Shown here: piece by piece, positions 1 through 64,000 of the stretch | Layout of the letters: each line of letters begins with the position of its first letter | How positions within the stretch are numbered: position 1 is the first letter of the stretch | From: Brachybacterium sacelli | Lineage (GTDB): Bacteria > Actinomycetota > Actinomycetes > Actinomycetales > Dermabacteraceae | NCBI RefSeq assembly: GCF_017876545.1 | Contig: NZ_JAGIOD010000002.1 | Location: forward strand, 1,488,001 to 1,552,000 | Length of the DNA: 64,000 nt | Direction: 5' to 3' | The notes under the pieces: model-generated | Databases searched by the model: none | What the model was told of the DNA's origin: nothing | The model's input: the letters and a program-made list of their open reading frames with translations, nothing else | Position numbers and translations under genes: made by a program

Positions 1-1063
1 GGTCCCGGCCGAAGAAGTTGTCGCGGATGAAGGCGCCGTTCTCGGCGCGGTAGGTCTGGTAGTCACCGTCGGGAGTGGCGTTCATCAGGTCGATGAGAGC
101 GCCGTCGGTGGACTGCTCGAGCAACGGGTCCCAGCCGGACCCCCAGATCAGCTTGACGACGTTCCAGCCGGCACCGCGGAACTGGCTCTCCAGCTCCTGG
201 ATGATCTTGCCGTTGCCGCGCACCGGGCCGTCGAGACGCTGCAGGTTGCAGTTGACCACGAAGGTGAGGTTGTCCAGGTGCTCCTTGGCGGCGATGTGCA
301 GCGCGCCGCGGGACTCCACCTCGTCCATCTCGCCGTCTCCGAGGAAGGCCCAGGTGTGCTGCTCGCTGGTGTCCTTCAGGCCGCGGTTGGTGAGGTACCG
401 GTCGAAGGAGGCCTGCTCGATCGCGGCGACCGGACCGATGCCCATGGACACCGTGGGGAACTCCCAGAAGTCCTGCATCGCACGCGGGTGCGGGTAGGAG
501 GGCATGCCGTGCTCGCTGGAGAACTCCTGGCGGAAGCCGTCGAGGTCCTCCTGGCCGAGGCGGCCCATCAGGTAGGCGCGGGCATAGATGCCGGGGGAGG
601 CGTGACCCTGGAAGAAGATGTGGTCGCCGCCGCCGGAGTGGTCGCGGCCGCGGAAGAAGTGGTTGAAGCCGACCTCGTACATCGTGGCGATGGAGGCGTA
701 GCTGGAGAGGTGACCGCCGACGGAGACGCCGGGGCTCTGGGCGCGGTGGACGAGCATCGCCGCGTTCCAGCGGTTGATGTTGCGCAGCTCCTTCTCGAGC
801 TCCACGTCTCCGGGGTACTCGCCCTGCTCCTCGACCGGGATCGAGTTCACGTAGTCCGTGGCCAGCGAGTCCGGCAGGTGCAGGTCCTGATCGCGGGCGT
901 GCTGGATCAGGCTCTGGACGACCTCGGAGGCGCGGTCAGTGCCCCGCTGTTCGACGAGACCGTCGAACGAGTCCAACCATTCCCGCGTCTCCTCCGGGTC
1001 CGGATCCTGCGCATGACTGGGCAGGTTGATGCCGATGGGACGAGGGGTCTCGTGCGAACTCAC
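1..1063 (-). CDS. aceE: Pyruvate dehydrogenase E1 component, homodimeric type (5' part only)
   Basis: Thiamine-diphosphate-dependent decarboxylase that starts the pyruvate dehydrogenase reaction and passes the acetyl group to lipoyl E2. Only the first 354 residues are in the window; the gene runs off the left edge, and the family is usually about 900 residues. The thiamine-binding motif is visible: GDGEMDE at residues 242-248 and [10 protein letters not shown] at 271-280, both characteristic of AceE rather than the alpha/beta E1. The start is GTG at 1063, preceded by AGAAGGA. The E2 and E3 partners lie far away at 32.2-35.4 kb on the same strand, as is common in actinobacteria. Family identity is secure from the motif spacing. 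Confidence 0.95.
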
Positions 1064-1151
1064 ACTGTCCTTCTCTCTACGGGAGGCGATGGACCGGCGT
1101 CGGGAGCAGTGGGCGCCGGTGGGCACGGCTCCGTCGGCCTCGGTTCGGATC

Positions 1152-1206
1152 AGCCTACCGTCGCGAGGGGTGCCAGACTCCTTCACCGGACCGCCTCACG
1201 TGTGAG
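1152..1206 (-). promoter_or_regulatory. Possible aceE promoter with upstream dyad
   Basis: On the minus strand a TAGGCT hexamer (1157-1152) could serve as the -10 element about 90 bases before the aceE start. Some 38 bases further upstream is a dyad, CTCAC-GT-GTGAG (1195-1206), placed where an activator or repressor could act. No convincing -35 is seen. The regulator is unknown. Confidence 0.3.
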
Positions 1207-1288
1207 ACCCCGAACACCCACGGCCGCTGCGTGACGCCCTCGGGGCGGCCTTCCCGCCGTACGGAGTGCAGGAGGGTGGCCGGTGACA

Positions 1289-1294
1289 TAGACT
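1289..1294 (+). promoter_or_regulatory. Possible -10 box for the DUF3052 gene
   Basis: TAGACT lies 87 bases before the chosen TTG start of the DUF3052 gene and would give a leader of about 80 bases. No matching -35 is seen, so this is a weak call. The rest of the 317-base gap between aceE and this gene shows nothing else clear apart from the aceE upstream elements. Confidence 0.25.
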
Positions 1295-1380
1295 CATGCG
1301 CGCACAGTTCGGTCCGGCGCCCTCGGGACGGTCCGGACTGGCGCAACCAGCATGTTCCCTTTCCTGTGAGGAGCCCTTTC

Positions 1381-1800
1381 TTGTCACCGTCGGCCGACGC
1401 CACTTCGTCCAGCTCTCCTGCCGAGGTGCTGTCCTTCACCTCGGGCCAGATCGTGCAGGAGTTCGGCTATGACGACGATGTCGATCACGACCTGCGCGAT
1501 GCGATCGAGGACTTCCTCGGCGAGGACCTCGAGGACGAGGACTGCCAGGAGATCGTCGACGGCGTCATCATGTGGTGGCGCGAGGGGGACGGCGATCTCA
1601 CCGACGCCATGGTCGACACCCTCACCACCCTCGCGCCCGGAGCGCCCGTGTGGGTGCTGACCCCGAAGGCCGGTCGCGACGGTCACGTCGCCCCGGGGGA
1701 GATCCAGGAGTGCGCCGGGATCGCCGGACTGCGGGTCATGAGCTCGGTGAGCCTGGCCAAGGACTGGACCGGGACCCGCCTGGCCAGCCGCACGAACTGA
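1381..1800 (+). CDS. DUF3052 family protein
   Basis: A small acidic protein of 139 residues matching the actinobacterial DUF3052 family, whose members often sit beside aceE. Characteristic stretches are FTSGQIVQEFGYDDDVD near the N-terminus, the central DGDLTDAMVD, and the closing LAKDWTGTRL. No biochemical role is known to me. I chose the TTG at 1381 because GTGAGGAG lies just upstream and the family homology begins shortly after it; an ATG at 1231 in the same frame would add about 50 residues of non-family sequence. It is transcribed away from aceE, separated by about 320 bases. Confidence 0.85.
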   Translation: MSPSADATSSSSPAEVLSFTSGQIVQEFGYDDDVDHDLRDAIEDFLGEDLEDEDCQEIVDGVIMWWREGDGDLTDAMVDTLTTLAPGAPVWVLTPKAGRDGHVAPGEIQECAGIAGLRVMSSVSLAKDWTGTRLASRTN

Positions 1801-1877
1801 GAACCCGCGTGTTGTGCTGCCCCCGTGTGGGGTGACACGTCACCTCCCGTGCGGAGGCAAGGGGCAACGCCCCTCCC

Positions 1878-1951
1878 GGGTCGTTAGCTCAGCTGGTCAG
1901 AGCGTCTGGTTTACACCCAGAAGGTCGGGGGTTCGAGCCCCTCACGACCCA
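1878..1951 (+). tRNA. tRNA-Val (anticodon TAC)
   Basis: A 74-base cloverleaf. The acceptor arms GGGTCGT and ACGACCC pair fully, the D-arm is GCTC/GAGC, the anticodon stem TCTGG/CCAGA encloses loop TTTACAC with anticodon TAC, and the T-arm carries TTCGAGC. The 3' CCA is not fully encoded (ACC is followed by G). A hairpin terminator follows at once. Confidence 0.97.
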
Positions 1952-1960
1952 CCGGATACA

Positions 1961-2010
1961 GAAATCCCTTCCCGCCAGCCACGAGGCAAGATCGGGGAGG
2001 GGTTTCTTCG
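1961..2010 (+). terminator. Terminator after tRNA-Val
   Basis: A 13-base stem (1961-1973 with 1994-2006, two wobble pairs) encloses a 20-base loop and is followed by a T-rich end. It lies directly after the tRNA and fits intrinsic termination of the tRNA transcript. Confidence 0.7.
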
Positions 2011-2107
2011 TGCGTCGGGACGCGCAACACACGAGCTGCGATACGAGTTGTGTACGAGAGTGGTTTCAGGACCGACTTTCTCACCAGACCCGTGCTCGGG
2101 GGAGGGT

Positions 2108-2126
2108 GAAGCGCCCAGGGCGCTTC
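2108..2126. repeat. Perfect 19-base inverted repeat
   Basis: GAAGCGCCC and GGGCGCTTC flank a single A, giving nine perfect pairs. It lies in the 230-base gap between the tRNA-Val terminator and the sigma factor gene. There is no T-run, so it could be an operator or a weak bidirectional terminator for the sigma gene. I recognise nothing else in this gap. Confidence 0.5.
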
Positions 2127-2241
2127 GTAGGTCACGCGTTCTGCGTGGGTGCCCATCGGCTCGCCGGTGCCCGGCGTTGATTCAGTCCACGCACCTCTCC
2201 TATTCGTCAGTGGTCGTGGGACATCGCGTGATTTCTATGCT

Positions 2242-3102
2242 CTACAGGACAGCCTTAAGGTCCGGGAGACGCTCTTGATCGGCGAGGACGCTGAGTCGGG
2301 TGATCCGGTGGCCGTCGGTGTCGAATGCCATGATCGACACGACTCGACGATTCATGACGGCGGCGACGCCGGGGCGACCGCCAATGAGGATCGGCGTCGA
2401 GTGTTCAGCCAGACGGCCGGACATCGCTGCTTGCGCGGCGATGGCTCGGGCTCCGTGAATGGATCGGGTTGAGTTTCCGTAGTCGGCGTGCAGGACTGCA
2501 CCGTCATCGAGCAGCGACAACAGCTGGGTGAGATCGCCGTCTCGGGCGGCAGCCAGCCAGGCGTCAATGATGTGGCGTTCCCGAGCGCGTCCGGGGCGTC
2601 CGGCTTCCTCAGCTCCCCGGAGACGGCGTCTTGCTCGGGAAGCGAGTTGACGTGCTGCATCCTCAGAGCGATCGAGCACTGTCGCGACCTCGGTGAAGGG
2701 CTGTCCGAACACGTCGTGGAGCACGAAGGCGATCCGCTCGGCCGGGCTCAAGAGCTCGAGAAGAGTCAGCAGTGCAACGCTGATACGGTCACTCTGCACG
2801 ATCAGCTCAGCAGGGTCGACTTCGACGGTGATGGGCTCATCGCGCCAGGGCTCGACCTGCCAGGAGTGCTCTCGCGTACGTCTCGGTGCCCTGAGCATGT
2901 CGAGGCTGATCCGGGAGATGACGGTGGTCAGCCACGCAGGCAGGTTCTCGATCGCTGCCGCATCACTCCGTTCCAGACGCAGCCAGGTCTCCTGCACGGC
3001 GTCATCGGCATCGGAGGCTGATCCAAGGAGCCGGGTAGCGATGGCGTGCAAGCGGGGTCGTTCGTCGTCGAAGCGGCGGGCCAAGGTTTCTTCTTCGGTC
3101 AT
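2242..3102 (-). CDS. ECF sigma factor with C-terminal SnoaL-like domain (ECF41/SigJ-like)
   Basis: Extracytoplasmic-function sigma factor of 286 residues. Region 2 spans about 10-75 (DAVQETWLRL), region 4 about 105-165 (LSPAERIAFVLHDVFG then RSEDAARQLASRARRR), and a SnoaL-like extension fills 175-286. That fused extension, used in place of an anti-sigma factor, defines the ECF41/SigJ class. The DGGGK and NPDKV signatures of typical ECF41 proteins are not intact here (ADYGNS and ADQERLPDL occupy those places), so its control may differ. I chose the ATG at 3102 after GAGGAG; an upstream in-frame ATG at 3186 would overlap the divergent gene. A strong ECF41-type promoter reads the opposite way from this start codon. 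Confidence 0.9.
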   Translation of the reverse strand: MTEEETLARRFDDERPRLHAIATRLLGSASDADDAVQETWLRLERSDAAAIENLPAWLTTVISRISLDMLRAPRRTREHSWQVEPWRDEPITVEVDPAELIVQSDRISVALLTLLELLSPAERIAFVLHDVFGQPFTEVATVLDRSEDAARQLASRARRRLRGAEEAGRPGRARERHIIDAWLAAARDGDLTQLLSLLDDGAVLHADYGNSTRSIHGARAIAAQAAMSGRLAEHSTPILIGGRPGVAAVMNRRVVSIMAFDTDGHRITRLSVLADQERLPDLKAVL

Positions 3103-3128
3103 GTCACGTCTCCTCGGTGTCGTGCGTC
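3102..3128 (+). promoter_or_regulatory. ECF41-type promoter of the oxidoreductase gene
   Basis: TGTCACG (3102-3108), exactly 16 bases, then CGTC (3125-3128). The published ECF41 consensus, as I recall it, is TGTCACA-N16-CGTC in front of the partner oxidoreductase or epimerase gene. The match overlaps the divergent sigma factor start codon and would start transcription about 40 bases before the oxidoreductase ATG. Confidence 0.75.
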
Positions 3129-3176
3129 GTGATCCCGACGAGCGACACAGCTCGATCGTGACGAAAGGACGACACC

Positions 3177-3959
3177 ATGACTGCACCCGTTCTCGTGACC
3201 GGAGGAACCGGCACTATCGGCAGCCGTGTAGTACCCATGCTACGAACAGCCGGACAGGAGGTGCGGGTCCTGACGCGGCGTCCCGGCAAGAGCGGGCCCG
3301 GCATCACCCACGTTCAGGCCAACACCGTCACTGGAGAGGGGATGGACCAGGCGCTGGTCGGCACCGAGGTCGTCCTGCATCTGGCCGGCGGCGCGAAAGG
3401 CGACGACGCCGCAGCACGGAACCTCGTCGACGCGGCACAGGCGACCGGCGTGGAGCACCTGATCCTCGTCTCCGTCACCGGAGCCGACACGATGCCGATC
3501 AGCTACTTCCGTGCCAAAGCCGCAGCCGAGCAGATCATCGCGGGGTCCGGGGTGCCGTACACGATCGTGAGGGCCGCGCAGCTGCACGATTTCGTGCTGC
3601 CCGTCATTCGAGCTATGGGCAGGCTGCCGTTGTTGCCGAAGCCGGGTGGACTGCGCTTCGAGCCCGTGGCCGTCGACGAGGTAGCCCGTCGTCTGCGCGA
3701 GGTCACCCTGGGGGACCCCGCTGGTCGCGTCGCCGACATCGTCGGGCCCGAGGTACTGACCGTGCGTGAACTCGCGGATGTCTTCTACGAGGAGACACGT
3801 CGCCGTCATCGGGTGAGTCTGCCGGTGCGCATCCCCGGCAAGATCGGCCGCGCCTACCGCGCGGGAGACAACCTCGCTGGCGATGACGCGCTCCGCGGTA
3901 GCCGAACGTGGCGACAGTTCCTCGCAGCAAGCACCGGTGCGGGTGTGAAGGCAGCCTGA
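3177..3959 (+). CDS. Atypical short-chain dehydrogenase / NAD(P)-binding epimerase-like protein
   Basis: A 260-residue Rossmann protein of the NmrA/atypical SDR type. The dinucleotide motif TGGTGTIG sits at residues 8-15, followed by VLHLAGGAKGDD and LILVSVTGAD in the places where SDR proteins contact the cofactor and substrate. GAAAGGA precedes the ATG. It is divergent from the ECF41-like sigma factor and has an ECF41-type promoter, so it is very probably the direct target of that sigma factor; ECF41 partners are typically such oxidoreductases or epimerases. The substrate cannot be told from sequence. It has no membrane segment and should be cytosolic. Confidence 0.85.
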   Translation: MTAPVLVTGGTGTIGSRVVPMLRTAGQEVRVLTRRPGKSGPGITHVQANTVTGEGMDQALVGTEVVLHLAGGAKGDDAAARNLVDAAQATGVEHLILVSVTGADTMPISYFRAKAAAEQIIAGSGVPYTIVRAAQLHDFVLPVIRAMGRLPLLPKPGGLRFEPVAVDEVARRLREVTLGDPAGRVADIVGPEVLTVRELADVFYEETRRRHRVSLPVRIPGKIGRAYRAGDNLAGDDALRGSRTWRQFLAASTGAGVKAA

Positions 3960-4004
3960 GAACGGAATCGAGCTGGTCACAGGCGCTCGTGCACCGCCTC
4001 AGGG

Positions 4005-4614
4005 GTGCGCTCCCGCCGGATCATTCGGCCAGGGCATTCCGCTGCCGCGGTCGAAATGATCCCTGGGGCACAGGAAGGCTCACTCAGCGTTGTCCTCAAG
4101 CGCACGCACGCGCAGTCGCAATACCCGACGGGGGACCTGCCGGGAATTGTGGATGTGCTGCAGAACGAGATCGGACAGGGGCCATGTCTCGATGCGGTCT
4201 ATCGCACCGCGGGCCGTCGAAGCCGGGGTGCGCGGCATGTTGGCGTTCCAGCTGTACGTCGAGAACGACAATCTGGGTGCGCTGAACCTGTTCTCGACGA
4301 GAGCCAGCGCCTTCACCGACGAGTCGGAGCACGTGGGGTTGCTGTTCGCCACACACGCCGCCATTGCGTTCGCGGCAACTCAGAAGCACGACCAGATGCA
4401 TCGAGCACTGGCCGGCCGTGACGTGATTGGCCAGGCCAAGGGCATCCTGATGGAACGTTACGGCGTCACGGCCGAACAAGCCTTCCTGGTTTTGGCCAGG
4501 ATCAGCCAGGAGAACAGCACCAAGCTGCATGATGTCGCCACTGGGCTCGTGAGCACCCGAGTCACGCCGGGGTCTGAAATCGGGCGGACCCGTCCTAGTC
4601 ACAGCGAAGTCTGA
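4005..4614 (+). pseudogene. Broken GAF-ANTAR transcription antitermination regulator
   Basis: Two reading frames together make one GAF-ANTAR protein. The first frame (to about 4196) carries GAF sequence such as DVLQNEIGQGPCLDAVY. The second frame (from about 4215) resumes with VEAGVRGMLAFQLYVENDN, continues through the GAF end, and ends in the ANTAR RNA-binding domain (RDVIGQAKGILMERYGVTAEQ). The junction loses roughly 20 residues that normally lie between these blocks and shifts frame. The N-terminus before the GAF core also looks lost. Intact homologues bind RNA hairpins to prevent termination; this copy should be inactive unless the ANTAR half is expressed from an internal start. Confidence 0.8.
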
Positions 4615-4754
4615 CATCGGGAGTGAGGTGACCGATCGGTGAGGTGAATGCATCGCGGCCTGGGTACGCTCGTCTGGACGATGCCGAAGGAGGCGTCCTG
4701 CGCTTCTATGACCCCGGAGACGGTCCCATCCAAGGGAGTTGGCGTGATCGAATC

Positions 4755-4976
4755 ATGAGCATCGAAGAGATTCAGGCCCTGTGCGGGGGGCGCGTCAGTG
4801 TGTGGGACGGCGACGAGTTGGTCGCCGAAGGACTGCTCGGCGGCGTCGATGTGGTCTCTGCGCCTGAGCCTCCGACTGACGGGGAAGGATGGAGAGTCGA
4901 GCAGAGTCTCGTGCTCGAGGTCGATGGCGAGGCACATCGGGTGCGCTTCGAAGTGAAGGTCGTTCCACAGACGTAA
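4755..4976 (+). CDS. Hypothetical protein
   Basis: A 73-residue acidic protein with no recognised family. It alternates short strands (GGRVSVWDGDELVAEG, LVLEVDGEAHRVRFEVKVV), suggesting a small beta fold. The frame is open from 4644, where a GTGAGG-like site precedes another ATG, so a 110-residue form is possible. At 4755 the ATG overlaps the stop of a 25-codon open frame (4681-4758) that begins after TACGCT; translational coupling is conceivable. Function unknown. Confidence 0.45.
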   Translation: MSIEEIQALCGGRVSVWDGDELVAEGLLGGVDVVSAPEPPTDGEGWRVEQSLVLEVDGEAHRVRFEVKVVPQT

Positions 4977-5002
4977 CCGGCCCGAGCGGTAGTCTCCTGC
5001 GC

Positions 5003-5218
5003 ATGAATGCCGCCATGGCGTTCATCGCGGAGACGCCCGACGGAGAGGTCGAGTTCCCCTCGACCGGGCCGACGGCCGACTACCTCCTCGACGCGGCGCA
5101 CGCGAACGCAGACCGGGAGCCTCACTGGCACCTCCGCTGGTGCCTCGACCGAATGGTCGTTGGAGAGGCGATGGATGTGAGGGATGCGCGAGTCCACCGC
5201 GTCGGCCCCCGTGACTGA
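5003..5218 (+). CDS. Hypothetical protein
   Basis: A 71-residue protein with no family I recognise. The start is supported by TAGTCT ending seven bases before the ATG, the leaderless pattern seen at many genes in this window. The protein is polar, with no membrane segment, and mentions of conserved motifs are not possible. It sits in the accessory-looking stretch after tRNA-Val. Confidence 0.5.
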   Translation: MNAAMAFIAETPDGEVEFPSTGPTADYLLDAAHANADREPHWHLRWCLDRMVVGEAMDVRDARVHRVGPRD

Positions 5219-5263
5219 ACTCGGACGCACGAAAGCGCCCCGCCCTCACTGGGTGGTTTGTCG

Positions 5264-5368
5264 ATGAGCAACGAGCTCTACCGCGTGGACGACGTATTCA
5301 TCCTCGAAGAGTGGATCGTCACCGACACCTCATCGCTGTTCGCACAGATCACCGACCACTCGACCTGA
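5264..5368 (+). CDS. Possible 34-residue ORF or gene remnant
   Basis: ATG at 5264 opens 34 codons to TGA at 5366 (start MSNELYRVDDVFILEEW). The composition looks protein-like, but it has no clear ribosome site and no recognised family. It could be the surviving end of a decayed gene. The rest of 5219-5439 shows nothing I can name. Confidence 0.2.
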   Translation: MSNELYRVDDVFILEEWIVTDTSSLFAQITDHST

Positions 5369-5439
5369 CTCTGCCGACGTGCTGGTGCCCGAAAGGGAGG
5401 TCGGCGGCGACGAGTCCGTGCTCGAGCGCGCCGGACGCC

Positions 5440-5685
5440 TCAGCGCGTGAAGTAGTAGGCGAGTGCGAGCACCGCGGGGACCGCCACCGCCGCGCAGCCC
5501 CAGATCATCGCCGTCTGCTTGTCACGCGACTTCTGCTCGTCCGTGCGCGGACGCTCACCGGATTCGAAGCCCTCGGCGCGAGCACGATCCCGCTCCCGGT
5601 TGCGGTGCGCGATCATGCGGATGACGGCGACCGCGAGGAAGGTGAGAGCCGTCAGGCCGAACAGCAGCAGGATCAGAGTGTCGAT
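5440..5685 (-). CDS. Small two-span membrane protein with a probable non-standard start
   Basis: About 81 residues: an N-terminal membrane helix (LILLLFGLTALTFLAVAVI), a charged loop rich in Arg and Glu, then a second helix (WGCAAVAVPAVLALAYYF). The loop is probably cytosolic. No ATG, GTG or TTG lies near the beginning of the first helix. GGAGGAG (5697-5691) stands five bases before ATC at 5685, which would be the start by position; a CTG nine bases further in is the alternative. The first in-frame ATG would delete the first helix. Divergent from the sufS operon. Function unknown. Confidence 0.6.
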   Translation of the reverse strand: MDTLILLLFGLTALTFLAVAVIRMIAHRNRERDRARAEGFESGERPRTDEQKSRDKQTAMIWGCAAVAVPAVLALAYYFTR

Positions 5686-5744
5686 GAGAACTCCTCCACC
5701 GAGGGGACGGGCAGGTGTGGACAGGATCTCACGACCGGCCGGCC

Positions 5745-5778
5745 CATCCTGGACGGTTCCTATACTGGATGGACCGTC
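5745..5778 (+). promoter_or_regulatory. Probable sufS operon promoter with overlapping dyads
   Basis: TATACT (5761-5766) is a strong -10 box about 105 bases before sufS. It lies inside an inverted repeat, GACGGT (5752-5757) and ACCGTC (5773-5778), and a second pair CATCC/GGATG (5745-5749, 5767-5771) overlaps it. A repressor bound here would block the -10. No clear -35 is present. Confidence 0.5.
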
Positions 5779-5871
5779 GCGAACGAGCCCGCCGAGCCGA
5801 CCGGCCCCCGAGGCCCGCCCCGGAGGGCGGAGTGACCGCGACCGGCACCGAACCGAGGAGGAGCCGCGCAG

Positions 5872-7149
5872 GTGAACGCACCGAGCAGAGAGTTCGACGT
5901 CGAGGCGATCCGGGCAGACTTCCCGATCCTGGGGCGCATGCTGGATCCGGACACGCCGATGATCTACCTCGACGGCGGAGCCACGTCGCAACGCCCCCAG
6001 CAGGTCATCGACGCCGAGGTCGACTATCTCACCCGGGACAATGCGGCGGTCAAGCGCGGCGCGCACCGGATGGCGGCGGCCGCGACCGACGCCTACGAGG
6101 GGGCTCGCGAGAGGATCGCCTCCTTCCTCGGTGCCCCGTCACCGGACGAGGTCGTGTTCACCAAGAACGCCACCGAGGCCCTGAACCTCGTCGCCCGTTC
6201 CCTGGGCGACGGCGACAGCTCCACCCCGGATCACCTGCGGGTGCGCGAGGGCGACGAGATCCTCGTGACCGAGATGGAGCACCACGCGAATCTGGTGCCC
6301 TGGCAGCAGCTCGCCCGCCGTACCGGGGCGACGCTGCGCTGGATCCCGATGGCCGACGACTTCACCCTCGACCTCACCGACCTGGGCTCACTGCTGACCG
6401 AGCGCACCAAGGTCCTGGCGCTGACCCATCAGTCCAACGTGCTGGGCACCCTCAATCCGCTGGACCGCCTGCTCGAGGCGGCTCGCGCGGTGGGCGCGCT
6501 CACCGTCGTCGACGCCGCGCAGTCCGCGCCCCACATGCCCGTCGACCTCTCTGCCCTCGGCGCCGACTTCGTGGCGCTGTCCGGGCACAAGATGCTCGGC
6601 CCCACCGGGATCGGTGTGCTCTGGGGCCGCTACGAGCACCTCGCCTCCCTGCCTCCGTTCCTCACCGGCGGTTCCATGATCGAGATGGTCCACCTCGACC
6701 ATTCCACCTTCGCCGAGCCGCCGGCCCGGTTCGAGGCCGGGACCCCGCCGATCAGCCAGGCCGTCGGCCTCGCCGCCGCGACGGACTATCTCTCCGCCTT
6801 GGGGATGGAGCAGATCGCCGGCCACGAGAAGGGATTGACCCAGCGCGCGCTGCGCGGCCTGAGCGCCCTCGAGGACGTGCGGATCATCGGCCCCGCGGCC
6901 GCCCCCGAGCGGAGCGGAGCGGTGTCCTTCGACCTCGCCGGCCGCCACCCCCACGACGTCGGCCAGGTGCTCGACTCGCTCGGTATCGAGGTGCGGGTCG
7001 GTCACCACTGCGCCTGGCCCCTGCATCGCCGCTACGGTCTGCACGGCACCACCCGCGCCAGCTTCTCCGTGCACACCACCGCCGCCGAGGTCGATGCCTT
7101 CGTCGACGGCGTCGCCCGCACCGCCGACTTCTTCCGGTCCCTGTCATGA
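5872..7149 (+). CDS. sufS: Cysteine desulfurase SufS
   Basis: Group II PLP-dependent cysteine desulfurase (425 residues) that releases sulfur from cysteine and hands it to SufU for iron-sulfur cluster assembly. The PLP lysine is K240 in SGHKMLGPTG, and the persulfide cysteine is C380 in the RVGHHCAWPLH loop typical of SufS. GTG at 5872 follows GAGGAGGAG. The stop overlaps the sufU start by four bases (ATGA), so the two are translationally coupled. The scaffold genes sufBCD, usually adjacent in actinobacteria, are not in this window. Confidence 0.95.
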   Translation: MNAPSREFDVEAIRADFPILGRMLDPDTPMIYLDGGATSQRPQQVIDAEVDYLTRDNAAVKRGAHRMAAAATDAYEGARERIASFLGAPSPDEVVFTKNATEALNLVARSLGDGDSSTPDHLRVREGDEILVTEMEHHANLVPWQQLARRTGATLRWIPMADDFTLDLTDLGSLLTERTKVLALTHQSNVLGTLNPLDRLLEAARAVGALTVVDAAQSAPHMPVDLSALGADFVALSGHKMLGPTGIGVLWGRYEHLASLPPFLTGGSMIEMVHLDHSTFAEPPARFEAGTPPISQAVGLAAATDYLSALGMEQIAGHEKGLTQRALRGLSALEDVRIIGPAAAPERSGAVSFDLAGRHPHDVGQVLDSLGIEVRVGHHCAWPLHRRYGLHGTTRASFSVHTTAAEVDAFVDGVARTADFFRSLS

Positions 7150-7610
7150 ACGGCGGCCTGAACTCCCTGTACACCGAGCTCGTCATCGAGCACGACAAGC
7201 GCCCCCTGCACGCCGGGCTGCGTGAACCCTTCGACGCCGAGGTCCACCACGTGAACCCCACCTGCGGCGACGAGATCACCCTGCGCCTGCAGCTGGCCGG
7301 AGAGTGCGACGCGGAGCGGATCGAGGACGTCTCGTACGAGGCGATCGGCTGCGCCATGAGCCGGGCAGCCGCCTCGATCATGGCCGATCTCCTGATCGGG
7401 CGGACGGTCGCCGAGATCGAACCCGTGCGCGTGCACTTCGAGGAGGCCATGCGCTCCCGCGGCACCGTCGAGGGGGACGAGGAGCTGATCGGCGACGGCA
7501 TCGCCCTGCTCGGCGCCGCCCGGTTCCCCGCCCGCGTCAAGTGCGTGCTGATGCCCTGGAAGGCCTACCGGGCCGCCCTGGTCGAGGCCCGCGAGATCGA
7601 GCAGCGATGA
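7146..7610 (+). CDS. sufU: SufU, zinc-dependent sulfur transfer protein
   Basis: A 154-residue SufU protein that accepts persulfide sulfur from SufS. The zinc ligands are in place: C40 and D42 (PTCGDE), C69 (AIGCAMS) and C133 (VKCVLMPW). The insert between the second and third cysteines that separates SufU from IscU is present. The start overlaps sufS and the stop overlaps the next gene, each by an ATGA junction. Confidence 0.95.
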   Translation: MNGGLNSLYTELVIEHDKRPLHAGLREPFDAEVHHVNPTCGDEITLRLQLAGECDAERIEDVSYEAIGCAMSRAAASIMADLLIGRTVAEIEPVRVHFEEAMRSRGTVEGDEELIGDGIALLGAARFPARVKCVLMPWKAYRAALVEAREIEQR

Positions 7611-8455
7611 GCGCGGCGGCGACCGTCGGCTCCGTCACCGGCATCCTCGAGGCGACCTACCCGCTTACCTGGGCGGAGGACTGGGACCGCGTCGGGCTGG
7701 TGCTCGGGGAGCGCACGGCCTCGGTGCGGCGGGTGCTGCTCGCCGTCGACCCCACCGTGGAGGTGGCGCGGGAGGCGGTGGAGCGCGGTGCCGAGCTGCT
7801 GGTCACCCACCATCCGCTGCTGCTGCGCGGCGCGAGCTTCCTCCCGGCCGACCAGGGCAAGGGTGCGGTCGTCACGGACCTGCTGCGTGCCGGCACCGCG
7901 CTGTGGTGCGGGCACACCAACGTCGACCGATCCACCCTCGGCACCGTCGGGGCGTGGATCCGCGCGCTCGACCTGCAGCATGCCCGGCCTCTCGTGCCCG
8001 CTCGGGAGGCCGAGGACGGCGCCCATGGCTCCCGGCTGTTCGGCCTGGGCGTCGTCGGCGCCCTTCGGGGTCCGACCACCGTCGGCGCCCTCACAGGAGC
8101 CGTCGCAGGCATCGTCCCGTCCACCGCGCGCGGCATACTGCACACCGGTCCCGGGGACCGCGAGGTGCAGCGGGTGGCCGTGGCGCCCGGTGCCGGGGAC
8201 TCCTTCCTCGAGCAGGCCACGGCCGCGGGCGTGGACGGCTATATCACCTCTGACCTGCGTCACCACCCCGCCCTCGAACATGTCGAGGCGAGCGCGGACC
8301 CCGCCTCCGTGCCGGCGCTGATCGACGTGCCGCACGCGGCGAGCGAGGCCCTCTGGCTGCCGCTGGCCCGTGATCTGCTCGCCGGGACCGAGCCGGCGCT
8401 GGAGGTGCTGCTCAGCGAGCACACCACCGACCCGTGGGGCGGCCGCTTCGGCTGA
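7607..8455 (+). CDS. Nif3-like dinuclear metal centre protein
   Basis: A 282-residue member of the Nif3/YbgI family. Metal-site motifs are visible: VTHHPLLLRG near residue 65, WCGHTNVD near 100, and a C-terminal TSDLRHHPALEH. Members have been annotated as GTP cyclohydrolase I type 2, but that activity is doubtful, and the true substrate is unknown. The ATG overlaps the sufU stop (ATGA), so it is the third gene of the operon, which hints at a link with metal or iron-sulfur metabolism (inference). Confidence 0.88.
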   Translation: MSAAATVGSVTGILEATYPLTWAEDWDRVGLVLGERTASVRRVLLAVDPTVEVAREAVERGAELLVTHHPLLLRGASFLPADQGKGAVVTDLLRAGTALWCGHTNVDRSTLGTVGAWIRALDLQHARPLVPAREAEDGAHGSRLFGLGVVGALRGPTTVGALTGAVAGIVPSTARGILHTGPGDREVQRVAVAPGAGDSFLEQATAAGVDGYITSDLRHHPALEHVEASADPASVPALIDVPHAASEALWLPLARDLLAGTEPALEVLLSEHTTDPWGGRFG

Positions 8456-8476
8456 GAGGTACCGGTGCGCGACGCC

Positions 8477-9256
8477 TCAGGCGACCCGGTCGACGACCAC
8501 GAGCCTGTCGGCGTCGAGCTCTACCCGCAGACCGCTGCCGAAGGCGGTGCGCACCACGTCGACCACCTCGTCGGCCGAGATCGGTGTCCGCTCGGCCTCC
8601 AGCAATGCCCGCGTCACCAGCCCCCGGTAGCGCTTCGCCTCGTGCGAGATCACCGTGCGCACCCCGCCCCGCTCCTGGACCGGGGACACCTCGAGCACCT
8701 GCACACCCTCGCCGCTGCGCATCGCCATCATCGAGCGGTAGGACCCGGAACGGCAGTCGACGACCACGCCGGCACCCTCCGCGGCCTGCTCGCGACGCAG
8801 CTGGGCGGCCACGGGCTTCAGCCGTGGCGACCACCAGGAGCCCGCCTTGCCGAGGCGGGAGAGGGTGGAGCCGGCCGAGAGCCGGTAGGCGGGGATCCGG
8901 TCGCTGCCGGCGTCGACGAGACCGAACAGGGCGCTCTGGACGAGCACGCGGCGATCGGCCGCGGGGGAGTGGGCCGGGGAGAGTTGGTCGTACAGGACCC
9001 CGGAATACACGGCCAGGGCCCCGGCGGTCGGTTCGGACTCGATCCGGGCCATGCGCTCGATAAGCTCGGGGGAGGAGGCGGGCACACCGAGCCGGGCCGC
9101 GGCGTCCTTCCCCGCGGCGGTGCGCCGGGCCGCCCGCAGCATGGTGCGCCGCGACTCGGCCAGCTGCGGCAGCCCCAGGCCGTCGACGTCCAGGGCGGCG
9201 GCATCACCCGCCGCGGGACGGGTCTTGGTCTCCGAGGGCGGCAGCAGGATCAGCAC
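8477..9256 (-). CDS. yaaA: YaaA family peroxide-stress protein
   Basis: A 259-residue protein of the YaaA/UPF0246 family. The hallmark opening LILLPPSETKT is followed by ALFGLVDAGSDRIPAYRLS and the C-terminal VISHEAKRYRGLVTRAL, all typical of the family. In E. coli YaaA lowers free iron during peroxide stress and binds DNA; the role here is inferred. The GTG at 9256 is chosen because homology begins immediately after it, although the ribosome site is poor. It converges on the sufS operon with a 21-base gap. Confidence 0.88.
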   Translation of the reverse strand: MLILLPPSETKTRPAAGDAAALDVDGLGLPQLAESRRTMLRAARRTAAGKDAAARLGVPASSPELIERMARIESEPTAGALAVYSGVLYDQLSPAHSPAADRRVLVQSALFGLVDAGSDRIPAYRLSAGSTLSRLGKAGSWWSPRLKPVAAQLRREQAAEGAGVVVDCRSGSYRSMMAMRSGEGVQVLEVSPVQERGGVRTVISHEAKRYRGLVTRALLEAERTPISADEVVDVVRTAFGSGLRVELDADRLVVVDRVA

Positions 9257-9370
9257 CCGACCATTCTCGGCCGCGCCCGGGCCCCGCAGCGGGAGGCTGC
9301 GGCGAGATGTTGCGCACGTCAGCGGGCAGCGGGGCCCGGTGCGGTGGCCGGTCGCCACCGCACCTCGGCG

Positions 9371-9376
9371 TAGACT
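9371..9376 (+). promoter_or_regulatory. -10 box of the RNase P RNA gene
   Basis: TAGACT ends seven bases before the predicted 5' end of the RNase P RNA, which is the correct spacing. No canonical -35 is seen. Confidence 0.55.
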
Positions 9377-9383
9377 CCTGCCT

Positions 9384-9748
9384 GGACCAGTCGGCCGGGC
9401 AGTCGCGTCCTCGGGGTTCACGCCCCGGGGCCGAGGAAAGTCCGGGCTCCATCCGGCACGGTGGTGGGTAACGCCCACCCGGAGTGATCCGCGGGACAGT
9501 GCCACAGAGAGCAGACCGCCATCGCGTCCCTCGGGGCGCGGAGGTAAGGGTGAAAGGGTGGTGCAAGAGACCACCGCGGCCTCGGTGACGAGGCCGGCAC
9601 GGTAAACCCCACCGGGAGCAAGGTCAGACAGGGAACGTTCGAGGGCGCCGGCCCGAGTTCCCGGGTGGACCGCTGGAGGTCGTCGGCAACGGCGATCCGA
9701 GAGGGATGACTGCCGATCACAGAACCCGGCTTACAGGCCGGCTGGTCC
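9384..9748 (+). ncRNA. rnpB: RNase P RNA (type A)
   Basis: Catalytic RNA that trims tRNA 5' ends. The terminal helix P1 is formed by GGACCAG at 9384 and CTGGTCC ending at 9748. Conserved core segments are present in order: GAGGAAAGTCCGGGCTCC near 9433, ACAGAGAGCAGACCGCC near 9500, GTAAGGGTGAAAGGGTG near 9543, and the closing GATCACAGAACCCGGCTTACA before P1 ends. Length of about 365 bases fits actinobacterial type A molecules. Confidence 0.95.
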
Positions 9749-9759
9749 GCCCCGCATCA

Positions 9760-10578
9760 TCACCTCGAGGCGGGCTTCTTCGCGGGCTTCGCGGGCTTGG
9801 ACGCCTCCCCGGCCGCTTCCACCTCGCGCTGCGCCATCGCGGCGGCTCCGATGATCCCTGCCTCGTTACGCAGATCGGCGGGCACGATCGGCGTCTTCAG
9901 GTCGAGCCTCGGCAGGAACTTCGCGTGCTCCTTGGAGACTCCGCCACCGACGATGATGAGGTCCGGGCTGAACAGGAACTCCACCAGGGAGAAGTACTTC
10001 TGCAGGCGTTTGGACCACTTCTTCCACGAGAGGTCCTCGCGTTCGCGCACGGACGAGGCCATGTACTTCTCGGCGGAGTCGCCCTTCAGGGGGATGTGGC
10101 CGAGCTCGGAGTTGGGCACCAGCTTGCCGTCGACGAACATGGCGCTGCCCACGCCGGTGCCCAGGGTGATGACGAGCACCACCCCCTGCTGCCCGCGACC
10201 GGCACCCTGCTCCATCTCGGCGATGCCGGCGGCGTCGGCGTCGTTGACCACGAACACGTCGTGGCCGGTGCGCCCGCTCAGCAGTGCGTCGACGTCGGTG
10301 CCGATCCAGGAGTCGTCGACGTTCGCGGCGGTCTGTGCCACGCCGTGCTGGATCACGGCGGGGAAGGTGACGCCGACGGGCATGCCGTCGGCGATGTCGA
10401 AGGAGGAGAGCAGCTCGGCGACGGTGTCGGCGACGGCGTCCGGCAGCGAGGGCTGCGGGGTGCGGATCCGCAGGCGGTCCGCGCTCAGCGCACCGGTGGA
10501 CAGATCCACCGGCGCCCCCTTGATGCCGCTGCCACCGATGTCGATCCCGAACGCGGTCCGCTTCGTCGACGTGCTCAT
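9760..10578 (-). CDS. ppgK: Polyphosphate glucokinase
   Basis: ROK-family kinase (272 residues) that phosphorylates glucose using polyphosphate or ATP, an actinobacterial enzyme. The phosphate-binding motif is [12 protein letters not shown] (residues 11-22). [12 protein letters not shown] carries the catalytic aspartate, and [13 protein letters not shown] and [11 protein letters not shown] follow. The last 20 residues are a Lys/Ala/Pro tail, common in these proteins. ATG at 10578 follows AGGAGTAGCG. It is downstream of map on the same strand with a gap of about 140 bases. Confidence 0.95.
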
Positions 10579-10717
10579 CGCTACTCCTGGTCGAAGGGTC
10601 GAGCGAGGAGCTGCCCGACGGATCGGCGCGCCTGCGGGGCGCTGACGGCGGCCACGATACCCGGGTCCCTACCGGGGCGGCGAGGCGTTCCGGGAGCTGC
10701 GCCGCCCCGCCCGTCGA

Positions 10718-11605
10718 TCACACGACGGTCAGCAGCTCGGCACCCTCCGCGGTGATCACCATCGTGTGCTCGAACTGGGCGGAGAACGAGCGGTCCTTGG
10801 TCACCACGGTCCAGCCGTCGTCCCACTGCTCCCAGTCCTGTGATCCGGCCGCGACCATCGGCTCGACGGTGAAGGTCATCCCCTCCTCGATCACGTCGTC
10901 GAACAGGGGTGCGGAGTCGTAGTGGGGGATGACCAGTCCGTTGTGGAATCCCTCGGCGACACCGTGACCGGTGTAGTCCCGCACCGACTCGTATCCGTGG
11001 CGTGCCACGAACTTCTCGATCACGCGGCCGATGACGTTGACCTCGCGGCCGGGCCTGGCGACCTTGATGCCGCGCATCATCGCCTCGTGGGACCGCTCGA
11101 CGAGCTGATGGGCGGCCGGATGGACCTCGCCCACCTCGAAGGTGGCGTTGGTGTCGCCGTGGACGCCGTGGAGGAAGGCGGTGACGTCCACGTTGAGGAT
11201 GTCGCCGTCCTGCATGACGGTGGAATCCGGGATGCCGTGGCAGATGACCTCGTTGAGGCTGGTGCAGCAGGACTTCTCGAAGCCCAGGTAGCCCAGCGTC
11301 GAGGGGTAGGCGCCGTTCTGGATCAGCACCTCGTGGACCACCTCGTCGATGCGGTCCGTGGTCACGCCGGGCACCGCGGCCTCCCCGGCGGCCTGCAGGG
11401 CGAGCGCCGCCACCCGGCTGGCCTCGCGCACCCGTGCGATGACGTCGGCGCTCTGGACGCGCGGACCGGAGTCGGAGACCGCCTCCTGCTTGCCCACGTA
11501 CTCGGGGCGCTCGATGCGCGCGGGCACCGCCCGGCGCGGGCTCAGCGTGCCGGGCACCAGCAGCTCACGGCCTTCAGGACGGATCCACACCTGCTCTAGA
11601 GTCAT
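10718..11605 (-). CDS. map: Methionine aminopeptidase, type I
   Basis: Removes the initiator methionine from new proteins. The 295-residue length and the N-terminal extension of about 40 residues before the catalytic fold match the actinobacterial type 1c enzyme. Metal ligands lie in [40 protein letters not shown] and the closing [16 protein letters not shown] stands seven bases before the ATG, which may make it leaderless. It is divergent from a small conserved gene 38 bases away. Confidence 0.95.
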
Positions 11606-11643
11606 ACTCGTCAGTCTCTCACCGACAGGGGAAGGTATCCGAC

Positions 11644-11847
11644 ATGACGCAGGGCACGGAGTTCTTCTACAACCTCACCACCGGCGCCGTCGAGGAGGGC
11701 CGCCAGTCCTCGGGCACCGATCTGATGGGTCCCTATTCCTCCCGCGCGGAGGCGCAGCGGGCGCTGACGACCGCGGCGGGCCGCAATGAGCAGTGGGACG
11801 AGGACGACGCCGAATGGGACAGCACGGCTGCCGACGACGAGAGCTGA
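11644..11847 (+). CDS. Small conserved actinobacterial protein (SPOR-like)
   Basis: A 67-residue acidic protein resembling a short actinobacterial family often annotated as SPOR-like. The core is [14 protein letters not shown] then [14 protein letters not shown], followed by an acidic tail rich in Asp and Glu. GGGGAAGG precedes the ATG. It lacks a signal peptide, so binding to cell-wall glycan like a true SPOR domain is doubtful. Divergent from map; function unknown. Confidence 0.75.
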
Positions 11848-11860
11848 CGTCGGGGCAGGT

Positions 11861-12688
11861 TCACTCGAAGGAGTGCTCCTCACCGGGATAGGAGCGCTCA
11901 CCGACCTCGGCCCGGTACTGCTCGGCCGCATGGGTGAGGTCACGGCGCAGGTCCGCGAAGGTCTTGACGAACTTGCCGTGGAAGCCGGAGAGCCCGGCCA
12001 TGTCCTGCCACACCAGCACCTGGCCGTCGCAGGCGGGGCCGGCGCCGATGCCGATGGTCGGGACCTGCACGACCTCGGTGATGCGAGCGGCCACCGAGGC
12101 CGGCACCAGCTCGAGCACGATCGCCGAGGCGCCCGCGTCCTGGATCGCCAGCGCATCCTCGGCCAGCTGATCGGCGCCGTGGGCATCGCGTCCCTGCACG
12201 CGGTGCCCGGACAGGGAGTTGACCGATTGGGGGGTGAAGCCGAGGTGGCCCATGACCGGGATGCCGGCCTCGACCAGGGCACGGATCTGCGGCACGACCG
12301 CGTGCCCGCCCTCGAGCTTGACCAGCTCCGCGCCGGCACGGACGAGCTCCACCCCGTGCCGGACGGCATCGGCCGGTCCGGTCTCGTAGGTGCCGAAGGC
12401 GAGGTCGGCCACCACCAACGGCCGATGCACGCTGCGGGCGACCGCTCCGGTGAAGGTGAGCATGTCCTGATGCGTGGTGGCGGTGGTCGAGCTGTGCCCG
12501 AGCACCGTGGTGCCCACGGAGTCACCCACCAGCAGCACGTCGATGCCGGCCTCCTCGAAGGCTTGCGCGGAGAACTGGTCGTAGGCGGTGAGCATCGAGA
12601 ACGGCCGCCCACGGTCCTTGGCGTCGTGCAGATGACGGATGCGTACCTTGGCGGGGCCGACGGGTCCGGTACCGGAAGAGGTGCTCAC
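11861..12688 (-). CDS. panB: 3-methyl-2-oxobutanoate hydroxymethyltransferase
   Basis: First committed enzyme of pantothenate synthesis; it adds a hydroxymethyl group from methylene-tetrahydrofolate to 2-oxoisovalerate. The 275-residue protein shows the family motifs MLTAYDQFSA, VLLVGDSVGTTVLGH (magnesium ligand), VKLEGGHAV and the catalytic GHLGFTPQSVN, ending with GIGAGPACDGQVLVWQD. On the minus strand TAGGCT (12790-12785) is a candidate -10 box about 100 bases upstream. No other pantothenate gene is nearby. Confidence 0.95.
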   Translation of the reverse strand: MSTSSGTGPVGPAKVRIRHLHDAKDRGRPFSMLTAYDQFSAQAFEEAGIDVLLVGDSVGTTVLGHSSTTATTHQDMLTFTGAVARSVHRPLVVADLAFGTYETGPADAVRHGVELVRAGAELVKLEGGHAVVPQIRALVEAGIPVMGHLGFTPQSVNSLSGHRVQGRDAHGADQLAEDALAIQDAGASAIVLELVPASVAARITEVVQVPTIGIGAGPACDGQVLVWQDMAGLSGFHGKFVKTFADLRRDLTHAAEQYRAEVGERSYPGEEHSFE

Positions 12689-12838
12689 GATGATGCTCCT
12701 GGGCGGGTTCGGGTCAGAGGCACGGGGCCACCCGCGCCGCGCGGCCCGGCGGGGGACGGGGAGAGGGGGACCCGGTGCACATACAGCCTATCCGCGTGCC
12801 GGAGACGGACGCCGATGTGCCCGGCCCCGGGACGGGCT

Positions 12839-12856
12839 GTGACACTGTGTGGTCAC
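12839..12856. promoter_or_regulatory. Dyad GTGAC-N8-GTCAC upstream of the lipoprotein gene
   Basis: An 18-base inverted repeat 40 bases before the lipoprotein ATG. The spacing does not fit the CRP consensus (TGTGA-N6-TCACA). It may be an operator for the lipoprotein gene. Confidence 0.3.
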
Positions 12857-12896
12857 GTCGGTGCCCAGGCCGACGCCGAGAGAGAGGTGCAGGACC

Positions 12897-13457
12897 ATGA
12901 CGCCGATCATGCGCAGGACGGTTCGGGGTGCGGCGACGGGCCTGGGAGCGCTGGCCCTCGTGGCGGGGGCGTCCTCGTGCAGCACGCTTCTCGGGGGTGA
13001 GGACGAGGGCGGACAGGAGACCTCGGCGGGTGAGGAGCAGGCTGCCGAGGACGAGAGCGACGCCGGGTCCGACGCGGGCGGTGAGGAGGCCGGGTCCGAT
13101 GCGGGCGGCGACGAGGCCGCAGGTCGGATCGACGAGGCCGGGCTGACCGCCGCGGGCGATCGGTTCCTCGAGTTCCTGCAGGTCCTCGACGACGGCGACG
13201 CCGACACCGCGTGCGCCTTCGTCCTCGATCCCTCGACCGGGGAGCCCTTCGCCGGCGACAGGCTCGCGCAGTGCACCGAGATGATCGCTCCGAAGATGGA
13301 ATCCTTGGAGCCGGGCAGCATGGACATCCTCGGTCGTTCGATGATCGAGACCATGGACAACGGCGACGGCACCGTGGACGTCACGGTCGCCGGACGAGAT
13401 TTCCAGTACGTCCTGAAGCAGGCGCCGGACGGCGAGTGGTACGTCTCGAACGCCTGA
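12897..13457 (+). CDS. Secreted lipoprotein, DUF4878-like fold possible
   Basis: A 186-residue lipoprotein. Arginines at the N-terminus, a hydrophobic stretch (GLGALALVAGASS) and Cys at about residue 28 form a signal peptide with a slightly unusual lipobox (ASSC). A low-complexity linker of Asp, Gly, Ala and Glu with repeated SDAGG units (about 40-75) leads to a C-terminal domain starting AGDRFLEFLQVLDDGDADTACAFV and ending DGEWYVSNA. That layout resembles DUF4878-type domains that read as extracellular NTF2-like modules, but the assignment is tentative. AGAGGTGCAGGA precedes the ATG. Confidence 0.75.
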   Translation: MTPIMRRTVRGAATGLGALALVAGASSCSTLLGGEDEGGQETSAGEEQAAEDESDAGSDAGGEEAGSDAGGDEAAGRIDEAGLTAAGDRFLEFLQVLDDGDADTACAFVLDPSTGEPFAGDRLAQCTEMIAPKMESLEPGSMDILGRSMIETMDNGDGTVDVTVAGRDFQYVLKQAPDGEWYVSNA

Positions 13458-13513
13458 GAGCTCCCCGCTCGCCCGCCGTCGTGGCGCGCCTGATCCTGAG
13501 GCACACTGGCCCC

Positions 13514-14851
13514 ATGGAACATCTCCACGACGACGTCATCCGGAAGGTCACCGACAGCGACGTGCGGTTCATCCGCCTGTGGTTCTGCGACATCGCCGGG
13601 ACGCTGAAGTCCATCGCGATCTCCCCGTCGGACCTCGAAGCGGCCTTCGCAGAGGGCATCGGGATCGACGGCTCCACGATCGAGGGGCTCACCCGCAGCT
13701 ACGAGTCGGACATGATCCTGCGTCCCGACCCCGCCACCTTCGAGCTGCTGGCCTGGCGGGGTGAGATCAACGCGACCGGTCGGATGATGTGCGACGTGCT
13801 GACCCCGGACGGCGAGCCCGCCGCCTCCGACCCGCGGCGCGTGTTGCGGGAGGCGCTGTCGCGCGCCGAGGAGAAGGGCCTGGAGTTCTTCGCCCACCCG
13901 GAGATCGAGTTCTACCTGTTCGACGAGCCCTACCGGCGAGGCGAGCAGCTGCGACCGATCGACGGCGCGGGCTACTTCGACCACGTCCATCGCGGCCAGG
14001 GCCAGGACTTCCGCCGTACCGCGATCCAGCACCTCGAGGCCATGAACATCCAGGTCGAGTTCTCCCACCACGAGAACGGGCCCGGGCAGAACGAGATCGA
14101 CCTGCGCTATGCCGACGCGCTGACCACGGCCGACAACATCGTCACCCTCCGCACGGTGGTCAAGGAGGTCGCGCTGTCGATGGGGCAGGTGGCGACCTTC
14201 ATGCCCAAGCCGATGATCGAGCATCCCGGCTCCGGCATGCACACCCACCTGTCGATGTTCCAGGGCGGCAAGAACGCCTTCCACGAGCCCGGCGCCGAGT
14301 ACGGCCTCTCCCGCCTGGGCCGGCAGTTCATCGCCGGGCTCCTGCGCCACGCCCCCGAGTACAGCGCGGTCACCAACCAGTGGGTGAACTCCTACAAGCG
14401 GCTGTGGGGCGCGCAGGAGGCCCCGAGCTACGTCTGCTGGGGCCACAACAACCGCTCCGCCCTGGTGCGGGTGCCGTTCCACAAGCCCACCAAGGGCACC
14501 AGCTCCCGCGTCGAGTTCCGTGGCCTGGACTCCTCGGCGAACCCCTACCTCGCCCTCGCGGTGCTGCTGGCGGCGGGGATGGCGGGGATCGAGGGCGAGT
14601 ACGAGCTGCCCGAGGGGGCGGAGGACGCGGTGTGGGACCTCTCCGAGCGCGAACGCCGCGCCATGGGCATCGAGCCGCTTCCCACCGACCTGTTCCGGGC
14701 GTTGGAGAGCTTCGAGGGCTCCGAGTTGATGGCCTCCACGCTCGGGGAGCAGGTCTTCGAGTTCTTCCTGCGCGACAAGCAGCAGGAATGGCAGCGCTAC
14801 CGCGAGCAGGTGACCGACTACGAGCTCGCCTCGACCTTCAGCCGGGTCTGA
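13514..14851 (+). CDS. glnA2: Glutamine synthetase-like GlnA2
   Basis: Type I glutamine synthetase family, 445 residues, resembling the actinobacterial GlnA2 that neighbours glnE. Active-site blocks are present: GIDGSTIEGL, FAHPEIEFYLFD, PGSGMHTHLSMF, GHNNRSALVRVP and SSRVEFRGLDSSANPYLA. The tyrosine that GlnE adenylylates in GlnA1 is missing; the region reads AVWDLSERE. In Streptomyces a GlnA2 has been reported as a gamma-glutamylpolyamine synthetase, so polyamine or amine glutamylation is as likely as glutamine synthesis here. CACACT lies six bases before the ATG. It is followed 25 bases later by glnE. Confidence 0.9.
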   Translation: MEHLHDDVIRKVTDSDVRFIRLWFCDIAGTLKSIAISPSDLEAAFAEGIGIDGSTIEGLTRSYESDMILRPDPATFELLAWRGEINATGRMMCDVLTPDGEPAASDPRRVLREALSRAEEKGLEFFAHPEIEFYLFDEPYRRGEQLRPIDGAGYFDHVHRGQGQDFRRTAIQHLEAMNIQVEFSHHENGPGQNEIDLRYADALTTADNIVTLRTVVKEVALSMGQVATFMPKPMIEHPGSGMHTHLSMFQGGKNAFHEPGAEYGLSRLGRQFIAGLLRHAPEYSAVTNQWVNSYKRLWGAQEAPSYVCWGHNNRSALVRVPFHKPTKGTSSRVEFRGLDSSANPYLALAVLLAAGMAGIEGEYELPEGAEDAVWDLSERERRAMGIEPLPTDLFRALESFEGSELMASTLGEQVFEFFLRDKQQEWQRYREQVTDYELASTFSRV

Positions 14852-14876
14852 GGAGACCCGAGGAGAGGAGCGATCG

Positions 14877-17800
14877 ATGGCGACCGAGCCGCCCACCACC
14901 ACCGGTGCCCTCGCGCGCCTGGGCTTCAGCCGCACCGACCGGGTCCGCCGCTTCCTGGACGACCCCGTCCTGGCCGCCCTCGGCCCGGGAGCCGTTCAGC
15001 GCCTCGGGGCGACAGCCGACGGCGACGACGCGGTGCTCGGCCTGCTGCGCCTGGCGGAATCCGCCCAGGAGTCCGGGCAGCAGTCCCTGATGGACGACTT
15101 CCTGGCCTCCGTCGGGACGCGGGGAAGCCACGGGGAGCGACTGATCTCCCTGCTGGGGACCTCCGTCGCCCTCGGTGACTTCCTCGCCCGCCACCCCGAG
15201 TGCCTCGAGGCGCTGCGGGAGGGGGACGACGACCTGACCGTGAACGCCGCCGCGGTGCGCGGCTCGCTGCTGCGCGCCGTCGGCGCGGACCCGTCGGCCG
15301 ACGTCCCCGTCGCCGGGGAGGGCGCGCGCGAGATGCGCGACGCACTGCGGGTCGCCTACCACGAGCGGCTGGTGCAGATCGCGGCGGCCGACGTCCTCGC
15401 CCCCGATCCCACCGCCCTGCAGCCCCAGGTCTCCGCTGCGCTCAGCGATCTCGCCGACGCCGCCCTCGATGCGGCAGCCGCGATCGCCCGGGCGGCGGTC
15501 GAGGGACACGAGAAGATCCGCTGGGCCGTGATCGCCCTCGGCAAGACCGGAGCCCGGGAGCTGAACTTCCTCTCCGACGTCGACGTCATGCACGTGATCG
15601 CCCCGGCGCAGGGACGAGAAGGCGGCGAGCACGGTGATGTCGATGACATCGATGAGGAGGAGCTGGTCGCCCTCGGCTCCGCACTGGCCCGTGAGCTCGC
15701 CCGCGCCGCCTCGGACCGCACTGCCGAGGGTTCCCTCTGGCAGGTCGACGCGAACCTGCGCCCGGAGGGCAAGGACGGACCGTTGGTGCGGACCCTGGAC
15801 TCCTACCGCCGGTACTACGACCAGTGGGCGCACTCCTGGGAGTTCCAGGCGCTGCTGAAGGCCCGTGCCGCCGCCGGCGACCTCGACCTCGGACACGCCT
15901 TCGAGGAGATGGTCGAGCCATGGGTGTGGCAGGCCTCGACCCGCGACAGCTTCGTGGAGGACACCCGGGCGATGCGCCGCCGCGTCGTCGCGCACATCCC
16001 CCGCGGGGAGGTCGACCGCAACATCAAGCTCGGCCCCGGGGGCCTGCGCGACGTCGAGTTCACCGTCCAGCTGCTGCAGATGGTCCACGGACGCACCGAG
16101 GCGCGACTGCAGAGCCGCTCCACCCTGGAGTCCCTGGCACGCCTGGGGGAGGGCGGCTACATCTCCCGTGACCACGTCACCGAGATGGACGAGGCCTACC
16201 GCTTCCTGCGCTGCATCGAGCACCGTCTGCAGCTGCACCGGATGCGGCGCACCCAGGTGCTGCCCACCTCCGGGGCGGACCTTCGGCGCCTCGCGCGCAC
16301 CCTGGGACTGACCCAGGACCAGTTCCACCAGCGGTACAACCGCACCCGGCGCCGGGTGCGGCAGCTGCACGAGGAGATCTTCTACCGGCCGCTGCTGGTG
16401 ACCGCCTCGCAGCTCAGCGACGGAGAGATCGCCCTGACCCCTGAATCGGCGACGGCCCGGCTGGCCGCGATCGGCTACCGCGATGGCTCCCGCGCGCTCG
16501 GCCACATCTCGGCGCTGACCGAGGGCATCTCGCGGCGCGCCAGGATCCAGCGCCAGCTGCTGCCGGCCATGCTCGAGTGGTTCGCCGACGGGATCGACCC
16601 CGACCTCGGACTGCTCTCCTTCCGCCGCCTCTCGGACACCATCGGCTCCGCCCACTGGTATCTGGGCCTGCTGCGCGACTCCGGCCTGGCCGCCAAACGT
16701 CTGACCAGGGTGCTGTCGGCGAGCAGGTTCGTCGGCGAGCAGCTCGAGCAGATCCCCGAGGCGGTGCGCTGGCTGGCCCGCGACGAGCTGCTGAGGCCCC
16801 TGTCGCGCGACGTGTTGGGCCGGGAGTTCCTCGCCGTCATCTCCCGCGTCGACTCGGTGGAGGTCGCACGCGACGTGCTGCGCCGCTCGCGCAGCCGGGA
16901 GCTGCTGCGCATCGCTCTGGCACATCTGACCGGTGTCGCCACGCCCGCGCAGGTGGCACGGGCGCTGACCGACCTCGCCGAGGCAGTGCTCGAGGCGGGT
17001 CTGCTGGTCGCTTTCCACGTCGTGGCCCGCGAGCGGAAGGTCGTCGACGATGACGCGGAGACCCTGGACGGCATCGACGAGGTCGACGTGGACACCGCCA
17101 AGCGGCTGCGGGAACGGCGCTCCGACCCGGCCCGGGCCCTCGGCATCGAGATGGCGATCATCGCGCAGGGCAGCTTCGGCGCCCGCGAGATGGGGTACGC
17201 CTCCGACGCGGACGTGCAGTTCCTCGGCATCGATCACGGGGCGGGCGACAGCGCCGGGGAGATCGCGATCGCGGTGGCCACCCAGACCCAGAGGATCCTC
17301 AACGCGCCGGCTGCCGGGGCGGACATGAAGGTCAGCGCCGACCTGCGCCCCGAAGGGAAGGTCGGGCCGCTGGCCCGCAGCCTCGAGGCGTGGACCGACT
17401 ACTACCGACGCGACGCCCAGACCTGGGAGAAGCAAGCGCTGGTGCGGGCGCGCCCGGTGGTCGCATCGGCCGCTGTCGCCGAGCAGCTCGTGACGGAGAT
17501 GGATCGCCACCGGTACCCGAGCGGGGGACTCGACGACGGCTCGCGCCGGGAGATCGTGCGGATGAAGGCGAGAGTCGAATCCGAGCGGCTGCCTCGCAAC
17601 GCGGACCCCTCCCGGCAGGTGAAGCTGGGACGCGGTGGCATGACGGACGTCGAGTGGTGCGCGCAGATCCTCGCCATGGACCACGGCCACGAGGTCGAGG
17701 CCCTGCGCACCACCCACACCCTGACCCAGCTGGAGGCGGCGGCGGAGGCCGGGCTGATCGCGGGCCGTGAGGCCCAGGAGCTCTCGGAGGCCTGGGCCCT

Positions 17801-18005
17801 GGCCTGGCAGGTGCGCCGCTGCCTGTTCCTGTGGAAGCGGCGCGAGGGCGACGTGCTCCCGTCGGACCGCACCGAGCTGCTGGCGCTGGCCTGGCTGATC
17901 GACGGCGACGACACCTCCGCCTCCGACCTCGAGGAGCGATATCTGCGCCTGACCCGCCGCGCACGGCTCATCGCCGAACGCCTCATCTTCGGGGCCGAGG
18001 ACTAG
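14877..18005 (+). CDS. glnE: Glutamine synthetase adenylyltransferase/deadenylylase
   Basis: A bifunctional enzyme of 1042 residues, normal for the family, that adenylylates and deadenylylates glutamine synthetase according to nitrogen status. Two nucleotidyltransferase domains are visible: the N-terminal one with GARELNFLSDVDVMHV (near residue 225) and the C-terminal one with GAREMGYASDADVQFL (near 770). Each is followed by a GlnD-like domain with KLGPGGLRDVEFTVQ or KLGRGGMTDVEWCAQ. GAGGAGAGGAG precedes the ATG. Its natural target, GlnA1, is 8 kb away. Confidence 0.97.
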   Translation: MATEPPTTTGALARLGFSRTDRVRRFLDDPVLAALGPGAVQRLGATADGDDAVLGLLRLAESAQESGQQSLMDDFLASVGTRGSHGERLISLLGTSVALGDFLARHPECLEALREGDDDLTVNAAAVRGSLLRAVGADPSADVPVAGEGAREMRDALRVAYHERLVQIAAADVLAPDPTALQPQVSAALSDLADAALDAAAAIARAAVEGHEKIRWAVIALGKTGARELNFLSDVDVMHVIAPAQGREGGEHGDVDDIDEEELVALGSALARELARAASDRTAEGSLWQVDANLRPEGKDGPLVRTLDSYRRYYDQWAHSWEFQALLKARAAAGDLDLGHAFEEMVEPWVWQASTRDSFVEDTRAMRRRVVAHIPRGEVDRNIKLGPGGLRDVEFTVQLLQMVHGRTEARLQSRSTLESLARLGEGGYISRDHVTEMDEAYRFLRCIEHRLQLHRMRRTQVLPTSGADLRRLARTLGLTQDQFHQRYNRTRRRVRQLHEEIFYRPLLVTASQLSDGEIALTPESATARLAAIGYRDGSRALGHISALTEGISRRARIQRQLLPAMLEWFADGIDPDLGLLSFRRLSDTIGSAHWYLGLLRDSGLAAKRLTRVLSASRFVGEQLEQIPEAVRWLARDELLRPLSRDVLGREFLAVISRVDSVEVARDVLRRSRSRELLRIALAHLTGVATPAQVARALTDLAEAVLEAGLLVAFHVVARERKVVDDDAETLDGIDEVDVDTAKRLRERRSDPARALGIEMAIIAQGSFGAREMGYASDADVQFLGIDHGAGDSAGEIAIAVATQTQRILNAPAAGADMKVSADLRPEGKVGPLARSLEAWTDYYRRDAQTWEKQALVRARPVVASAAVAEQLVTEMDRHRYPSGGLDDGSRREIVRMKARVESERLPRNADPSRQVKLGRGGMTDVEWCAQILAMDHGHEVEALRTTHTLTQLEAAAEAGLIAGREAQELSEAWALAWQVRRCLFLWKRREGDVLPSDRTELLALAWLIDGDDTSASDLEERYLRLTRRARLIAERLIFGAED

Positions 18006-18059
18006 TCGTTGCTGGCCAGAACGGTGCCGACGTCAACCGGTAGCGGGCGATCGTGCATG

Positions 18060-18219
18060 TATCCTGATTCCGTGGAGAGGCAGCAGCGATTTCGGGACCC
18101 CCGGCCGGGAGATGGCCGCGGGGTCTTCGACGAGCGCTCGTAGCGCATCAGGTCTCCGCAGGTACGGCCGGGGGAAGCTCTCACCCTCGCCGATTTGCAA
18201 CCCTTGTGGGGACCTTCTC
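18060..18219 (+). promoter_or_regulatory. Structured leader of the PheRS-like gene
   Basis: TATCCT (18060-18065) is a likely -10 box, giving a leader of about 150 bases. The leader can form a strong stem, GACCCC (18096-18101) with GGGGTC (18120-18125) extended by GGCC/GGCC. GTGGAGAG (18072-18079) can instead pair with CTCTCAC (18178-18184). The ribosome site GGGGA (18207-18211) can be closed by CCC just upstream. No T-box sequence or known riboswitch core was recognised. Translation of the short ORF at its 5' end could choose between these folds (inference). Confidence 0.4.
18072..18143 (+). CDS. Possible 23-residue leader peptide
   Basis: GTG at 18072 lies six bases after TATCCT, the leaderless pattern used widely in this window, and opens 23 codons ending in TAG at 18141. 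The peptide contains two Phe codons, TTT at 18090 and TTC at 18126, flanking the main stem. A leader peptide with Phe codons before a Phe-tRNA synthetase-like gene suggests attenuation by Phe-tRNA supply. Two of 23 is a modest enrichment, so this is a hypothesis. Confidence 0.35.
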   Translation: MERQQRFRDPRPGDGRGVFDERS

Positions 18220-19338
18220 ATGTCGACTACCGATTACCTGACCACTGACCAGCTGTCTCGAGCGCTGACCCTGCGTGACCTCACCGATCCCGCTCATGGC
18301 GAGCACGCCATGCAAGCCCTGCTCGACGCGGTGGTGACCGCGCTGCAGTCCCGATGGCGCAGCACGGTGCGCCACGTGCGCAGCTCTCCGATCGTGCCGG
18401 TCCGCGAGAACTACGACCGTCTCGGCTACGGCCCGGACGATGTCACGCGCGACCACCGGTACACCCGGTACATCTCCTCGACGGTGATGCTCCGCAGCCA
18501 CACGAGCGCGGATGTCACGACCGCGCTGGAGGATTATGCGGGCCGTCGCGACGTCGACGAGCTGCTGGTGGTCCCCGGCCTCGCCTACCGGCGCGACGCG
18601 GTCGATCGCCATCACGTGGGCGAGCCGCACCAGGTGGACCTCTGGCGCGTGCGCAGCACTCCGGACACCGATGACGGCGAGTTGCTCGCGATGATCGGCT
18701 GCCTGGTCGACGCGGTGCTCCCGGGTACGGAGTGGACCGCGACCGATGCGGTTCACCCGTACACGGTCGGCGGGAGGCAGATCGACGTGATCCACGACGG
18801 CGAGTGCCTCGAGCTCGCCGAGTGCGGGCGAATCCATCCCGAGGTGCTGCGCGGCTCCGGGCTCGACCCCGAGCAGTGGTCGGGACTCGCGCTCGGCATG
18901 GGGCTCGAGCGCGCGCTGATGCTGCGCAAAGGCATCCCCGACATCCGGTACCTGCGGGCAGAGGACCCCCGCATCGTCTCCCAGATGCTCACCCTGGAAC
19001 CATGGCGGCACGTCTCATCCCTGCCGGCGAGCCGCCGTGACCTCTCCGTGGTGCTGGACGCCGAAGAGGACGAGGAGACCCTGGGCGATCGCATCCGCAC
19101 CGCCCTCGGGGACGATGCGGACGTGATCGAGTCCGTCGAAGTGCTCAGCCGCACCGCCCACGGCGACCTCCCCGAGGCTGCACGCTCCCGCCTCGGCACG
19201 CAGGAGGGCCAGGTCAATCTTCTGCTGCGGATCGTCCTGCGGCCCCTCGACCGCACGCTCACCTCGGACCAGGCCAACGCGATGCGCAACACGATCTACC
19301 GCGCCGTGCACGAGGGGCCGGTGTTGGAGCTGATCTGA
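18220..19338 (+). CDS. Single-chain phenylalanyl-tRNA synthetase-like protein (PheS core plus FDX-ACB)
   Basis: A 372-residue protein joining a class II PheS-type catalytic core to a C-terminal ferredoxin-fold anticodon-binding domain (FDX-ACB, about 263-372, with SRRDLSVVLD). Motif 2 is VVPGLAYRRDAVDRHH (118-132), motif 3 is LGMGLERALMLRKGIPD (225-241), and LRSHTS and ECGRIHPEVL are shared with PheS. This layout and length resemble the monomeric mitochondrial PheRS (FARS2), not the bacterial PheS/PheT heterotetramer. It could be a working one-chain PheRS, a duplicate enzyme, or a relative that uses another acceptor. ATG at 18220 follows GGGGA. Whether a standard pheST exists elsewhere cannot be seen here. 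Confidence 0.85.
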   Translation: MSTTDYLTTDQLSRALTLRDLTDPAHGEHAMQALLDAVVTALQSRWRSTVRHVRSSPIVPVRENYDRLGYGPDDVTRDHRYTRYISSTVMLRSHTSADVTTALEDYAGRRDVDELLVVPGLAYRRDAVDRHHVGEPHQVDLWRVRSTPDTDDGELLAMIGCLVDAVLPGTEWTATDAVHPYTVGGRQIDVIHDGECLELAECGRIHPEVLRGSGLDPEQWSGLALGMGLERALMLRKGIPDIRYLRAEDPRIVSQMLTLEPWRHVSSLPASRRDLSVVLDAEEDEETLGDRIRTALGDDADVIESVEVLSRTAHGDLPEAARSRLGTQEGQVNLLLRIVLRPLDRTLTSDQANAMRNTIYRAVHEGPVLELI

Positions 19339-19457
19339 CTGGCGCCGATGACCTCCGGCGCGTCCGGGCTCCGCACCCTCACCGCACCGCGGACCCGACG
19401 TACCGTGTTCCCTGACCCCGTCGCCCACCGCGCCCGCCCGCGCGCTCCCGAGGAGCC

Positions 19458-20375
19458 ATGACCACCCCGAAGCTCAGCGCCGACACCCCGCGCGGCCGCA
19501 TGTACCGTCTCGAGCCCGAGGGGCCGCTGCTGTACCCCTCGATCACGACCGTCTCGGGGATGCGCGCGAAGGACCATCTGCAGGGCTGGTACGCGACCAT
19601 GGCCTCCAAGCGAGCCCTGGAGATGTACGCCTGGCTGGACCGCAATCCCGGGCGCGCCGCGGCCGAGATCTCCCGGGTCTCACGGGACACCTGGGGAACC
19701 CAGAAGCGCATCGCGGCGGCCGCCCCCGAGTACACGCGCACCGCCGCCGATTTCGGCACCCTGGTCCATGCGGCCTGCGAGCTGTGGGGGACCAGCGGGT
19801 CCCGCCCCACGGCGGACGAGGTGAGCGGCCTCGCCGAGTCCATGCGCGCCGGACAGGGCGCGTTCGCGACGGAGAAGGACCCTCGCGCCCTGGTCTCCCG
19901 GGCCGATGTTCGCCTGGACGGCTACGCCCGCTTCCTGGAGGACTACCAGCCCGAGTTCGTCGAGGTCGAGCAGACCGTCGTCAACCACACCGTGGGCTAC
20001 GCCGGCACCACCGACGCGATCGTACGGATCGGCAACACCCTGCTCAGCGGCGACATCAAGACCTCGAAGAAGGTGCGCGGCGACTACGCCCTGCAGGGGG
20101 TCGCCGTCTGCCGCGCCGAGCAGCTGCTGGACGACGACGGCACCGTGCGGGAGATGCCGGAGCTGACCGGGGCGTTCATCATCCACCTCCCGGAGGCCGG
20201 GGGCTATCAGGTGGTGCCGCTGCGCACCGGCGACGCCGAGTTCGAGGTGTTCCGCTCCCTGCGCAGCGCCTGGTCGTTCGAGCCCGACGAGTGCGCGCTC
20301 GGCACCGCCTCCGGACCGAAGGACCTGGTGCTGTCGCTGCTGCGCGCCAAAGGGGGGATGGACGCACTGGACTGA
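19458..20375 (+). CDS. PD-(D/E)XK nuclease family protein (RecB/Cas4-like)
   Basis: A 305-residue protein with RecB-nuclease-like features: GTLVHAACELW near residue 96, the metal-binding GTTDAIVRIG near 180, then SGDIKTSKKV (the D-x-K element) near 196 and DYALQGVAV, the glutamine motif. There is no helicase or CRISPR gene beside it, and similar stand-alone proteins occur in actinobacteria and phages. The substrate is unknown. GAGGAG precedes the ATG. It follows the PheRS-like gene after about 120 bases, where TACCGT near 19400 may be its own -10 box. Confidence 0.75.
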   Translation: MTTPKLSADTPRGRMYRLEPEGPLLYPSITTVSGMRAKDHLQGWYATMASKRALEMYAWLDRNPGRAAAEISRVSRDTWGTQKRIAAAAPEYTRTAADFGTLVHAACELWGTSGSRPTADEVSGLAESMRAGQGAFATEKDPRALVSRADVRLDGYARFLEDYQPEFVEVEQTVVNHTVGYAGTTDAIVRIGNTLLSGDIKTSKKVRGDYALQGVAVCRAEQLLDDDGTVREMPELTGAFIIHLPEAGGYQVVPLRTGDAEFEVFRSLRSAWSFEPDECALGTASGPKDLVLSLLRAKGGMDALD

Positions 20376-20387
20376 CCGCGCGTCGGG

Positions 20388-21011
20388 TCATTCCGGCCGC
20401 AGGATCCCCTGGGCCCGGGCCTGCGCCACCGCCTGCGCGCGGCTGGTGACGGCGAGCTTGTCGAAGACATGCACGAGATGGGTCTTCACGGTCGCCTGTG
20501 AGAGGAACAGCTCGGTCGCGATCTGCGCATTGGTGCGGCCCTCCGCGACCCGGGTCAGCACCTCGAGCTCCCGCACGGACAGCACGGTGTCCGCGGAGCG
20601 GCTGCGCAGGCGGTGCGAGATCCGGGGGTCGACGGCCGCCGACCCGGTGTGTGCCCGGCGGATCGCCGCCGCCAGCTCCTCGGCCGGGGAGTCCTTGAGC
20701 AGGTATCCGCCGGCACCGGCGTCCATGGCGGCCGTGACGTCCTGGTCATTGTCGTAGGTGGTCAGCACCAGGATGGTGGGCTGGGAGCCCACGGCGCGCA
20801 GGGAGGGGATCACGTCCGTGCCGCGCTGCTGCCCCTCACCGAACCGAAGGTCCAGCAGTACGACGTCGGGAGAGCTGGAGCGGGCCTGTCGCACGGCCTC
20901 CTGCGGGGTGGCGGCCTCACCGACCACCTCGAGGTCGGCCTCCGCGCCGAGCACGGCGATCAGTCCTCGGCGCACGATGGCGTGGTCGTCGGCCAGCAGC
21001 ACGGTGATCAT
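20388..21011 (-). CDS. LuxR-family response regulator
   Basis: A 207-residue NarL/FixJ-type regulator. The receiver domain has the acidic pair (LLADDHA), the phospho-acceptor aspartate in DVVLLDLRFG (about D54) and the lysine in YLLKDSPAEE. The LuxR-type helix-turn-helix begins LSVRELEVLTRVAEG and has NAQIATELFLSQATVKTHL. Its ATG overlaps the stop of the upstream histidine kinase (ATGA), so both come from one message. The target genes are not evident. Confidence 0.95.
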   Translation of the reverse strand: MITVLLADDHAIVRRGLIAVLGAEADLEVVGEAATPQEAVRQARSSSPDVVLLDLRFGEGQQRGTDVIPSLRAVGSQPTILVLTTYDNDQDVTAAMDAGAGGYLLKDSPAEELAAAIRRAHTGSAAVDPRISHRLRSRSADTVLSVRELEVLTRVAEGRTNAQIATELFLSQATVKTHLVHVFDKLAVTSRAQAVAQARAQGILRPE

Positions 21012-22270
21012 GGGGACTCCTCGGGGCGGGGGAGGGGCTCCTGGGCCAGCGGGAGCACCACTTGGACGGCCGTGCCCGCGCCGGGCGCGGTCTCGATCAC
21101 GAGGGCGCCCCCGACGGACGCGGCCCGGGCCCGGGCCGACCGCAGCCCGAAGCCGGCGACCTGCTCGGGCACGAAGCCGCGCCCGTCGTCGACCACGTCC
21201 AGCAGGATCTGATGCTCGTGCCTGGAGACGGTGACGATGATGCGCGGGGCGTCGGAGTGCTGGACCGCATTCGCCAGCAGCGACTCCACCAGGCGGAGCA
21301 GGGCGCGGGCCGTGCTGCGGGGCAGCTCCTCCAGCTCCTGGTCCGTGAGATCGTCCCGCAGCTCCACCGCGCCGGGGCCGACGGCGGTGGCGTCTGCGGT
21401 CAGGCGTCGCAGCTGCTCACGCAGCTCCGGTCCGGTGGGCACGTCGACGTCGGCCGCGTCGACGAAGCGGCGGGTCTGCTGCCCGGTGCGGGCGGCGGCG
21501 GCCCGGGCCTCCTGGACCAGGGATCGCGCCTCGACCGTCTCCTCCCGTTCCAGCGCGGCGGTGGCCGCATCCAGCAGCAGGTGGATCGACAGGTTCGACT
21601 GGGCGACCGTGTCATGCAGCTCGCGGGCGACCCGGTCGCGCTCGGCGGCGGTGGTCGCGGCGCGGGTCTGCTCGGCGATCATGTCACGTGCCCGGGCGAG
21701 CTGCTGCGCCAGATGGGTGCGGCGGTCGACCTCGCGCTGCAGGGCGCGCACCGTGATCACCACGGCGAGCGCCACCAGGGCACCGATGACCGGTCCGGCG
21801 ATCTCTCCGGGTGCTGGATCCTGTGACCAGCTGGTGTACCCCAGCACGGCGATGGCGGTCACCACCACGAGGCCGAGCAGACCCCCCGTCCAGGGCATCG
21901 CGTACAGCACGGCGAAGTCGAGGCCGAAGGCCACCCAGACCGCGTCGGGCCCGAGGAAGAAGGTGCCGGACCACAGCACGACGCTGGGGCCGAGATGGGC
22001 CAGCGCGCCCCACGAGCCCTCCGGTCCGGCCCGGCGGCGCAGCGCTCGGCGGGCGCCGACCGAATAGACGGTGGTGACCGCCGCCAGCAGCACCAGCGTG
22101 AGGGCAGCCCCGTCGGCCGGGCGGGGGAGCAGCACGATCACCGCCGCGACGACGACCATCGCGTACACCAGGGCGTGCACGGCCCAGCGCAGAGCAGAGG
22201 CGAAGGGTGTCGGCGTGAGGTCCGGATCCAGGGCCTCCCGGCCTGTTCCCGTCGCGTGGCGCCCGTCCAT
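21008..22270 (-). CDS. Membrane sensor histidine kinase (HisKA_3 type)
   Basis: A 420-residue kinase with about five N-terminal membrane helices (residues 25-185), a short coiled region, a HisKA_3 dimerisation domain with the phospho-accepting His in RVARELHDTVAQSNLS, and a HATPase domain (LLANAVQHS, VVDDGRGF, GFGLRSARARA). There is little extracytoplasmic sequence, so it probably senses a membrane-linked signal. It is the partner of the overlapping response regulator and is divergent from the tetR-ABC genes. Confidence 0.93.
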   Translation of the reverse strand: MDGRHATGTGREALDPDLTPTPFASALRWAVHALVYAMVVVAAVIVLLPRPADGAALTLVLLAAVTTVYSVGARRALRRRAGPEGSWGALAHLGPSVVLWSGTFFLGPDAVWVAFGLDFAVLYAMPWTGGLLGLVVVTAIAVLGYTSWSQDPAPGEIAGPVIGALVALAVVITVRALQREVDRRTHLAQQLARARDMIAEQTRAATTAAERDRVARELHDTVAQSNLSIHLLLDAATAALEREETVEARSLVQEARAAAARTGQQTRRFVDAADVDVPTGPELREQLRRLTADATAVGPGAVELRDDLTDQELEELPRSTARALLRLVESLLANAVQHSDAPRIIVTVSRHEHQILLDVVDDGRGFVPEQVAGFGLRSARARAASVGGALVIETAPGAGTAVQVVLPLAQEPLPRPEESP

Positions 22271-22316
22271 GGGGCGACCCTATCCGCACCGCTCGGCCGG
22301 CGCCCCTTGCCCCCGG

Positions 22317-22351
22317 TTGAACACACGTATAGCGTGTTGAACGTCTGTTCA
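22317..22351. promoter_or_regulatory. Probable TetR operator and promoter
   Basis: A 19-base dyad AACACAC-N5-GCGTGTT (22320-22338, one mismatch) covers TATAGC, a likely -10 box. Next to it is TGAAC-N4-GTTCA (22338-22351), and TTGAAC occurs twice exactly 20 bases apart (22317 and 22337). Lying just before the tetR start, these fit autorepression of the tetR-ABC operon. Confidence 0.55.
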
Positions 22352-22366
22352 GTCACGGGAGGTGCC

Positions 22367-23008
22367 ATGGTCGAGCAGCCGGCCGACGAGAGGATCCTGC
22401 AGGCGGCCCTGCGCCGCTTCGCGGTCGACGGACTGAGCGCACCCCTGCGCCGGGTCGCCCAGGACGCCGGGGTCAGTGCGGGGCTGATCATCCATCACTT
22501 CGGTACTCGCGAGAAGCTGCTGGAGGCGTGCGACGCCCGCGCGCTCGAGGTCGCCCGTCGCGAGAAGTCCAGCGTGCTCACGCACGGGGCCGGAGAGCTC
22601 ATGGCACAGATGGCCGACGTCGAGCGCTACGCACCGGTGATCGGCTTCGTCCTGCGCCGGCTCCAGGCCGGTGGGCCGCTCGCTCAGCAGCTGGTCGACG
22701 ACTTCGCCGCGCGCGCCGTGGAGTACCTCGCCGAGGGCGTCGAGTCCGGTCGCATCGCGCCCAGCCACGATCCCGAAGGTCGCGCTCGCGTGCTCAGCGA
22801 GATGGCGCTGGGCGCCCTCCTCCTGCAGCTGCCCGCCCAGCGCGACCACCTCGACCTCGACGAGCTGCCGCGATGGCTGAGGGGGTACAGCGAGCGCATC
22901 ATCGGCCCACTGCTCGAGCTCTACACCGTGCCCCTCCTGACGGACTCCAGCTTCCTCGACGCCTACCGCGACGCCCACACCGCCCAGCCCGATCCACCGA
23001 CCCCTTGA
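22367..23008 (+). CDS. TetR-family transcriptional repressor
   Basis: A 213-residue regulator with a TetR helix-turn-helix (PLRRVAQDAGVSAGLIIHHF, about residues 24-45) and a C-terminal ligand-binding domain of the type often found beside drug exporters. GGGAGGTG precedes the ATG; longer frames upstream have no ribosome site. It begins an operon with an ABC exporter and likely represses it from the dyads just upstream. The ligand is unknown, probably a substrate of the exporter. Confidence 0.92.
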   Translation: MVEQPADERILQAALRRFAVDGLSAPLRRVAQDAGVSAGLIIHHFGTREKLLEACDARALEVARREKSSVLTHGAGELMAQMADVERYAPVIGFVLRRLQAGGPLAQQLVDDFAARAVEYLAEGVESGRIAPSHDPEGRARVLSEMALGALLLQLPAQRDHLDLDELPRWLRGYSERIIGPLLELYTVPLLTDSSFLDAYRDAHTAQPDPPTP

Positions 23009-23028
23009 CCGACGAACGGGGAGCAGCA

Positions 23029-23988
23029 ATGACCAGCACCGAGACCGCCGCATCCGCCGCGGCCACCGCCGACACGACCGTCGTCATCCGCGATCTGACC
23101 AAGACCTTCGGCACCACGCGCGCGCTCGATGGCTTCTCCCTCACCGTGCCCACCGGGAAGGTGACCGGGTTCCTGGGCCCCAACGGCGCCGGGAAGTCGA
23201 CCACGATCCGCATCCTGCTCGGGCTGCTGAGGGCGAGCTCGGGCGCCGCCGAGGTCCTCGGGATGGACCCGTGGTCCCATGCCGTGCAGATCCACCACCG
23301 CCTCGCCTACGTCCCCGGCGATACCAACCTCTGGCCGAACCTCACCGGGGGAGAGGCCATCGATGTGCTCACCCGCACCGAACGGAGCGCCGCGCACCGG
23401 CACCGCCGCGACGAGCTGATCGAGCGCTTCGAGCTGGACCCGACCAAGCGCTGCCGCACCTACTCCAAGGGCAACCGCCAGAAGGTCTCGCTCATCGCAG
23501 CCCTCTCGCGGGACGTCGACCTCTACGTCATGGACGAGCCCACCTCGGGATTGGACCCCCTGATGGAGGCGATCTTCACCGACGAGGTCAGCCGGCTGCG
23601 GGCCGACGGACGGACCGTGCTGCTGTCCAGCCACATCCTGGCCGAGGTCGAGAAGCTCTGCGACACCGTCACCATCATCCGCGCCGGCCGTGACGTCGAG
23701 AGCGGGACGCTCGCCCAGCTCCGCCACCTCACCCGCTCCACGGTCGCAGCGACCACGGATGTCGACGCGTCACCCCTGGAGCGGACCGAGGGCGTGCACG
23801 ACCTGGTCGCCGAGGGCGGGCGGGTGCGCTTCGACGTCGACGACTCGGCCGTCCACGACGTGCTGCCCGTCCTGGCGCGGATGGAAGCCACCGGCCTCAC
23901 CATCACGCCGCCCTCCCTCGAGGATCTCTTCCTGCGTCATTACGGCGACGATCTGGGCGTCGACGCCGCCGAGGAGGGCCCGCGATGA
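23029..23988 (+). CDS. ABC exporter ATP-binding protein
   Basis: A 319-residue ATPase with Walker A GPNGAGKST near residue 50, Q-loop region, signature YSKGNRQKV near 146, Walker B LYVMDEPTSGLD and H-loop SSHIL. The C-terminal extension of about 80 residues is typical of ATPases paired with ABC-2 type drug exporters. GGGGAGCA precedes the ATG. It overlaps the permease gene by ATGA. Confidence 0.94.
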   Translation: MTSTETAASAAATADTTVVIRDLTKTFGTTRALDGFSLTVPTGKVTGFLGPNGAGKSTTIRILLGLLRASSGAAEVLGMDPWSHAVQIHHRLAYVPGDTNLWPNLTGGEAIDVLTRTERSAAHRHRRDELIERFELDPTKRCRTYSKGNRQKVSLIAALSRDVDLYVMDEPTSGLDPLMEAIFTDEVSRLRADGRTVLLSSHILAEVEKLCDTVTIIRAGRDVESGTLAQLRHLTRSTVAATTDVDASPLERTEGVHDLVAEGGRVRFDVDDSAVHDVLPVLARMEATGLTITPPSLEDLFLRHYGDDLGVDAAEEGPR

Positions 23989-25643
23989 CGACCCTCGACC
24001 CCGCAGCCACCCCGCGCCGCACCCACCTGCGCTCGGTACGGCCCGCCTCCCCGCTGACCGGTCTCGGCCTGCTGGTGCGGCTGTTCGGGCGCATGTCCCG
24101 GCTGCAGATCACGGTCTGGACCGTGGCCATGTTCGTCACCGTCGCCGCTTCGGTGGCGGCGCTCGAGGAGGCCTACCCCGACCAGCAGGCCCTCGATGCC
24201 CGCGCCGCGCTGCTCGGGAACCCCTCGGCCGTGCTGATGACCGGACCGGCCTTCGCCCGCGAGGACTACACCCTGTGGGCGGCGGTCGCCAACGAGCTGT
24301 TCCTGTACATCCTGCTCGCCGGTGCGATCATGAGCATCCTGCTGATGGTCCGCCACACCCGCACCGAGGAGGAGGCCGGGCGGCTGGAGATGCTGCGGTC
24401 CCTGCCCACGGGTCGCCTTGCTCCCGCAGTGGCGGCCCTGCTCCTCGTCGCCCTCGCGAATCTCGCCCTCGGCGCCGCGGTGAGCATCGGCGTGCTGGTG
24501 ACCGGGGCCGCGGGCCTCGATGCACTCGGCTTCGGCGTCGCCACTGCCCTCACCGGGCTGGTCTTCGCCGGTATCGCCGCCGTCACGGCCCAGCTGACCG
24601 AGCACGGCGGCACCGCCTCCGGCATCGCGCTCGGTGCCCTCGCCGTCGCCTTCTTGGTGCGCGGCGTCGGCGACGTGCTCGAGGCAGAGGGGTCGTGGCT
24701 GTCCTGGTTCTCGCCCCTGGCCTGGGCGCAACAGTCCAAGGTCTTCGTCGATCTGCGGTGGTGGCCCCTGGCGGTGTCCGCCGCGGCGATCGTGATCCTG
24801 TTCGTCCTCGCGGGTGCCCTTTCGCGCCACCGCGACCTCGGCTCGGGACTGCGCCCGGCCGCGGCCGGGCCCGAGGCCGGCTCGTCGGCGCTGCGGGCAT
24901 CCGGGGGTCTGGCGCGACGCCTGGTGACCCCGATGATGATCACCTGGGCGATCGGACTGTTCCTGTTCTCGATCGCCTTCGGGTCTTTGGCCTCCTCCCT
25001 CGAGGACATGGTCGACCAGATCCCGACCATCGGGGAGTTCGCGCCACTGGACCTCGACGATCTGACCCGCTCGTTCACGGCGTTCATCCTGATGATGCTC
25101 ACCCTCGGGCCCGTCGGCCTGATCGTCGCGGGCGTGCTGCGACTGCGCTCCGAGGAGCAGGCGGGGCGCCTGGCCGGCGTGCTGCTGGCCGGCACCTCGC
25201 GACTCGGCATGGCGCTGAGCTGGATGCTGGTCGTGGCGCTCGAGGCGTTCGCCCTCCAGGTCCTCCTCGGCCTCGGCACCGGCATCGGGGTACGGATGGC
25301 CACCGGGGAGGCCTCCTGGATCGGTGACGCCACCCTCGCTGCGCTGGCCTACCTGCCCGCTGTCGCCTTCATCGGCGCCCTCACCCTGGCCCTGTACGGG
25401 CTGCGGATCCGCCTGGCGGGCCTCGCCTGGCTGGTGGTGATCTGGGCCGCCCTGGACACCTTCCTCGGCGACCTGCTGCAGCTTCCGCAGTGGGCGCGCG
25501 ATCTCTCGCCGCTGCACCATGTGCCCTTCGTGCCCGACGCGGATCTCGAGGCGACATCGCTGGTGGTGATGAGCCTCCTCGCCCTGGCGCTCACCCTCCT
25601 CGGGCTGCTCGCCCTGCGGCGCCGCGACCTGGCCGCGGGCTGA
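23985..25643 (+). CDS. ABC exporter permease
   Basis: A 552-residue membrane protein with about twelve helices in two similar halves, of the type grouped with polyketide or antibiotic exporter permeases of actinobacteria. RTEEEAGRLEMLRSLPTGRLA in the first half and RSEEQAGRLAGVLLAGTSRLG in the second are the paired cytosolic elements that show the internal repeat. It forms a transporter with the preceding ATPase; the substrate is unknown. A 10-base-pair terminator follows. Confidence 0.9.
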   Translation: MTTLDPAATPRRTHLRSVRPASPLTGLGLLVRLFGRMSRLQITVWTVAMFVTVAASVAALEEAYPDQQALDARAALLGNPSAVLMTGPAFAREDYTLWAAVANELFLYILLAGAIMSILLMVRHTRTEEEAGRLEMLRSLPTGRLAPAVAALLLVALANLALGAAVSIGVLVTGAAGLDALGFGVATALTGLVFAGIAAVTAQLTEHGGTASGIALGALAVAFLVRGVGDVLEAEGSWLSWFSPLAWAQQSKVFVDLRWWPLAVSAAAIVILFVLAGALSRHRDLGSGLRPAAAGPEAGSSALRASGGLARRLVTPMMITWAIGLFLFSIAFGSLASSLEDMVDQIPTIGEFAPLDLDDLTRSFTAFILMMLTLGPVGLIVAGVLRLRSEEQAGRLAGVLLAGTSRLGMALSWMLVVALEAFALQVLLGLGTGIGVRMATGEASWIGDATLAALAYLPAVAFIGALTLALYGLRIRLAGLAWLVVIWAALDTFLGDLLQLPQWARDLSPLHHVPFVPDADLEATSLVVMSLLALALTLLGLLALRRRDLAAG

Positions 25644-25650
25644 GGAACGC

Positions 25651-25694
25651 CGACGGCCGGCCCGGAACCCCGCGGGGAACCTGACCGGCCGTCG
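25651..25694. terminator. Bidirectional terminator between the permease and glnA
   Basis: CGACGGCCGG (25651-25660) and CCGGCCGTCG (25685-25694) form a perfect 10-pair stem between two convergent genes. A smaller hairpin (CCCCGCGGGG) lies in its loop. Confidence 0.75.
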
Positions 25695-25726
25695 ATCATG
25701 TCTGCTCCGAGCGCTGCTCAGAAGGC

Positions 25727-27157
<1,431 letters not shown>

Positions 27158-27338
27158 GTCTCCTCCATCCGCACCGTGGGGCGCGCCTGTCTGGTTGTCC
27201 CCGGGGGGCGTTCACCGTCTCGAGCTCCGGGCGGATGCTGTTCCGGCCCGTACTCGGCTGGGGACAAGCTTAGGCGCTGTGTGTCCGGGGTCCGCCTCGC
27301 GCCCACGGCTCCCAGATCTCCTCGATATGCTCGGCGTC

Positions 27339-27773
27339 GTGATCGATCGCAAGGAACTGGGCGCGTGGATGGACGGCGCCCCGAGCTCGCCGGACTACGT
27401 CAGGGGCTCCTCGCTGGGCCTGCCTGCGAGCGGCCCCGGCGCGGTCGCGCCCTTCTGGCGCCGGCCCCTCTCGCTGCTGCTGGACTGGGGGCTGTGCATG
27501 CTCGTCTCCGCTCTGGTCTTCGACAGCGGCGCGCTGGCGAACCTGCTCCTCTTCGTCGCGGTGAACCTGCTGTTCCTGAGCTTTTTCGGCGCGACCCCCG
27601 GACAGTTCGTGCTGCGCGTGAGGGTGCTCCCCGTGCGCGGGCGCACTCCGATGATCCTGCGGGCCCTGGTGCGCACGGGGGCGATGCTCCTGCTGCTGCC
27701 GGCCATGGTCTGGACCAAGGACGCCCAGCCGCTGCACGACGCCGCCGCCGGCACCGCCGCCGTCCGCGTCTGA
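27339..27773 (+). CDS. RDD family membrane protein
   Basis: A 144-residue membrane protein with about three hydrophobic helices (LLLDWGLCMLVSALVF, LLLFVAVNLLFLSFFG, and one near the C-terminus). The Arg and Asp of the first helix region (RRPLSLLLDWG) fit the RDD family. I chose GTG at 27339 because TATGCT lies seven bases before it and related proteins start with the equivalent of VIDRKELGAW; an ATG at 27327 would add four residues. Members stand beside glnA across actinobacteria. Function unknown. Confidence 0.85.
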   Translation: MIDRKELGAWMDGAPSSPDYVRGSSLGLPASGPGAVAPFWRRPLSLLLDWGLCMLVSALVFDSGALANLLLFVAVNLLFLSFFGATPGQFVLRVRVLPVRGRTPMILRALVRTGAMLLLLPAMVWTKDAQPLHDAAAGTAAVRV

Positions 27774-27900
27774 CGCCGCCGGCCCACGTCCGCTCCCACC
27801 TCCGCGCGCACCCCCGCGCATGCCCCTCCGCCTCCTGACGACGGACGGCGGAGGACTTCTCCACCTCCTACATGGCGCCGTGACCTGCTGCGATCCCGAA

Positions 27901-28157
27901 TGTCACGATAAGGTCACGAAGATAACAGAATGATAACGGGGTCTCATGTCGATCGGGCGCTGCCCATCTCGGATCTCGACGCGCCGACTGGTTCCATTGA
28001 TGTGCCCCACCACCGGAACGGATCGGTGGAACGGCTGCACCGGACCCCGTGTCGTCTGCTGCATCACCTCTGACGCATCCCGCGCCGTGCCACCCCGGTG
28101 CCACCCCGGAAACCACGAAGCCCCCACCCGGCCTTGACGGCCGGATGGGGGCTTTCT
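27901..28157 (+). promoter_or_regulatory. Non-coding gap with promoter-like repeats and a possible small RNA
   Basis: The 398 bases from 27774 to 28171 hold no convincing gene. At 27902-27939 the pattern GTCAC GATAAG GTCAC followed by GATAAC twice looks like a regulator site or promoter array. From there to the strong hairpin at 28118-28157 lies a stretch of about 200 bases with a tandem GTGCCACCCCG repeat near 28086. A small RNA transcribed from the repeats to the terminator is possible. A 63-codon ORF at 27946 looks implausible in composition. Confidence 0.3.
28118..28157 (-). terminator. Terminator of the DUF4191 gene
   Basis: A 16-base stem with one mismatch (28118-28133 with 28139-28154) follows the DUF4191 stop codon on the minus strand. 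It could also end transcription arriving from the plus strand. Confidence 0.75.
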
Positions 28158-28171
28158 GCGGGGCAGGCGGC

Positions 28172-28909
28172 TCAGCGGCCGCGCATCGCCTTGCGGTTGG
28201 GTCGCGCGCGCATCGGGTCCACGCCCTTGGGCACGGACTGACGGATCGAGCGGTGCAGGGCCACCAGGCGCTTGCTCACCTGGGCCGACTCGTCCTTGGT
28301 GAGGGTCTTCTTCATGCGCGTCATGTGGCTGGGCAGCTTGTGCAGCGGGATCTCGCCGTCGCCGTCGCCGACGACGATCTGGTGGACCGGCACATTGTCG
28401 TGCTGGAGGACGCGACGGATGTTGCGACGTTCCTTCTCCAGCAGCTTCATGGAGATGGCGGAGGAATCCTCGGCGACCACCGCGATCCCTGCTCGGCCGG
28501 AGGCGCGGAAGAGCATCTTCTGGCTGCGCGGATCGATCTGGACGGGCTCCTCGGCCACGTCCCAGCCGCGGCGGATCGACTGCATCGCCGCCAGAGCGGC
28601 GCCGGACTGCCCCTTGATGCGGCTGAACGCGGCGCGCTCGGCCTTGCGGGCCAGGATCAGCATGGCGGCGAGCACGCCGACGGCCAGGCCCATGAAGATG
28701 CCGTACCAGGGGCTGTTCAGCACCAGCCAGCTCACCGCGACGCCGACGATGATCGCGGCGATCAGCGCGCCGATCATCCACGGCAGCGTGGTGCGATCGA
28801 CCTCCTGGGTGTACTTGAACACCTCGATCATCTGCTTGAAGCGTCCCGGCTTCTTCGCCGTGTCCTTCGCAGCGCCCTGGGTGGGCTTGCTCTCGCTCTT
28901 GCGGGCCAT
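28172..28909 (-). CDS. DUF4191 family membrane protein
   Basis: A 245-residue protein of the actinobacterial DUF4191 family. The N-terminus is basic and cytosolic; two membrane helices follow at about 44-62 (MIGALIAAIIVGVAVSW) and 68-86 (GIFMGLAVGVLAAMLIL), then a large cytosolic C-terminal domain ending in a basic tail. It is downstream of lipA on the same strand with a 33-base gap, its usual genomic place. Function unknown. Confidence 0.88.
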   Translation of the reverse strand: MARKSESKPTQGAAKDTAKKPGRFKQMIEVFKYTQEVDRTTLPWMIGALIAAIIVGVAVSWLVLNSPWYGIFMGLAVGVLAAMLILARKAERAAFSRIKGQSGAALAAMQSIRRGWDVAEEPVQIDPRSQKMLFRASGRAGIAVVAEDSSAISMKLLEKERRNIRRVLQHDNVPVHQIVVGDGDGEIPLHKLPSHMTRMKKTLTKDESAQVSKRLVALHRSIRQSVPKGVDPMRARPNRKAMRGR

Positions 28910-28942
28910 AGGGGGTGGGGTCCTCTCGGGGGCGGGCTGGCG

Positions 28943-29965
28943 TCAGCTCGCGGCGGGCTGATTCGCGCGGGCGACGACGCTCGCGGCTTCCTGACGGGCG
29001 GGCTGGTCCTGATCCAGATGACGGAGGTTCTCGGGGATCTCGCGGTCGAGCTTGCGCATCACCTGCGCCCACAGCTTTCCGGCGCGGTAGGAGGAGCGGA
29101 CCATCGGACCGGCCATCGTCGCCAGGAACCCCATCTCCTCCGCAGCCTGGGACAGCGCCACGAACTCTTCGGGCTTGACCCAGCGATCGATCGGGTGGTG
29201 ACGCTTCGAGGGGCGCAGGTACTGCGTGATCGTGATGATGTCGCAGCCCGCGTCCCGCAGCTGCTGCAGCGACTCGAGGATCTCGTCGGTGGTCTCACCC
29301 ATGCCCAGGATCAGGTTGGACTTGGTGATCATGCCGGCGTCCTTGCCCAGGGAGATCACGTCCAGGGACCGCTCGTAGCGGAACGCGGGTCGGATCTGCC
29401 TGAAGATCCGCGGGACTGTCTCCAGGTTGTGGGCGAACACCTCGGGGCCGGCCTCGAAGACCTGGTGGAGCGCGGAGCCGTCGCCCTTGATGTCGTCGAT
29501 GAGCAGCTCCACGCCGGTCCCGGGGTTGAGCGCACGGATCTGTCGGCAGGTCTCGGCGAACAGCCAGGCGGCACCGTCGGGCAGGTCGTCCCGCGCCACT
29601 CCTGTGATCGTGGAGTAGCGCAGCCCCATCTCCTGGACGTTCTGGGCGACCTTGAAGGGCTCCATGGGGTCCAGCGCCATCGGCTTGCCGGTGGCGATGG
29701 CACAGAAGTCGCAGCGTCGGGTGCAGGTGTCGCCCCCGATGAGAAAGGTGGCCTCGCGATCCTCCCAGCACTCGAAGATGTTCGGGCAGCCGGCTTCCTC
29801 GCAGACGGTGTGGAGGCCCTGGCCGTGCACGCGCTTCTTCATCGCGCTGTACTCGGGGCCCATCACGGCGCGGGTCTTGATCCACTCCGGCTTGCGCTCG
29901 ATGGGCACCTCGGCGTTGCGTGCCTCGACGCGCAGCATGCGCCGGCCTTCGGGAGCGATGCTCAC
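28943..29965 (-). CDS. lipA: Lipoyl synthase
   Basis: Radical-SAM enzyme that inserts two sulfurs into octanoyl groups to make lipoate. Both iron-sulfur sites are clear: the auxiliary cluster cysteines C55, C60 and C66, and the radical-SAM motif C81-x3-C85-x2-C88 (CTRRCDFC). The closing RSSYRAGKL supplies the conserved serine ligand. AGGAGG is only one base from an ATG at 29971 but seven bases from GTG at 29965, so I chose the GTG, which also matches the family N-terminus. It follows lipB and serves the E2 enzyme nearby. Confidence 0.96.
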
Positions 29966-30026
29966 CCTCATGCCTCCTACGTTCGACGTTTCGGGAAGTC
30001 TATCGAGCCGGGCCGGATCCGGGCGT

Positions 30027-30722
30027 TCAGGACACCGCGGAGGTGCGGTGCGCCACCAGCTCGGTCAGGGCCTCGGCGGCGACGTCGACCACGTCGGCCA
30101 CGGCGATGCGCCGCCCGGCCTCCTGGGTGAGGCTGGTCACGCCGGCGTCGTCGATCCCGCAAGGGATCACGTTCTGCGCCCAGGACAGATCGTTGGCGCA
30201 GTTCAGGGCGAAGCCGTGCATGGTGGCCCGCTTCGAGACGCGCAGCCCGATAGCGCACACCTTGCGGGCCTCCTCCGCCTCCGGGGCCACCCACACCCCG
30301 CTGCGGCCCTCGATCGGGACGGTCGGGACACCCATCTCGGCACACACCTCGATGAGCGAGTGCTCGAGCTCCCTCACGAAGCCGACGACGTCGATGGGGA
30401 TCGGGAGCTTGATCAGCGGATAGCCGACCAACTGCTGCGGGCCGTGCCAGGTGATCTTGCCGCCGCGGTCGATGTCGACCACCTCGGCGCCGTCCCGCGG
30501 CCGTTCCTCCTCGGTGGTGAGCTTGCCGGCGGTGTAGACGGGCCGGTGCTCGAGCAGCAGCAGTGTGTCGGGACGGGTCCCGGCCGCGACCTCGGCATGG
30601 AGCGCGCGCTGCAGCGCCCAGGCGGCGCGGTAGTCGACCGGCCCCGGGGGCAGCGCGAACTCCTCGTGCCGGTCGCCACCGGGGAGGGGTTCGCTGAAAC
30701 CGAGACGGATCACATCGAGCAC
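30027..30722 (-). CDS. lipB: Octanoyl-[ACP]:protein octanoyltransferase
   Basis: Moves octanoate from acyl carrier protein to lipoyl domains, supplying the LipA substrate. The 231-residue protein has [17 protein letters not shown], the catalytic lysine near K154 ([13 protein letters not shown]) and the catalytic cysteine C188 in NVIPCGI. GTG at 30722 lies six bases after TAGCCT and is probably leaderless. The gap of 61 bases to lipA suggests lipA may also be read from its own promoter. Confidence 0.95.
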
Positions 30723-30802
30723 GGGCCCAGGCTACTCCCGCTCTCACCTGGACGTTGTGGATGACCACCAGGGGATGCTTCCCGGTGGGGTTCACTGCCC
30801 CC

Positions 30803-32116
30803 ATGGAGGACTTCGACGAGGCGCGCTTCACGCAGGGGCCCCTGCCCGCGGACGGACGGCCGGAGCGCCCCGGCGGCCCGACGATCCCGCTGCGCCGGGA
30901 CGAGGACCGGCACGAGGAGCTGGTCGGTTCCTCGGGGCAGCTCGGGGTGCGCGTGAGCGCCGGGTCCGCAGACGGGCAGGAGGCCCTCCGGGCCGAGATG
31001 CACCTGCTGGCCTCCCTCGAGGTCGCAGGGCTCGCCGCGGCCCCGACGGTGCTGACGCTCGAGGACGACGGGTACGTGCGCGAATCCGCCCACCCGCTCG
31101 GACACCGCAGGGGTCGACGCGCCGCCGGGAACCCCTCGCCCGCGACGGCCGAGAGGGCGGCCCTGGGACGCGCCCGCGACGACCTCGACGCCCTCGTCGA
31201 CGCGCTCCACGAGCGGGACTGGGTGCTCGGGGCGCCACCGGGGGAGGGACTGGGGATGCGGGCCGACGGCAGCGTGGTCCTGCTCGACCTCGGTGGGCTC
31301 CGCCCCGGCCAGGCGCTCGCGGACCGGCGAGCCGATCGGCACTGGGTCGACTCGGTCCTCCACGACGAGGAGCGCACGCTGCGGCGCCGGGTCCACGAGG
31401 CCGAGCCGCGGACCGAGAAAGAGCTCGAGGGCCCGACGCACGTGGCGAGCGCATCCTCCTCGGCCACGCCGCTGCCGGCCCCTCGCCCGACCCGCTCCCG
31501 CCCCGAACATCCTGCCGGCCCCCGGCCAGCGGTGCCCGGCCTGATGACCTCGATGCGGGAGGTGGTCGCCCAGCGCGGCCTGCGACGCACCACGGCACTG
31601 ACCGCCGCGGCCGTGCTGTCCCTCGGTGTGCTCCTCGGCACCGGGACCTGGCTGGTGCTCTCCCCGGGCCACGAGCACCCGAAGACACCACCGGCGGCCG
31701 CCTCGCCCACCCGAGAGGGGGCGCCGGAGATCACCGAGCCGTGGGCGCTGGCCGCCGAGCTGGCCGGTGCCCGCCACGCCTACGTCACCGGGCTCTCGTC
31801 CCGGCCCGCCGCGGCTCCCGGCACCCCGGCCCTGTCGTCCGATCAGCAGGTGCGCCAGGCCTACCAGGGATCGACCGTGACCGGCGGCGGCCCGGTCATC
31901 CACGAGGCGCGACTGCGTGGGGGCCCGGACGAGGAGGGTCTCGCCGTGCTGGAGGTGACCTCTTCCCGTGAGGAGTACGAGATCGAGGAGGCCGACGGCA
32001 CCGTCCGCACCGTCGCCGCGAGCGAGCCCGCGGTCCTCGAGCTCACCCTGCGCTGGGACGGCGCACAGTGGCTCGTCACCACCACCCGCACGGTGAGCTC
32101 CCCGGACGCTGCCTGA
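30803..32116 (+). CDS. Membrane-anchored pseudokinase-like protein
   Basis: A 437-residue protein of three parts. Residues 1-175 look like the remains of a Hanks-type kinase: ALHERDWVLGAPP through RADGSVVLLDLGG lines up with the catalytic loop and DFG segment, but the catalytic Asp and Asn are gone and DFG reads DLG. A proline-rich linker (about 215-248) precedes a membrane helix at about 264-287, and a C-terminal extracytoplasmic domain of 150 residues follows. Catalysis is unlikely; it may bind a ligand or scaffold envelope proteins. I chose ATG at 30803, with TTCACT six bases before it. Divergent from lipB. Confidence 0.7.
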   Translation: MEDFDEARFTQGPLPADGRPERPGGPTIPLRRDEDRHEELVGSSGQLGVRVSAGSADGQEALRAEMHLLASLEVAGLAAAPTVLTLEDDGYVRESAHPLGHRRGRRAAGNPSPATAERAALGRARDDLDALVDALHERDWVLGAPPGEGLGMRADGSVVLLDLGGLRPGQALADRRADRHWVDSVLHDEERTLRRRVHEAEPRTEKELEGPTHVASASSSATPLPAPRPTRSRPEHPAGPRPAVPGLMTSMREVVAQRGLRRTTALTAAAVLSLGVLLGTGTWLVLSPGHEHPKTPPAAASPTREGAPEITEPWALAAELAGARHAYVTGLSSRPAAAPGTPALSSDQQVRQAYQGSTVTGGGPVIHEARLRGGPDEEGLAVLEVTSSREEYEIEEADGTVRTVAASEPAVLELTLRWDGAQWLVTTTRTVSSPDAA

Positions 32117-32133
32117 ACCGGCCGGCACGCGGA

Positions 32134-32168
32134 GAGGGCCGGCACCGAACGGATCGGTGCCGGCCCTC
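32134..32168. terminator. Terminator between convergent genes
   Basis: A 15-pair perfect stem (32134-32148 with 32154-32168) and a five-base loop lie between the pseudokinase gene and the E2 gene. It should stop transcription from both sides. Confidence 0.8.
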
Positions 32169-32208
32169 CCGGGTCAGGTCAGAGACGCAGGCTCACAGGC
32201 CCTCGGGC

Positions 32209-34017
32209 TCACAAGCCGAGTTCCGCCTCGAACGCGCCCTCCTCGAGCCGCTTCTTCATGAAGGTGAGGAAGCGCGCCGCATCGCCGCCATCGACGAGGC
32301 GGTGGTCGTAGGAGAGGAACAGGTACATCATCGAGCGGATCGCGATGGAGTCGTCGCCCTCCGCGTTCTGCACGACCGCGGGGCGCTTCACGATGGTGCC
32401 GCAGCCGAGGATGCCGACCTGGGGGCTCGGCACGATGGGGGTGTCCCACAGGGCACCGCCCGAGCCGGTGTTGGTGATCGTGAAGGTCGCGCCCTGGAGG
32501 TCGTCGGGCGTGAGCTTGTTGCTCTTCGCCCGCGCGCCGAGATCGCCGATCTGGCGGGCCAGACCCGCCAGGTTCAGATCGCCCGAGTTCTTGATCACCG
32601 GCACGACCAGGCCGCGCTCGGTGTCCGCCGCCATGCCGATGTTCTCGGAGGCGGCGTACTTGATCGTGTCCTCGTCGATCGAGGCGTTGATCTTCGGGTA
32701 GGTCTTCAGACCCTCGACCGCGGCCTGCATGATGAACGGCAGGAACGTGAGCTTGGCATCCTCGCGCTGGGCGAAGGCATCCTTGGCCTTCCCCCGCAGC
32801 TTCGCGACCCGGGTCATGTCGACCTCGACCGCGGTGGTCAGCTGCGCCTGCCCGTGCAGGGACTCCATCATCCGCTTGGCCGTGACCTTGCGGATGCGGC
32901 TCATCTTCTCCTCGGTGCCGCGCAGCGGGGAGACCTCCACGGAGGCCGCGGCCGGAGCTGCGGCCGCAGGGGTGCCCGAGGCCGCGGGAGCGGGGGCCGC
33001 CGACGACTGCGCGTCGATCGCCTGCTGCACGTCCTGCTTGCGGATGCGGCCACCGAGCCCGGTGCCGGAGACCGTGGACAGGTCGACGCCCGCCTCGGCG
33101 GCCATCTTCCGCACCAGCGGGGTGACATAACCGGAGGCCTCGGCGCCGGTCACGGAGTCGGCGGCCTGGGGAGCCGGAGCGGCGGCGGGAGCGGAAGGCT
33201 CCTGCGTCTTCTGCTCCGGAGCCTTCGGGGCCTCGGTCTTCGGCTGCTCAGCAGGCTTCTCCGAGGGCTTCTCCTCGGCCTTCGGCTCCTCCTTCGCGGG
33301 CTCCTCGGCCTGCGGGGCGGGAGCCGAGGGCTCGGCGGACGGAGCCGCGGCACCGGAGGAATCGCCGACGATGGCCAGCACGGAGCCGACCTCGGCGTCC
33401 GCGTCCTCCTCGACCCGGATCTCGAGCACCGTACCCGCGACGGGCGAGGGGATCTCGGTGTCGACCTTGTCGGTCGAGACCTCGAGCAGCGGCTCGTCGA
33501 CCTCGACGCTGTCGCCGACGGCCTTCAGCCAGCGGGTGACGGTGCCCTCGGTGACGGACTCACCGAGCGCCGGCATGGCGACCTCCTGGCCGGAGGCCGC
33601 GCCCGAGCTGCCCGAGGACGGGGCCGGCTCCTCCGGCTCCGGCTCACCGGCGGGGGTCTCCTCCTCGGTGGAGGGAGCGGTGGTCTCGTCGGAGGCGAGG
33701 TCCTCGCCCTCCGGGGCGGCGGGCGCTTCCTGCTCTGCGGTCGCACCGGAGTCGTCGGAGCCGGCGTCGGAGGAGCCGGAGCCGTCGCCGATGACGACGA
33801 GATCGGCGCCCACCTCGGCGTCGTCGTCCTCCTCGACCAGGATCTTCTCGATGGTGCCCGCGACGGGCGAGGGGATCTCGGTGTCGACCTTGTCGGTCGA
33901 GACCTCGAGCAGCGGCTCGTCGACCTCGACGGTGTCGCCGACGGCCTTCAGCCAGCGGGTGACGGTGCCCTCGGTGACGGACTCACCGAGAGCAGGCATC
34001 TTGACGGTTTCAGACAT
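32209..34017 (-). CDS. sucB: Dihydrolipoamide acyltransferase (E2)
   Basis: E2 core of the 2-oxoacid dehydrogenases, 602 residues. Two lipoyl domains carry the lipoylated lysines K43 and about K184 (both [12 protein letters not shown]). Long Ala/Pro/Glu linkers follow. A peripheral subunit-binding domain ([22 protein letters not shown], split here by residues 310-335) recruits E1 and E3. The catalytic domain ends with [14 protein letters not shown]. In actinobacteria one such E2 serves both pyruvate and oxoglutarate dehydrogenases, so sucB is used loosely. It sits 25 bases after lpd. The two lipoyl domains share a nearly identical 134-base DNA stretch. Confidence 0.95.
33434..33990. repeat. 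Direct repeat of 134 bases encoding the two lipoyl domains
   Basis: 33434-33567 and 33857-33990 are identical except for one base (33507 against 33930, giving Ser or Thr). The copies are 423 bases (141 codons) apart, so recombination would remove exactly one lipoyl domain in frame. The flanking linker sequence is different. Confidence 0.9.
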
Positions 34018-34042
34018 GGGGGTTCTCTCCTCCTGGACGGGC

Positions 34043-35446
34043 TCAGGCGTGGGCGTGCAGCGGCTTGCCGGCGAGGGCGAGGGCCGCCTCGCCCACCGCC
34101 TCGTGCTGCGACGGGTGGCCGTGGATGAGGGAGGCGACGTCCTCGGGGTGCGCCTCCCAGTTGACGATGAGCTGGGCCTCGCCCATGAGCTCGGAGATCC
34201 GCGAACCGATCATGTGCACGCCGACGATGGCGCCGCCCTTCTCGCGGACCAGCTTGATGAAGCCGGTGGTGCCGAGGATCTGGGACTTGCCGTTGCCGCC
34301 GAGGTTGTACTCGTAGGACTCCACGGCGTCCTCGCCCAGCTGTTCCTTGGCCTGCTTCTCGCTCAGGCCCACGGATCCGACCTGCGGCTCGCAGTAGGTG
34401 ATGCGCGGGATCCCGGATTCGATGATCGGGGCGGGGTTCTGGCCGCCGATGCGCTCGGCGACGAAGATTCCCTGCTGGAACCCGCGATGGGCGAGCTGCA
34501 GGCCCGGGACGATGTCGCCGACGGCGTAGATGCCCGGCGCGCTGGTCTCGAGGGTCTCCTTGTTCGCGAGCACGAAACCGCGGTCCATCTCGATGCCCTG
34601 CTGCTCGTAGCCGAGGTCCGCGGTCGCGGGGCCGCGGCCGACGGCCACCAGCAGGTAGTCGCCCTCGAAGACGGTGCCGTCGGCGAGGGTGACCTTCACG
34701 CCGTCGTCGTCCTGCTCGGCCTTCTCGGTGAAGATGCCCAGCGAGAAGGTGATGCCGCGCTTCTTGTACGCGCGCTCGAGCGCCTTGGAGATCGACTCGT
34801 CCTCGTTGGCGACCAGGTGGGGCAGGCCCTCGACGATGGTGACCGACTCGGCACCGAGGGACTTCCACACCGAGGCGAACTCGACGCCGATGACGCCGCC
34901 GCCGAGGATGATCGGGTTCTTGGGGACCTCGGGCAGCTGCAGGGCGGCCTCGGAGTCGAGGAAGCGCCCGCCGAGGTCGATGCCGGGCAGGGTCTTCGAG
35001 TAGGACCCGGAGGCGAGGATGATGTTCTCGGCGGTCAGCTCGCGGGTGCCGCCCTCGGACTCCACGGAGATCGTCTTGGGGCCGGTGAGGCGGCCGAAGC
35101 CCTCGACGTACTCGACCTTGCGAGACTTCACCAGGCCCTGAAGGCCCTTGTGCAGTCGGCTGACGATCTTGTCCTTGAAGCCCAGCATCTTGTCGACGTC
35201 GACCGCGTTGAGCGTGAGGTCGAGACCCACCTCGGAGGCCTCGGCGGGGGCGTCGGCGAGCTCGCCGACGTGCAGCAGCGCCTTCGTCGGGACGCAGCCG
35301 CGGTGCAGGCAGGTGCCGCCGAGCTGGTCCTTCTCCACGAGGGCGATCTTCTGGCCGAGCTGGGCTCCGCGCAGCGCGGCCGCATAGCCGCCGCTGCCAC
35401 CGCCCAGGATCACGACGTCGAACTGGTCAGTGGTTGTATCCGCCAC
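34043..35446 (-). CDS. lpdA: Dihydrolipoamide dehydrogenase (E3)
   Basis: FAD-dependent E3 that reoxidises dihydrolipoyl E2 with NAD; 467 residues. FAD motif [13 protein letters not shown] (12-24), redox cysteines C46 and C51 ([13 protein letters not shown]), NAD motif [14 protein letters not shown], and the C-terminal His-Glu pair in [12 protein letters not shown] at 35446 follows GAGGAG; an upstream in-frame ATG adds 26 residues without homology. It leads the two-gene lpd-E2 unit. Confidence 0.96.
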
Positions 35447-35591
35447 CTGTGTGCTCCTCGGTGTGTACGTGTCTGTGCGGCACGAGTCGGCTCGGATGCC
35501 GACGGCGCCGCCTGCGTGTCCCATGCTAGGGCACCGGGCGGCACCGTCCGGCCCGCTCAGCCAGATGCTCAGCGGTGATCCGCGGCGAGGA

Positions 35592-37064
35592 TCACTCGCC
35601 GGCGGTCCCGGCGCGGGCCTCGAGGACCTGCAGCACGGTGCGCACGCTCATCCCGGTCGCGCCCTTGCCCATGTAGCCCAGCGGTGAGGAGGCGAAGCCG
35701 GGACCCGCGATGTCCAGGTGCGCCCACTGCGTCTGCCCGACGAACTCCTGCAGGAAGATGCCGGCCGTGAGGGCGCCGCCGGGACGCTCGCCGATGTTGC
35801 TCAGGTCCGCCACCCGTCCGGTCAGGTCGGCGCGCAGCTCGGCGGGGAAGGGCAGCGGCCAGAAGGGCTCGCCGGTGACCCCCGCGGCCTCCATGACGGT
35901 GTCCCGGCCCAGCTCGGTGCCCATCACCCCGGCGGTGCGCTTGCCCAGCGCCACCACGGCGGCTCCGGTCAGTGTGGCCACGTCCATCACCAGGTCGGGT
36001 GCGTCCGTCACGGCGTCGACGAGGGCGTCGGCCATGACCATGCGACCCTCGGCGTCGGTGTTGAGCACCTCGACGGTCTTCCCGTTGCGCATGGTGACCA
36101 CGTCGCCGGGGCGCTGGGCGCCACCGCCGGGCATGTTCTCGGCCAGCGCCAGGAAGGTGGTGACCTTCACGTCCAGACCCAGTTTCGCGGCACCGAGGGT
36201 GGCGGCGAGCACGGTGGCGGCGCCGGTCATGTCGGAGGTCATGTCGTCCATGCCCGGGGCGGGCTTGAGCGAGATGCCGCCGGTGTCGAAGGTGATGCCC
36301 TTGCCCACCAGCGCCACGGAGCTGCGGGCGGTCTCGGGGGCGTACTCCAGGCGCACCAGGCGCGGCGGACGGGTGGAACCCTGGCCGACGCCGACGATCC
36401 CGCCGTAGCCACCCGCGGCCAGCTGCTCCTCGTCGAGGACGGTCACGGTCAGCGGGAGGTCAGCCGCCAGCTCCTCGGCACGCCGGGCGAACTCGGACGG
36501 GTACAGGAGGTTCGGCGGAGTGTTGACCAGGTCGCGGGTGATGTCGACGATCTCCGAGAGCGCGCCGGCGCGCTCGGCCGCCGCGCTGTCCGCCCCGTCC
36601 CCACCGAGCAGGGTCAGGGACCCCAGGGCGGGCTTCGGGGCGGAGGCGCCGGAGCCGGTCTTGTGTGCGGTGAAGGCGTAGGCGCCCAGGGCGGCCCCCT
36701 CGAGGGCGGCGGCCCGCTGCTCGGCGGATCCCCCGGGCACGGCGAGCGCGGCGGAGCCGACGCCGGCCAGGCTCCGGGTGGCGGCACCGAAGGCGAGACG
36801 GAGGTTCTCGGCGGTGACCGCGGAGAGATCCTCCTCACCGACGCCCACCAGCAGCAGGGACCGGGCGCCGGTCAGGCCGAAGGATGGGATGCGATGGACG
36901 TCGCCGCGGGCGGCGGAGGCCTCCAGATGGGTGATGGCCTCGGAGATCTCGGCGGAGCCGGGCACGGTGGAGGGGGCGCTGTCGCTCCCGGGGAGCAGAG
37001 GGAGGATGAGGACGTCGGCGTCGACGTCGCGCAGAGCGGTGTCAGCAACAGAAACGATGGGCAT
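35592..37064 (-). CDS. pepA: Leucyl aminopeptidase (M17)
   Basis: A 490-residue dinuclear-metal aminopeptidase acting in peptide turnover. The catalytic domain has VGKGITFDTGGISLKP, DMTGAATVL, and the signature VLNTDAEGRMVMADAL, followed by DVATLTGA. ATG at 37064 is six bases after TACGAT and so probably leaderless. The N-terminal domain is divergent, as usual for M17 enzymes. It lies upstream of lpd with a gap of about 145 bases. Confidence 0.94.
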   Translation of the reverse strand: MPIVSVADTALRDVDADVLILPLLPGSDSAPSTVPGSAEISEAITHLEASAARGDVHRIPSFGLTGARSLLLVGVGEEDLSAVTAENLRLAFGAATRSLAGVGSAALAVPGGSAEQRAAALEGAALGAYAFTAHKTGSGASAPKPALGSLTLLGGDGADSAAAERAGALSEIVDITRDLVNTPPNLLYPSEFARRAEELAADLPLTVTVLDEEQLAAGGYGGIVGVGQGSTRPPRLVRLEYAPETARSSVALVGKGITFDTGGISLKPAPGMDDMTSDMTGAATVLAATLGAAKLGLDVKVTTFLALAENMPGGGAQRPGDVVTMRNGKTVEVLNTDAEGRMVMADALVDAVTDAPDLVMDVATLTGAAVVALGKRTAGVMGTELGRDTVMEAAGVTGEPFWPLPFPAELRADLTGRVADLSNIGERPGGALTAGIFLQEFVGQTQWAHLDIAGPGFASSPLGYMGKGATGMSVRTVLQVLEARAGTAGE

Positions 37065-37136
37065 GGTTCTATCGTAGGGGCGGTCCGGACACTCGTCCGC
37101 GCCCTGTGCCCCACCCCGAGAAGAACAGGCAGGTCG

Positions 37137-37499
37137 ATGCTGGCCCTGAGCATCCTGGTGTCGATCGTGTGCCTGCTGACCGCGCTGCTGGGGCTCTACT
37201 ACGCGGTGCGCGACCTCACGGCCGATCTCGTTCTCCTCGGTGCCTGTGCGCTGGCGGCCCTGGTGTGGGCGGTGCTGGGCGCCGCCCTGGGCCTGCGGGA
37301 CCTCGGCGGCGGGCATCCGGGCGACCGGGTGACGCTCTACGGCTATCTGCTCACCGCTCTGGTCATGACCGTCGGGGGCGGCTGGGTCGGGCTCTGGGAG
37401 CGCAGTCGCTGGGGGAGCCTCGTGATCGCCGTGGTCGCCCTCGTGTCCCTGGTGCTGCTGATGCGCCTGACCCAGATCTGGCCGGGAGGCTTCGCATGA
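37137..37499 (+). CDS. Small integral membrane protein
   Basis: A 120-residue protein with about four hydrophobic helices (LALSILVSIVCLLTALLGLYY, LVLLGACALAALVWAVLGAA, LTALVMTVGGGWVGLW, VIAVVALVSLVLLM). AGGCAGG precedes the ATG. It overlaps the next membrane protein gene by four bases (ATGA). No family function is known to me. Confidence 0.75.
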   Translation: MLALSILVSIVCLLTALLGLYYAVRDLTADLVLLGACALAALVWAVLGAALGLRDLGGGHPGDRVTLYGYLLTALVMTVGGGWVGLWERSRWGSLVIAVVALVSLVLLMRLTQIWPGGFA

Positions 37500-37927
37500 C
37501 CGAGACCGCTGCTCGTTCCCGAGGGTTCGAGGTCGTGCTGATCATCGTCTACGGGATCTTCGCGCTCTCGGCGACCGCACGCAGCCTGGTCCAGATCCTG
37601 AGGGACTTCTCCTTCGCCCCCGTCGCCTACGTCTTCTCCCTCCTGGCGGCGCTGACGTACATCGCCGTGACAGCGGTGCTCGTGCGCCGCGGACGCCGCT
37701 CGCCGCTGGCTCTGGCTCTGTGCCTGATCGAACTGGTCGGCGTGCTCGTGGTGGGGATGCTGAGCGTGTTCGACGCCGCCCTGTTCACCGACGACACGGT
37801 GTGGTCCGGGTTCGGGGAGGGGTACGGCTACGTGCCGCTGCTGCTGCCGGTGGTGGCCCTGACGTACATTCTCCGGGCCCGCTGGAAGCACCACCAGGGA
37901 CCAAGGGACCGGGCGAGCTCCCGCTGA
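37496..37927 (+). CDS. Conserved actinobacterial membrane protein
   Basis: A 143-residue protein with four predicted helices. Conserved-looking segments are LSATARSLVQILRDF, APVAYVFSLLAALTYIAVT and LIELVGVLVVGMLSVF, which resemble a widespread actinobacterial membrane family of unknown role. It is translationally coupled to the preceding gene and ends 17 bases before pyrD, which has its own leaderless promoter. Confidence 0.8.
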   Translation: MTETAARSRGFEVVLIIVYGIFALSATARSLVQILRDFSFAPVAYVFSLLAALTYIAVTAVLVRRGRRSPLALALCLIELVGVLVVGMLSVFDAALFTDDTVWSGFGEGYGYVPLLLPVVALTYILRARWKHHQGPRDRASSR

Positions 37928-37944
37928 CCGCGTACGGTGTCCCC

Positions 37945-39051
37945 GTGACCACGAACGACACCTCCCGACGCGGACCCTACGCGGCGCTGTTCCGGCACGT
38001 CCTCAGCCGGCTGGACGCGGAGCAGGCGCACCGGTTGACCGTGGGCGCCCTGCGCCTCGCGCATGCGCTGCCCTGCGGGCCGCGTCTGCTGCGCGCCGCC
38101 TTCGCCACCCCGGACCCGATGCACGATGCCCGTCCTGCGCGCGAGGTGCTCGGCGCCGAGCACCGCACCCCGCTGGGGCTCGCGGCCGGCTTCGACAAGG
38201 ACGGCGAGGTGCCGCTGGCCCTGCTGGATCTCGGTTTCGGGCACGTCGAGGTGGGCACCGTGACCGCCAAGGCGCAGCCCGGCAATCCACGACCGCGCTC
38301 CTTCCGTCTGATCACGGACCGGTCGCTGATCAACCGGATGGGCTTCAACAACCACGGCGCCCGGGCACTCGCGAAGTCCCTCGCCCGGGCACGCCGCACG
38401 GAACGCGGCCAGCGTGCGGCGATCGGGGTGAACATCGGCAAGTCCAAGGTGACCGCGCTCGAGGACGCCGCCGAGGACTACCGCTTCTCCGCCCGCCTGC
38501 TGGCGCCGTACGCCACCTATCTCGCCATCAACGTCTCCAGCCCCAACACCCCGGGCCTGCGCGACCTGCAGACCGTCGACATGCTCCGCCCGGTGCTGGA
38601 GGCAGTTCTCGACGAGGCCGAGCAGGCGCGCCGACGGCTGCGCCGCGAGCTGCCGGTGCTGGTCAAGATCGCCCCCGATCTCCACGACGAGGACGTCCGT
38701 GCCGTCGCCCGTCTGGTCGCCGAGGTGGGGCTCTCGGGAGTGATCGCCACGAACACGACCACCGCGCGGCCCGCGTCGCTGCGCGCGGAGCGCTCCCGCC
38801 TGCAGAGGATCGGAGCCGGGGGCCTGTCCGGCCCGGTGCTCGCCGAGCGCTCCCTCGAGGTGCTCCAGCTGCTGCGCCGCGAGCTGCCGGGTCACGCCTC
38901 GATCATCAGCTGCGGCGGGGTCACGACCGGTGATGACGTGCGCGCCCGCCTCGAGGCCGGCGCCGATCTTGTCCAGGGATACACCGCGATGATCTACGAG
39001 GGTCCCTCCTGGCCGGGACGGCTGGCCCGTGAGGTGGGCCCCTTCCGGTGA
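37945..39051 (+). CDS. pyrD: Dihydroorotate dehydrogenase, quinone type
   Basis: FMN enzyme of pyrimidine synthesis that passes electrons to the quinone pool; class 2 by its N-terminal membrane-docking helix (YAALFRHVLSRLDAEQAHRL). Motifs: GLAAGFDKDGE, EVGTVTAKAQPGNPRPR, NRMGFNNHG, INVSSPNTPGLRDLQ with the catalytic serine, ATNTT, and LVQGYTAMIYEGP. GTG at 37945 is six bases after TACGGT, so it is probably leaderless; 368 residues. Confidence 0.96.
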   Translation: MTTNDTSRRGPYAALFRHVLSRLDAEQAHRLTVGALRLAHALPCGPRLLRAAFATPDPMHDARPAREVLGAEHRTPLGLAAGFDKDGEVPLALLDLGFGHVEVGTVTAKAQPGNPRPRSFRLITDRSLINRMGFNNHGARALAKSLARARRTERGQRAAIGVNIGKSKVTALEDAAEDYRFSARLLAPYATYLAINVSSPNTPGLRDLQTVDMLRPVLEAVLDEAEQARRRLRRELPVLVKIAPDLHDEDVRAVARLVAEVGLSGVIATNTTTARPASLRAERSRLQRIGAGGLSGPVLAERSLEVLQLLRRELPGHASIISCGGVTTGDDVRARLEAGADLVQGYTAMIYEGPSWPGRLAREVGPFR

Positions 39052-39095
39052 GGGGCCGGGCATGATCCGTCCCCGCCGCGGCTTAGGCTGAAGGG

Positions 39096-40496
39096 ATGGA
39101 GGAGGACCTGTTCTCGCTCGGCGGCGACGCGCCCGCCCCGCGCACCCTGTCCGATCGCAACGTCGATCACCGGGCGCCGCTGGCGGTGCGGATGCGCCCT
39201 CGCAGCCTCGAGGAGATCGTCGGCCAGCAGGCGGCGCTCGAACCCGGCAGCCCGCTGCGCCGTCTGGTCGCCGCCGACGACTCCCGCACGGCGCCCAGCT
39301 CGGTGATCCTGTGGGGCCCGCCCGGCACCGGCAAGACGACCCTGGCCTATGTGGTCGCGCAATCCGGTGACCGCGAGTTCGTGGAGGTCTCGGCGGTCCT
39401 CGCCGGCGTCAAGGACATCCGCGAGGTGGTCGACCAGGCCCGCTCGAGGCTGCGCACCGTCGGCCGCGAGACCGTGCTGTTCGTCGACGAGGTCCACCGC
39501 TTCTCGAAGTCCCAGCAGGACGCGCTGCTGCCCAGCGTCGAGAACCGCTGGGTGACGCTCATCGCCGCGACCACGGAGAACCCGTACTTCTCGGTGATCT
39601 CCCCGCTGCTGTCGCGGTCGATCGTGCTGACCCTGGAGCCGCTGGAGCGGGCGGACCTCGACAACCTGGTGGACCGCGCCCTGGACGACGAGCGCGGACT
39701 CGACGGAGCGGTCACCCTCACCGAGGAGGCGCGCGAGGCCCTGCTGCGGCTCGGCGGGGGAGACGCCCGCAAGATCCTCACCTCGCTCGAGGCCGCGGCG
39801 GCGGCCGCGCTGATGAAGGAGCGGGCGGAGATCGACGCCGCCACGCTGGCGCAGGCGGTCAATCGCGCCGCGCTGCGCTATGACCGCGGCGGGGACCAGC
39901 ACTATGACGTCACCAGCGCCTTCATCAAGTCGATGCGAGGCAGCGACGTCGACGCCTCCCTGCACTACCTGGCCCGGATGATCGAGTCCGGGGAGGACCC
40001 GCGGTTCATCGCCCGGCGCGTGGTGATCGCGGCGAGCGAGGAGGTGGGCATGGCCGATCCGAGCGCGCTGCAGGTCGCGGTCGCCGCAATGCAGTCGGTG
40101 CAGATGCTCGGCATGCCGGAGGGCCGCATCCCGCTCGCGCAGGCCGTGGTCCACATCGCCACGGCCCCGAAGTCCAATGCGTCCTACCGGGCACTGGACG
40201 CCGCGATCGCCGACGTGCGCGACGGCAAGGGGAACGGCGTCCCCGCCGCGCTGCGCGATGCCCATTACGCCGGGGCGACATCTCTGGGCCACGGCGCCGA
40301 GTACCGCTACGCCCACGACGCCCCGCACGGAGTCGTGGCCCAGCAGTATCCGCCCGATGACCTGGTGGGGGTGGACTACTACCATCCCAAGACCCATGGC
40401 AACGAGGCGCAGACCGGTCGACGTCTCGAGGCGCTGCGCCGGATCCTGCGTGCGGAGCAGGGCGGGACCGGCAGCGGAAGCGGGGGCGGCGCCTGA
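39096..40496 (+). CDS. rarA: Replication-associated recombination protein A (AAA ATPase)
   Basis: A 466-residue RarA/MgsA ATPase that works at stalled replication forks. Walker A is GPPGTGKTT (74-82), Walker B VLFVDEVHRF, sensor AATTENPYFSV, and the C-terminal tetramerisation domain has MRGSDVDASLHYLARMI and YPPDDLVG. ATG at 39096 is six bases after TAGGCT, which suggests a leaderless message. A Gly/Ser-rich tail ends the protein. Confidence 0.95.
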   Translation: MEEDLFSLGGDAPAPRTLSDRNVDHRAPLAVRMRPRSLEEIVGQQAALEPGSPLRRLVAADDSRTAPSSVILWGPPGTGKTTLAYVVAQSGDREFVEVSAVLAGVKDIREVVDQARSRLRTVGRETVLFVDEVHRFSKSQQDALLPSVENRWVTLIAATTENPYFSVISPLLSRSIVLTLEPLERADLDNLVDRALDDERGLDGAVTLTEEAREALLRLGGGDARKILTSLEAAAAAALMKERAEIDAATLAQAVNRAALRYDRGGDQHYDVTSAFIKSMRGSDVDASLHYLARMIESGEDPRFIARRVVIAASEEVGMADPSALQVAVAAMQSVQMLGMPEGRIPLAQAVVHIATAPKSNASYRALDAAIADVRDGKGNGVPAALRDAHYAGATSLGHGAEYRYAHDAPHGVVAQQYPPDDLVGVDYYHPKTHGNEAQTGRRLEALRRILRAEQGGTGSGSGGGA

Positions 40497-40549
40497 GCCC
40501 GTTGTGTGCGACTCCACAGGAACTTCGGGCCCACCGGGGACGAAGAGCG

Positions 40550-40578
40550 TTGAGCGGGCCGGATCCCTGCGGTAACGT
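40550..40578 (+). promoter_or_regulatory. rpsD promoter
   Basis: TTGAGC (40550-40555), 17 bases, TAACGT (40573-40578): the best housekeeping-type promoter in the window. It would give a leader of about 55 bases for rpsD. Confidence 0.7.
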
Positions 40579-40585
40579 AGGTCGC

Positions 40586-40613
40586 TGAATCCGCGGCTGC
40601 ACGACTGGATTCA
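40586..40613 (+). promoter_or_regulatory. Hairpin in the rpsD leader
   Basis: TGAATCC and GGATTCA form a seven-pair stem with a 14-base loop at the very start of the rpsD message. Ribosomal protein S4 represses its own synthesis in other bacteria through leader structures, so this could be an S4 target or simply stabilise the 5' end (inference). Confidence 0.4.
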
Positions 40614-40639
40614 CCACACGCGAACAAGAGGTATACCTC

Positions 40640-41266
40640 GTGACCAACGTCACCCGTGCGCGCCGCCAGGCGCGACTGTCCCGAGCCCTCGGGCTCCCGC
40701 TCACCCCGAAGTCGGTCAAGTACTTCGAGAAGCGCCCGTACCCCCCGGGCGAGCACGGCCGCGCCCGCCGCCGGACCGAGTCCGACTACGCCGTGCGCCT
40801 CAAGGAGAAGCAGCGTCTGCGTGCGCAGTACGGACTCCGCGAGAAGCAGATGCACCGCGCCTACCTGGACGCCAGGAAGGAGCCCGGCCTGACCGGCGAG
40901 AGCATGGTCGAGCTGCTCGAGATGCGCCTGGACGCCCTCGTGCTGCGCTCGGGCTTCGCGCGCACCACGCTGCAGGCCCGCCAGGCCGTCGGGCACCGTC
41001 ACGTGCTCGTCGACGGCAAGGTCGTCGACCGTCCCTCCTTCCGCGTGAAGCCGGGCCAGACGATCCAGATCAAGCCCAAGTCGCAGGCCATGGAGCCGTT
41101 CCAGATCGCCGCCGAGGGGGGCAACTCGGACGTCTTCGCCTCGACCCCGTCGTACCTCTCGGTCGAGCTCGATCAGCTCAAGGCGCAGCTCGTCGCGCGC
41201 CCCAAGCGCGCCGAGGTCCCCGTGACCTGTGACGTCCAGATGGTCGTCGAGTACTACGCGCGCTGA
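40640..41266 (+). CDS. rpsD: 30S ribosomal protein S4
   Basis: A 208-residue primary 16S rRNA-binding protein. The S4 RNA-binding domain is clear (MRLDALVLRSGFARTTLQARQ, then GHRHVLVDGKVVDRPSFRVKPG). The N-terminal zinc cysteines of some S4 proteins are missing, so this is the zinc-free form. GTG at 40640 follows AAGAGGT. It stands alone, away from the alpha operon, as in many Micrococcales. Confidence 0.97.
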   Translation: MTNVTRARRQARLSRALGLPLTPKSVKYFEKRPYPPGEHGRARRRTESDYAVRLKEKQRLRAQYGLREKQMHRAYLDARKEPGLTGESMVELLEMRLDALVLRSGFARTTLQARQAVGHRHVLVDGKVVDRPSFRVKPGQTIQIKPKSQAMEPFQIAAEGGNSDVFASTPSYLSVELDQLKAQLVARPKRAEVPVTCDVQMVVEYYAR

Positions 41267-41283
41267 TCTCCTCTCTCCGCGGC

Positions 41284-41327
41284 GAAGGCCCCGGCGGGTG
41301 TACTCCGGTACCCTGACCGGGGCCTTC
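41284..41327 (+). terminator. Terminator after rpsD
   Basis: GAAGGCCCCGG (41284-41294) and CCGGGGCCTTC (41317-41327) pair over 11 bases. The loop contains TACCCT, which may be a -10 box for alaS. Confidence 0.7.
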
Positions 41328-41397
41328 GTGTCCGCACTGCCCGTCCGGCGCCGAGCGGCGCCCGCCTCCGGTGTCCCAGGAAGGACCTCCTCAGACC

Positions 41398-44106
41398 ATG
41401 CGCACCTCAGAGATCCATCGTCGCTGGCTCGACTTCTTCGCCGCGAAGCAGCACGAGATCGTCCCCAGCGCCTCGCTGGTCTCCTCGGACCCGTCGATCC
41501 TCTTCACGATCGCCGGCATGGTCCCCTTCATCCCGTACATCGTGGGCACCGAGAAGGCTCCCTACTCCCGTGCCGTCAGCGTGCAGAAGTGCATCCGCAC
41601 CAATGACATCGAGAACGTCGGCCGCACCACCCGCCACGGCACCTTCTTCCAGATGGCCGGGAACTTCTCCTTCGGCGACTACTTCAAGCAGGGCGCGATC
41701 GACTTCTCCTGGGAGCTGCTGACCACCTCCCAGGACGACGGCGGGCTCGGCTTCGATCCCGAGCGCCTCTGGATCACGCTGTGGGAGCAGGACGAGGAGT
41801 CCTACCAGCACCTCCTGGAGGTCATCGGACTGGATCCGTCCCGGATCGTGCAGCTGCCGTGGGAGGAGAGCTGCTGGGACACGGGCCAGCCCGGACCCGC
41901 CGGCTCCACGGGGGAGTGGCACTACGACCGCGGCCCCGAGTACGGCCCCGACGCCGCGAGCGGCCGCGTGCCCGAGTGGCCCGGCAGCCCCGACGCCGAG
42001 GACCGCTACATCGAGATCTGGAACCTGGTGTTCGACCAGTTCCTGCGCGGTGAGGGCCCCGGCAAGGACTACCCGCTGCTGGGGGAGCTCGAGCAGAAGT
42101 CGATCGACACCGGCCTCGGCGTGGAGCGTGTGGCCTACCTGCTGCAGGGCAAGCAGAACATGTACGAGATCGACCAGGTCTTCGGGGTGATCGAGAAGGC
42201 CCAGGAGCTGACCGGCCGCGTCTACGGTGCCGACGAGGAGGACGACGTGCGCCTGCGCATCGTCGGCGACCACGTGCGCAGCGCGCTGATGCTGGTGGCC
42301 GACGGGGTGCGCCCGAGCAACGAGGGGCGCGGGTACGTGCTGCGCCGGCTGATCCGACGGGCGGTGCGCTCCATGCGCCTGCTCGGCTACGTCGATCCCG
42401 CCATGCCGCAGCTGCTGCCGATCTCCAAGGCGTCGATGGCCGAGTCCTATCCGGAGCTGGAAGCCGACTTCCCCCGCATCGACGAGGTCGTCCGTGCCGA
42501 GGAGGAGGCGTTCCGCCGCACCCTCGAGACCGGCACCACGATGTTCGACCGCCTGGTGGAGGACGTGAAGAAGGAGGGTGGCCGCGCGGTCCCCGGGGAC
42601 GACGCGTTCCGGCTGCACGACACCTACGGGTTCCCGATCGATCTCACCGTCGAGATGGCCGGCGAGGTCGGCCTGGCCGTCGACGAGGACGCCTTCCGCA
42701 GCGCGATGCAAGAGCAGCGTGAACGCGCCCGCGCCGACGCCGCCGCCAAGAAGTCCGGTCACACCGACACCGCGGTCTACAGCCGCCTGCTCGGCCAGCG
42801 CGGGGAGGACGTGCCCTTCCTCGGCTACACCGAGTCCAGCATCGCCACCACCGTCGAGTCGGTGCTGGTCGACGGCGCGCTCGTCGACTCGGCCGAGGCG
42901 CCCGCCGCGGTCGAGGTGGTCCTCGCGGCGACCCCGTTCTACGCGGAGGCGGGCGGTCAGCTCGCCGACCAGGGCCGGATCGCGGTCGCGGGTGGCGGCC
43001 TCCTCGAGGTCGACGACGTCCAGAAGCCGGTGCGCGGGCTGATCGTGCACCGCGGCCGCCTCGTCGAGGGCTCCGTCACCCCGGGCACCGAGGCCGTCGC
43101 CACCATCGACGAGACCCGCCGTGGCGCCATCGCCCGCGCCCACACCGCGACCCACATGGTCCACCAGTCCCTGCGCGAGGAGCTCGGCGAGAGTGCGACG
43201 CAGGCCGGCTCCGAGAACTCCCCGGGCCGCATGCGCTTCGACTTCCGCTATGGGCAGGGGGTGCCGCGCAGCGCGCTCGAGCAGATCGAGGGCCGCGTGA
43301 ACACGCTGCTCCAGGACGAGCTGGCCGTGACCGACCAGCAGATGCCGCTCGACGAGGCCCGCGCGCTCGGTGCCCAGGCGCTGTTCGGCGAGAAGTACGG
43401 GGACATCGTCCGCGTGGTCTCCATCGGCGGCGACTGGTCCCGCGAGCTGTGCGGGGGCACGCACGTGCCCAGCACGGGCGCCATCGGCACCGTCCAGCTG
43501 ATGGGGGAGTCCTCCATCGGCAGCGGGGTGCGGCGCGTCGACGCCCTGGTGGGGCTGTCGGCCTACCGGTTCCAGGCCAAGGAGCACGCGCTGGTCTCCC
43601 AGCTGTCCGAGATGCTGAAGGTCGGCTCGAGCGAGGACCTTCCGGAGCGGGTCGCCTCGATGACCCAGCGCATGAAGGACATGGAGAAGCAACTGGCCGC
43701 CCTGCGCGGGCAGCAGCTGCAGGCCGAGGCGGGCAAGCTCGCCGAGCAGGCGGTCGACGTCGCCGGCATCCGACTGCTCGCCCACGATGCGGGGGAGGGG
43801 GTCGCCGCCGGCGATCTGCGCACCCTCGCCCTGGATCTGCGGACCCGCCTGGGGGAGGACGCCCCCGCCGTGCTCGCCCTGACCGGGCACGAGGACGGAC
43901 GCGCCGCGCTCGTCGTGGCCACCAACGCCGGTGCCCGGGATCGGGGTCTGGCGGCCGGGTCGCTGCTGCGCACGGCCGCCGAGGCGATGGGCGGACGTGG
44001 GGGCGGCAAGTCGGACCTGGCGCAAGGTGGCGGCGGCGAGCCCGCTCGCATCCCCGAGGCGCTGGCCGCTGTGCGCAGCTCGCTCGGGGAGGCCGTCTCC
44101 GCATGA
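41398..44106 (+). CDS. alaS: Alanine--tRNA ligase
   Basis: A class II synthetase of 902 residues. The catalytic core begins MRTSEIHRRWLDFFAAK and has RTTRHGTFFQMAGNFSFGDYF. The editing domain has the zinc motif HTATHMVH and CGGTHVPSTG, and the C-Ala domain ends with GGRGGGKSDLAQGGG. ATG at 41398 follows AGGAAGGA. It is the first gene of an overlapping operon with ruvX, mltG and aroE, a standard actinobacterial cluster. Confidence 0.98.
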   Translation: MRTSEIHRRWLDFFAAKQHEIVPSASLVSSDPSILFTIAGMVPFIPYIVGTEKAPYSRAVSVQKCIRTNDIENVGRTTRHGTFFQMAGNFSFGDYFKQGAIDFSWELLTTSQDDGGLGFDPERLWITLWEQDEESYQHLLEVIGLDPSRIVQLPWEESCWDTGQPGPAGSTGEWHYDRGPEYGPDAASGRVPEWPGSPDAEDRYIEIWNLVFDQFLRGEGPGKDYPLLGELEQKSIDTGLGVERVAYLLQGKQNMYEIDQVFGVIEKAQELTGRVYGADEEDDVRLRIVGDHVRSALMLVADGVRPSNEGRGYVLRRLIRRAVRSMRLLGYVDPAMPQLLPISKASMAESYPELEADFPRIDEVVRAEEEAFRRTLETGTTMFDRLVEDVKKEGGRAVPGDDAFRLHDTYGFPIDLTVEMAGEVGLAVDEDAFRSAMQEQRERARADAAAKKSGHTDTAVYSRLLGQRGEDVPFLGYTESSIATTVESVLVDGALVDSAEAPAAVEVVLAATPFYAEAGGQLADQGRIAVAGGGLLEVDDVQKPVRGLIVHRGRLVEGSVTPGTEAVATIDETRRGAIARAHTATHMVHQSLREELGESATQAGSENSPGRMRFDFRYGQGVPRSALEQIEGRVNTLLQDELAVTDQQMPLDEARALGAQALFGEKYGDIVRVVSIGGDWSRELCGGTHVPSTGAIGTVQLMGESSIGSGVRRVDALVGLSAYRFQAKEHALVSQLSEMLKVGSSEDLPERVASMTQRMKDMEKQLAALRGQQLQAEAGKLAEQAVDVAGIRLLAHDAGEGVAAGDLRTLALDLRTRLGEDAPAVLALTGHEDGRAALVVATNAGARDRGLAAGSLLRTAAEAMGGRGGGKSDLAQGGGGEPARIPEALAAVRSSLGEAVSA

Positions 44107-44642
44107 GCGATGCCGACGGCATGCCGGACGCCGCCGGCCTCCCGCGCGGCGTCCGGCTCGGCGTCGACGTCGGCGACGTCCGCGTCGGGCTGGCGCGCAG
44201 CGACCTCGACGGGCTGATCGCGACCCCGGTCGAGACCCTCGCCCGGGAGCACGCGACGCGCCGCGTCCTTCAGGAGGCGCTCGAGGCCGGGGCCCGTGCC
44301 ATCATGGTGGGGCTCCCGCGCTCCCTGAACGGGTCCGAGGGCCCGGCGGCCGCCAAGGCGCGGGACTTCTCCGCCGAGCTCGTCACGATGTTGGCACGAA
44401 CCGCCGAGGACATCGAGGTCCGCCTGCTCGACGAACGGCTGACCACGGTGACCGCCCATCAGGCCCTGCACACCTCGGGCCGCAAGGGACGCAAGCACCG
44501 GCAGGTCGTCGATCAGGTCGCCGCCGTGATGATCCTCCAGCAGGCGCTGGACATCGAGCGGTCCACGGGAGCGCGCGCCGGAGAGCCGGTCGACCCCGCC
44601 CCCGGGACGACCGCCGCGAACGACGAGGAGGACGCCGGATGA
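44103..44642 (+). CDS. ruvX: Pre-16S rRNA nuclease / RuvX (YqgF)
   Basis: A 179-residue RNase H-fold nuclease of the YqgF family, needed for 16S rRNA end maturation in E. coli and also proposed as a Holliday junction resolvase. Motifs: RLGVDVGDVRVGLARSD, VGLPRSLNGSEG, LLDERLTTVTA and DQVAAVMILQ with the closing acidic residue. ATGA overlaps join it to alaS before and mltG after. An Asp/Glu-rich tail ends it. Confidence 0.93.
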   Translation: MSDADGMPDAAGLPRGVRLGVDVGDVRVGLARSDLDGLIATPVETLAREHATRRVLQEALEAGARAIMVGLPRSLNGSEGPAAAKARDFSAELVTMLARTAEDIEVRLLDERLTTVTAHQALHTSGRKGRKHRQVVDQVAAVMILQQALDIERSTGARAGEPVDPAPGTTAANDEEDAG

Positions 44643-45805
44643 GCGACGAGGACGATCTGTCCTTCGAGGAACTCGCGGAGAACCAGTCCGCCGAGTCCTC
44701 GAAGCACCACGGTCGTCGTCGGTCCCCTCGCAGGCGCCCCGGATTCTTCCGCTCGATGCTTCCGTTCGTGCTGGTCGTCGCCGTGGTCCTCGGGCTCGGC
44801 GTCGGAGGCGTCCAGGGATACCGCTGGCTCACCTCGAACGTCAGCGTCGAGCAGGAGGCCACGGACTACCCCGGTCCCGGTTCCGGCGAGGCCACCGTCG
44901 AGGTGGCCTCCGGCGACACCGGCACCGACATCGCCTCCACCCTGGTCCAGGAGGGCGTCATCAAGTCCACCGGGCCGTTCGTGAACATCTTCGCCAACAC
45001 GCCCGACGCCTCCGGCATCGAACCGGGCGTCTACCGCCTCAAGCAGGAGATGACCTCCGCCGACGCGCTCAACGCCCTGATGGACCCCGAGAACCTCGCC
45101 GGTCACCGGGTGATCGTCCCCGAAGGCCTGCGCCTGACCCAGATCTGGCCGCTGCTGTCCGAGGCCAGCGGGATCCCGGTCGAGGACTTCGAGGAGGCCG
45201 CGAAGGACTACACCGCCTACGGCGTCCCGGAGAACTCCGCGGAGAGCCTCGAGGGATACCTGTGGCCCGGCCGCTATGACATCCCCGAGGGCGCCACCGC
45301 CGAGGAGGTCATCCAGAAGATGTGGGACCGGATGGAGAAGCAGCTGACGGACCGGGGCATCCCGGAGGACGAGTGGCACGAGACCCTCACGATCGCCTCC
45401 CTCGCCGAGCTCGAGGTCCGCGAGAGCAAGGACTACGGCAAGGTGATCCGCACCATCCACAACCGTCTGGAGGGCGCCGGGGAGGCGGGCGGCACGCCGA
45501 TGCCGTTGCAGTTCGACTCGACCATCCACTACATCACCGGGAAGGCTGCCAGCGTCGGGACCACCGACGAGGAGCGGCACTCGGAGAACCCGTACAACAC
45601 CTACCTCAACACGGGTCTGCCGCCGGGCCCGATCGCATCCCCGGGCGGTGCGACGCTCGATGCGAGCATCGACCCGCCGAAGGGCGACTGGCTCTACTTC
45701 GTCACCGTCAACACCGACACCGGCGAGACGAAGTTCGCCTCCACCTGGGCCGAGCACGAGGAGAACGTCGCGGAGTGGCAGGCCTGGGCCCAGGAGAAGG
45801 GGTGA
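44639..45805 (+). CDS. mltG: Endolytic transglycosylase MltG
   Basis: A 388-residue membrane enzyme that cuts nascent peptidoglycan strands. A cytosolic basic N-terminus (about 1-38) precedes one membrane helix (about 40-60, LPFVLVVAVVLGLGVGG). The YceG domain has ESLEGYLWPGRYDIPEGA, the likely catalytic Glu in IASLAELEVRESKDYGKV, and the closing NTYLNTGLPPGPIASPG. It overlaps ruvX by four bases. Confidence 0.94.
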   Translation: MSDEDDLSFEELAENQSAESSKHHGRRRSPRRRPGFFRSMLPFVLVVAVVLGLGVGGVQGYRWLTSNVSVEQEATDYPGPGSGEATVEVASGDTGTDIASTLVQEGVIKSTGPFVNIFANTPDASGIEPGVYRLKQEMTSADALNALMDPENLAGHRVIVPEGLRLTQIWPLLSEASGIPVEDFEEAAKDYTAYGVPENSAESLEGYLWPGRYDIPEGATAEEVIQKMWDRMEKQLTDRGIPEDEWHETLTIASLAELEVRESKDYGKVIRTIHNRLEGAGEAGGTPMPLQFDSTIHYITGKAASVGTTDEERHSENPYNTYLNTGLPPGPIASPGGATLDASIDPPKGDWLYFVTVNTDTGETKFASTWAEHEENVAEWQAWAQEKG

Positions 45806-45807
45806 GC

Positions 45808-46713
45808 ATGAGCTCGGACACAGCCCGGTTCGCGGTCGTCGGCTCCCCGGTGGCCCACTCCCTCTCGCCCGTGCTGCACCGCACGGCATACGCGGAGCTC
45901 GGCATCGACCATGCCGCCTACGACCGCTTCGACGTGCCCGCCGGCGAGCTGGCCGGCTTCCTGGCGGCCGGCCCGGGCCGCGAGCTCGCGGGCCTCAGCG
46001 TGACCATGCCCGGCAAGCCGGAGGCCTTCGCCCTGGCCGCCGAGACGGACGAGACCTCCCGGGCACTCGGGATCGCCAACACTCTGATCCGCCGGACCGA
46101 TGGCCGCTGGCGCGCCGAGAACCACGACGTGCACGGGATCGTGGCCTCACTGCGCGATCACGGGGCCCACCGCCCTGTCACCGGCGGTGTGCTCGGCTCC
46201 GGTGCCACCGCGGCCAGTGCGGTCGCCGCGCTGCTCGAGCTCGGGACCGAGGAGATCGTGCTGTCGGCCCGCAGCCCCCACAAGCTCGCTCCGCTCGAGG
46301 AGCTCTCGTCGCGGGCCGGGGTGCGCACGCGCCGGGTGCCCTGGGAGTCCAGCCGGGAACTGCTCACGGCCGACGTGCTGATCAGCGCGCTGGCCGCTGA
46401 GGGCGCTCAGGCCCTCGCGGCAGACTGGGGCACCGTGACGGACCGCTCGGTCCCCTCCCAGTTCCTGGACGTCCTCTACGATCCCTGGCCGGCGCCGCTG
46501 GCCGCCCTCGTCGCCGCCCGGGGCGGTGAGGTCGCCGACGGTCTCGAGATGCTCGCCCACCAGGCGGGCCAGCAGGTCCGCTCCATGCTCGGCGTCCCCT
46601 CCGCCCCGGTCCGGGAGATGCTCGCGGCCGCCCGGTCCGAGCTCGCCGGGCGAGGGCGCGGGCCGACCCCGTCCCGGCACCCGGATCCCTTGTCCCGCTC
46701 GGTAAAGCGGTAG
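45808..46713 (+). CDS. aroE: Shikimate dehydrogenase
   Basis: NADP-dependent reduction of 3-dehydroshikimate in aromatic amino acid synthesis; 301 residues. Substrate motif GSPVAHSLSPVLH near the N-terminus, VTMPGK with the catalytic lysine, and ADGLEMLAHQAGQQV near the end. The nucleotide loop reads VLGSGATAASAV. ATG at 45808 follows GGGGTGAGC two bases after the mltG stop; a GTG at 45802 is an alternative start. Last gene of the alaS operon. Confidence 0.93.
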   Translation: MSSDTARFAVVGSPVAHSLSPVLHRTAYAELGIDHAAYDRFDVPAGELAGFLAAGPGRELAGLSVTMPGKPEAFALAAETDETSRALGIANTLIRRTDGRWRAENHDVHGIVASLRDHGAHRPVTGGVLGSGATAASAVAALLELGTEEIVLSARSPHKLAPLEELSSRAGVRTRRVPWESSRELLTADVLISALAAEGAQALAADWGTVTDRSVPSQFLDVLYDPWPAPLAALVAARGGEVADGLEMLAHQAGQQVRSMLGVPSAPVREMLAAARSELAGRGRGPTPSRHPDPLSRSVKR

Positions 46714-46719
46714 TAAAGT
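46690..46719 (+). promoter_or_regulatory. Promoter of the 46778 gene
   Basis: TTGTCC (46690-46695), 18 bases, TAAAGT (46714-46719), overlapping the aroE end. It would give a leader of about 50 bases. Confidence 0.45.
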
Positions 46720-46777
46720 GAGGCGCAGTCGGCGAGAGGTCGCCGACGACATAAGGACGAGCACGAGGAAGTGACTC

Positions 46778-47188
46778 ATGGACCTGGATCGAGGGCTCCC
46801 GGACGGCACCGACGGCCGGCCACCCCGTGGCACCGACGATCCCGTACTCATGTCCCCGACGGATCCCGTCATCGACCCCGCCGACTCCACCGCACTGCTG
46901 CGCCGGTGCACGGCGCTGGCGACCCGTGCTCGCGTCGACCTGCTCACCGCCGGGCGGCACTCCGCCTCCGAGGAGCTCGACGAGGTGCTGATCGTCCTGG
47001 AATCCTGGGAGGAGACGAGGGTCGCCGACCCGGACCCGACGATGGTCGTGCTCGCGGCGGCCGCGCTCCAGGATCTCCTCGAGCGTCTGCCCGAATCCTC
47101 CCGCTCCACCCTCGGAGCTCGGGCGGAGGCCGCGCTGCGGGTGCTGCACACGCTGATGCGCTCCGCACGCATCGACGCGATGGCGTGA
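46778..47188 (+). CDS. Hypothetical protein
   Basis: A 136-residue, mostly helical protein with no family I recognise. The first 40 residues are Asp/Pro-rich and look disordered; the rest (ALLRRCTALATRARVDLL onward) forms three or four amphipathic helices. GAGGAAG precedes the ATG. No membrane segment, so cytosolic. It lies between aroE and tRNA-Leu. Confidence 0.65.
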   Translation: MDLDRGLPDGTDGRPPRGTDDPVLMSPTDPVIDPADSTALLRRCTALATRARVDLLTAGRHSASEELDEVLIVLESWEETRVADPDPTMVVLAAAALQDLLERLPESSRSTLGARAEAALRVLHTLMRSARIDAMA

Positions 47189-47280
47189 TTGTCTTCACGT
47201 CACTGCTGGCAGAGGCCGTTTCGGTTCCCGGCGCATTCCCGGTGCGTGCTATATTTCTTCCGTTGCTACGGCGACCACCT

Positions 47281-47366
47281 GTCCGGGTGGCGGAATTGGT
47301 AGACGCGCTAGCTTGAGGTGCTAGTGCCCGCTTTAGGGCGTGGGGGTTCAAGTCCCCCCTCGGACA
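47281..47366 (+). tRNA. tRNA-Leu (anticodon GAG)
   Basis: An 86-base class II tRNA. Acceptor arms GTCCGGG/CTCGGAC, anticodon loop with GAG after CTT, a long variable arm (TGCCCGCTTTAGGGCG) typical of leucine tRNAs, and T-loop TTCAAGT. The discriminator is A and CCA is not encoded. Confidence 0.97.
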
Positions 47367-47373
47367 CGGATCC

Positions 47374-47409
47374 ACCCCTCCTGATCGATGCGACATCGGC
47401 AGGAGGGGT
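47374..47409 (+). terminator. Terminator after tRNA-Leu
   Basis: ACCCCTCCTG (47374-47383) and CAGGAGGGGT (47400-47409) form a perfect 10-pair stem right after the tRNA, followed by T-rich sequence. Confidence 0.75.
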
Positions 47410-47449
47410 TCGTCGTTCCCGCGGGGTCGCGGGGGAGGGGGAGCACGAG

Positions 47450-48820
47450 GTGAGGCCGAGGCGCGACGCCGAGCCGACGGCGGTGACGCGCCCGTCCGAG
47501 CGCACCCCTCCCTGGCGCTACGCGCTGGGCATGTTCGGCACCTCGATCCCGATCAACCTCATCAAGGGGTCGATCGTGCTGCTCTATGTCGACATCCTCG
47601 GCATGGACGTGCGCGCCTACGCCGTGGTGATGACCCTCTACGCGGTCATCGACGCCCTCGACAACCCGCTGCTGGGGTTCCTCTCGGACCGCACCCGCAC
47701 CCGGTTCGGGAGACGACGCCCCTGGTTGCTGCTGGGCACGCCGCTGCTCGCGGCGAGCATGATCGCGCTGTTCACCCCGCCCTCCTGGCTCGACGGGAGC
47801 GGCCTGGTGATCTGGTTCGCGGTGTTCGCGATCCTCAGCGAGCTGTTCGATTCGATGCTGAACGCCAACTACGGGGCGCTGCTGCCGGAGCTGTTCCCGC
47901 GCGAGCGTTCCCGGGCGGTGGCCAATGCTCTGCGCCAGGGGTTCCAGCTCCTGGCCCTGATCATCTCCCTCGCCCTCACGCCGGTCCTGACCACCAGCGT
48001 CTTCGGCAACGAGGAGACCACCGGCGGGTTCACGGTGACCGCTGTCCTCTACGGCGTCCTCGCCGTCGTCGTCCTGCTGGTGATGACGCTCGGGGTGCAC
48101 GAGAACCCCACCTACGGGCACGAGGAGCGTCCACGCTTCCTGCCGGCCGCTCTGCAGATCCTCCGCAACGGCCTGTTCTGGTCCGTGGGCCTCACCGGTG
48201 CCTGCTACGGCATCGCACTGGCGATCGTGCTGGCCGGTATCCAGCTGTATGTCCGGTACACGCTGGGACTCAGCGTCGCCCACGCCTTCGTCCTCCAGGG
48301 CGAGGTCATCATCGTCGCCGCGGCGGGACTCGCCGTCTGGTCGCGGGTGATCGCGCGGATCGGCGCCCTGCGGGCATGGCGCACGGCGTTCCTCGTGCTC
48401 GCGGCGGCCTTCGCCCTGATGTTCTTCGCGAACTCGCTGCTCACCGCCCTCGGCGCCGGAGTGGTGCTGGGTCTGGGCTGGGCCGGCATGATGGCCACCC
48501 AGGACCTGGTGGTCGCCCGGGTACTCGATGCGGACGCGGCCCGGCACGGGACACACCGGGAGGGGCTGTTCCTCTCCGCTTTCGGGGTCTTCGGGCGTCT
48601 GAACGGCGCGGTCACCGGTGTGGCTCTGGCCTCGCTGGGAGTCCTCTTCGGCTACAACTCCGGGGACGATCCGGGCACCCGGACCGATGACGCCTTCCGT
48701 GTGTATCTGTGTGTCTATCCCTTCGTGCTCGTGGCACTCGGCGCGATCGCCTCGCGGTTCATCCACGTCCCACCCGCGCAGCCCCGGGAAGGCCGGGACC
48801 GCGCAGCGGTCGCTGAGTAG
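47450..48820 (+). CDS. MFS transporter, glycoside-pentoside-hexuronide (GPH) type
   Basis: A 456-residue permease with about twelve helices of the GPH cation-symporter class (MelB-like). The diagnostic loop after helix two is FLSDRTRTRFGRRRPWLL, and the conserved Asp of helix two is in YAVIDALDNPLLGF. It probably imports a glycoside or oligosaccharide. GTG at 47450 follows GGGGGAGGGGGAG. It is followed at once by a decayed ChbG-type deacetylase gene, so the substrate may once have been a chito-oligosaccharide (inference). Confidence 0.85.
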   Translation: MRPRRDAEPTAVTRPSERTPPWRYALGMFGTSIPINLIKGSIVLLYVDILGMDVRAYAVVMTLYAVIDALDNPLLGFLSDRTRTRFGRRRPWLLLGTPLLAASMIALFTPPSWLDGSGLVIWFAVFAILSELFDSMLNANYGALLPELFPRERSRAVANALRQGFQLLALIISLALTPVLTTSVFGNEETTGGFTVTAVLYGVLAVVVLLVMTLGVHENPTYGHEERPRFLPAALQILRNGLFWSVGLTGACYGIALAIVLAGIQLYVRYTLGLSVAHAFVLQGEVIIVAAAGLAVWSRVIARIGALRAWRTAFLVLAAAFALMFFANSLLTALGAGVVLGLGWAGMMATQDLVVARVLDADAARHGTHREGLFLSAFGVFGRLNGAVTGVALASLGVLFGYNSGDDPGTRTDDAFRVYLCVYPFVLVALGAIASRFIHVPPAQPREGRDRAAVAE

Positions 48821-48829
48821 TCTGAACCG

Positions 48830-49372
48830 ATGACCCGACGACTGGTGATCACCGCGGATGATCTGGGTCGGGACCCCTGAAGCACCGCGGAGGTCGAGGC
48901 TCTCGCCCGCGAAGGGCACCTCACGGCGACCTCGCTGATCACGCTCACCGAAGGCTCCGCCGGCGCCGCCCGGCGTCTGCGGGACGCCGGGCTCGAGCGT
49001 TGGCGTCCACACACCCGCGGTGCGAGCCTGCTGGACCCGGACGGCCTCCTGAGCAGCGACCCCGCCCGGGTGCTCCCGCAGCCCGTCGCCCGGCTCCACC
49101 GCGAGGCCCTCGTCCTCGCCGACGAGCTCGGCGTCGCCCTGCCCGCGGCGATCATCACCACCCCTCGGGCCGGCGACGACGCAGAACTCCGCGGCCGGAT
49201 GATCGACCTGCTCGCCGCGCTGCCGGAGGGGACCAGCGAGCTGTTCGTGCACCCCGCCGCCGACGGGCCGGGCATCCCGTCGCAGCGGGTGGCCGAGGCG
49301 CGTCTGCTGCGCGACCCCCTCTGGCACCGCGCGCTGGAGCACGAGGGACTCGAGGCGATGGGGCAGTGGTGA
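48830..49372 (+). pseudogene. Decayed ChbG/YdjC-type carbohydrate deacetylase
   Basis: One frame runs from ATG at 48830 to TGA at 49370 and reads as a ChbG/YdjC protein (LVITADDLGRDP, HLTATSLITLTEG, and the end GTSELFVHPAAD). It has an in-frame TGA at codon 17 (48878-48880) where relatives usually have Gly, a one-base change from GGA. About 180 codons remain against nearly 290, and the segments with the metal-binding histidines (HLTL-like and HLDSH-like) are missing. The promoter-like TAGTCT six bases before the ATG is still intact. It is most likely inactive. Confidence 0.8.
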
Positions 49373-49420
49373 GTGCGATCCCGATCGGTCCCTGATCCTC
49401 CCCGTGGGAGAATCACGCCC

Positions 49421-49888
49421 ATGGTCCACGTCTTCCTCCACGAGCCCGCCATCGCGGGCAACACGGGCAACGCCATCCGGCTGGCGGCCGTCACCGGAGC
49501 CCGGCTCCACCTCGTCGAGCCCTTCGGCTTCGACCTCGAGGACGCGAAGCTGCGTCGAGCCGGACTGGACTACCACGACCTGGCCGACGTGAGCATCCAC
49601 CCCGACCTGGACGAGGGCCTCGCCGCGGTCCCCTCCGCACGCGTGTTCGCCTTCACCGCACACACCGATGTGCGCTTCGACCAGGTCGAGTACACCCGCG
49701 AGGACGTGCTGCTGTTCGGGACCGAACCCACCGGGCTTCCCGCCGACGTCCTGGAGCACCCCCGGGTCACCTCCCTCGTGCGGATCCCCATGCTCCCCGC
49801 GCGCCGATCGCTGAACCTCGCCAACTCCGTCGCGATCGCGGTCTACGAGGCCTGGCGACAACTGGGCTACGACGGGACCGGCGCGTGA
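49421..49888 (+). CDS. trmL: tRNA (cytidine(34)-2'-O)-methyltransferase
   Basis: A 155-residue SPOUT methyltransferase that modifies the wobble base of certain leucine tRNAs. The motifs are [28 protein letters not shown] and [27 protein letters not shown], the SAM-knot signature of TrmL. ATG at 49421 fits the family start. Its last four bases overlap the next methyltransferase (GTGA). Confidence 0.92.
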
Positions 49889-50736
49889 GCTCCCGCACCC
49901 CGTCCCGTCACGCCCTGCCGACCCGGATCCAACGCCGCAACGGGCTCTTCCAGCAATGGCAGGCCCTGCTGACCAACCGGACCAAACGCACCCGCACCGG
50001 TGAGATGGTGATCCAGGGGGTGCGGCCCATCACCCAGGCCATCGCCCACGGTGTCGAGATCCGCGCCCTGCTCAGCGACGGCCGGGAGCGTCCCTCGCAA
50101 TGGGCGCGCGAGCTGCTCCAGGCCCCGCCGGCACCGGTCGTGCAGCTGGCCCCCGAGCTGATGGCCGAGCTGGGGGAGCGGGTAGACGGCACCCCGGAGC
50201 TGCTGGCCCTGGCCGCCGTCCCCTCCGACGACCTCGCAGCCCTCTCCCCGTCGCCCTCCGCGCTCCTGGTCGCCTTCGACCGCCCCACGGGCCCGGGCAA
50301 CATCGGGTCCCTGGCCCGCACCGTCGACGCGCTGGGCGGCGAGGGGCTCGTGATCACCGGGCACAGCGCGGACCCCTGGGACCCCGCCGCGATCCGGGCC
50401 AGCACCGGCTCGATCTTCGCCGTCCCCGTCCTGCGCCGCCCCTCCCACCAGGACGTCATGGACTGGGTCGCCGGTCGTCGCGCGCTCGGGGAGCCCTGGA
50501 CCGTGCTCGGCCTCGACGAGGCCGGGGGCTTCGAGCTGGCCGAGGTGGACCTCACCGGCCCGGTGCTGCTCGTGGTCGGCAACGAGACGGCCGGTATGAG
50601 CACGCAGTGGCGGGAGGCCTGCGACGTCGTCGCCGAGATCCCGATGGGTGGCAGCGCCTCGTCGCTGAACGCGTCGGTGGCGGGCTCGATCGCCCTCTAC
50701 GAGGCACGGCGCCAGCGAGGCCGGGCTCGCGCCTGA
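49885..50736 (+). CDS. TrmH/SpoU-family RNA 2'-O-methyltransferase
   Basis: A 283-residue SPOUT enzyme with an N-terminal substrate-binding part (about 15-120) and the catalytic motifs [30 protein letters not shown] and [22 protein letters not shown]. It methylates a ribose in rRNA or tRNA; the exact site cannot be told. The GTG at 49885 overlaps trmL, so both methyltransferases are co-expressed. Confidence 0.9.
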
Positions 50737-50746
50737 GATCGCCGGC

Positions 50747-51268
50747 TCAGCCGGTGCCGAGGGCGGCGCGCACCAGCGGGGCGCCGAGCAGCCCCAGGAA
50801 CGGGCCAGCCAGCAGCACCGGGCCGACGGCGAAGCGCACCCCGGCCCGACGGGTCAGGACCATCACCACGGCCCCGGCGGCGCCGCTGAGCACGGCGATC
50901 CCGAGCAGCGCCCCCAGCAGCACCTCTCCGCCCAGCGCCGTGCTCATCAGCACCACCACCGGCACGGTCTTGGCATCGCCCATGCCGAGCAGCGGCGGAG
51001 CGATGAGAGCCAGGAGGATCGCCCCCAGTCCCAGGAGGAGGGCCAGCACGGCGGCCGTGCGCAGCTCCTCCCGCAGGGCGGGCACGGCGAGGGCGACGCC
51101 GGCGAGCGCCGCTGACACGGCGAGCGTGAGGCCGCCGACCCACCGGTTGGGCAGGCGGTGCTCCCGGCCGTCGACCCATGCGAGCACCAGTGCGGGCGGG
51201 AGATAGACGAGGCCGAGCACCGCGAGGGGCAGCAGGGTCGTCACGGAGGCGGGGTCCACGCTCGCCAT
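50747..51268 (-). CDS. Prepilin peptidase, A24 family
   Basis: A 173-residue membrane aspartyl protease with about five helices. The catalytic aspartates are in WVDGREHRLPNR (about D33) and GMGDAKTVPV. It lacks the N-terminal zinc and methylase domain of PilD, as in actinobacterial enzymes that process Flp/tad or type IV-like prepilins. No pilus genes are in the window. It converges on the SpoU-type gene. Confidence 0.9.
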   Translation of the reverse strand: MASVDPASVTTLLPLAVLGLVYLPPALVLAWVDGREHRLPNRWVGGLTLAVSAALAGVALAVPALREELRTAAVLALLLGLGAILLALIAPPLLGMGDAKTVPVVVLMSTALGGEVLLGALLGIAVLSGAAGAVVMVLTRRAGVRFAVGPVLLAGPFLGLLGAPLVRAALGTG

Positions 51269-51334
51269 TCGACCAGAATCGGCCCTCCCGCGGGCGTGGA
51301 CGGGCTTTCTTGTGGACGGCAGCCGGCGGCCGCC

Positions 51335-51631
51335 TCAGAGCGTCGGCGGCTGCCCGAGCGTCGACTCCACACGGATGATCCGCCGGCGCAACCACACCTT
51401 CTTGCCACCGCCGAGGTAGATGCGGGTGCGGGCGTGCTCCCAGCGACCGTACTCGGCCTGGTCCGTCAGGGCGGCGCGCACCTGGCCCACCGAGCTGCTG
51501 CGCGGAACCGTGATGATCTGGAACTCGTAGTCCTCGGCGGCGCGCCCCGACTCCAGCGGGAGGTCCCGGACCTGACGCGGGTCCCGCACGTGCTCGATGC
51601 GAGCGACCAGGCTCTGGTGGGCTCCGGGCAA
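51335..51631 (-). CDS. DUF5703 family protein
   Basis: A 98-residue basic protein. The core (EDYEFQIITVPRSSSVGQV, then LTDQAEYGRWEHARTRIYL and RRRIIRV) matches an actinobacterial family labelled DUF5703. I chose TTG at 51631 because AGGAGG stands six bases before it; an ATG at 51739 overlaps the divergent gene. Function unknown. Confidence 0.8.
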   Translation of the reverse strand: MPGAHQSLVARIEHVRDPRQVRDLPLESGRAAEDYEFQIITVPRSSSVGQVRAALTDQAEYGRWEHARTRIYLGGGKKVWLRRRIIRVESTLGQPPTL

Positions 51632-51731
51632 CGGTTTCCTCCTGTGCGCGTTCTGCGCCGGGACGACTCCGTGACCGCGTCCCGGCCGTATCCGCTGTCC
51701 ATTCTGCCGTCGGACGCGGTACCGTCCAACC

Positions 51732-52061
51732 ATGAACACGGATCCTCGCTCCGCTCTCGCTGCGCTGATCGCTGCCCTCGAACGTCACTACGAGGCGGCC
51801 GCCGCCTCCCGCGGTGACGACGATCCCGCCCTGGACGCCGCCACCGAGCAGCTCACCACGGCCTTCGACACCTACGACGACTCGCTCTTCGACGCGTACG
51901 ACATCGCCACGCCGCTCATCGTCTTCGATGGTGAGGACGACGAGGAGGACGACGACTTCGACGACCTCGACGACTTCGAGGACGACGAGGACGACTACGG
52001 CTCGGACGACGATGACCGGTACGACGACGAGAGCGACGAGGATGACGACGACGAGCGCTGA
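51732..52061 (+). CDS. Acidic hypothetical protein
   Basis: A 109-residue protein: a helical N-terminal half ([16 protein letters not shown]) and a C-terminal half made almost wholly of Asp and Glu with a few Tyr, Ser and Arg. ATG at 51732 lies six bases after TACCGT and is probably leaderless. Such acidic tails occur in DNA-mimic or chaperone-like proteins, but nothing here proves a role. Divergent from the DUF5703 gene. Confidence 0.75.
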
Positions 52062-52105
52062 GCTCGTCCGCTGACCCTGCACGTCATTTTCACCACTGGT
52101 CCCTG

Positions 52106-52136
52106 CGCGGTACCGGGCACGATGCCCGGTGCCGCG
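52106..52136. terminator. Terminator hairpin before uppP
   Basis: A 14-base stem (52106-52119 with 52123-52136, with wobble pairs) and a three-base loop after the acidic gene. It abuts the uppP -10 box. Confidence 0.6.
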
Positions 52137-52142
52137 TACTCT
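52137..52142 (+). promoter_or_regulatory. -10 box of uppP
   Basis: TACTCT, 60 bases before the uppP start, immediately after the hairpin. No -35 is clear because the hairpin occupies that area. Confidence 0.4.
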
Positions 52143-52201
52143 GTGCGGGGCCGACGATCGCGTCGGCCGTGCGAGACCGTCGCCGTCCCCGAGGAGTGTC
52201 C

Positions 52202-53074
52202 ATGTCGTTCATCGAGGCGATCGTCCTGGGCATCGTCCAGGGTCTGACCGAGTTCCTCCCGATCTCCTCGAGCGCCCACGTGCGCGTGGTGGGCGAGCTG
52301 ATGAACCCCGGCCAGGATCCGGGCGCCGCCTTCACGGCCATCATCCAGCTCGGCACCGAGACCGCGGTGCTGATCTACTTCTGGAAGGACATCACCCGGA
52401 TCATCGGGCGCTGGTTCAAGGCTCTGGCCGGGAAGATCCCCCACTCCGACCCGGACGTGCGTATGGGCTGGCTGGTGATCATCGGCTCGATCCCGATCGG
52501 GGTGCTGGGGCTGTTGTTCGAGGAGCAGATCGACTACGGCCTGCGCAACCTCTACATCACCGCCACCATGTTGATCGTCTTCGGTCTCCTGCTGGGGCTG
52601 GCCGACCGCGTCGCCCCGCAGCGCAAGGAGCTCACGGACCTCTCCGTCCGCGACGGCATCCTGTTCGGCCTCGCCCAGGCCCTTGCCCTCATCCCCGGCG
52701 TCTCCCGCTCCGGCGGCACCATCACCGCCGGGCTGCTCATGGGGTACTCCCGCAAGGCCGCCGCCCGCTACGCCTTCCTGCTGGCCGTGCCCGCCGTCTT
52801 CGCCTCCGGGCTGTACAAGGCGGCGCAGGAGGTGCCCGCGCTGCTGAGCACCGACGGGCGCGCCGCCGCCGCGGCTGCGGGCGAGCCCTCGCTGCTGGCG
52901 ATGATCCTCGCGACCCTCGTCGCCTTCGGCGTCGGCTTCGCGGTCATCGTGTGGTTCATGCGCGTCATCGAGAACCACTCGTACCTGATGTTCGTCGCGT
53001 ACCGCGTGGTCGCCGGCCTGGTGCTGCTGGGCCTGTTGTGGTTCGGGGCGGTGGACCCGCTGGGCGGGGCCTGA
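52202..53074 (+). CDS. uppP: Undecaprenyl-diphosphatase
   Basis: A 290-residue membrane enzyme that recycles the peptidoglycan lipid carrier and gives bacitracin resistance. The two catalytic motifs are visible: [13 protein letters not shown] near residue 14 and [15 protein letters not shown] near 165. About eight helices. ATG at 52202 follows GAGGAG. Confidence 0.96.
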
Positions 53075-53149
53075 GGCAGGTCTCACAGCGACGGCTGCGC
53101 CGCCCTCTCGGTCCGCCTCGATCCAGGTGGCGGCCCGTATGATCGAACG

Positions 53150-54406
53150 GTGCATTCCTGGACCTCCCCGTCGATCTCGCCCCTTCCCGCCTCCGGTGTG
53201 CCGCTGAGGCTGCACGACACCCGGACCGGCCGCACGGCGCCCCTCGTCCCGCTCGTGCCCGGGCGGGCACGGCTGTACGTCTGCGGGATCACCCCGTACG
53301 ACGCGACGCACCTGGGGCACGCGGCCACGTACCACGCCACCGACCTCATGCGCCGTGCCCTGCTGGACGTCGGCCTCGAGGTGGAGGTCGCCCAGAACGT
53401 CACCGACGTCGACGATCCGCTGTTCGAGCGCGCCGGCCGCGACGGGGTGGACTGGCGTGAGCTCGCCGCCTCGCAGACGGAGCTGTTCGCGGAGGACATG
53501 GAGGCGCTGCGGATCATCGCCCCGGAGACCTACCGCTCCGTGAGCGAGGCGATGGACGACATCATCACCACCGTGCGCACCCTGCGCGAACGGGGCCGTG
53601 CCTATCCCGTCCAGGCCACCGACGCCGCCGGCGCCGAGGGCACGGACTGGTACCTCGACCTGTCGATCGACGGCGCCCTCGGGGACGTCTCGGGCTGGGA
53701 CGAGCAGCAGATGCTCGAGGTGTTCGCCGAGCGCGGCGGCGACCCCGAGCGCGAGGGCAAGCGCGGGACGTTCGACCCCCTGCTGTGGCGCGCCGAGCGC
53801 GAGGGCGAACCGGCCTGGGAGGCGGGGGAGCTCGGTCGGGGCCGGCCCGGCTGGCACGTGGAGTGCGTCTCCATCGCCGAGGACGCCCTGGGCCTGCCCT
53901 TCGACGTCCAGGCCGGCGGCAGCGACCTGATCTTCCCCCACCACGACCTCGGCGCCGCGCATGCGATCGGGACGGGGCGCGGTTTCGCCGCCGTCTACAC
54001 CCACAGCGGCATGGTGGCGTACGAGGGCGAGAAGATGAGCAAGTCCCTCGGCAATCTCGTCTTCGTCCACCGCCTGGTGCGCGACGGCGTCGACCCGATG
54101 GTGGTCCGCCTGGTGCTCATGGCCCACCACTACCGCACCGACTGGGCCTGGACCGGGGCGGAGCTCGAGCTCGCCGCGACCCGCCTGGAGGCCTACCGCG
54201 CCGCCGCAGCGCGCGGAGGTCACCACCCGGGAACGGTCGAGGCACTGCGCGGCGCGCTGCGGGAGGACCTCGACACCCCCGCGGCGCTCACGGCCCTCGA
54301 TGCCTGGGCCGAGGGCGCCACCCCGGAGCCGGATGCCGCCGCCGAGGGGCCCGGGGACGTCGCCGCCGCGACCGACGCGCTGTTCGGTCTCACGCTGCGC
54401 GTCTGA
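53150..54406 (+). CDS. mshC: Mycothiol cysteine ligase MshC
   Basis: Cysteine:GlcN-Ins ligase of mycothiol synthesis, related to CysRS; 418 residues. The HIGH-like motif is TPYDATHLGHAATYH, the zinc cysteine is in LYVCGITPYD, and KMSKSLGNLVFV is the KMSKS motif; WHVECVSIAED carries another zinc ligand. It lacks the CysRS anticodon-binding domain, as MshC does. GTG at 53150 is six bases after TATGAT, so it is probably leaderless. The PAC2 gene converges on it 27 bases later; a small hairpin separates them. Confidence 0.95.
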   Translation: MHSWTSPSISPLPASGVPLRLHDTRTGRTAPLVPLVPGRARLYVCGITPYDATHLGHAATYHATDLMRRALLDVGLEVEVAQNVTDVDDPLFERAGRDGVDWRELAASQTELFAEDMEALRIIAPETYRSVSEAMDDIITTVRTLRERGRAYPVQATDAAGAEGTDWYLDLSIDGALGDVSGWDEQQMLEVFAERGGDPEREGKRGTFDPLLWRAEREGEPAWEAGELGRGRPGWHVECVSIAEDALGLPFDVQAGGSDLIFPHHDLGAAHAIGTGRGFAAVYTHSGMVAYEGEKMSKSLGNLVFVHRLVRDGVDPMVVRLVLMAHHYRTDWAWTGAELELAATRLEAYRAAAARGGHHPGTVEALRGALREDLDTPAALTALDAWAEGATPEPDAAAEGPGDVAAATDALFGLTLRV

Positions 54407-54433
54407 GCCCTCGGCGGCGCGGGCCCGCCGGGT

Positions 54434-55243
54434 TCACTCCGACTCGCGCCGTCGCTTCAGGAACTGCTCGAACTCCTCGGCGATCGCCTCACCGCTGGCC
54501 TCCGGCAGCTCCGCCGCGTCCTGAGCGCGCTCGAGCCGGCGCACGTACTCCGCCACGTCCTCGTCGGTGCGGGCCAGCTCATCGACCCCCCGTTCCCAGG
54601 CCTCCGCGTCCTCGACCAGCTCACCGAGGGGGATCGGGGCGCTGACCAAGGACTGCACCTCCCTCAACAGCCCCAGCACCGCCTTCGGGGAGGCGTTCTG
54701 GGACACGTAGTGCGGGACCTGCACCCACGCGCTCGTGGTGCGCATCCCGGCGCTCGCGGTGCGGCGGGCGAGGATCGTCGGCACCCCGATCGGCCCCGAG
54801 TACAGCTCGCTCCCGTCCACCTTCTCGGCCCTGCCGGGCTCGACGTCGGCCGAGACCGGCAGCGGGCGGGTGTGCGGGGAATCGGCCAGCAGGGCGCCCA
54901 GAGAGATGACGGAGCTCACGTCCAGCACCTGCAGCTGCTCCAGCACCTCGTCGCAGAAGCGCTTCCAGCGCACAGAAGGCTCGGGCCCCAGCACCGTGAC
55001 GATCTCGGGACCGCGCGGGGGCTGCACGATCCGCAGCTCGGTGTCCGGCCAGTCGATCACCCGCAACCCCTCCTCGGTGGTGCGGATCTCGGGGCGATTG
55101 ACCTGGAAGTCGATGAACTCCTCGGCGTCGACCGCTCCGGCAGGACGGGAGGGCCACATCTCGAGCAGGTGCTCGATCACCCCGCTGGCGGCCTCTCCCG
55201 CGTCGTTCCACCCGTGGAAAGCGGTGATGGCGATTCGACTCAT
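54434..55243 (-). CDS. PAC2 family protein
   Basis: A 269-residue member of the PAC2 family, which includes proteasome assembly chaperone 2 of eukaryotes. The opening IAITAFHGWNDAGEAASGV and the EEFIDFQVNRPEIR segment are typical. Actinobacterial members commonly neighbour mshC; their function is unknown. ATG at 55243 is six bases after TATGAT. A C-terminal helical extension rich in Glu and Arg follows. Confidence 0.9.
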   Translation of the reverse strand: MSRIAITAFHGWNDAGEAASGVIEHLLEMWPSRPAGAVDAEEFIDFQVNRPEIRTTEEGLRVIDWPDTELRIVQPPRGPEIVTVLGPEPSVRWKRFCDEVLEQLQVLDVSSVISLGALLADSPHTRPLPVSADVEPGRAEKVDGSELYSGPIGVPTILARRTASAGMRTTSAWVQVPHYVSQNASPKAVLGLLREVQSLVSAPIPLGELVEDAEAWERGVDELARTDEDVAEYVRRLERAQDAAELPEASGEAIAEEFEQFLKRRRESE

Positions 55244-55349
55244 CATTCCATCATAGGCTCGGGCGACCTCGCGGAGCCTGGGTGCAGGAGCACCGGATAT
55301 CCTCGGCCCGGTCCGGACCGCGACCGCCCGGGCACGGAGGAGACGCACC

Positions 55350-56465
55350 ATGAAGAGCCCCACCCTGCGCCTGGGTGCGCTGCCCCCGATCAAGGTCAGC
55401 CCCGGAACCCTGGTCACGGTGCTCGTGCTCGCCGTCATCCTGTACCCGGGACTGGGCGCCGGCGGCTCCTCCCCGGCGACGGGGGCGCTGCTGGCGTTCG
55501 GCATCGCCCTGTTCATGATCCTCTCCGTCCTCGTCCACGAGGCCTCGCACGCCCTCAGCGCCCACGGCTTCGGCGCGCAGGTGGACCACATCGCCCTGAC
55601 CCTGTGGGGCGGGCACACCCAGTACCGGGGCGAAGCCCTGGGCACCGTCGCCTCGATGGTGATCTCCCTGTCCGGTCCGCTGGCCAACGGGGTGCTGGCG
55701 GCGCTGACCACGGGCTTGGGCGCCCTGAGCCTCCCGGGCACCCCCGCGGACGTGTTCTGGACCTACGGCAGCATCCTGAACATCGCCCTGGGCCTGTTCA
55801 ACCTGCTGCCGGGACTGCCGATGGACGGCGGGCGCGCCCTGGAGGCCCTGCTGGGCGGGGTGCTGCGAGACGTGCTGCTGGGCACCCGTGTGACCGCCTG
55901 GATCGGACGCGTCATCGCGGTCGCCGTGGTGGCGCTGCCCCTGTGGCGGATCCTGCGTGACCAGGGGACCGGCTCCCTGGGCCTGCTCACGCTGCTGTGG
56001 GCGATGCTGATCGCCGCGATGCTGTGGCAGGGAGCCTCGCGCGCCCTGCAGGCCGCGACCCTGCAGCATCGGATCCGGACACTCGACGCAGCGGCGCTGG
56101 CGCGCCCGATGCACATCGTCCCGCCCGGACAGCTGCTCGCGGAGCTCGGCTCCGGGTCGGATCTCGACACCGTGCTGGTCCTGGACCGCAGCGCGCCGCG
56201 GCCGGGGACCGTCGGCCACGCCTACCGCATCCACCCCGCCGCGGCGGAGGCAGTCCCCGTCGCGCAGCGCGGGCGGACCCCGGTCAGCGCCGTCGCCGGC
56301 TCCGTGGGCGAGATGGGCCTGCTGGACGCCTCCCTGCGCGGCGACGCACTGATCTCGGCGATGCTCGCCCGCCCCGTGCCCGTGTACCTCGTCCATGAGT
56401 CCGAGGGACGGCCGCGCGGCGTGATCATGAGCGCCGACGTCAACGGTCTTCTGCGCGGACGGTGA
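55350..56465 (+). CDS. M50-family site-2 protease with CBS-like tail
   Basis: A 371-residue membrane metalloprotease. The zinc motif is HEASH (H63, E64, H67) within a membrane helix, and the third ligand is in NLLPGLPMDGGRA. Six helices are likely. The last 130 residues resemble a degenerate CBS pair. Such proteases cleave membrane-bound anti-sigma factors or other peptides; the target is unknown. ATG at 55350 follows GGAGGAG. Confidence 0.87.
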   Translation: MKSPTLRLGALPPIKVSPGTLVTVLVLAVILYPGLGAGGSSPATGALLAFGIALFMILSVLVHEASHALSAHGFGAQVDHIALTLWGGHTQYRGEALGTVASMVISLSGPLANGVLAALTTGLGALSLPGTPADVFWTYGSILNIALGLFNLLPGLPMDGGRALEALLGGVLRDVLLGTRVTAWIGRVIAVAVVALPLWRILRDQGTGSLGLLTLLWAMLIAAMLWQGASRALQAATLQHRIRTLDAAALARPMHIVPPGQLLAELGSGSDLDTVLVLDRSAPRPGTVGHAYRIHPAAAEAVPVAQRGRTPVSAVAGSVGEMGLLDASLRGDALISAMLARPVPVYLVHESEGRPRGVIMSADVNGLLRGR

Positions 56466-56518
56466 CCAAGTCGACTCTCGCGCGCAGACGTCTCACCTCG
56501 CGTCATATGCTGGGACGC

Positions 56519-57553
56519 ATGACGCAGCAGCCCGCGCCCCGAGCTCCCCGCCGCGGCCTGGATCGCACCGGTCCCTTCGACCTCGGCGACAAGGTCCAGC
56601 TCGCCGACTCCAAGAACCGCCTGCACACGATCACGCTCAAGCCCGGCGGGCAGTTCCACACCCATCGCGGGGTGCTCGAGCACGATCAGCTGATCGGGGC
56701 CGAGGACGGGGTGGTCGTCGAGGACAACCGGGGCACCCGCTACCAGGCGCTGCGCCCCCTGTACTCCGACTACATGCTCTCGATGCCCCGCGGCGCCGCG
56801 ATCATCTACCCCAAGGACGCCGCGCAGATCCTCATGTGGGGCGACATCTTCCCGGGTGCCCGCGTGCTCGAGGCGGGAGTCGGCTCCGGCGGTCTGACCA
56901 CCGCGCTGCTGCGCGCCGTCGGCGCCGACGGTTCGGTCCACTCGATCGAGCGCCGCGAGGACTTCGCCGAGGTCGCCCGGGAGAACGTCGAGACCTTCTT
57001 CGGCGCCCCGCACCCATCGTGGGATCTCTCGATCGGCGACTTCCAGGACGTCGCCCCCGCCCTGAACCCGGACGGCCCCGCCGTGGACCGTGTGGTGCTG
57101 GACATGCTCGCCCCCTGGGAGTGCGTCGACGCCGCCGCCGAGGTGCTCGTCTCCGGCGGGGTGTTCCTCGCCTACGTCGCGACCGTCACCCAGCTCTCGC
57201 GGACCGCCGAGGCGCTGCGGGACCACGGCGAGTTCACCGAGCCCCACGGCTGGGAGTCCTTCGTGCGGCCCTGGCACCTCGAGGGCCTGGCCGTGCGTCC
57301 CGAGCACCGCATGAACGCCCACACCGGCTTCCTGCTGACCTCCCGGCGCACGGCCCACGGGGCCCGCGCCCTGACCCGCGTGAGCCGCCCCGCGCCGGGC
57401 TCCCGGGACGAGGAGGAGCTGACCGATCCCGCCAACGACGGCTTCGGCGGCTCGACGAGCGAGTGGGGTCCGCAGGACGTGGGGGAGCGGGGCGTCGCCC
57501 CACGCAAGCTCAAGCGCGCACTGCGCGACATCCGGCAGGGACGCGACCGCTGA
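56519..57553 (+). CDS. trmI: tRNA (adenine(58)-N1)-methyltransferase TrmI
   Basis: A 344-residue Rossmann methyltransferase that makes m1A58 in tRNA T-loops. Features: [13 protein letters not shown], the SAM motif [18 protein letters not shown] near residue 115, [10 protein letters not shown] and the [12 protein letters not shown] end. ATG at 56519 is seven bases after TATGCT. In actinobacteria this gene precedes the arc-pup cluster, as here. The charged C-terminal 60 residues are species-specific. Confidence 0.94.
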
Positions 57554-57587
57554 CGCGTCCCGAGCAGAGGGAAGGAGACCGCTCCCG

Positions 57588-59171
57588 ATGAAGACCTACG
57601 CGGAGATGACCGCCGAGCTGGAGCAGCTCGCCGCCCACAACGACCGGCTCACCGGCTCGCTGCGCGCCGCCCGTGCCCAGATCGTCGAGCTCAAGAGCGA
57701 CCTCGAACGGGTCGGGGACCCGCCGAACTCGTATGCGACCTTCCTGCGCCGGACCGAGGGGACCACCCTCGACGTCCTGCACAACGGGCGGAAGCTGCGG
57801 GTCGCGACCGCTGCGAGCCTGGACCTGGACGCCCTCACGCCCGGCACCGAGCTGCGCCTGAACGAGGCCCTGGCCGCGGTGGAGGCAGTGGCCGCGAGCG
57901 ACGCCGGCAACGTGGTGCCCGTGGTCGAGTCCCTCGCCGACACCCGCTTGCTGGTGGCCGTCGCCCCCGACGACATCCGGGCGCTGCGCCGAGCGGGCGG
58001 CCTGACCGAGGAGACCCTGCATCCCGGCGACCACGTCCTGGTGGACCTCAAGGCACAGCTGGTGCTCGAACGGATCGACCGCGCCGAGATCACCGACCTC
58101 GTGCTCGAGCAGGTCCCCGACGTGTCCTTCGACGAGATCGGCGGGCTCGGCGACCAGATCGAGGCGATCCGCGACGCCGTCGAGCTGCCGTTCCTCCAGC
58201 AGGACCTCTACCGAACCTACGGTCTGCGCCCGCCGCAGGGCGTGCTGCTGTACGGTCCGCCCGGCTGCGGCAAGACGATGATCGCCAAGGCCGTCGCCCA
58301 CGAACTGGTGCTGCGCAGCGCCGAGGTGCGCGGGGTCAGCGTCTCCGAGGCGCTCGAGAACTCGGCCTTTCTCAACGTCAAGGGCCCCGAGCTGCTGAAC
58401 AAGTACGTCGGCGAGACCGAGCGCTCCATCCGCCTGGTCTTCGAGCGGGCGCGGGAGAAGGCCGCCGCCGACCATCCCGTGGTCATCTTCTTCGACGAGA
58501 TGGAGGCGCTGTTCCGCACCCGCGGCACCGGGCTGTCCAGCGACGTCGAGACCACGATCGTGCCGCAGCTGCTGGCCGAGATCGACGGCGTCGAGGGGCT
58601 GGACAACGTGATCGTCATCGGCGCCTCCAACCGTGAGGACATGATCGACCCCGCGATCCTGCGCCCGGGACGGCTCGACGTGAAGATCCGCGTGCGCCGC
58701 CCCCACGCCCGCGCCGGTCGCGAGATCCTCGGCCTCTACCTCGACGAGAGCGTGCCCGTGCGCGAGGACCGGGCGGCGCTGCTGGACCTCGCGGTCGCGG
58801 AGATCTACGACGACGGTCCCTCCTCGGCCTTCGTGCGCCTGGAGTACGGCGACGGCACCGAGGAGACGCTCCACTTCCGCGACTTCGTCTCCGGGGCGAC
58901 GCTGCGCAACATCACCGACCGCGCCAAGAAGCTCGCCGTCAAGGACCAGCTCCGCAGCGGCCAGGAGGGTCTGACCTCGCAGCATCTGCGCGACGCGATC
59001 ACCGCCGAGTTCGTGGAGAACGAGGACATGCCCTCGGCCGCCCACCCCGAGGACTGGGCCCGGGTGGCCGGTGACCGGGGCACGCGCGGCCGGCGCCTCG
59101 ACGCGGTCGTCCCGCTGCAGGGCCGCTCCCGCGCGACCGCCGCCGACGAGGAGGAGGCGACCGCCCGATGA
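57588..59171 (+). CDS. arc: Proteasome-associated AAA ATPase (Arc/Mpa)
   Basis: Hexameric unfoldase that recognises Pup-tagged proteins; 527 residues. An N-terminal coiled coil (about 1-45) binds Pup, two OB domains follow, then the AAA module with Walker [24 protein letters not shown], and Walker [12 protein letters not shown]. The C-terminus ends in a charged stretch with ATAR and lacks the QYL-type residues that dock onto the 20S proteasome in Mpa. AAGGAGACC precedes the ATG. Overlaps dop by ATGA. It may act without a proteasome here. Confidence 0.95.
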
Positions 59172-60850
59172 CCGAGCACGTCCCCCCGACCGCGGCACTG
59201 AGGACCGAGCGGGTGATGGGCATCGAGACCGAGTTCGGGGTGCTGCACGCCGACCTCGAGGACCGCTCCCGGGCCGGCGCCGGCAGCTCGATCCTGCTCT
59301 CGCACCTCGTGGTCGGGGCCTACGCCCTGCTGGACCCGCTGGAGGGAGAGCGCGGCCGCCGGGTGCGCTGGGACTACGGTGACGAGACCCCGCTGCGGGA
59401 CGCCCGCGGCTTCGAGCTCCAGCGCGCCGCGGCGCACCCCACCCAGCTCACCCACGAGGTGCGCGACGCCCACGTGCCCAGCGTCGAGCTGGACCAGCCG
59501 CTGGCCGGTCCGGAGGTGGCGCCCGAGGGCGACGACGCCGAGGTGCTCACCTGGGCCGCGCAGCGCTCGATCGGCAACGCCGTGCTCACCAACGGCGCCC
59601 GCTGGTACGTCGACCATGCCCATCCCGAGTACTCCGCCCCCGAGGTCACCAGGGCCCGCGAGGCGGTGGTCGCCGACCGCGCCGGCGAGGAGATCGCCCG
59701 TCGTGCGATGGGCATCCTGGAGGCCGCCGAGGGCATCCCCGACGTCGCGCTGTACAAGAACAACACCGACGGCAAGGGGGCCTCCTACGGCACCCACGAG
59801 AACTACCTCGTCGACCGCGACGTGCCCTTCGAACGGGTCGCCGCCGCCATGCTGCCGTTCCTGACCACTCGCCAGGTGCTGGTGGGTGCGGGCCGCGTGG
59901 GACTGGGAACCCGGGGCGAGCACCCCGGGTTCCAGCTCTCCTCGCGCGCCGACTTCATGGAGGCCGAGGTGGGGCTCGAGACCACCTTGAACCGGCCGAT
60001 CGTCAACACCCGCGACGAGCCGCACTCGGACCCCTCGCGCTTCCGCCGCCTGCACGTGATCGTCGGGGACGCGAACCTGCTCGAGGAATCCACCTTCCTC
60101 AAGCTCGGCACCACCTCGCTGGTGCTCGCCGCCCTCGAGGCCGAGCACCGCACCGGCGAGGCGATCCTGCCGGACCTGCGCCTGGCCGATCCCGTCACGG
60201 CGATCCGCACCATCAGCCACGACCCCACGCTGCGGGCCACCGTCCCCCTGGCCGACGGGCGGGAGCTCACCGCCGTGCAGATCCAGCGTGCGCACCTCGA
60301 GGCGCTGGTCGAGGTCGCCGACCCCGAGGACGAGGAGACCACCCAGGTGCTGGCCGCCTGGGGCGAGCTCCTCGACCTGCTCGAGGAGGACCCGGCCCGG
60401 GCCGCGGATCGCGTCGAGTGGGTCGCCAAGCTCCAGCTGCTGGAGCGCTACCGCGCCCGCCACGGTCTGCCGTGGGGTGATCCGCGCCTGTTCATGGTCG
60501 ACCTGCAGTACTCGGACCTGCGCCCGGGCAGGGGGCTGTTCACGAGGCTGCGCTCCGCCGGTGCGGTGGGCACCCTCGTCGGCCAGGACGAGGTGGACGC
60601 GGCCGTCACCACCGCCCCCGTCACCACCCGTGCCCACCTGCGCGGGGGCCTGATCGCCGCCCACCGCGAGCACGTGCCCTCGGCCGGCTGGGACGCGATC
60701 ACGCTCGCGGGCGCCGACGGCGGCTACCGCCTGCGCCTGGCCGATCCGCGCCTGGGCTCCGCCGCGTGGTGCGCGCTGCGCGGCATCGACCTGTCGGAAG
60801 ATCCCGAGACGATCCTCGACGCGCTGCGCCGGGCCGTCTCCGAGTCCTGA
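59168..60850 (+). CDS. dop: Deamidase/depupylase Dop
   Basis: A 560-residue enzyme that converts the Gln end of Pup to Glu and can remove Pup from proteins. The active-site opening [11 protein letters not shown], the catalytic-aspartate region [33 protein letters not shown] and INTRDEPH-like [10 protein letters not shown] are all present. The Dop-loop insertion after the first motif distinguishes it from PafA. Second gene of the arc-dop-pup-pafA operon. Confidence 0.96.
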
Positions 60851-60860
60851 GGAGGACCCC

Positions 60861-61046
60861 ATGTCCCAGCAGTCACTGCACGGCCCCGGAGATCACGACG
60901 ACTCCGCCGACTCCGCTGACGTCGCCGGCGGGCAGACCTTCGCCTCGGCCCAGGGCGCCGACGACCTGCTCGACGAGATCGACTCGGTCCTGGAGTCGAA
61001 CGCCGAGACCTTCGTGCGCTCCTTCGTCCAGAAGGGCGGCCAGTGA
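60861..61046 (+). CDS. pup: Prokaryotic ubiquitin-like protein Pup
   Basis: A 61-residue protein modifier ending in GGQ, so it needs Dop deamidation before ligation. The C-terminal half (ADDLLDEIDSVLESNAETFV) forms the helix that binds Arc and PafA; the N-terminal half is disordered and acidic. GAGGAGG precedes the ATG, 10 bases after dop. The next gene is pafA, only four bases away. Confidence 0.96.
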   Translation: MSQQSLHGPGDHDDSADSADVAGGQTFASAQGADDLLDEIDSVLESNAETFVRSFVQKGGQ

Positions 61047-61050
61047 CCCG

Positions 61051-62445
61051 ATGATGCGTCGCGTCGGAGGGCTGGAGACCGAATTCGGTCTGGTGTGCGT
61101 GCGGGCCGACGGCTCCCGCGCCCTCGAGCCGGAGGCCGCCGCCCGCGAGCTGTTCCGCCCCGTGGTGGCCATGGGCCGCTCCTCGAACGTGTTCCTGCGC
61201 AACGCGGCACGGCTCTATCTCGACGTGGGCTCCCACCCGGAGTACGCCACTGCCGAGTGCGACGACTGGTGGGAGCTGGTCGCCCAGGACCGCGCGGGAG
61301 AGCGGATCTTCGCAGACCTCGCCGCCCAGGCGGACCGGCGCCTCGCCGACGACGGGCAGGACGCCCGCATCCACCTGCTCAAGAACAACGTCGACTCCGC
61401 GGGCAACGCCTTCGGCTCCCACGAGAACTACCTCGTCGACCGCCGCGGGGAGTTCACCCGCCTGCCCCGCTACCTGCTGCCGTTCCTGGTCACCCGCCAG
61501 ATCATCACGGGCGCGGGGGGAGTGGTCACCGATCCCGACGGCACCGGACGCTTCGTCTTCTCCCGGCGCAGTGACCACATGTGGGAGGCGATCTCCTCGG
61601 CGACCACCCGCACCCGCCCGATCATCAACACCCGGGACGAGCCCCACGGCGATCCCACCCGCTTCCGTCGCCTCCACGTCATCGTCGGCGATTCGACCAT
61701 GAGCGAGGTCTCCACCCACCTGCGCTTCGCGACCACGGACCTGGTGCTGCGAGTGATCGAATCGGGCCGGTCGCTGCCCGAGCTCGCCCTGCACGATGAC
61801 ATCGCGGCGATCCGCGCCGTCGCCCGCGATCTCACCGGGCAGCAGCCGATCCCCACCGCGAACGGGGGCAGCACCACCGCGGTGCAGGTGCAGCAGCGAT
61901 GGCTCGACCTCGCCGCCGAGGTCGCCCAGGAGGGGGAGGAGCAGCAGGTCCTGGAGACCTGGCAGAAGGCCCTCGACGCCGTGCGCACGGGGGATCGGTC
62001 CTGGGCCGCGACGCATCTCGACTGGGCCATCAAGGAGCAGCTGGTTGGCCAGGTCGCCGCGCGCCTCGGCCTCGATCTCTCCGCGCCCGAGATCGAACGG
62101 CTCGATCTCGCCTATCACGACATCGCCCCCGCCCACAGCGTCTTCCAGGCGCTCCAGCGTCGCGGGCTCGCTCCGTCGGTGCTGCAGGAGCAGCGGGTCG
62201 AGGACGCCCGGGAACAGGCCCCGCGCACCACGCGGGCCCATCTGCGCGGCCAGGTCGTCACGGCCGCCCAGCAGCACGGCGTCGACCATGTCGTGGACTG
62301 GACCACGCTGCGCCTGACCCGCCCCGGCGCCATGCCGGTGCAGGTGCTGGACCCCTTCGCGACCTCGCTGCCGGCCGTGGACGCGCTGCTCGCGGAGATC
62401 CGTGCGCTCGGCGCGGACGCGCCGCCGCCGGCACCGCCCGCCTGA
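61051..62445 (+). CDS. pafA: Pup--protein ligase PafA
   Basis: ATP-dependent ligase joining the Pup C-terminus to substrate lysines; 464 residues. GGLETEFGLVCV starts the glutamine-synthetase-like fold, YLDVGSHPEYATAE carries the catalytic aspartate, and NNVDSAGNAFGSHENYL and [20 protein letters not shown] follow. Two adjacent ATG codons (61051, 61054) are possible starts. The prcB and prcA genes usually found between pup and pafA are absent. Confidence 0.96.
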   Translation: MMRRVGGLETEFGLVCVRADGSRALEPEAAARELFRPVVAMGRSSNVFLRNAARLYLDVGSHPEYATAECDDWWELVAQDRAGERIFADLAAQADRRLADDGQDARIHLLKNNVDSAGNAFGSHENYLVDRRGEFTRLPRYLLPFLVTRQIITGAGGVVTDPDGTGRFVFSRRSDHMWEAISSATTRTRPIINTRDEPHGDPTRFRRLHVIVGDSTMSEVSTHLRFATTDLVLRVIESGRSLPELALHDDIAAIRAVARDLTGQQPIPTANGGSTTAVQVQQRWLDLAAEVAQEGEEQQVLETWQKALDAVRTGDRSWAATHLDWAIKEQLVGQVAARLGLDLSAPEIERLDLAYHDIAPAHSVFQALQRRGLAPSVLQEQRVEDAREQAPRTTRAHLRGQVVTAAQQHGVDHVVDWTTLRLTRPGAMPVQVLDPFATSLPAVDALLAEIRALGADAPPPAPPA

Positions 62446-62541
62446 ACCCTGGGTCGTCCCCACCCTGGGAACTCCTCGGCCCGCGCCCCGTACCCTGGTG
62501 CCCGTGCCCCGCTCGGGGCTCCTGACCCGAAAGGCCCGCTC

Positions 62542-63498
62542 TTGATCCGCCGCCGCACGCTGCTGACCACCGCCCTCGCCGCCACCGCCGCCATCGGGCT
62601 GGCCGCCTGCTCCGAGGACGGCTCCGATCCCGAGGCCACGGGTGCCGCCTCCGACGCCGGCGGCGGCGAGCCCGCCCTCTCGGGCGTCACGGTCGGTGAG
62701 GATCTCGGCGCGGAGCCGACCGTCGAGTTCTCCGCCCCGCTGGCGATCTCCGGCCCCGACGCGCAGGTGATCGTGCCCGGGGACGGCGCGAAGATCGCCG
62801 AGGGCGACAACCTCATCTGGCGCAGCCTCTACGCCGACGCGGCCACGGGCGAGACGCTGCAGTCCTGGTGGCAGGGCGCCCCCGCCAGCGGTCTGCGGGT
62901 CGACGCCGAGGGGGTCGGCCAGTCGGCCCTCGAGGCGCTGACCACCGCGACCGTCGGCTCCCGCGTCGCGATGGCCGGATGGCAGACCTCGCAGTCCGGC
63001 GACAACTACTCCCTGGTCCAGGTGGCCGACATCGACCGCGTCGTCGACCCGCTACGCGCCGAGGGCGAGAGCGGCGACCCCTCCGGGGACTTCCCGGCCG
63101 TGACCCTCGACGACAAGGGCGCACCCGCGCTCCAGGACACGCCGCAGGGCGATCCGCCCACCGAGACCGTGCGTGAGGAGCTCATCGTCGGGACCGGCGA
63201 GCGCACCCGCGAGGGTGACTACCTGGTCATGCACTACACCGGCTGGTCCTGGGCCGACGGGAAGCAGTTCGACTCCTCCTGGGAGCGGGATGCCCCCTTC
63301 TCCTTCGTCCAGGGAGCCGGGCGAGTCATCCCGGGCTGGGACCAGGGCCTGCTGGACCTGCCCGTCGGCAGCCAGGTCATGCTGGTCCTCCCGCCGGCCG
63401 CCGCCTACGGGGAGAAGGGCGAGAACGACGAGGAACTCAACGGCCAGACGCTGATCTTCGTCATCGACGTCCTCGACGCCGCCCACAGGGCAGACTGA
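62542..63498 (+). CDS. FKBP-type peptidyl-prolyl isomerase lipoprotein
   Basis: A 318-residue lipoprotein. The signal peptide (RRRTLLTTALAATAAIGLAAC) gives a lipobox with Cys at about 23, then a Gly/Ala/Asp linker. Two FKBP-like domains follow: a degenerate one (about 60-170) and a canonical one (about 210-316) with HYTGWSWADGKQFDSSWER, VIPGWDQGL and PAAAYGEKG. It probably helps fold exported proteins. TTG at 62542 follows GAAAGG. FKBP genes after pafA are common in Micrococcales. Confidence 0.9.
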   Translation: MIRRRTLLTTALAATAAIGLAACSEDGSDPEATGAASDAGGGEPALSGVTVGEDLGAEPTVEFSAPLAISGPDAQVIVPGDGAKIAEGDNLIWRSLYADAATGETLQSWWQGAPASGLRVDAEGVGQSALEALTTATVGSRVAMAGWQTSQSGDNYSLVQVADIDRVVDPLRAEGESGDPSGDFPAVTLDDKGAPALQDTPQGDPPTETVREELIVGTGERTREGDYLVMHYTGWSWADGKQFDSSWERDAPFSFVQGAGRVIPGWDQGLLDLPVGSQVMLVLPPAAAYGEKGENDEELNGQTLIFVIDVLDAAHRAD

Positions 63499-63569
63499 GC
63501 GGACGACCGGTGACCGTCCGAGTCCACTGATCCGATCGATCCGATCGACCCGACCCCGAAGGAGGTCCC

Positions 63570-63950
63570 ATGGACCGCAGCAAGCCCGAGATCGACCATC
63601 CCGAGGGCCCCGCGCCCACCGAGCTGGTCAGCCATGACGAGATCATCGGCGACGGCGAAGAGGCCGGCCGCGGCGACGTGGTCGACGTCCACTACGTCGG
63701 CGTCTCCCATTCCAGCGGCGAGCAGTTCGACGCCTCCTGGGACCGCGGCGAGCCGCTGCGCTTCCAGCTCGGCGTCGGCCAGGTCATCTCCGGCTGGGAC
63801 CAGGGGGTCCAGGGGATGAAGGTCGGCGGTCGCCGCCGGCTGGGGATCCCCGCCTCCCTCGCCTACGGCGACATGGGCGCCCCGCCCGTCATCGCCCCCG
63901 GCGAGTCCCTGATCTTCGTGTGCGACCTGGTGGCGGTGCACAAGCGCTGA
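63570..63950 (+). CDS. FKBP-type peptidyl-prolyl isomerase
   Basis: A 126-residue cytosolic FKBP domain: VVDVHYVGVSHSSGEQFDASW, then VISGWDQGVQGMKVGGRRRL and IPASLAYGDMGAP, the usual isomerase active-site residues. AAGGAGGT precedes the ATG. It follows the FKBP lipoprotein and probably arose from a related gene. Confidence 0.95.
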   Translation: MDRSKPEIDHPEGPAPTELVSHDEIIGDGEEAGRGDVVDVHYVGVSHSSGEQFDASWDRGEPLRFQLGVGQVISGWDQGVQGMKVGGRRRLGIPASLAYGDMGAPPVIAPGESLIFVCDLVAVHKR

Positions 63951-63961
63951 GCAGGTCCGCC

Positions 63962-64000
63962 ATGTCGGCGGCGGGGGAGCAGGAAGGTCTCTTCGAGGCC
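63962..64000 (+). CDS. Start of the next gene (first 13 codons only)
   Basis: ATG at 63962, 11 bases after the FKBP stop and after GAGCAGG, opens a frame (MSAAGEQEGLFEA) that runs off the right edge. By position it could be pafB, the WYL regulator that usually follows here, but 13 codons cannot prove it. Confidence 0.35.
   Translation, partial: MSAAGEQEGLFEA

Follow-up and report, generated by a model that had tools for sequence, protein, structure and literature searches.

The window, a 64,000-nucleotide stretch of the Brachybacterium sacelli genome, carries on its forward strand a 372-residue open reading frame (ORF) that joins a PheS-type catalytic core to an FDX-ACB domain. A conserved leader precedes this gene at 18060-18219. 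Upstream of the leader and gene lies a glnE-like ORF, assigned by eye (14877-18005), and downstream a 305-aa ORF (19458-20375). The features of the locus are:

18060..18065, forward strand: TATCCT, a -10-like TAnnnT box, its end 6 nt upstream of the leader start
18072..18143, forward strand: leader peptide ORF of the RFxxP type, GTG to TAG, VERQQRFRDPRPGDGRGVFDERS
18090..18092, forward strand: the leader's TTT, a rare Phe codon and the proposed sensor
18096..18107, forward strand: RNA segment A, directly 3' of the TTT codon, partner of B or D
18114..18125, forward strand: RNA segment B, partner of A or C
18151..18157, forward strand: RNA segment C, partner of the ribosome-binding site or B
18165..18174, forward strand: RNA segment D, alternative partner of A
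18206..18214, forward strand: SrmL ribosome-binding site, sequesterable by C
18220..19338, forward strand: SrmL ORF, 372 aa, ATG to TGA, 0 Phe codons
18388..18987, forward strand: PheS-type catalytic core, residues 57-256 (Pfam PF01409, 100.8 bits)
18637..18639, forward strand: D140, counterpart of M. tuberculosis PheS E217 (alignment, numbering mapped here)
18754..18762, forward strand: H179-P180-Y181, in place of the FPF loop (F255 and F257 of M. tuberculosis PheS; alignment)
18820..18822, forward strand: E201, counterpart of M. tuberculosis PheS G282 (alignment, numbering mapped here)
19015..19311, forward strand: FDX-ACB domain, residues 266-364 (Pfam PF03147, 30.0 bits)

The encoded protein matches NCBIfam NF051887, 'PheS-related mystery ligase SrmL', at 524.8 bits (cut-off 300), and a second copy in the same genome scores 523.3 bits. 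By this profile, SrmL is a member of a family to which NCBI has already given a name but no function. Pfam bears out the earlier, sequence-only reading of the ORF as a PheS core plus FDX-ACB domain within 372 residues; the FDX-ACB score falls just short of the PF03147 cut-off of 31.1 and exceeds it when frame neighbours are included. Motif 2 (residues 118-132) and motif 3 (225-241) lie where that reading placed them, and the class II motifs retain their ATP-binding arginines: R124 and R231, like R125, are invariant in 65 aligned sequences, the window SrmL among them. That reading made no mention of the lack of Phe in the protein, the leader at 18060-18219, the second SrmL gene or the existing NCBI family name. 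Models of three PheS types match below their cut-offs, namely the mitochondrial model TIGR00469 (120.2 bits, cut-off 258.35), the bacterial model TIGR00468 (80.9 bits, cut-off 237.45; the bacterial FPF loop is also absent, with HPY in its place), and the archaeal pheS model (54 bits). A search for literature on SrmL and on PheS-like or PheRS-like enzymes, with coverage that stops short of most subscription papers and of bioRxiv preprints, listed no paper on them.

The sequence-only reading had also called for a structure prediction and had likened the protein to mitochondrial FARS2. An AlphaFold2 model computed from a 62-sequence alignment (pLDDT 94.4, pTM 0.90) finds human mitochondrial PheRS as its top PDB matches (3cmq, TM 0.80, query-normalised). 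The likeness to FARS2 thus holds in layout and fold, both proteins placing a PheS core and a C-terminal FDX-ACB domain in one chain; as far as examined, it does not extend to descent. FARS2 retains the FPF pocket and is rich in Phe, whereas SrmL has HPY. If SrmL were the prokaryotic ancestor of FARS2, the shared two-domain layout and the FARS2-type structural match would follow from a common single-chain origin. However, the FARS2 cores share more identity with bacterial PheS (38.3%) than with SrmL (31.5%), and SrmL forms one deep clade that excludes FARS2 in a quick unrooted tree of 89 rows, the comparison comprising vertebrate FARS2 rows only and no archaeal outgroup. We consider such an ancestry very improbable. 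Derivation of FARS2 from phage SrmL is likewise unsupported by these core identities and this tree, given the same vertebrate rows and absent outgroup.

The composition of SrmL is unusual in that both Phe codons, TTT and TTC, are absent from its ORF. Among 241 SrmL-type proteins (the best 120 of 2743 matches, the best 120 of 1795 matches, and the second copy), 188, including the window SrmL, contain no Phe; the 53 with 1-10 Phe count against the Phe-free reserve PheRS proposed below. Phe makes up 0.17% of the residues in this set, and Trp (1.45%), Tyr (3.51%) and Cys (0.80%) are retained. A less redundant subset of 108 among the best matches includes 78 proteins with 0 Phe. Phe is also absent from 48 of 72 SrmL proteins taken from loci or named records, and 69 of the 72 contain no more than two. 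For comparison, the host's own PheS contains 13 Phe, five other PheS contain 15-23, and FARS2 averages 25.75 with a minimum of 19 (120 proteins among the matches listed). Because the protein contains no Phe, SrmL could be made without charged tRNA-Phe.

Residues of the amino acid pocket set SrmL apart from bacterial PheRS. Relative to M. tuberculosis PheS, E217 is replaced by D140, F255 by H179, F257 by Y181, and G282 by E201, and all four positions are invariant in the 65 aligned sequences. The covered part of PMC12447630 reports that the FPF-loop phenylalanines are conserved across all bacteria and that inhibitor fragments of PheRS contact this loop. These invariant differences favor an enzyme in which the adenylating fold survives while the amino acid or acceptor that is charged or ligated is a different one; the name 'mystery ligase' implies as much, and the sequence-only reading had raised the possibility of another substrate. 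Against such a change, a Phe-free protein must lose F255 and F257, and at these same two positions the Phe-using human cytosolic PheRS carries Asn and Tyr, according to the covered part of PMC3275996. We attribute the change from FPF to HPY to the absence of Phe from the protein, and the altered pocket was dropped as a sign of a new substrate once that absence was noticed. The loss of pocket residues, which the sequence-only reading had named as grounds for rejecting a synthetase, is therefore found in part, and the part found is one that a Phe-free enzyme must show. Moreover, a leader Phe codon combined with a Phe-free protein fits Phe best, and a huge phage described below (G047) has its own His, Trp and Tyr synthetases, which leaves Phe as the open aromatic seat. 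A substrate other than Phe is accordingly disfavored and, in our judgment, unlikely. As a guess, E201 may fill the role of E217 in the SrmL pocket. The FDX-ACB domain of SrmL is acidic (net charge -8), which counts against a PheRS; the FDX-ACB domains of three PheT proteins are likewise acidic, at -6 to -9.

The leader in front of SrmL is itself conserved. Short ORFs of the RFxxP type occur in 69 of 81 upstream regions when either Phe codon is allowed in the search, compared with 16 of 2542 control windows (15 with TTC, one with TTT); the 12 regions where no such leader was found include the phage ones and count against the proposal. The leader Phe codon is TTT in 67 of the 69 and TTC in two, against a background TTT share of 3.1% (159/5076) among the Phe codons of long, coding-like ORFs at these loci. 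These counts include related sequences, so that the events are not independent, and L009/L051, L011/L029 and L032/L094 look like duplicate loci. A TAnnnT box stands 5-8 nt from the start codon in 55 of 68 leaders, at spacing 9 in one more, and is absent in 12; spacing 5-8 occurs at 4 of 424 random ATG or GTG codons. Because this box ends only 6 nt before the start codon in the window, the leader ORF is suggested to be leaderless.

Downstream of the TTT codon, the leader RNA can form two mutually exclusive pairings, either A:B together with C and the ribosome-binding site (C:RBS), or A:D together with B:C. Covariation was assessed in 42 aligned leaders out of the 69, with A:B + C:RBS taken from the fold of the window. 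In this arrangement 88.9% of cells are paired and 29 are changed on both sides, against a shuffled mean of 9.7, with 0 of 500 shuffles as high. Slid versions of the same pairing reach 35-52% of cells paired, and their covariation scores of 0.035-0.113 come close to the 0.136 of the real one, a margin that we count against it. For A:D, 99.0% of cells are paired and 11 are changed on both sides, against 1.6 when shuffled (0/500); pair types show no excess over shuffled alignments (182/500). The RNAalifold consensus of the leaders is A:D + B:C, while folding of single leaders yields a local hairpin after the UUU codon in 11 of 12, L031 adopting the A:D form. Duplexes of C with its own ribosome-binding site average -24.6 versus -20.8 when partners are swapped, and in 45 of 54 cases the own duplex beats the average of the swapped ones. 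Rfam regulatory RNAs, including the T-box, give no match up to E 1 in 17950-18300.

The region thus contains what characterizes a ribosome-mediated attenuator, a leader ORF with a regulatory codon and mutually exclusive covarying helices, and its anatomy is that of a leader-coupled switch. Equilibrium folding of the window's leader leaves the SrmL ribosome-binding site hidden when a ribosome is modeled at UUU, a result that counts against release by stalling there, and largely frees it when the ribosome is modeled at the leader stop codon. The direction of switching, with SrmL made upon stalling, is one that we infer.

The sequence-only reading had proposed a genome search for pheS and pheT, and both an ordinary pheS and a pheT-type frame are present. 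In the 4.87-Mb host genome, canonical pheS lies at C2:616107, and at C2:619213 an FDX-ACB match sits within a long frame alignable to PheT proteins. The second SrmL, at C2:1614000, is 71% identical to that of the window. Because this copy groups apart from the window copy, with Tessaracoccus and Brevibacterium (99% SH-aLRT in the quick tree of 89 rows), the two probably represent separate acquisitions. SrmL scores above its cut-off in three of 47 genomes of the host's family, its own included, and occurs in one of 395 further genomes sampled evenly across the phylum (E 1e-60). A pattern scan of genome contigs recovered 74 loci, mostly from Actinobacteria and also from Myxococcota, Alphaproteobacteria and Cyanobacteria. 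Three plasmid matches were obtained at E 1e-40, one of them partial; on one plasmid SrmL follows a chloramphenicol efflux gene by about 480 nt, with tet(33) about 8 kb away. The SrmL protein of this Glutamicibacter plasmid (L094, NZ_CP142605) is identical to that of a Brevibacterium mcbrellneri genome contig (L032). SrmL is, in short, rare and mobile in Actinobacteria.

DNA similarity among loci covers the leader and the gene, starting at 18043-18086 and ending at most about 25 nt from the stop codon (35 of the 77 loci searched). Loci seldom share other flanking sequence; examples are a 1.7-kb stretch about 5 kb from the second copy, 90% identical in L046, and short response-regulator matches. 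Since similarity spans leader and gene and little else, the gene appears mostly to travel alone with its leader. Conserved neighbors were sought in 76 loci and rejected as a lead, only large common families appearing at varying places (ABC ATPase 20, Cmx-like MFS 9, response regulators 8). The sole fixed-place neighbor is a transposase-like ORF, assigned by eye, directly downstream of SrmL in four loci. A dedicated tRNA beside bacterial SrmL was likewise rejected; ordinary tRNAs or tmRNA occur in 8 of 74 genome loci, with no pattern. A link of SrmL with chloramphenicol-type efflux genes is hinted at.

These patterns bear on the likely trigger of SrmL. In a variant that overlaps with a reserve PheRS, SrmL would be a high-affinity or stress form of the enzyme triggered by ordinary Phe starvation, and indeed the leader would respond to any drop in charged tRNA-Phe. 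A second synthetase, however, supplies no Phe, and the sporadic spread, the plasmid copies, and the efflux gene and tet(33) look like resistance cargo. We regard starvation as a possible but rather doubtful trigger, and favor a reserve enzyme directed at failure of the housekeeping PheRS.

SrmL is also found in the genomes of huge phages. A relative with 40-41% identity is encoded in the 634,780-bp phage record LR745206, and further SrmL genes occur in the IMG/VR records G047 (507,910 bp), G049 (516,805 bp) and G048 (180,807 bp). In all four records, which may be fragments, SrmL is the only strong PheS-core match, and PheT (PF17759) is found in none; G047 has one weak extra PF01409 match, on its LysRS frame. 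Other synthetases are present in the three large records LR745206, G047 and G049. The smallest, G048 (L097), has SrmL with no PF00587 or PheT match and may be a bacterial contig. Huge phages that carry numerous tRNAs together with as many as 15 synthetases have been described (Al-Shayeb 2020, PMC7162821, as covered in part).

Within the 267,910 bases of G047 covered, ARAGORN finds 60 tRNA genes (the identity of two is uncertain) serving all 20 amino acids, among them two tRNA-Phe about 8 kb upstream of SrmL. The phage SrmL (434.3 bits, NCBIfam) starts 8 nt after HisRS inside a synthetase cluster. By best NCBIfam names, these bases encode 14 synthetases besides SrmL. Seven of them (Thr, Asn, Asp, Pro, Gln, Ser and Tyr) score above a cut-off attached to their name; the other seven (Val, Lys, Trp, His, Arg, Gly and Ala) are short forms that stay under it, with weak matches for Arg, Gly and Ala. 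An IleRS and a LeuRS come from a Pfam search, and their names rest on similarity to the NCBIfam-named enzymes of LR745206. Judged from this gene content, SrmL occupies the PheRS seat of the G047 set. No literature joining huge phages with phenylalanyl-tRNA synthetase was found, again with most subscription papers and bioRxiv preprints outside coverage.

The other synthetases of G047 are also depleted in the amino acid that they charge. The counts below give the enzyme's own amino acid, with the expectation taken from the content of that amino acid in the other 16 of the 17 enzymes:

ThrRS: Thr 0, expected 21.2
AsnRS: Asn 1, expected 23.2
ArgRS: Arg 1, expected 18.6
AspRS: Asp 0, expected 28.0
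ProRS: Pro 0, expected 13.6
GlnRS: Gln 1, expected 20.0
ValRS: Val 0, expected 32.1
LysRS: Lys 1, expected 33.7
TrpRS: Trp 0, expected 3.4
HisRS: His 0, expected 4.4
SrmL: Phe 0, expected 18.8
GlyRS: Gly 1, expected 16.4
AlaRS: Ala 0, expected 10.0
TyrRS: Tyr 0, expected 16.7
IleRS: Ile 0, expected 61.2
SerRS: Ser 12, expected 25.6
LeuRS: Leu 20, expected 38.5

Fourteen of the 16 non-Phe synthetases thus contain 0-1 cognate residues against 3-61 expected, whereas among 323 cells that pair an enzyme with an amino acid not its own, those with an expectation of at least 3 fall below a ratio of 0.2 in two cases only, both Trp. The exceptions, SerRS and LeuRS, are restricted in their codons. The G047 SerRS encodes Ser by AGT and AGC alone, with no UCN, and the LeuRS of G047 and of LR745206 both use TTG as their sole Leu codon (SerRS and the two LeuRS at L096:7142-8413, L133:1537-2805 and L138:1510-2775). 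Because the two LeuRS use only UUG and the SerRS only AGY, the individual tRNA isoacceptor seems to be the unit of avoidance. An artefact of an alternative genetic code was rejected as the cause of the depletion, since the phage uses the codons in question freely in its other synthetases.

The same pattern is seen in LR745206 and in part in G049. IleRS enzymes entirely lacking Ile, where 61-68 are expected, are encoded in G047 (742 aa, L134:1426-3654) and in LR745206 (735 aa, L131:1426-3633). In LR745206 the missing amino acid agrees with the NCBIfam name in 8 of 8 enzymes (D, N, R, H, I, V, A, G); the missing residues were computed before naming, although the choice of proteins was made in knowledge of the result, the check is not fully blind given that G047 homologues had already been named, and only part of the LR745206 and G049 synthetase frames is covered. 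G049 (L098) is mixed. Its ValRS has 0 Val of 28.7 expected, in agreement with its name, and its SrmL has 6 Phe of 18.3; the synthetases for Asp (34 of 41.7), Ser (24 of 19.4), Trp (3 of 5.9) and Thr (12 of 22.9), named by Pfam family and by eye, are more ordinary. Other short ORFs that lack one amino acid were also noted: Cys is missing in three, and Tyr, Gln, Arg or Lys in single cases, two of the ORFs lying on the minus strand.

The purge is seen, then, in two phages and partly in a third. We think it likely that synthetase sets of huge phages have been purged of the amino acid that each enzyme charges, for the restart of translation without charged tRNAs, and that SrmL is the Phe member of such a set, shared with bacterial mobile elements. 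Phage SrmL would accordingly be one of a set of enzymes, each makeable without its product. Both the reason for the purge and the direction of SrmL transfer between phages and bacteria are ones that we infer.

Taken together, we propose, with a probability of roughly 80%, that SrmL is a mobile single-chain reserve PheRS, made when charged tRNA-Phe falls and recharging tRNA-Phe. The suggestion of a second, regulated or specialised Phe-tRNA synthetase is thereby the best of the earlier readings, given an ordinary pheS with a pheT-type frame in the host, the Phe-codon leader, and the PheRS seat in phage. In the proposed sequence of events, charged tRNA-Phe would drop, for example upon poisoning of the housekeeping PheRS; a ribosome would stall at the leader UUU, the RNA would refold and SrmL would be made; finally, the Phe-free SrmL, translated without the product that it supplies, would recharge tRNA-Phe. 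Enzymatic activity, induction and a role in resistance are presumed, and bacterial SrmL would most likely be directed against agents that block the housekeeping PheRS.

As Vecchione and Sello reportedly described in 2010, Streptomyces TrpRS1 is an auxiliary antibiotic-resistant synthetase under attenuation. Such an attenuated auxiliary resistance gene would be the nearest parallel to SrmL. In both cases a second synthetase exists beside a housekeeping one, with a leader able to sense the cognate charged tRNA. Unlike TrpRS1, SrmL is single-chain and Phe-free, and its helices hide a ribosome-binding site; the TrpRS1 type is a resistance system, whereas SrmL is known from sequence. Literature on PheRS self-resistance, duplicated synthetases and leader-controlled PheRS yielded no title describing an SrmL-like system, and a term search of the main text of PMC9437257 found no PheRS. 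In the main text of PMC7162821, 'cognate' and 'phenylalan' occur 0 times and an absence of cognate residues is unmentioned; bootstrapping by cognate-free synthetases is not mentioned in the literature passages covered.

To the NF051887 family we add its Phe-free sequence, its leader and its phage context, and a named mystery family thereby gains a testable function. If our proposal is true, SrmL would serve as a minimal, portable PheRS that is produced at the very moment PheRS fails. Developers of PheRS drugs are concerned as well, since the FPF loop contacted by inhibitor fragments, according to the part of PMC12447630 covered, is gone in SrmL. The cognate-free synthetases of the phages point to a bootstrapping strategy for the takeover of translation, and they also offer natural scaffolds in which the complete loss of one amino acid is tolerated.
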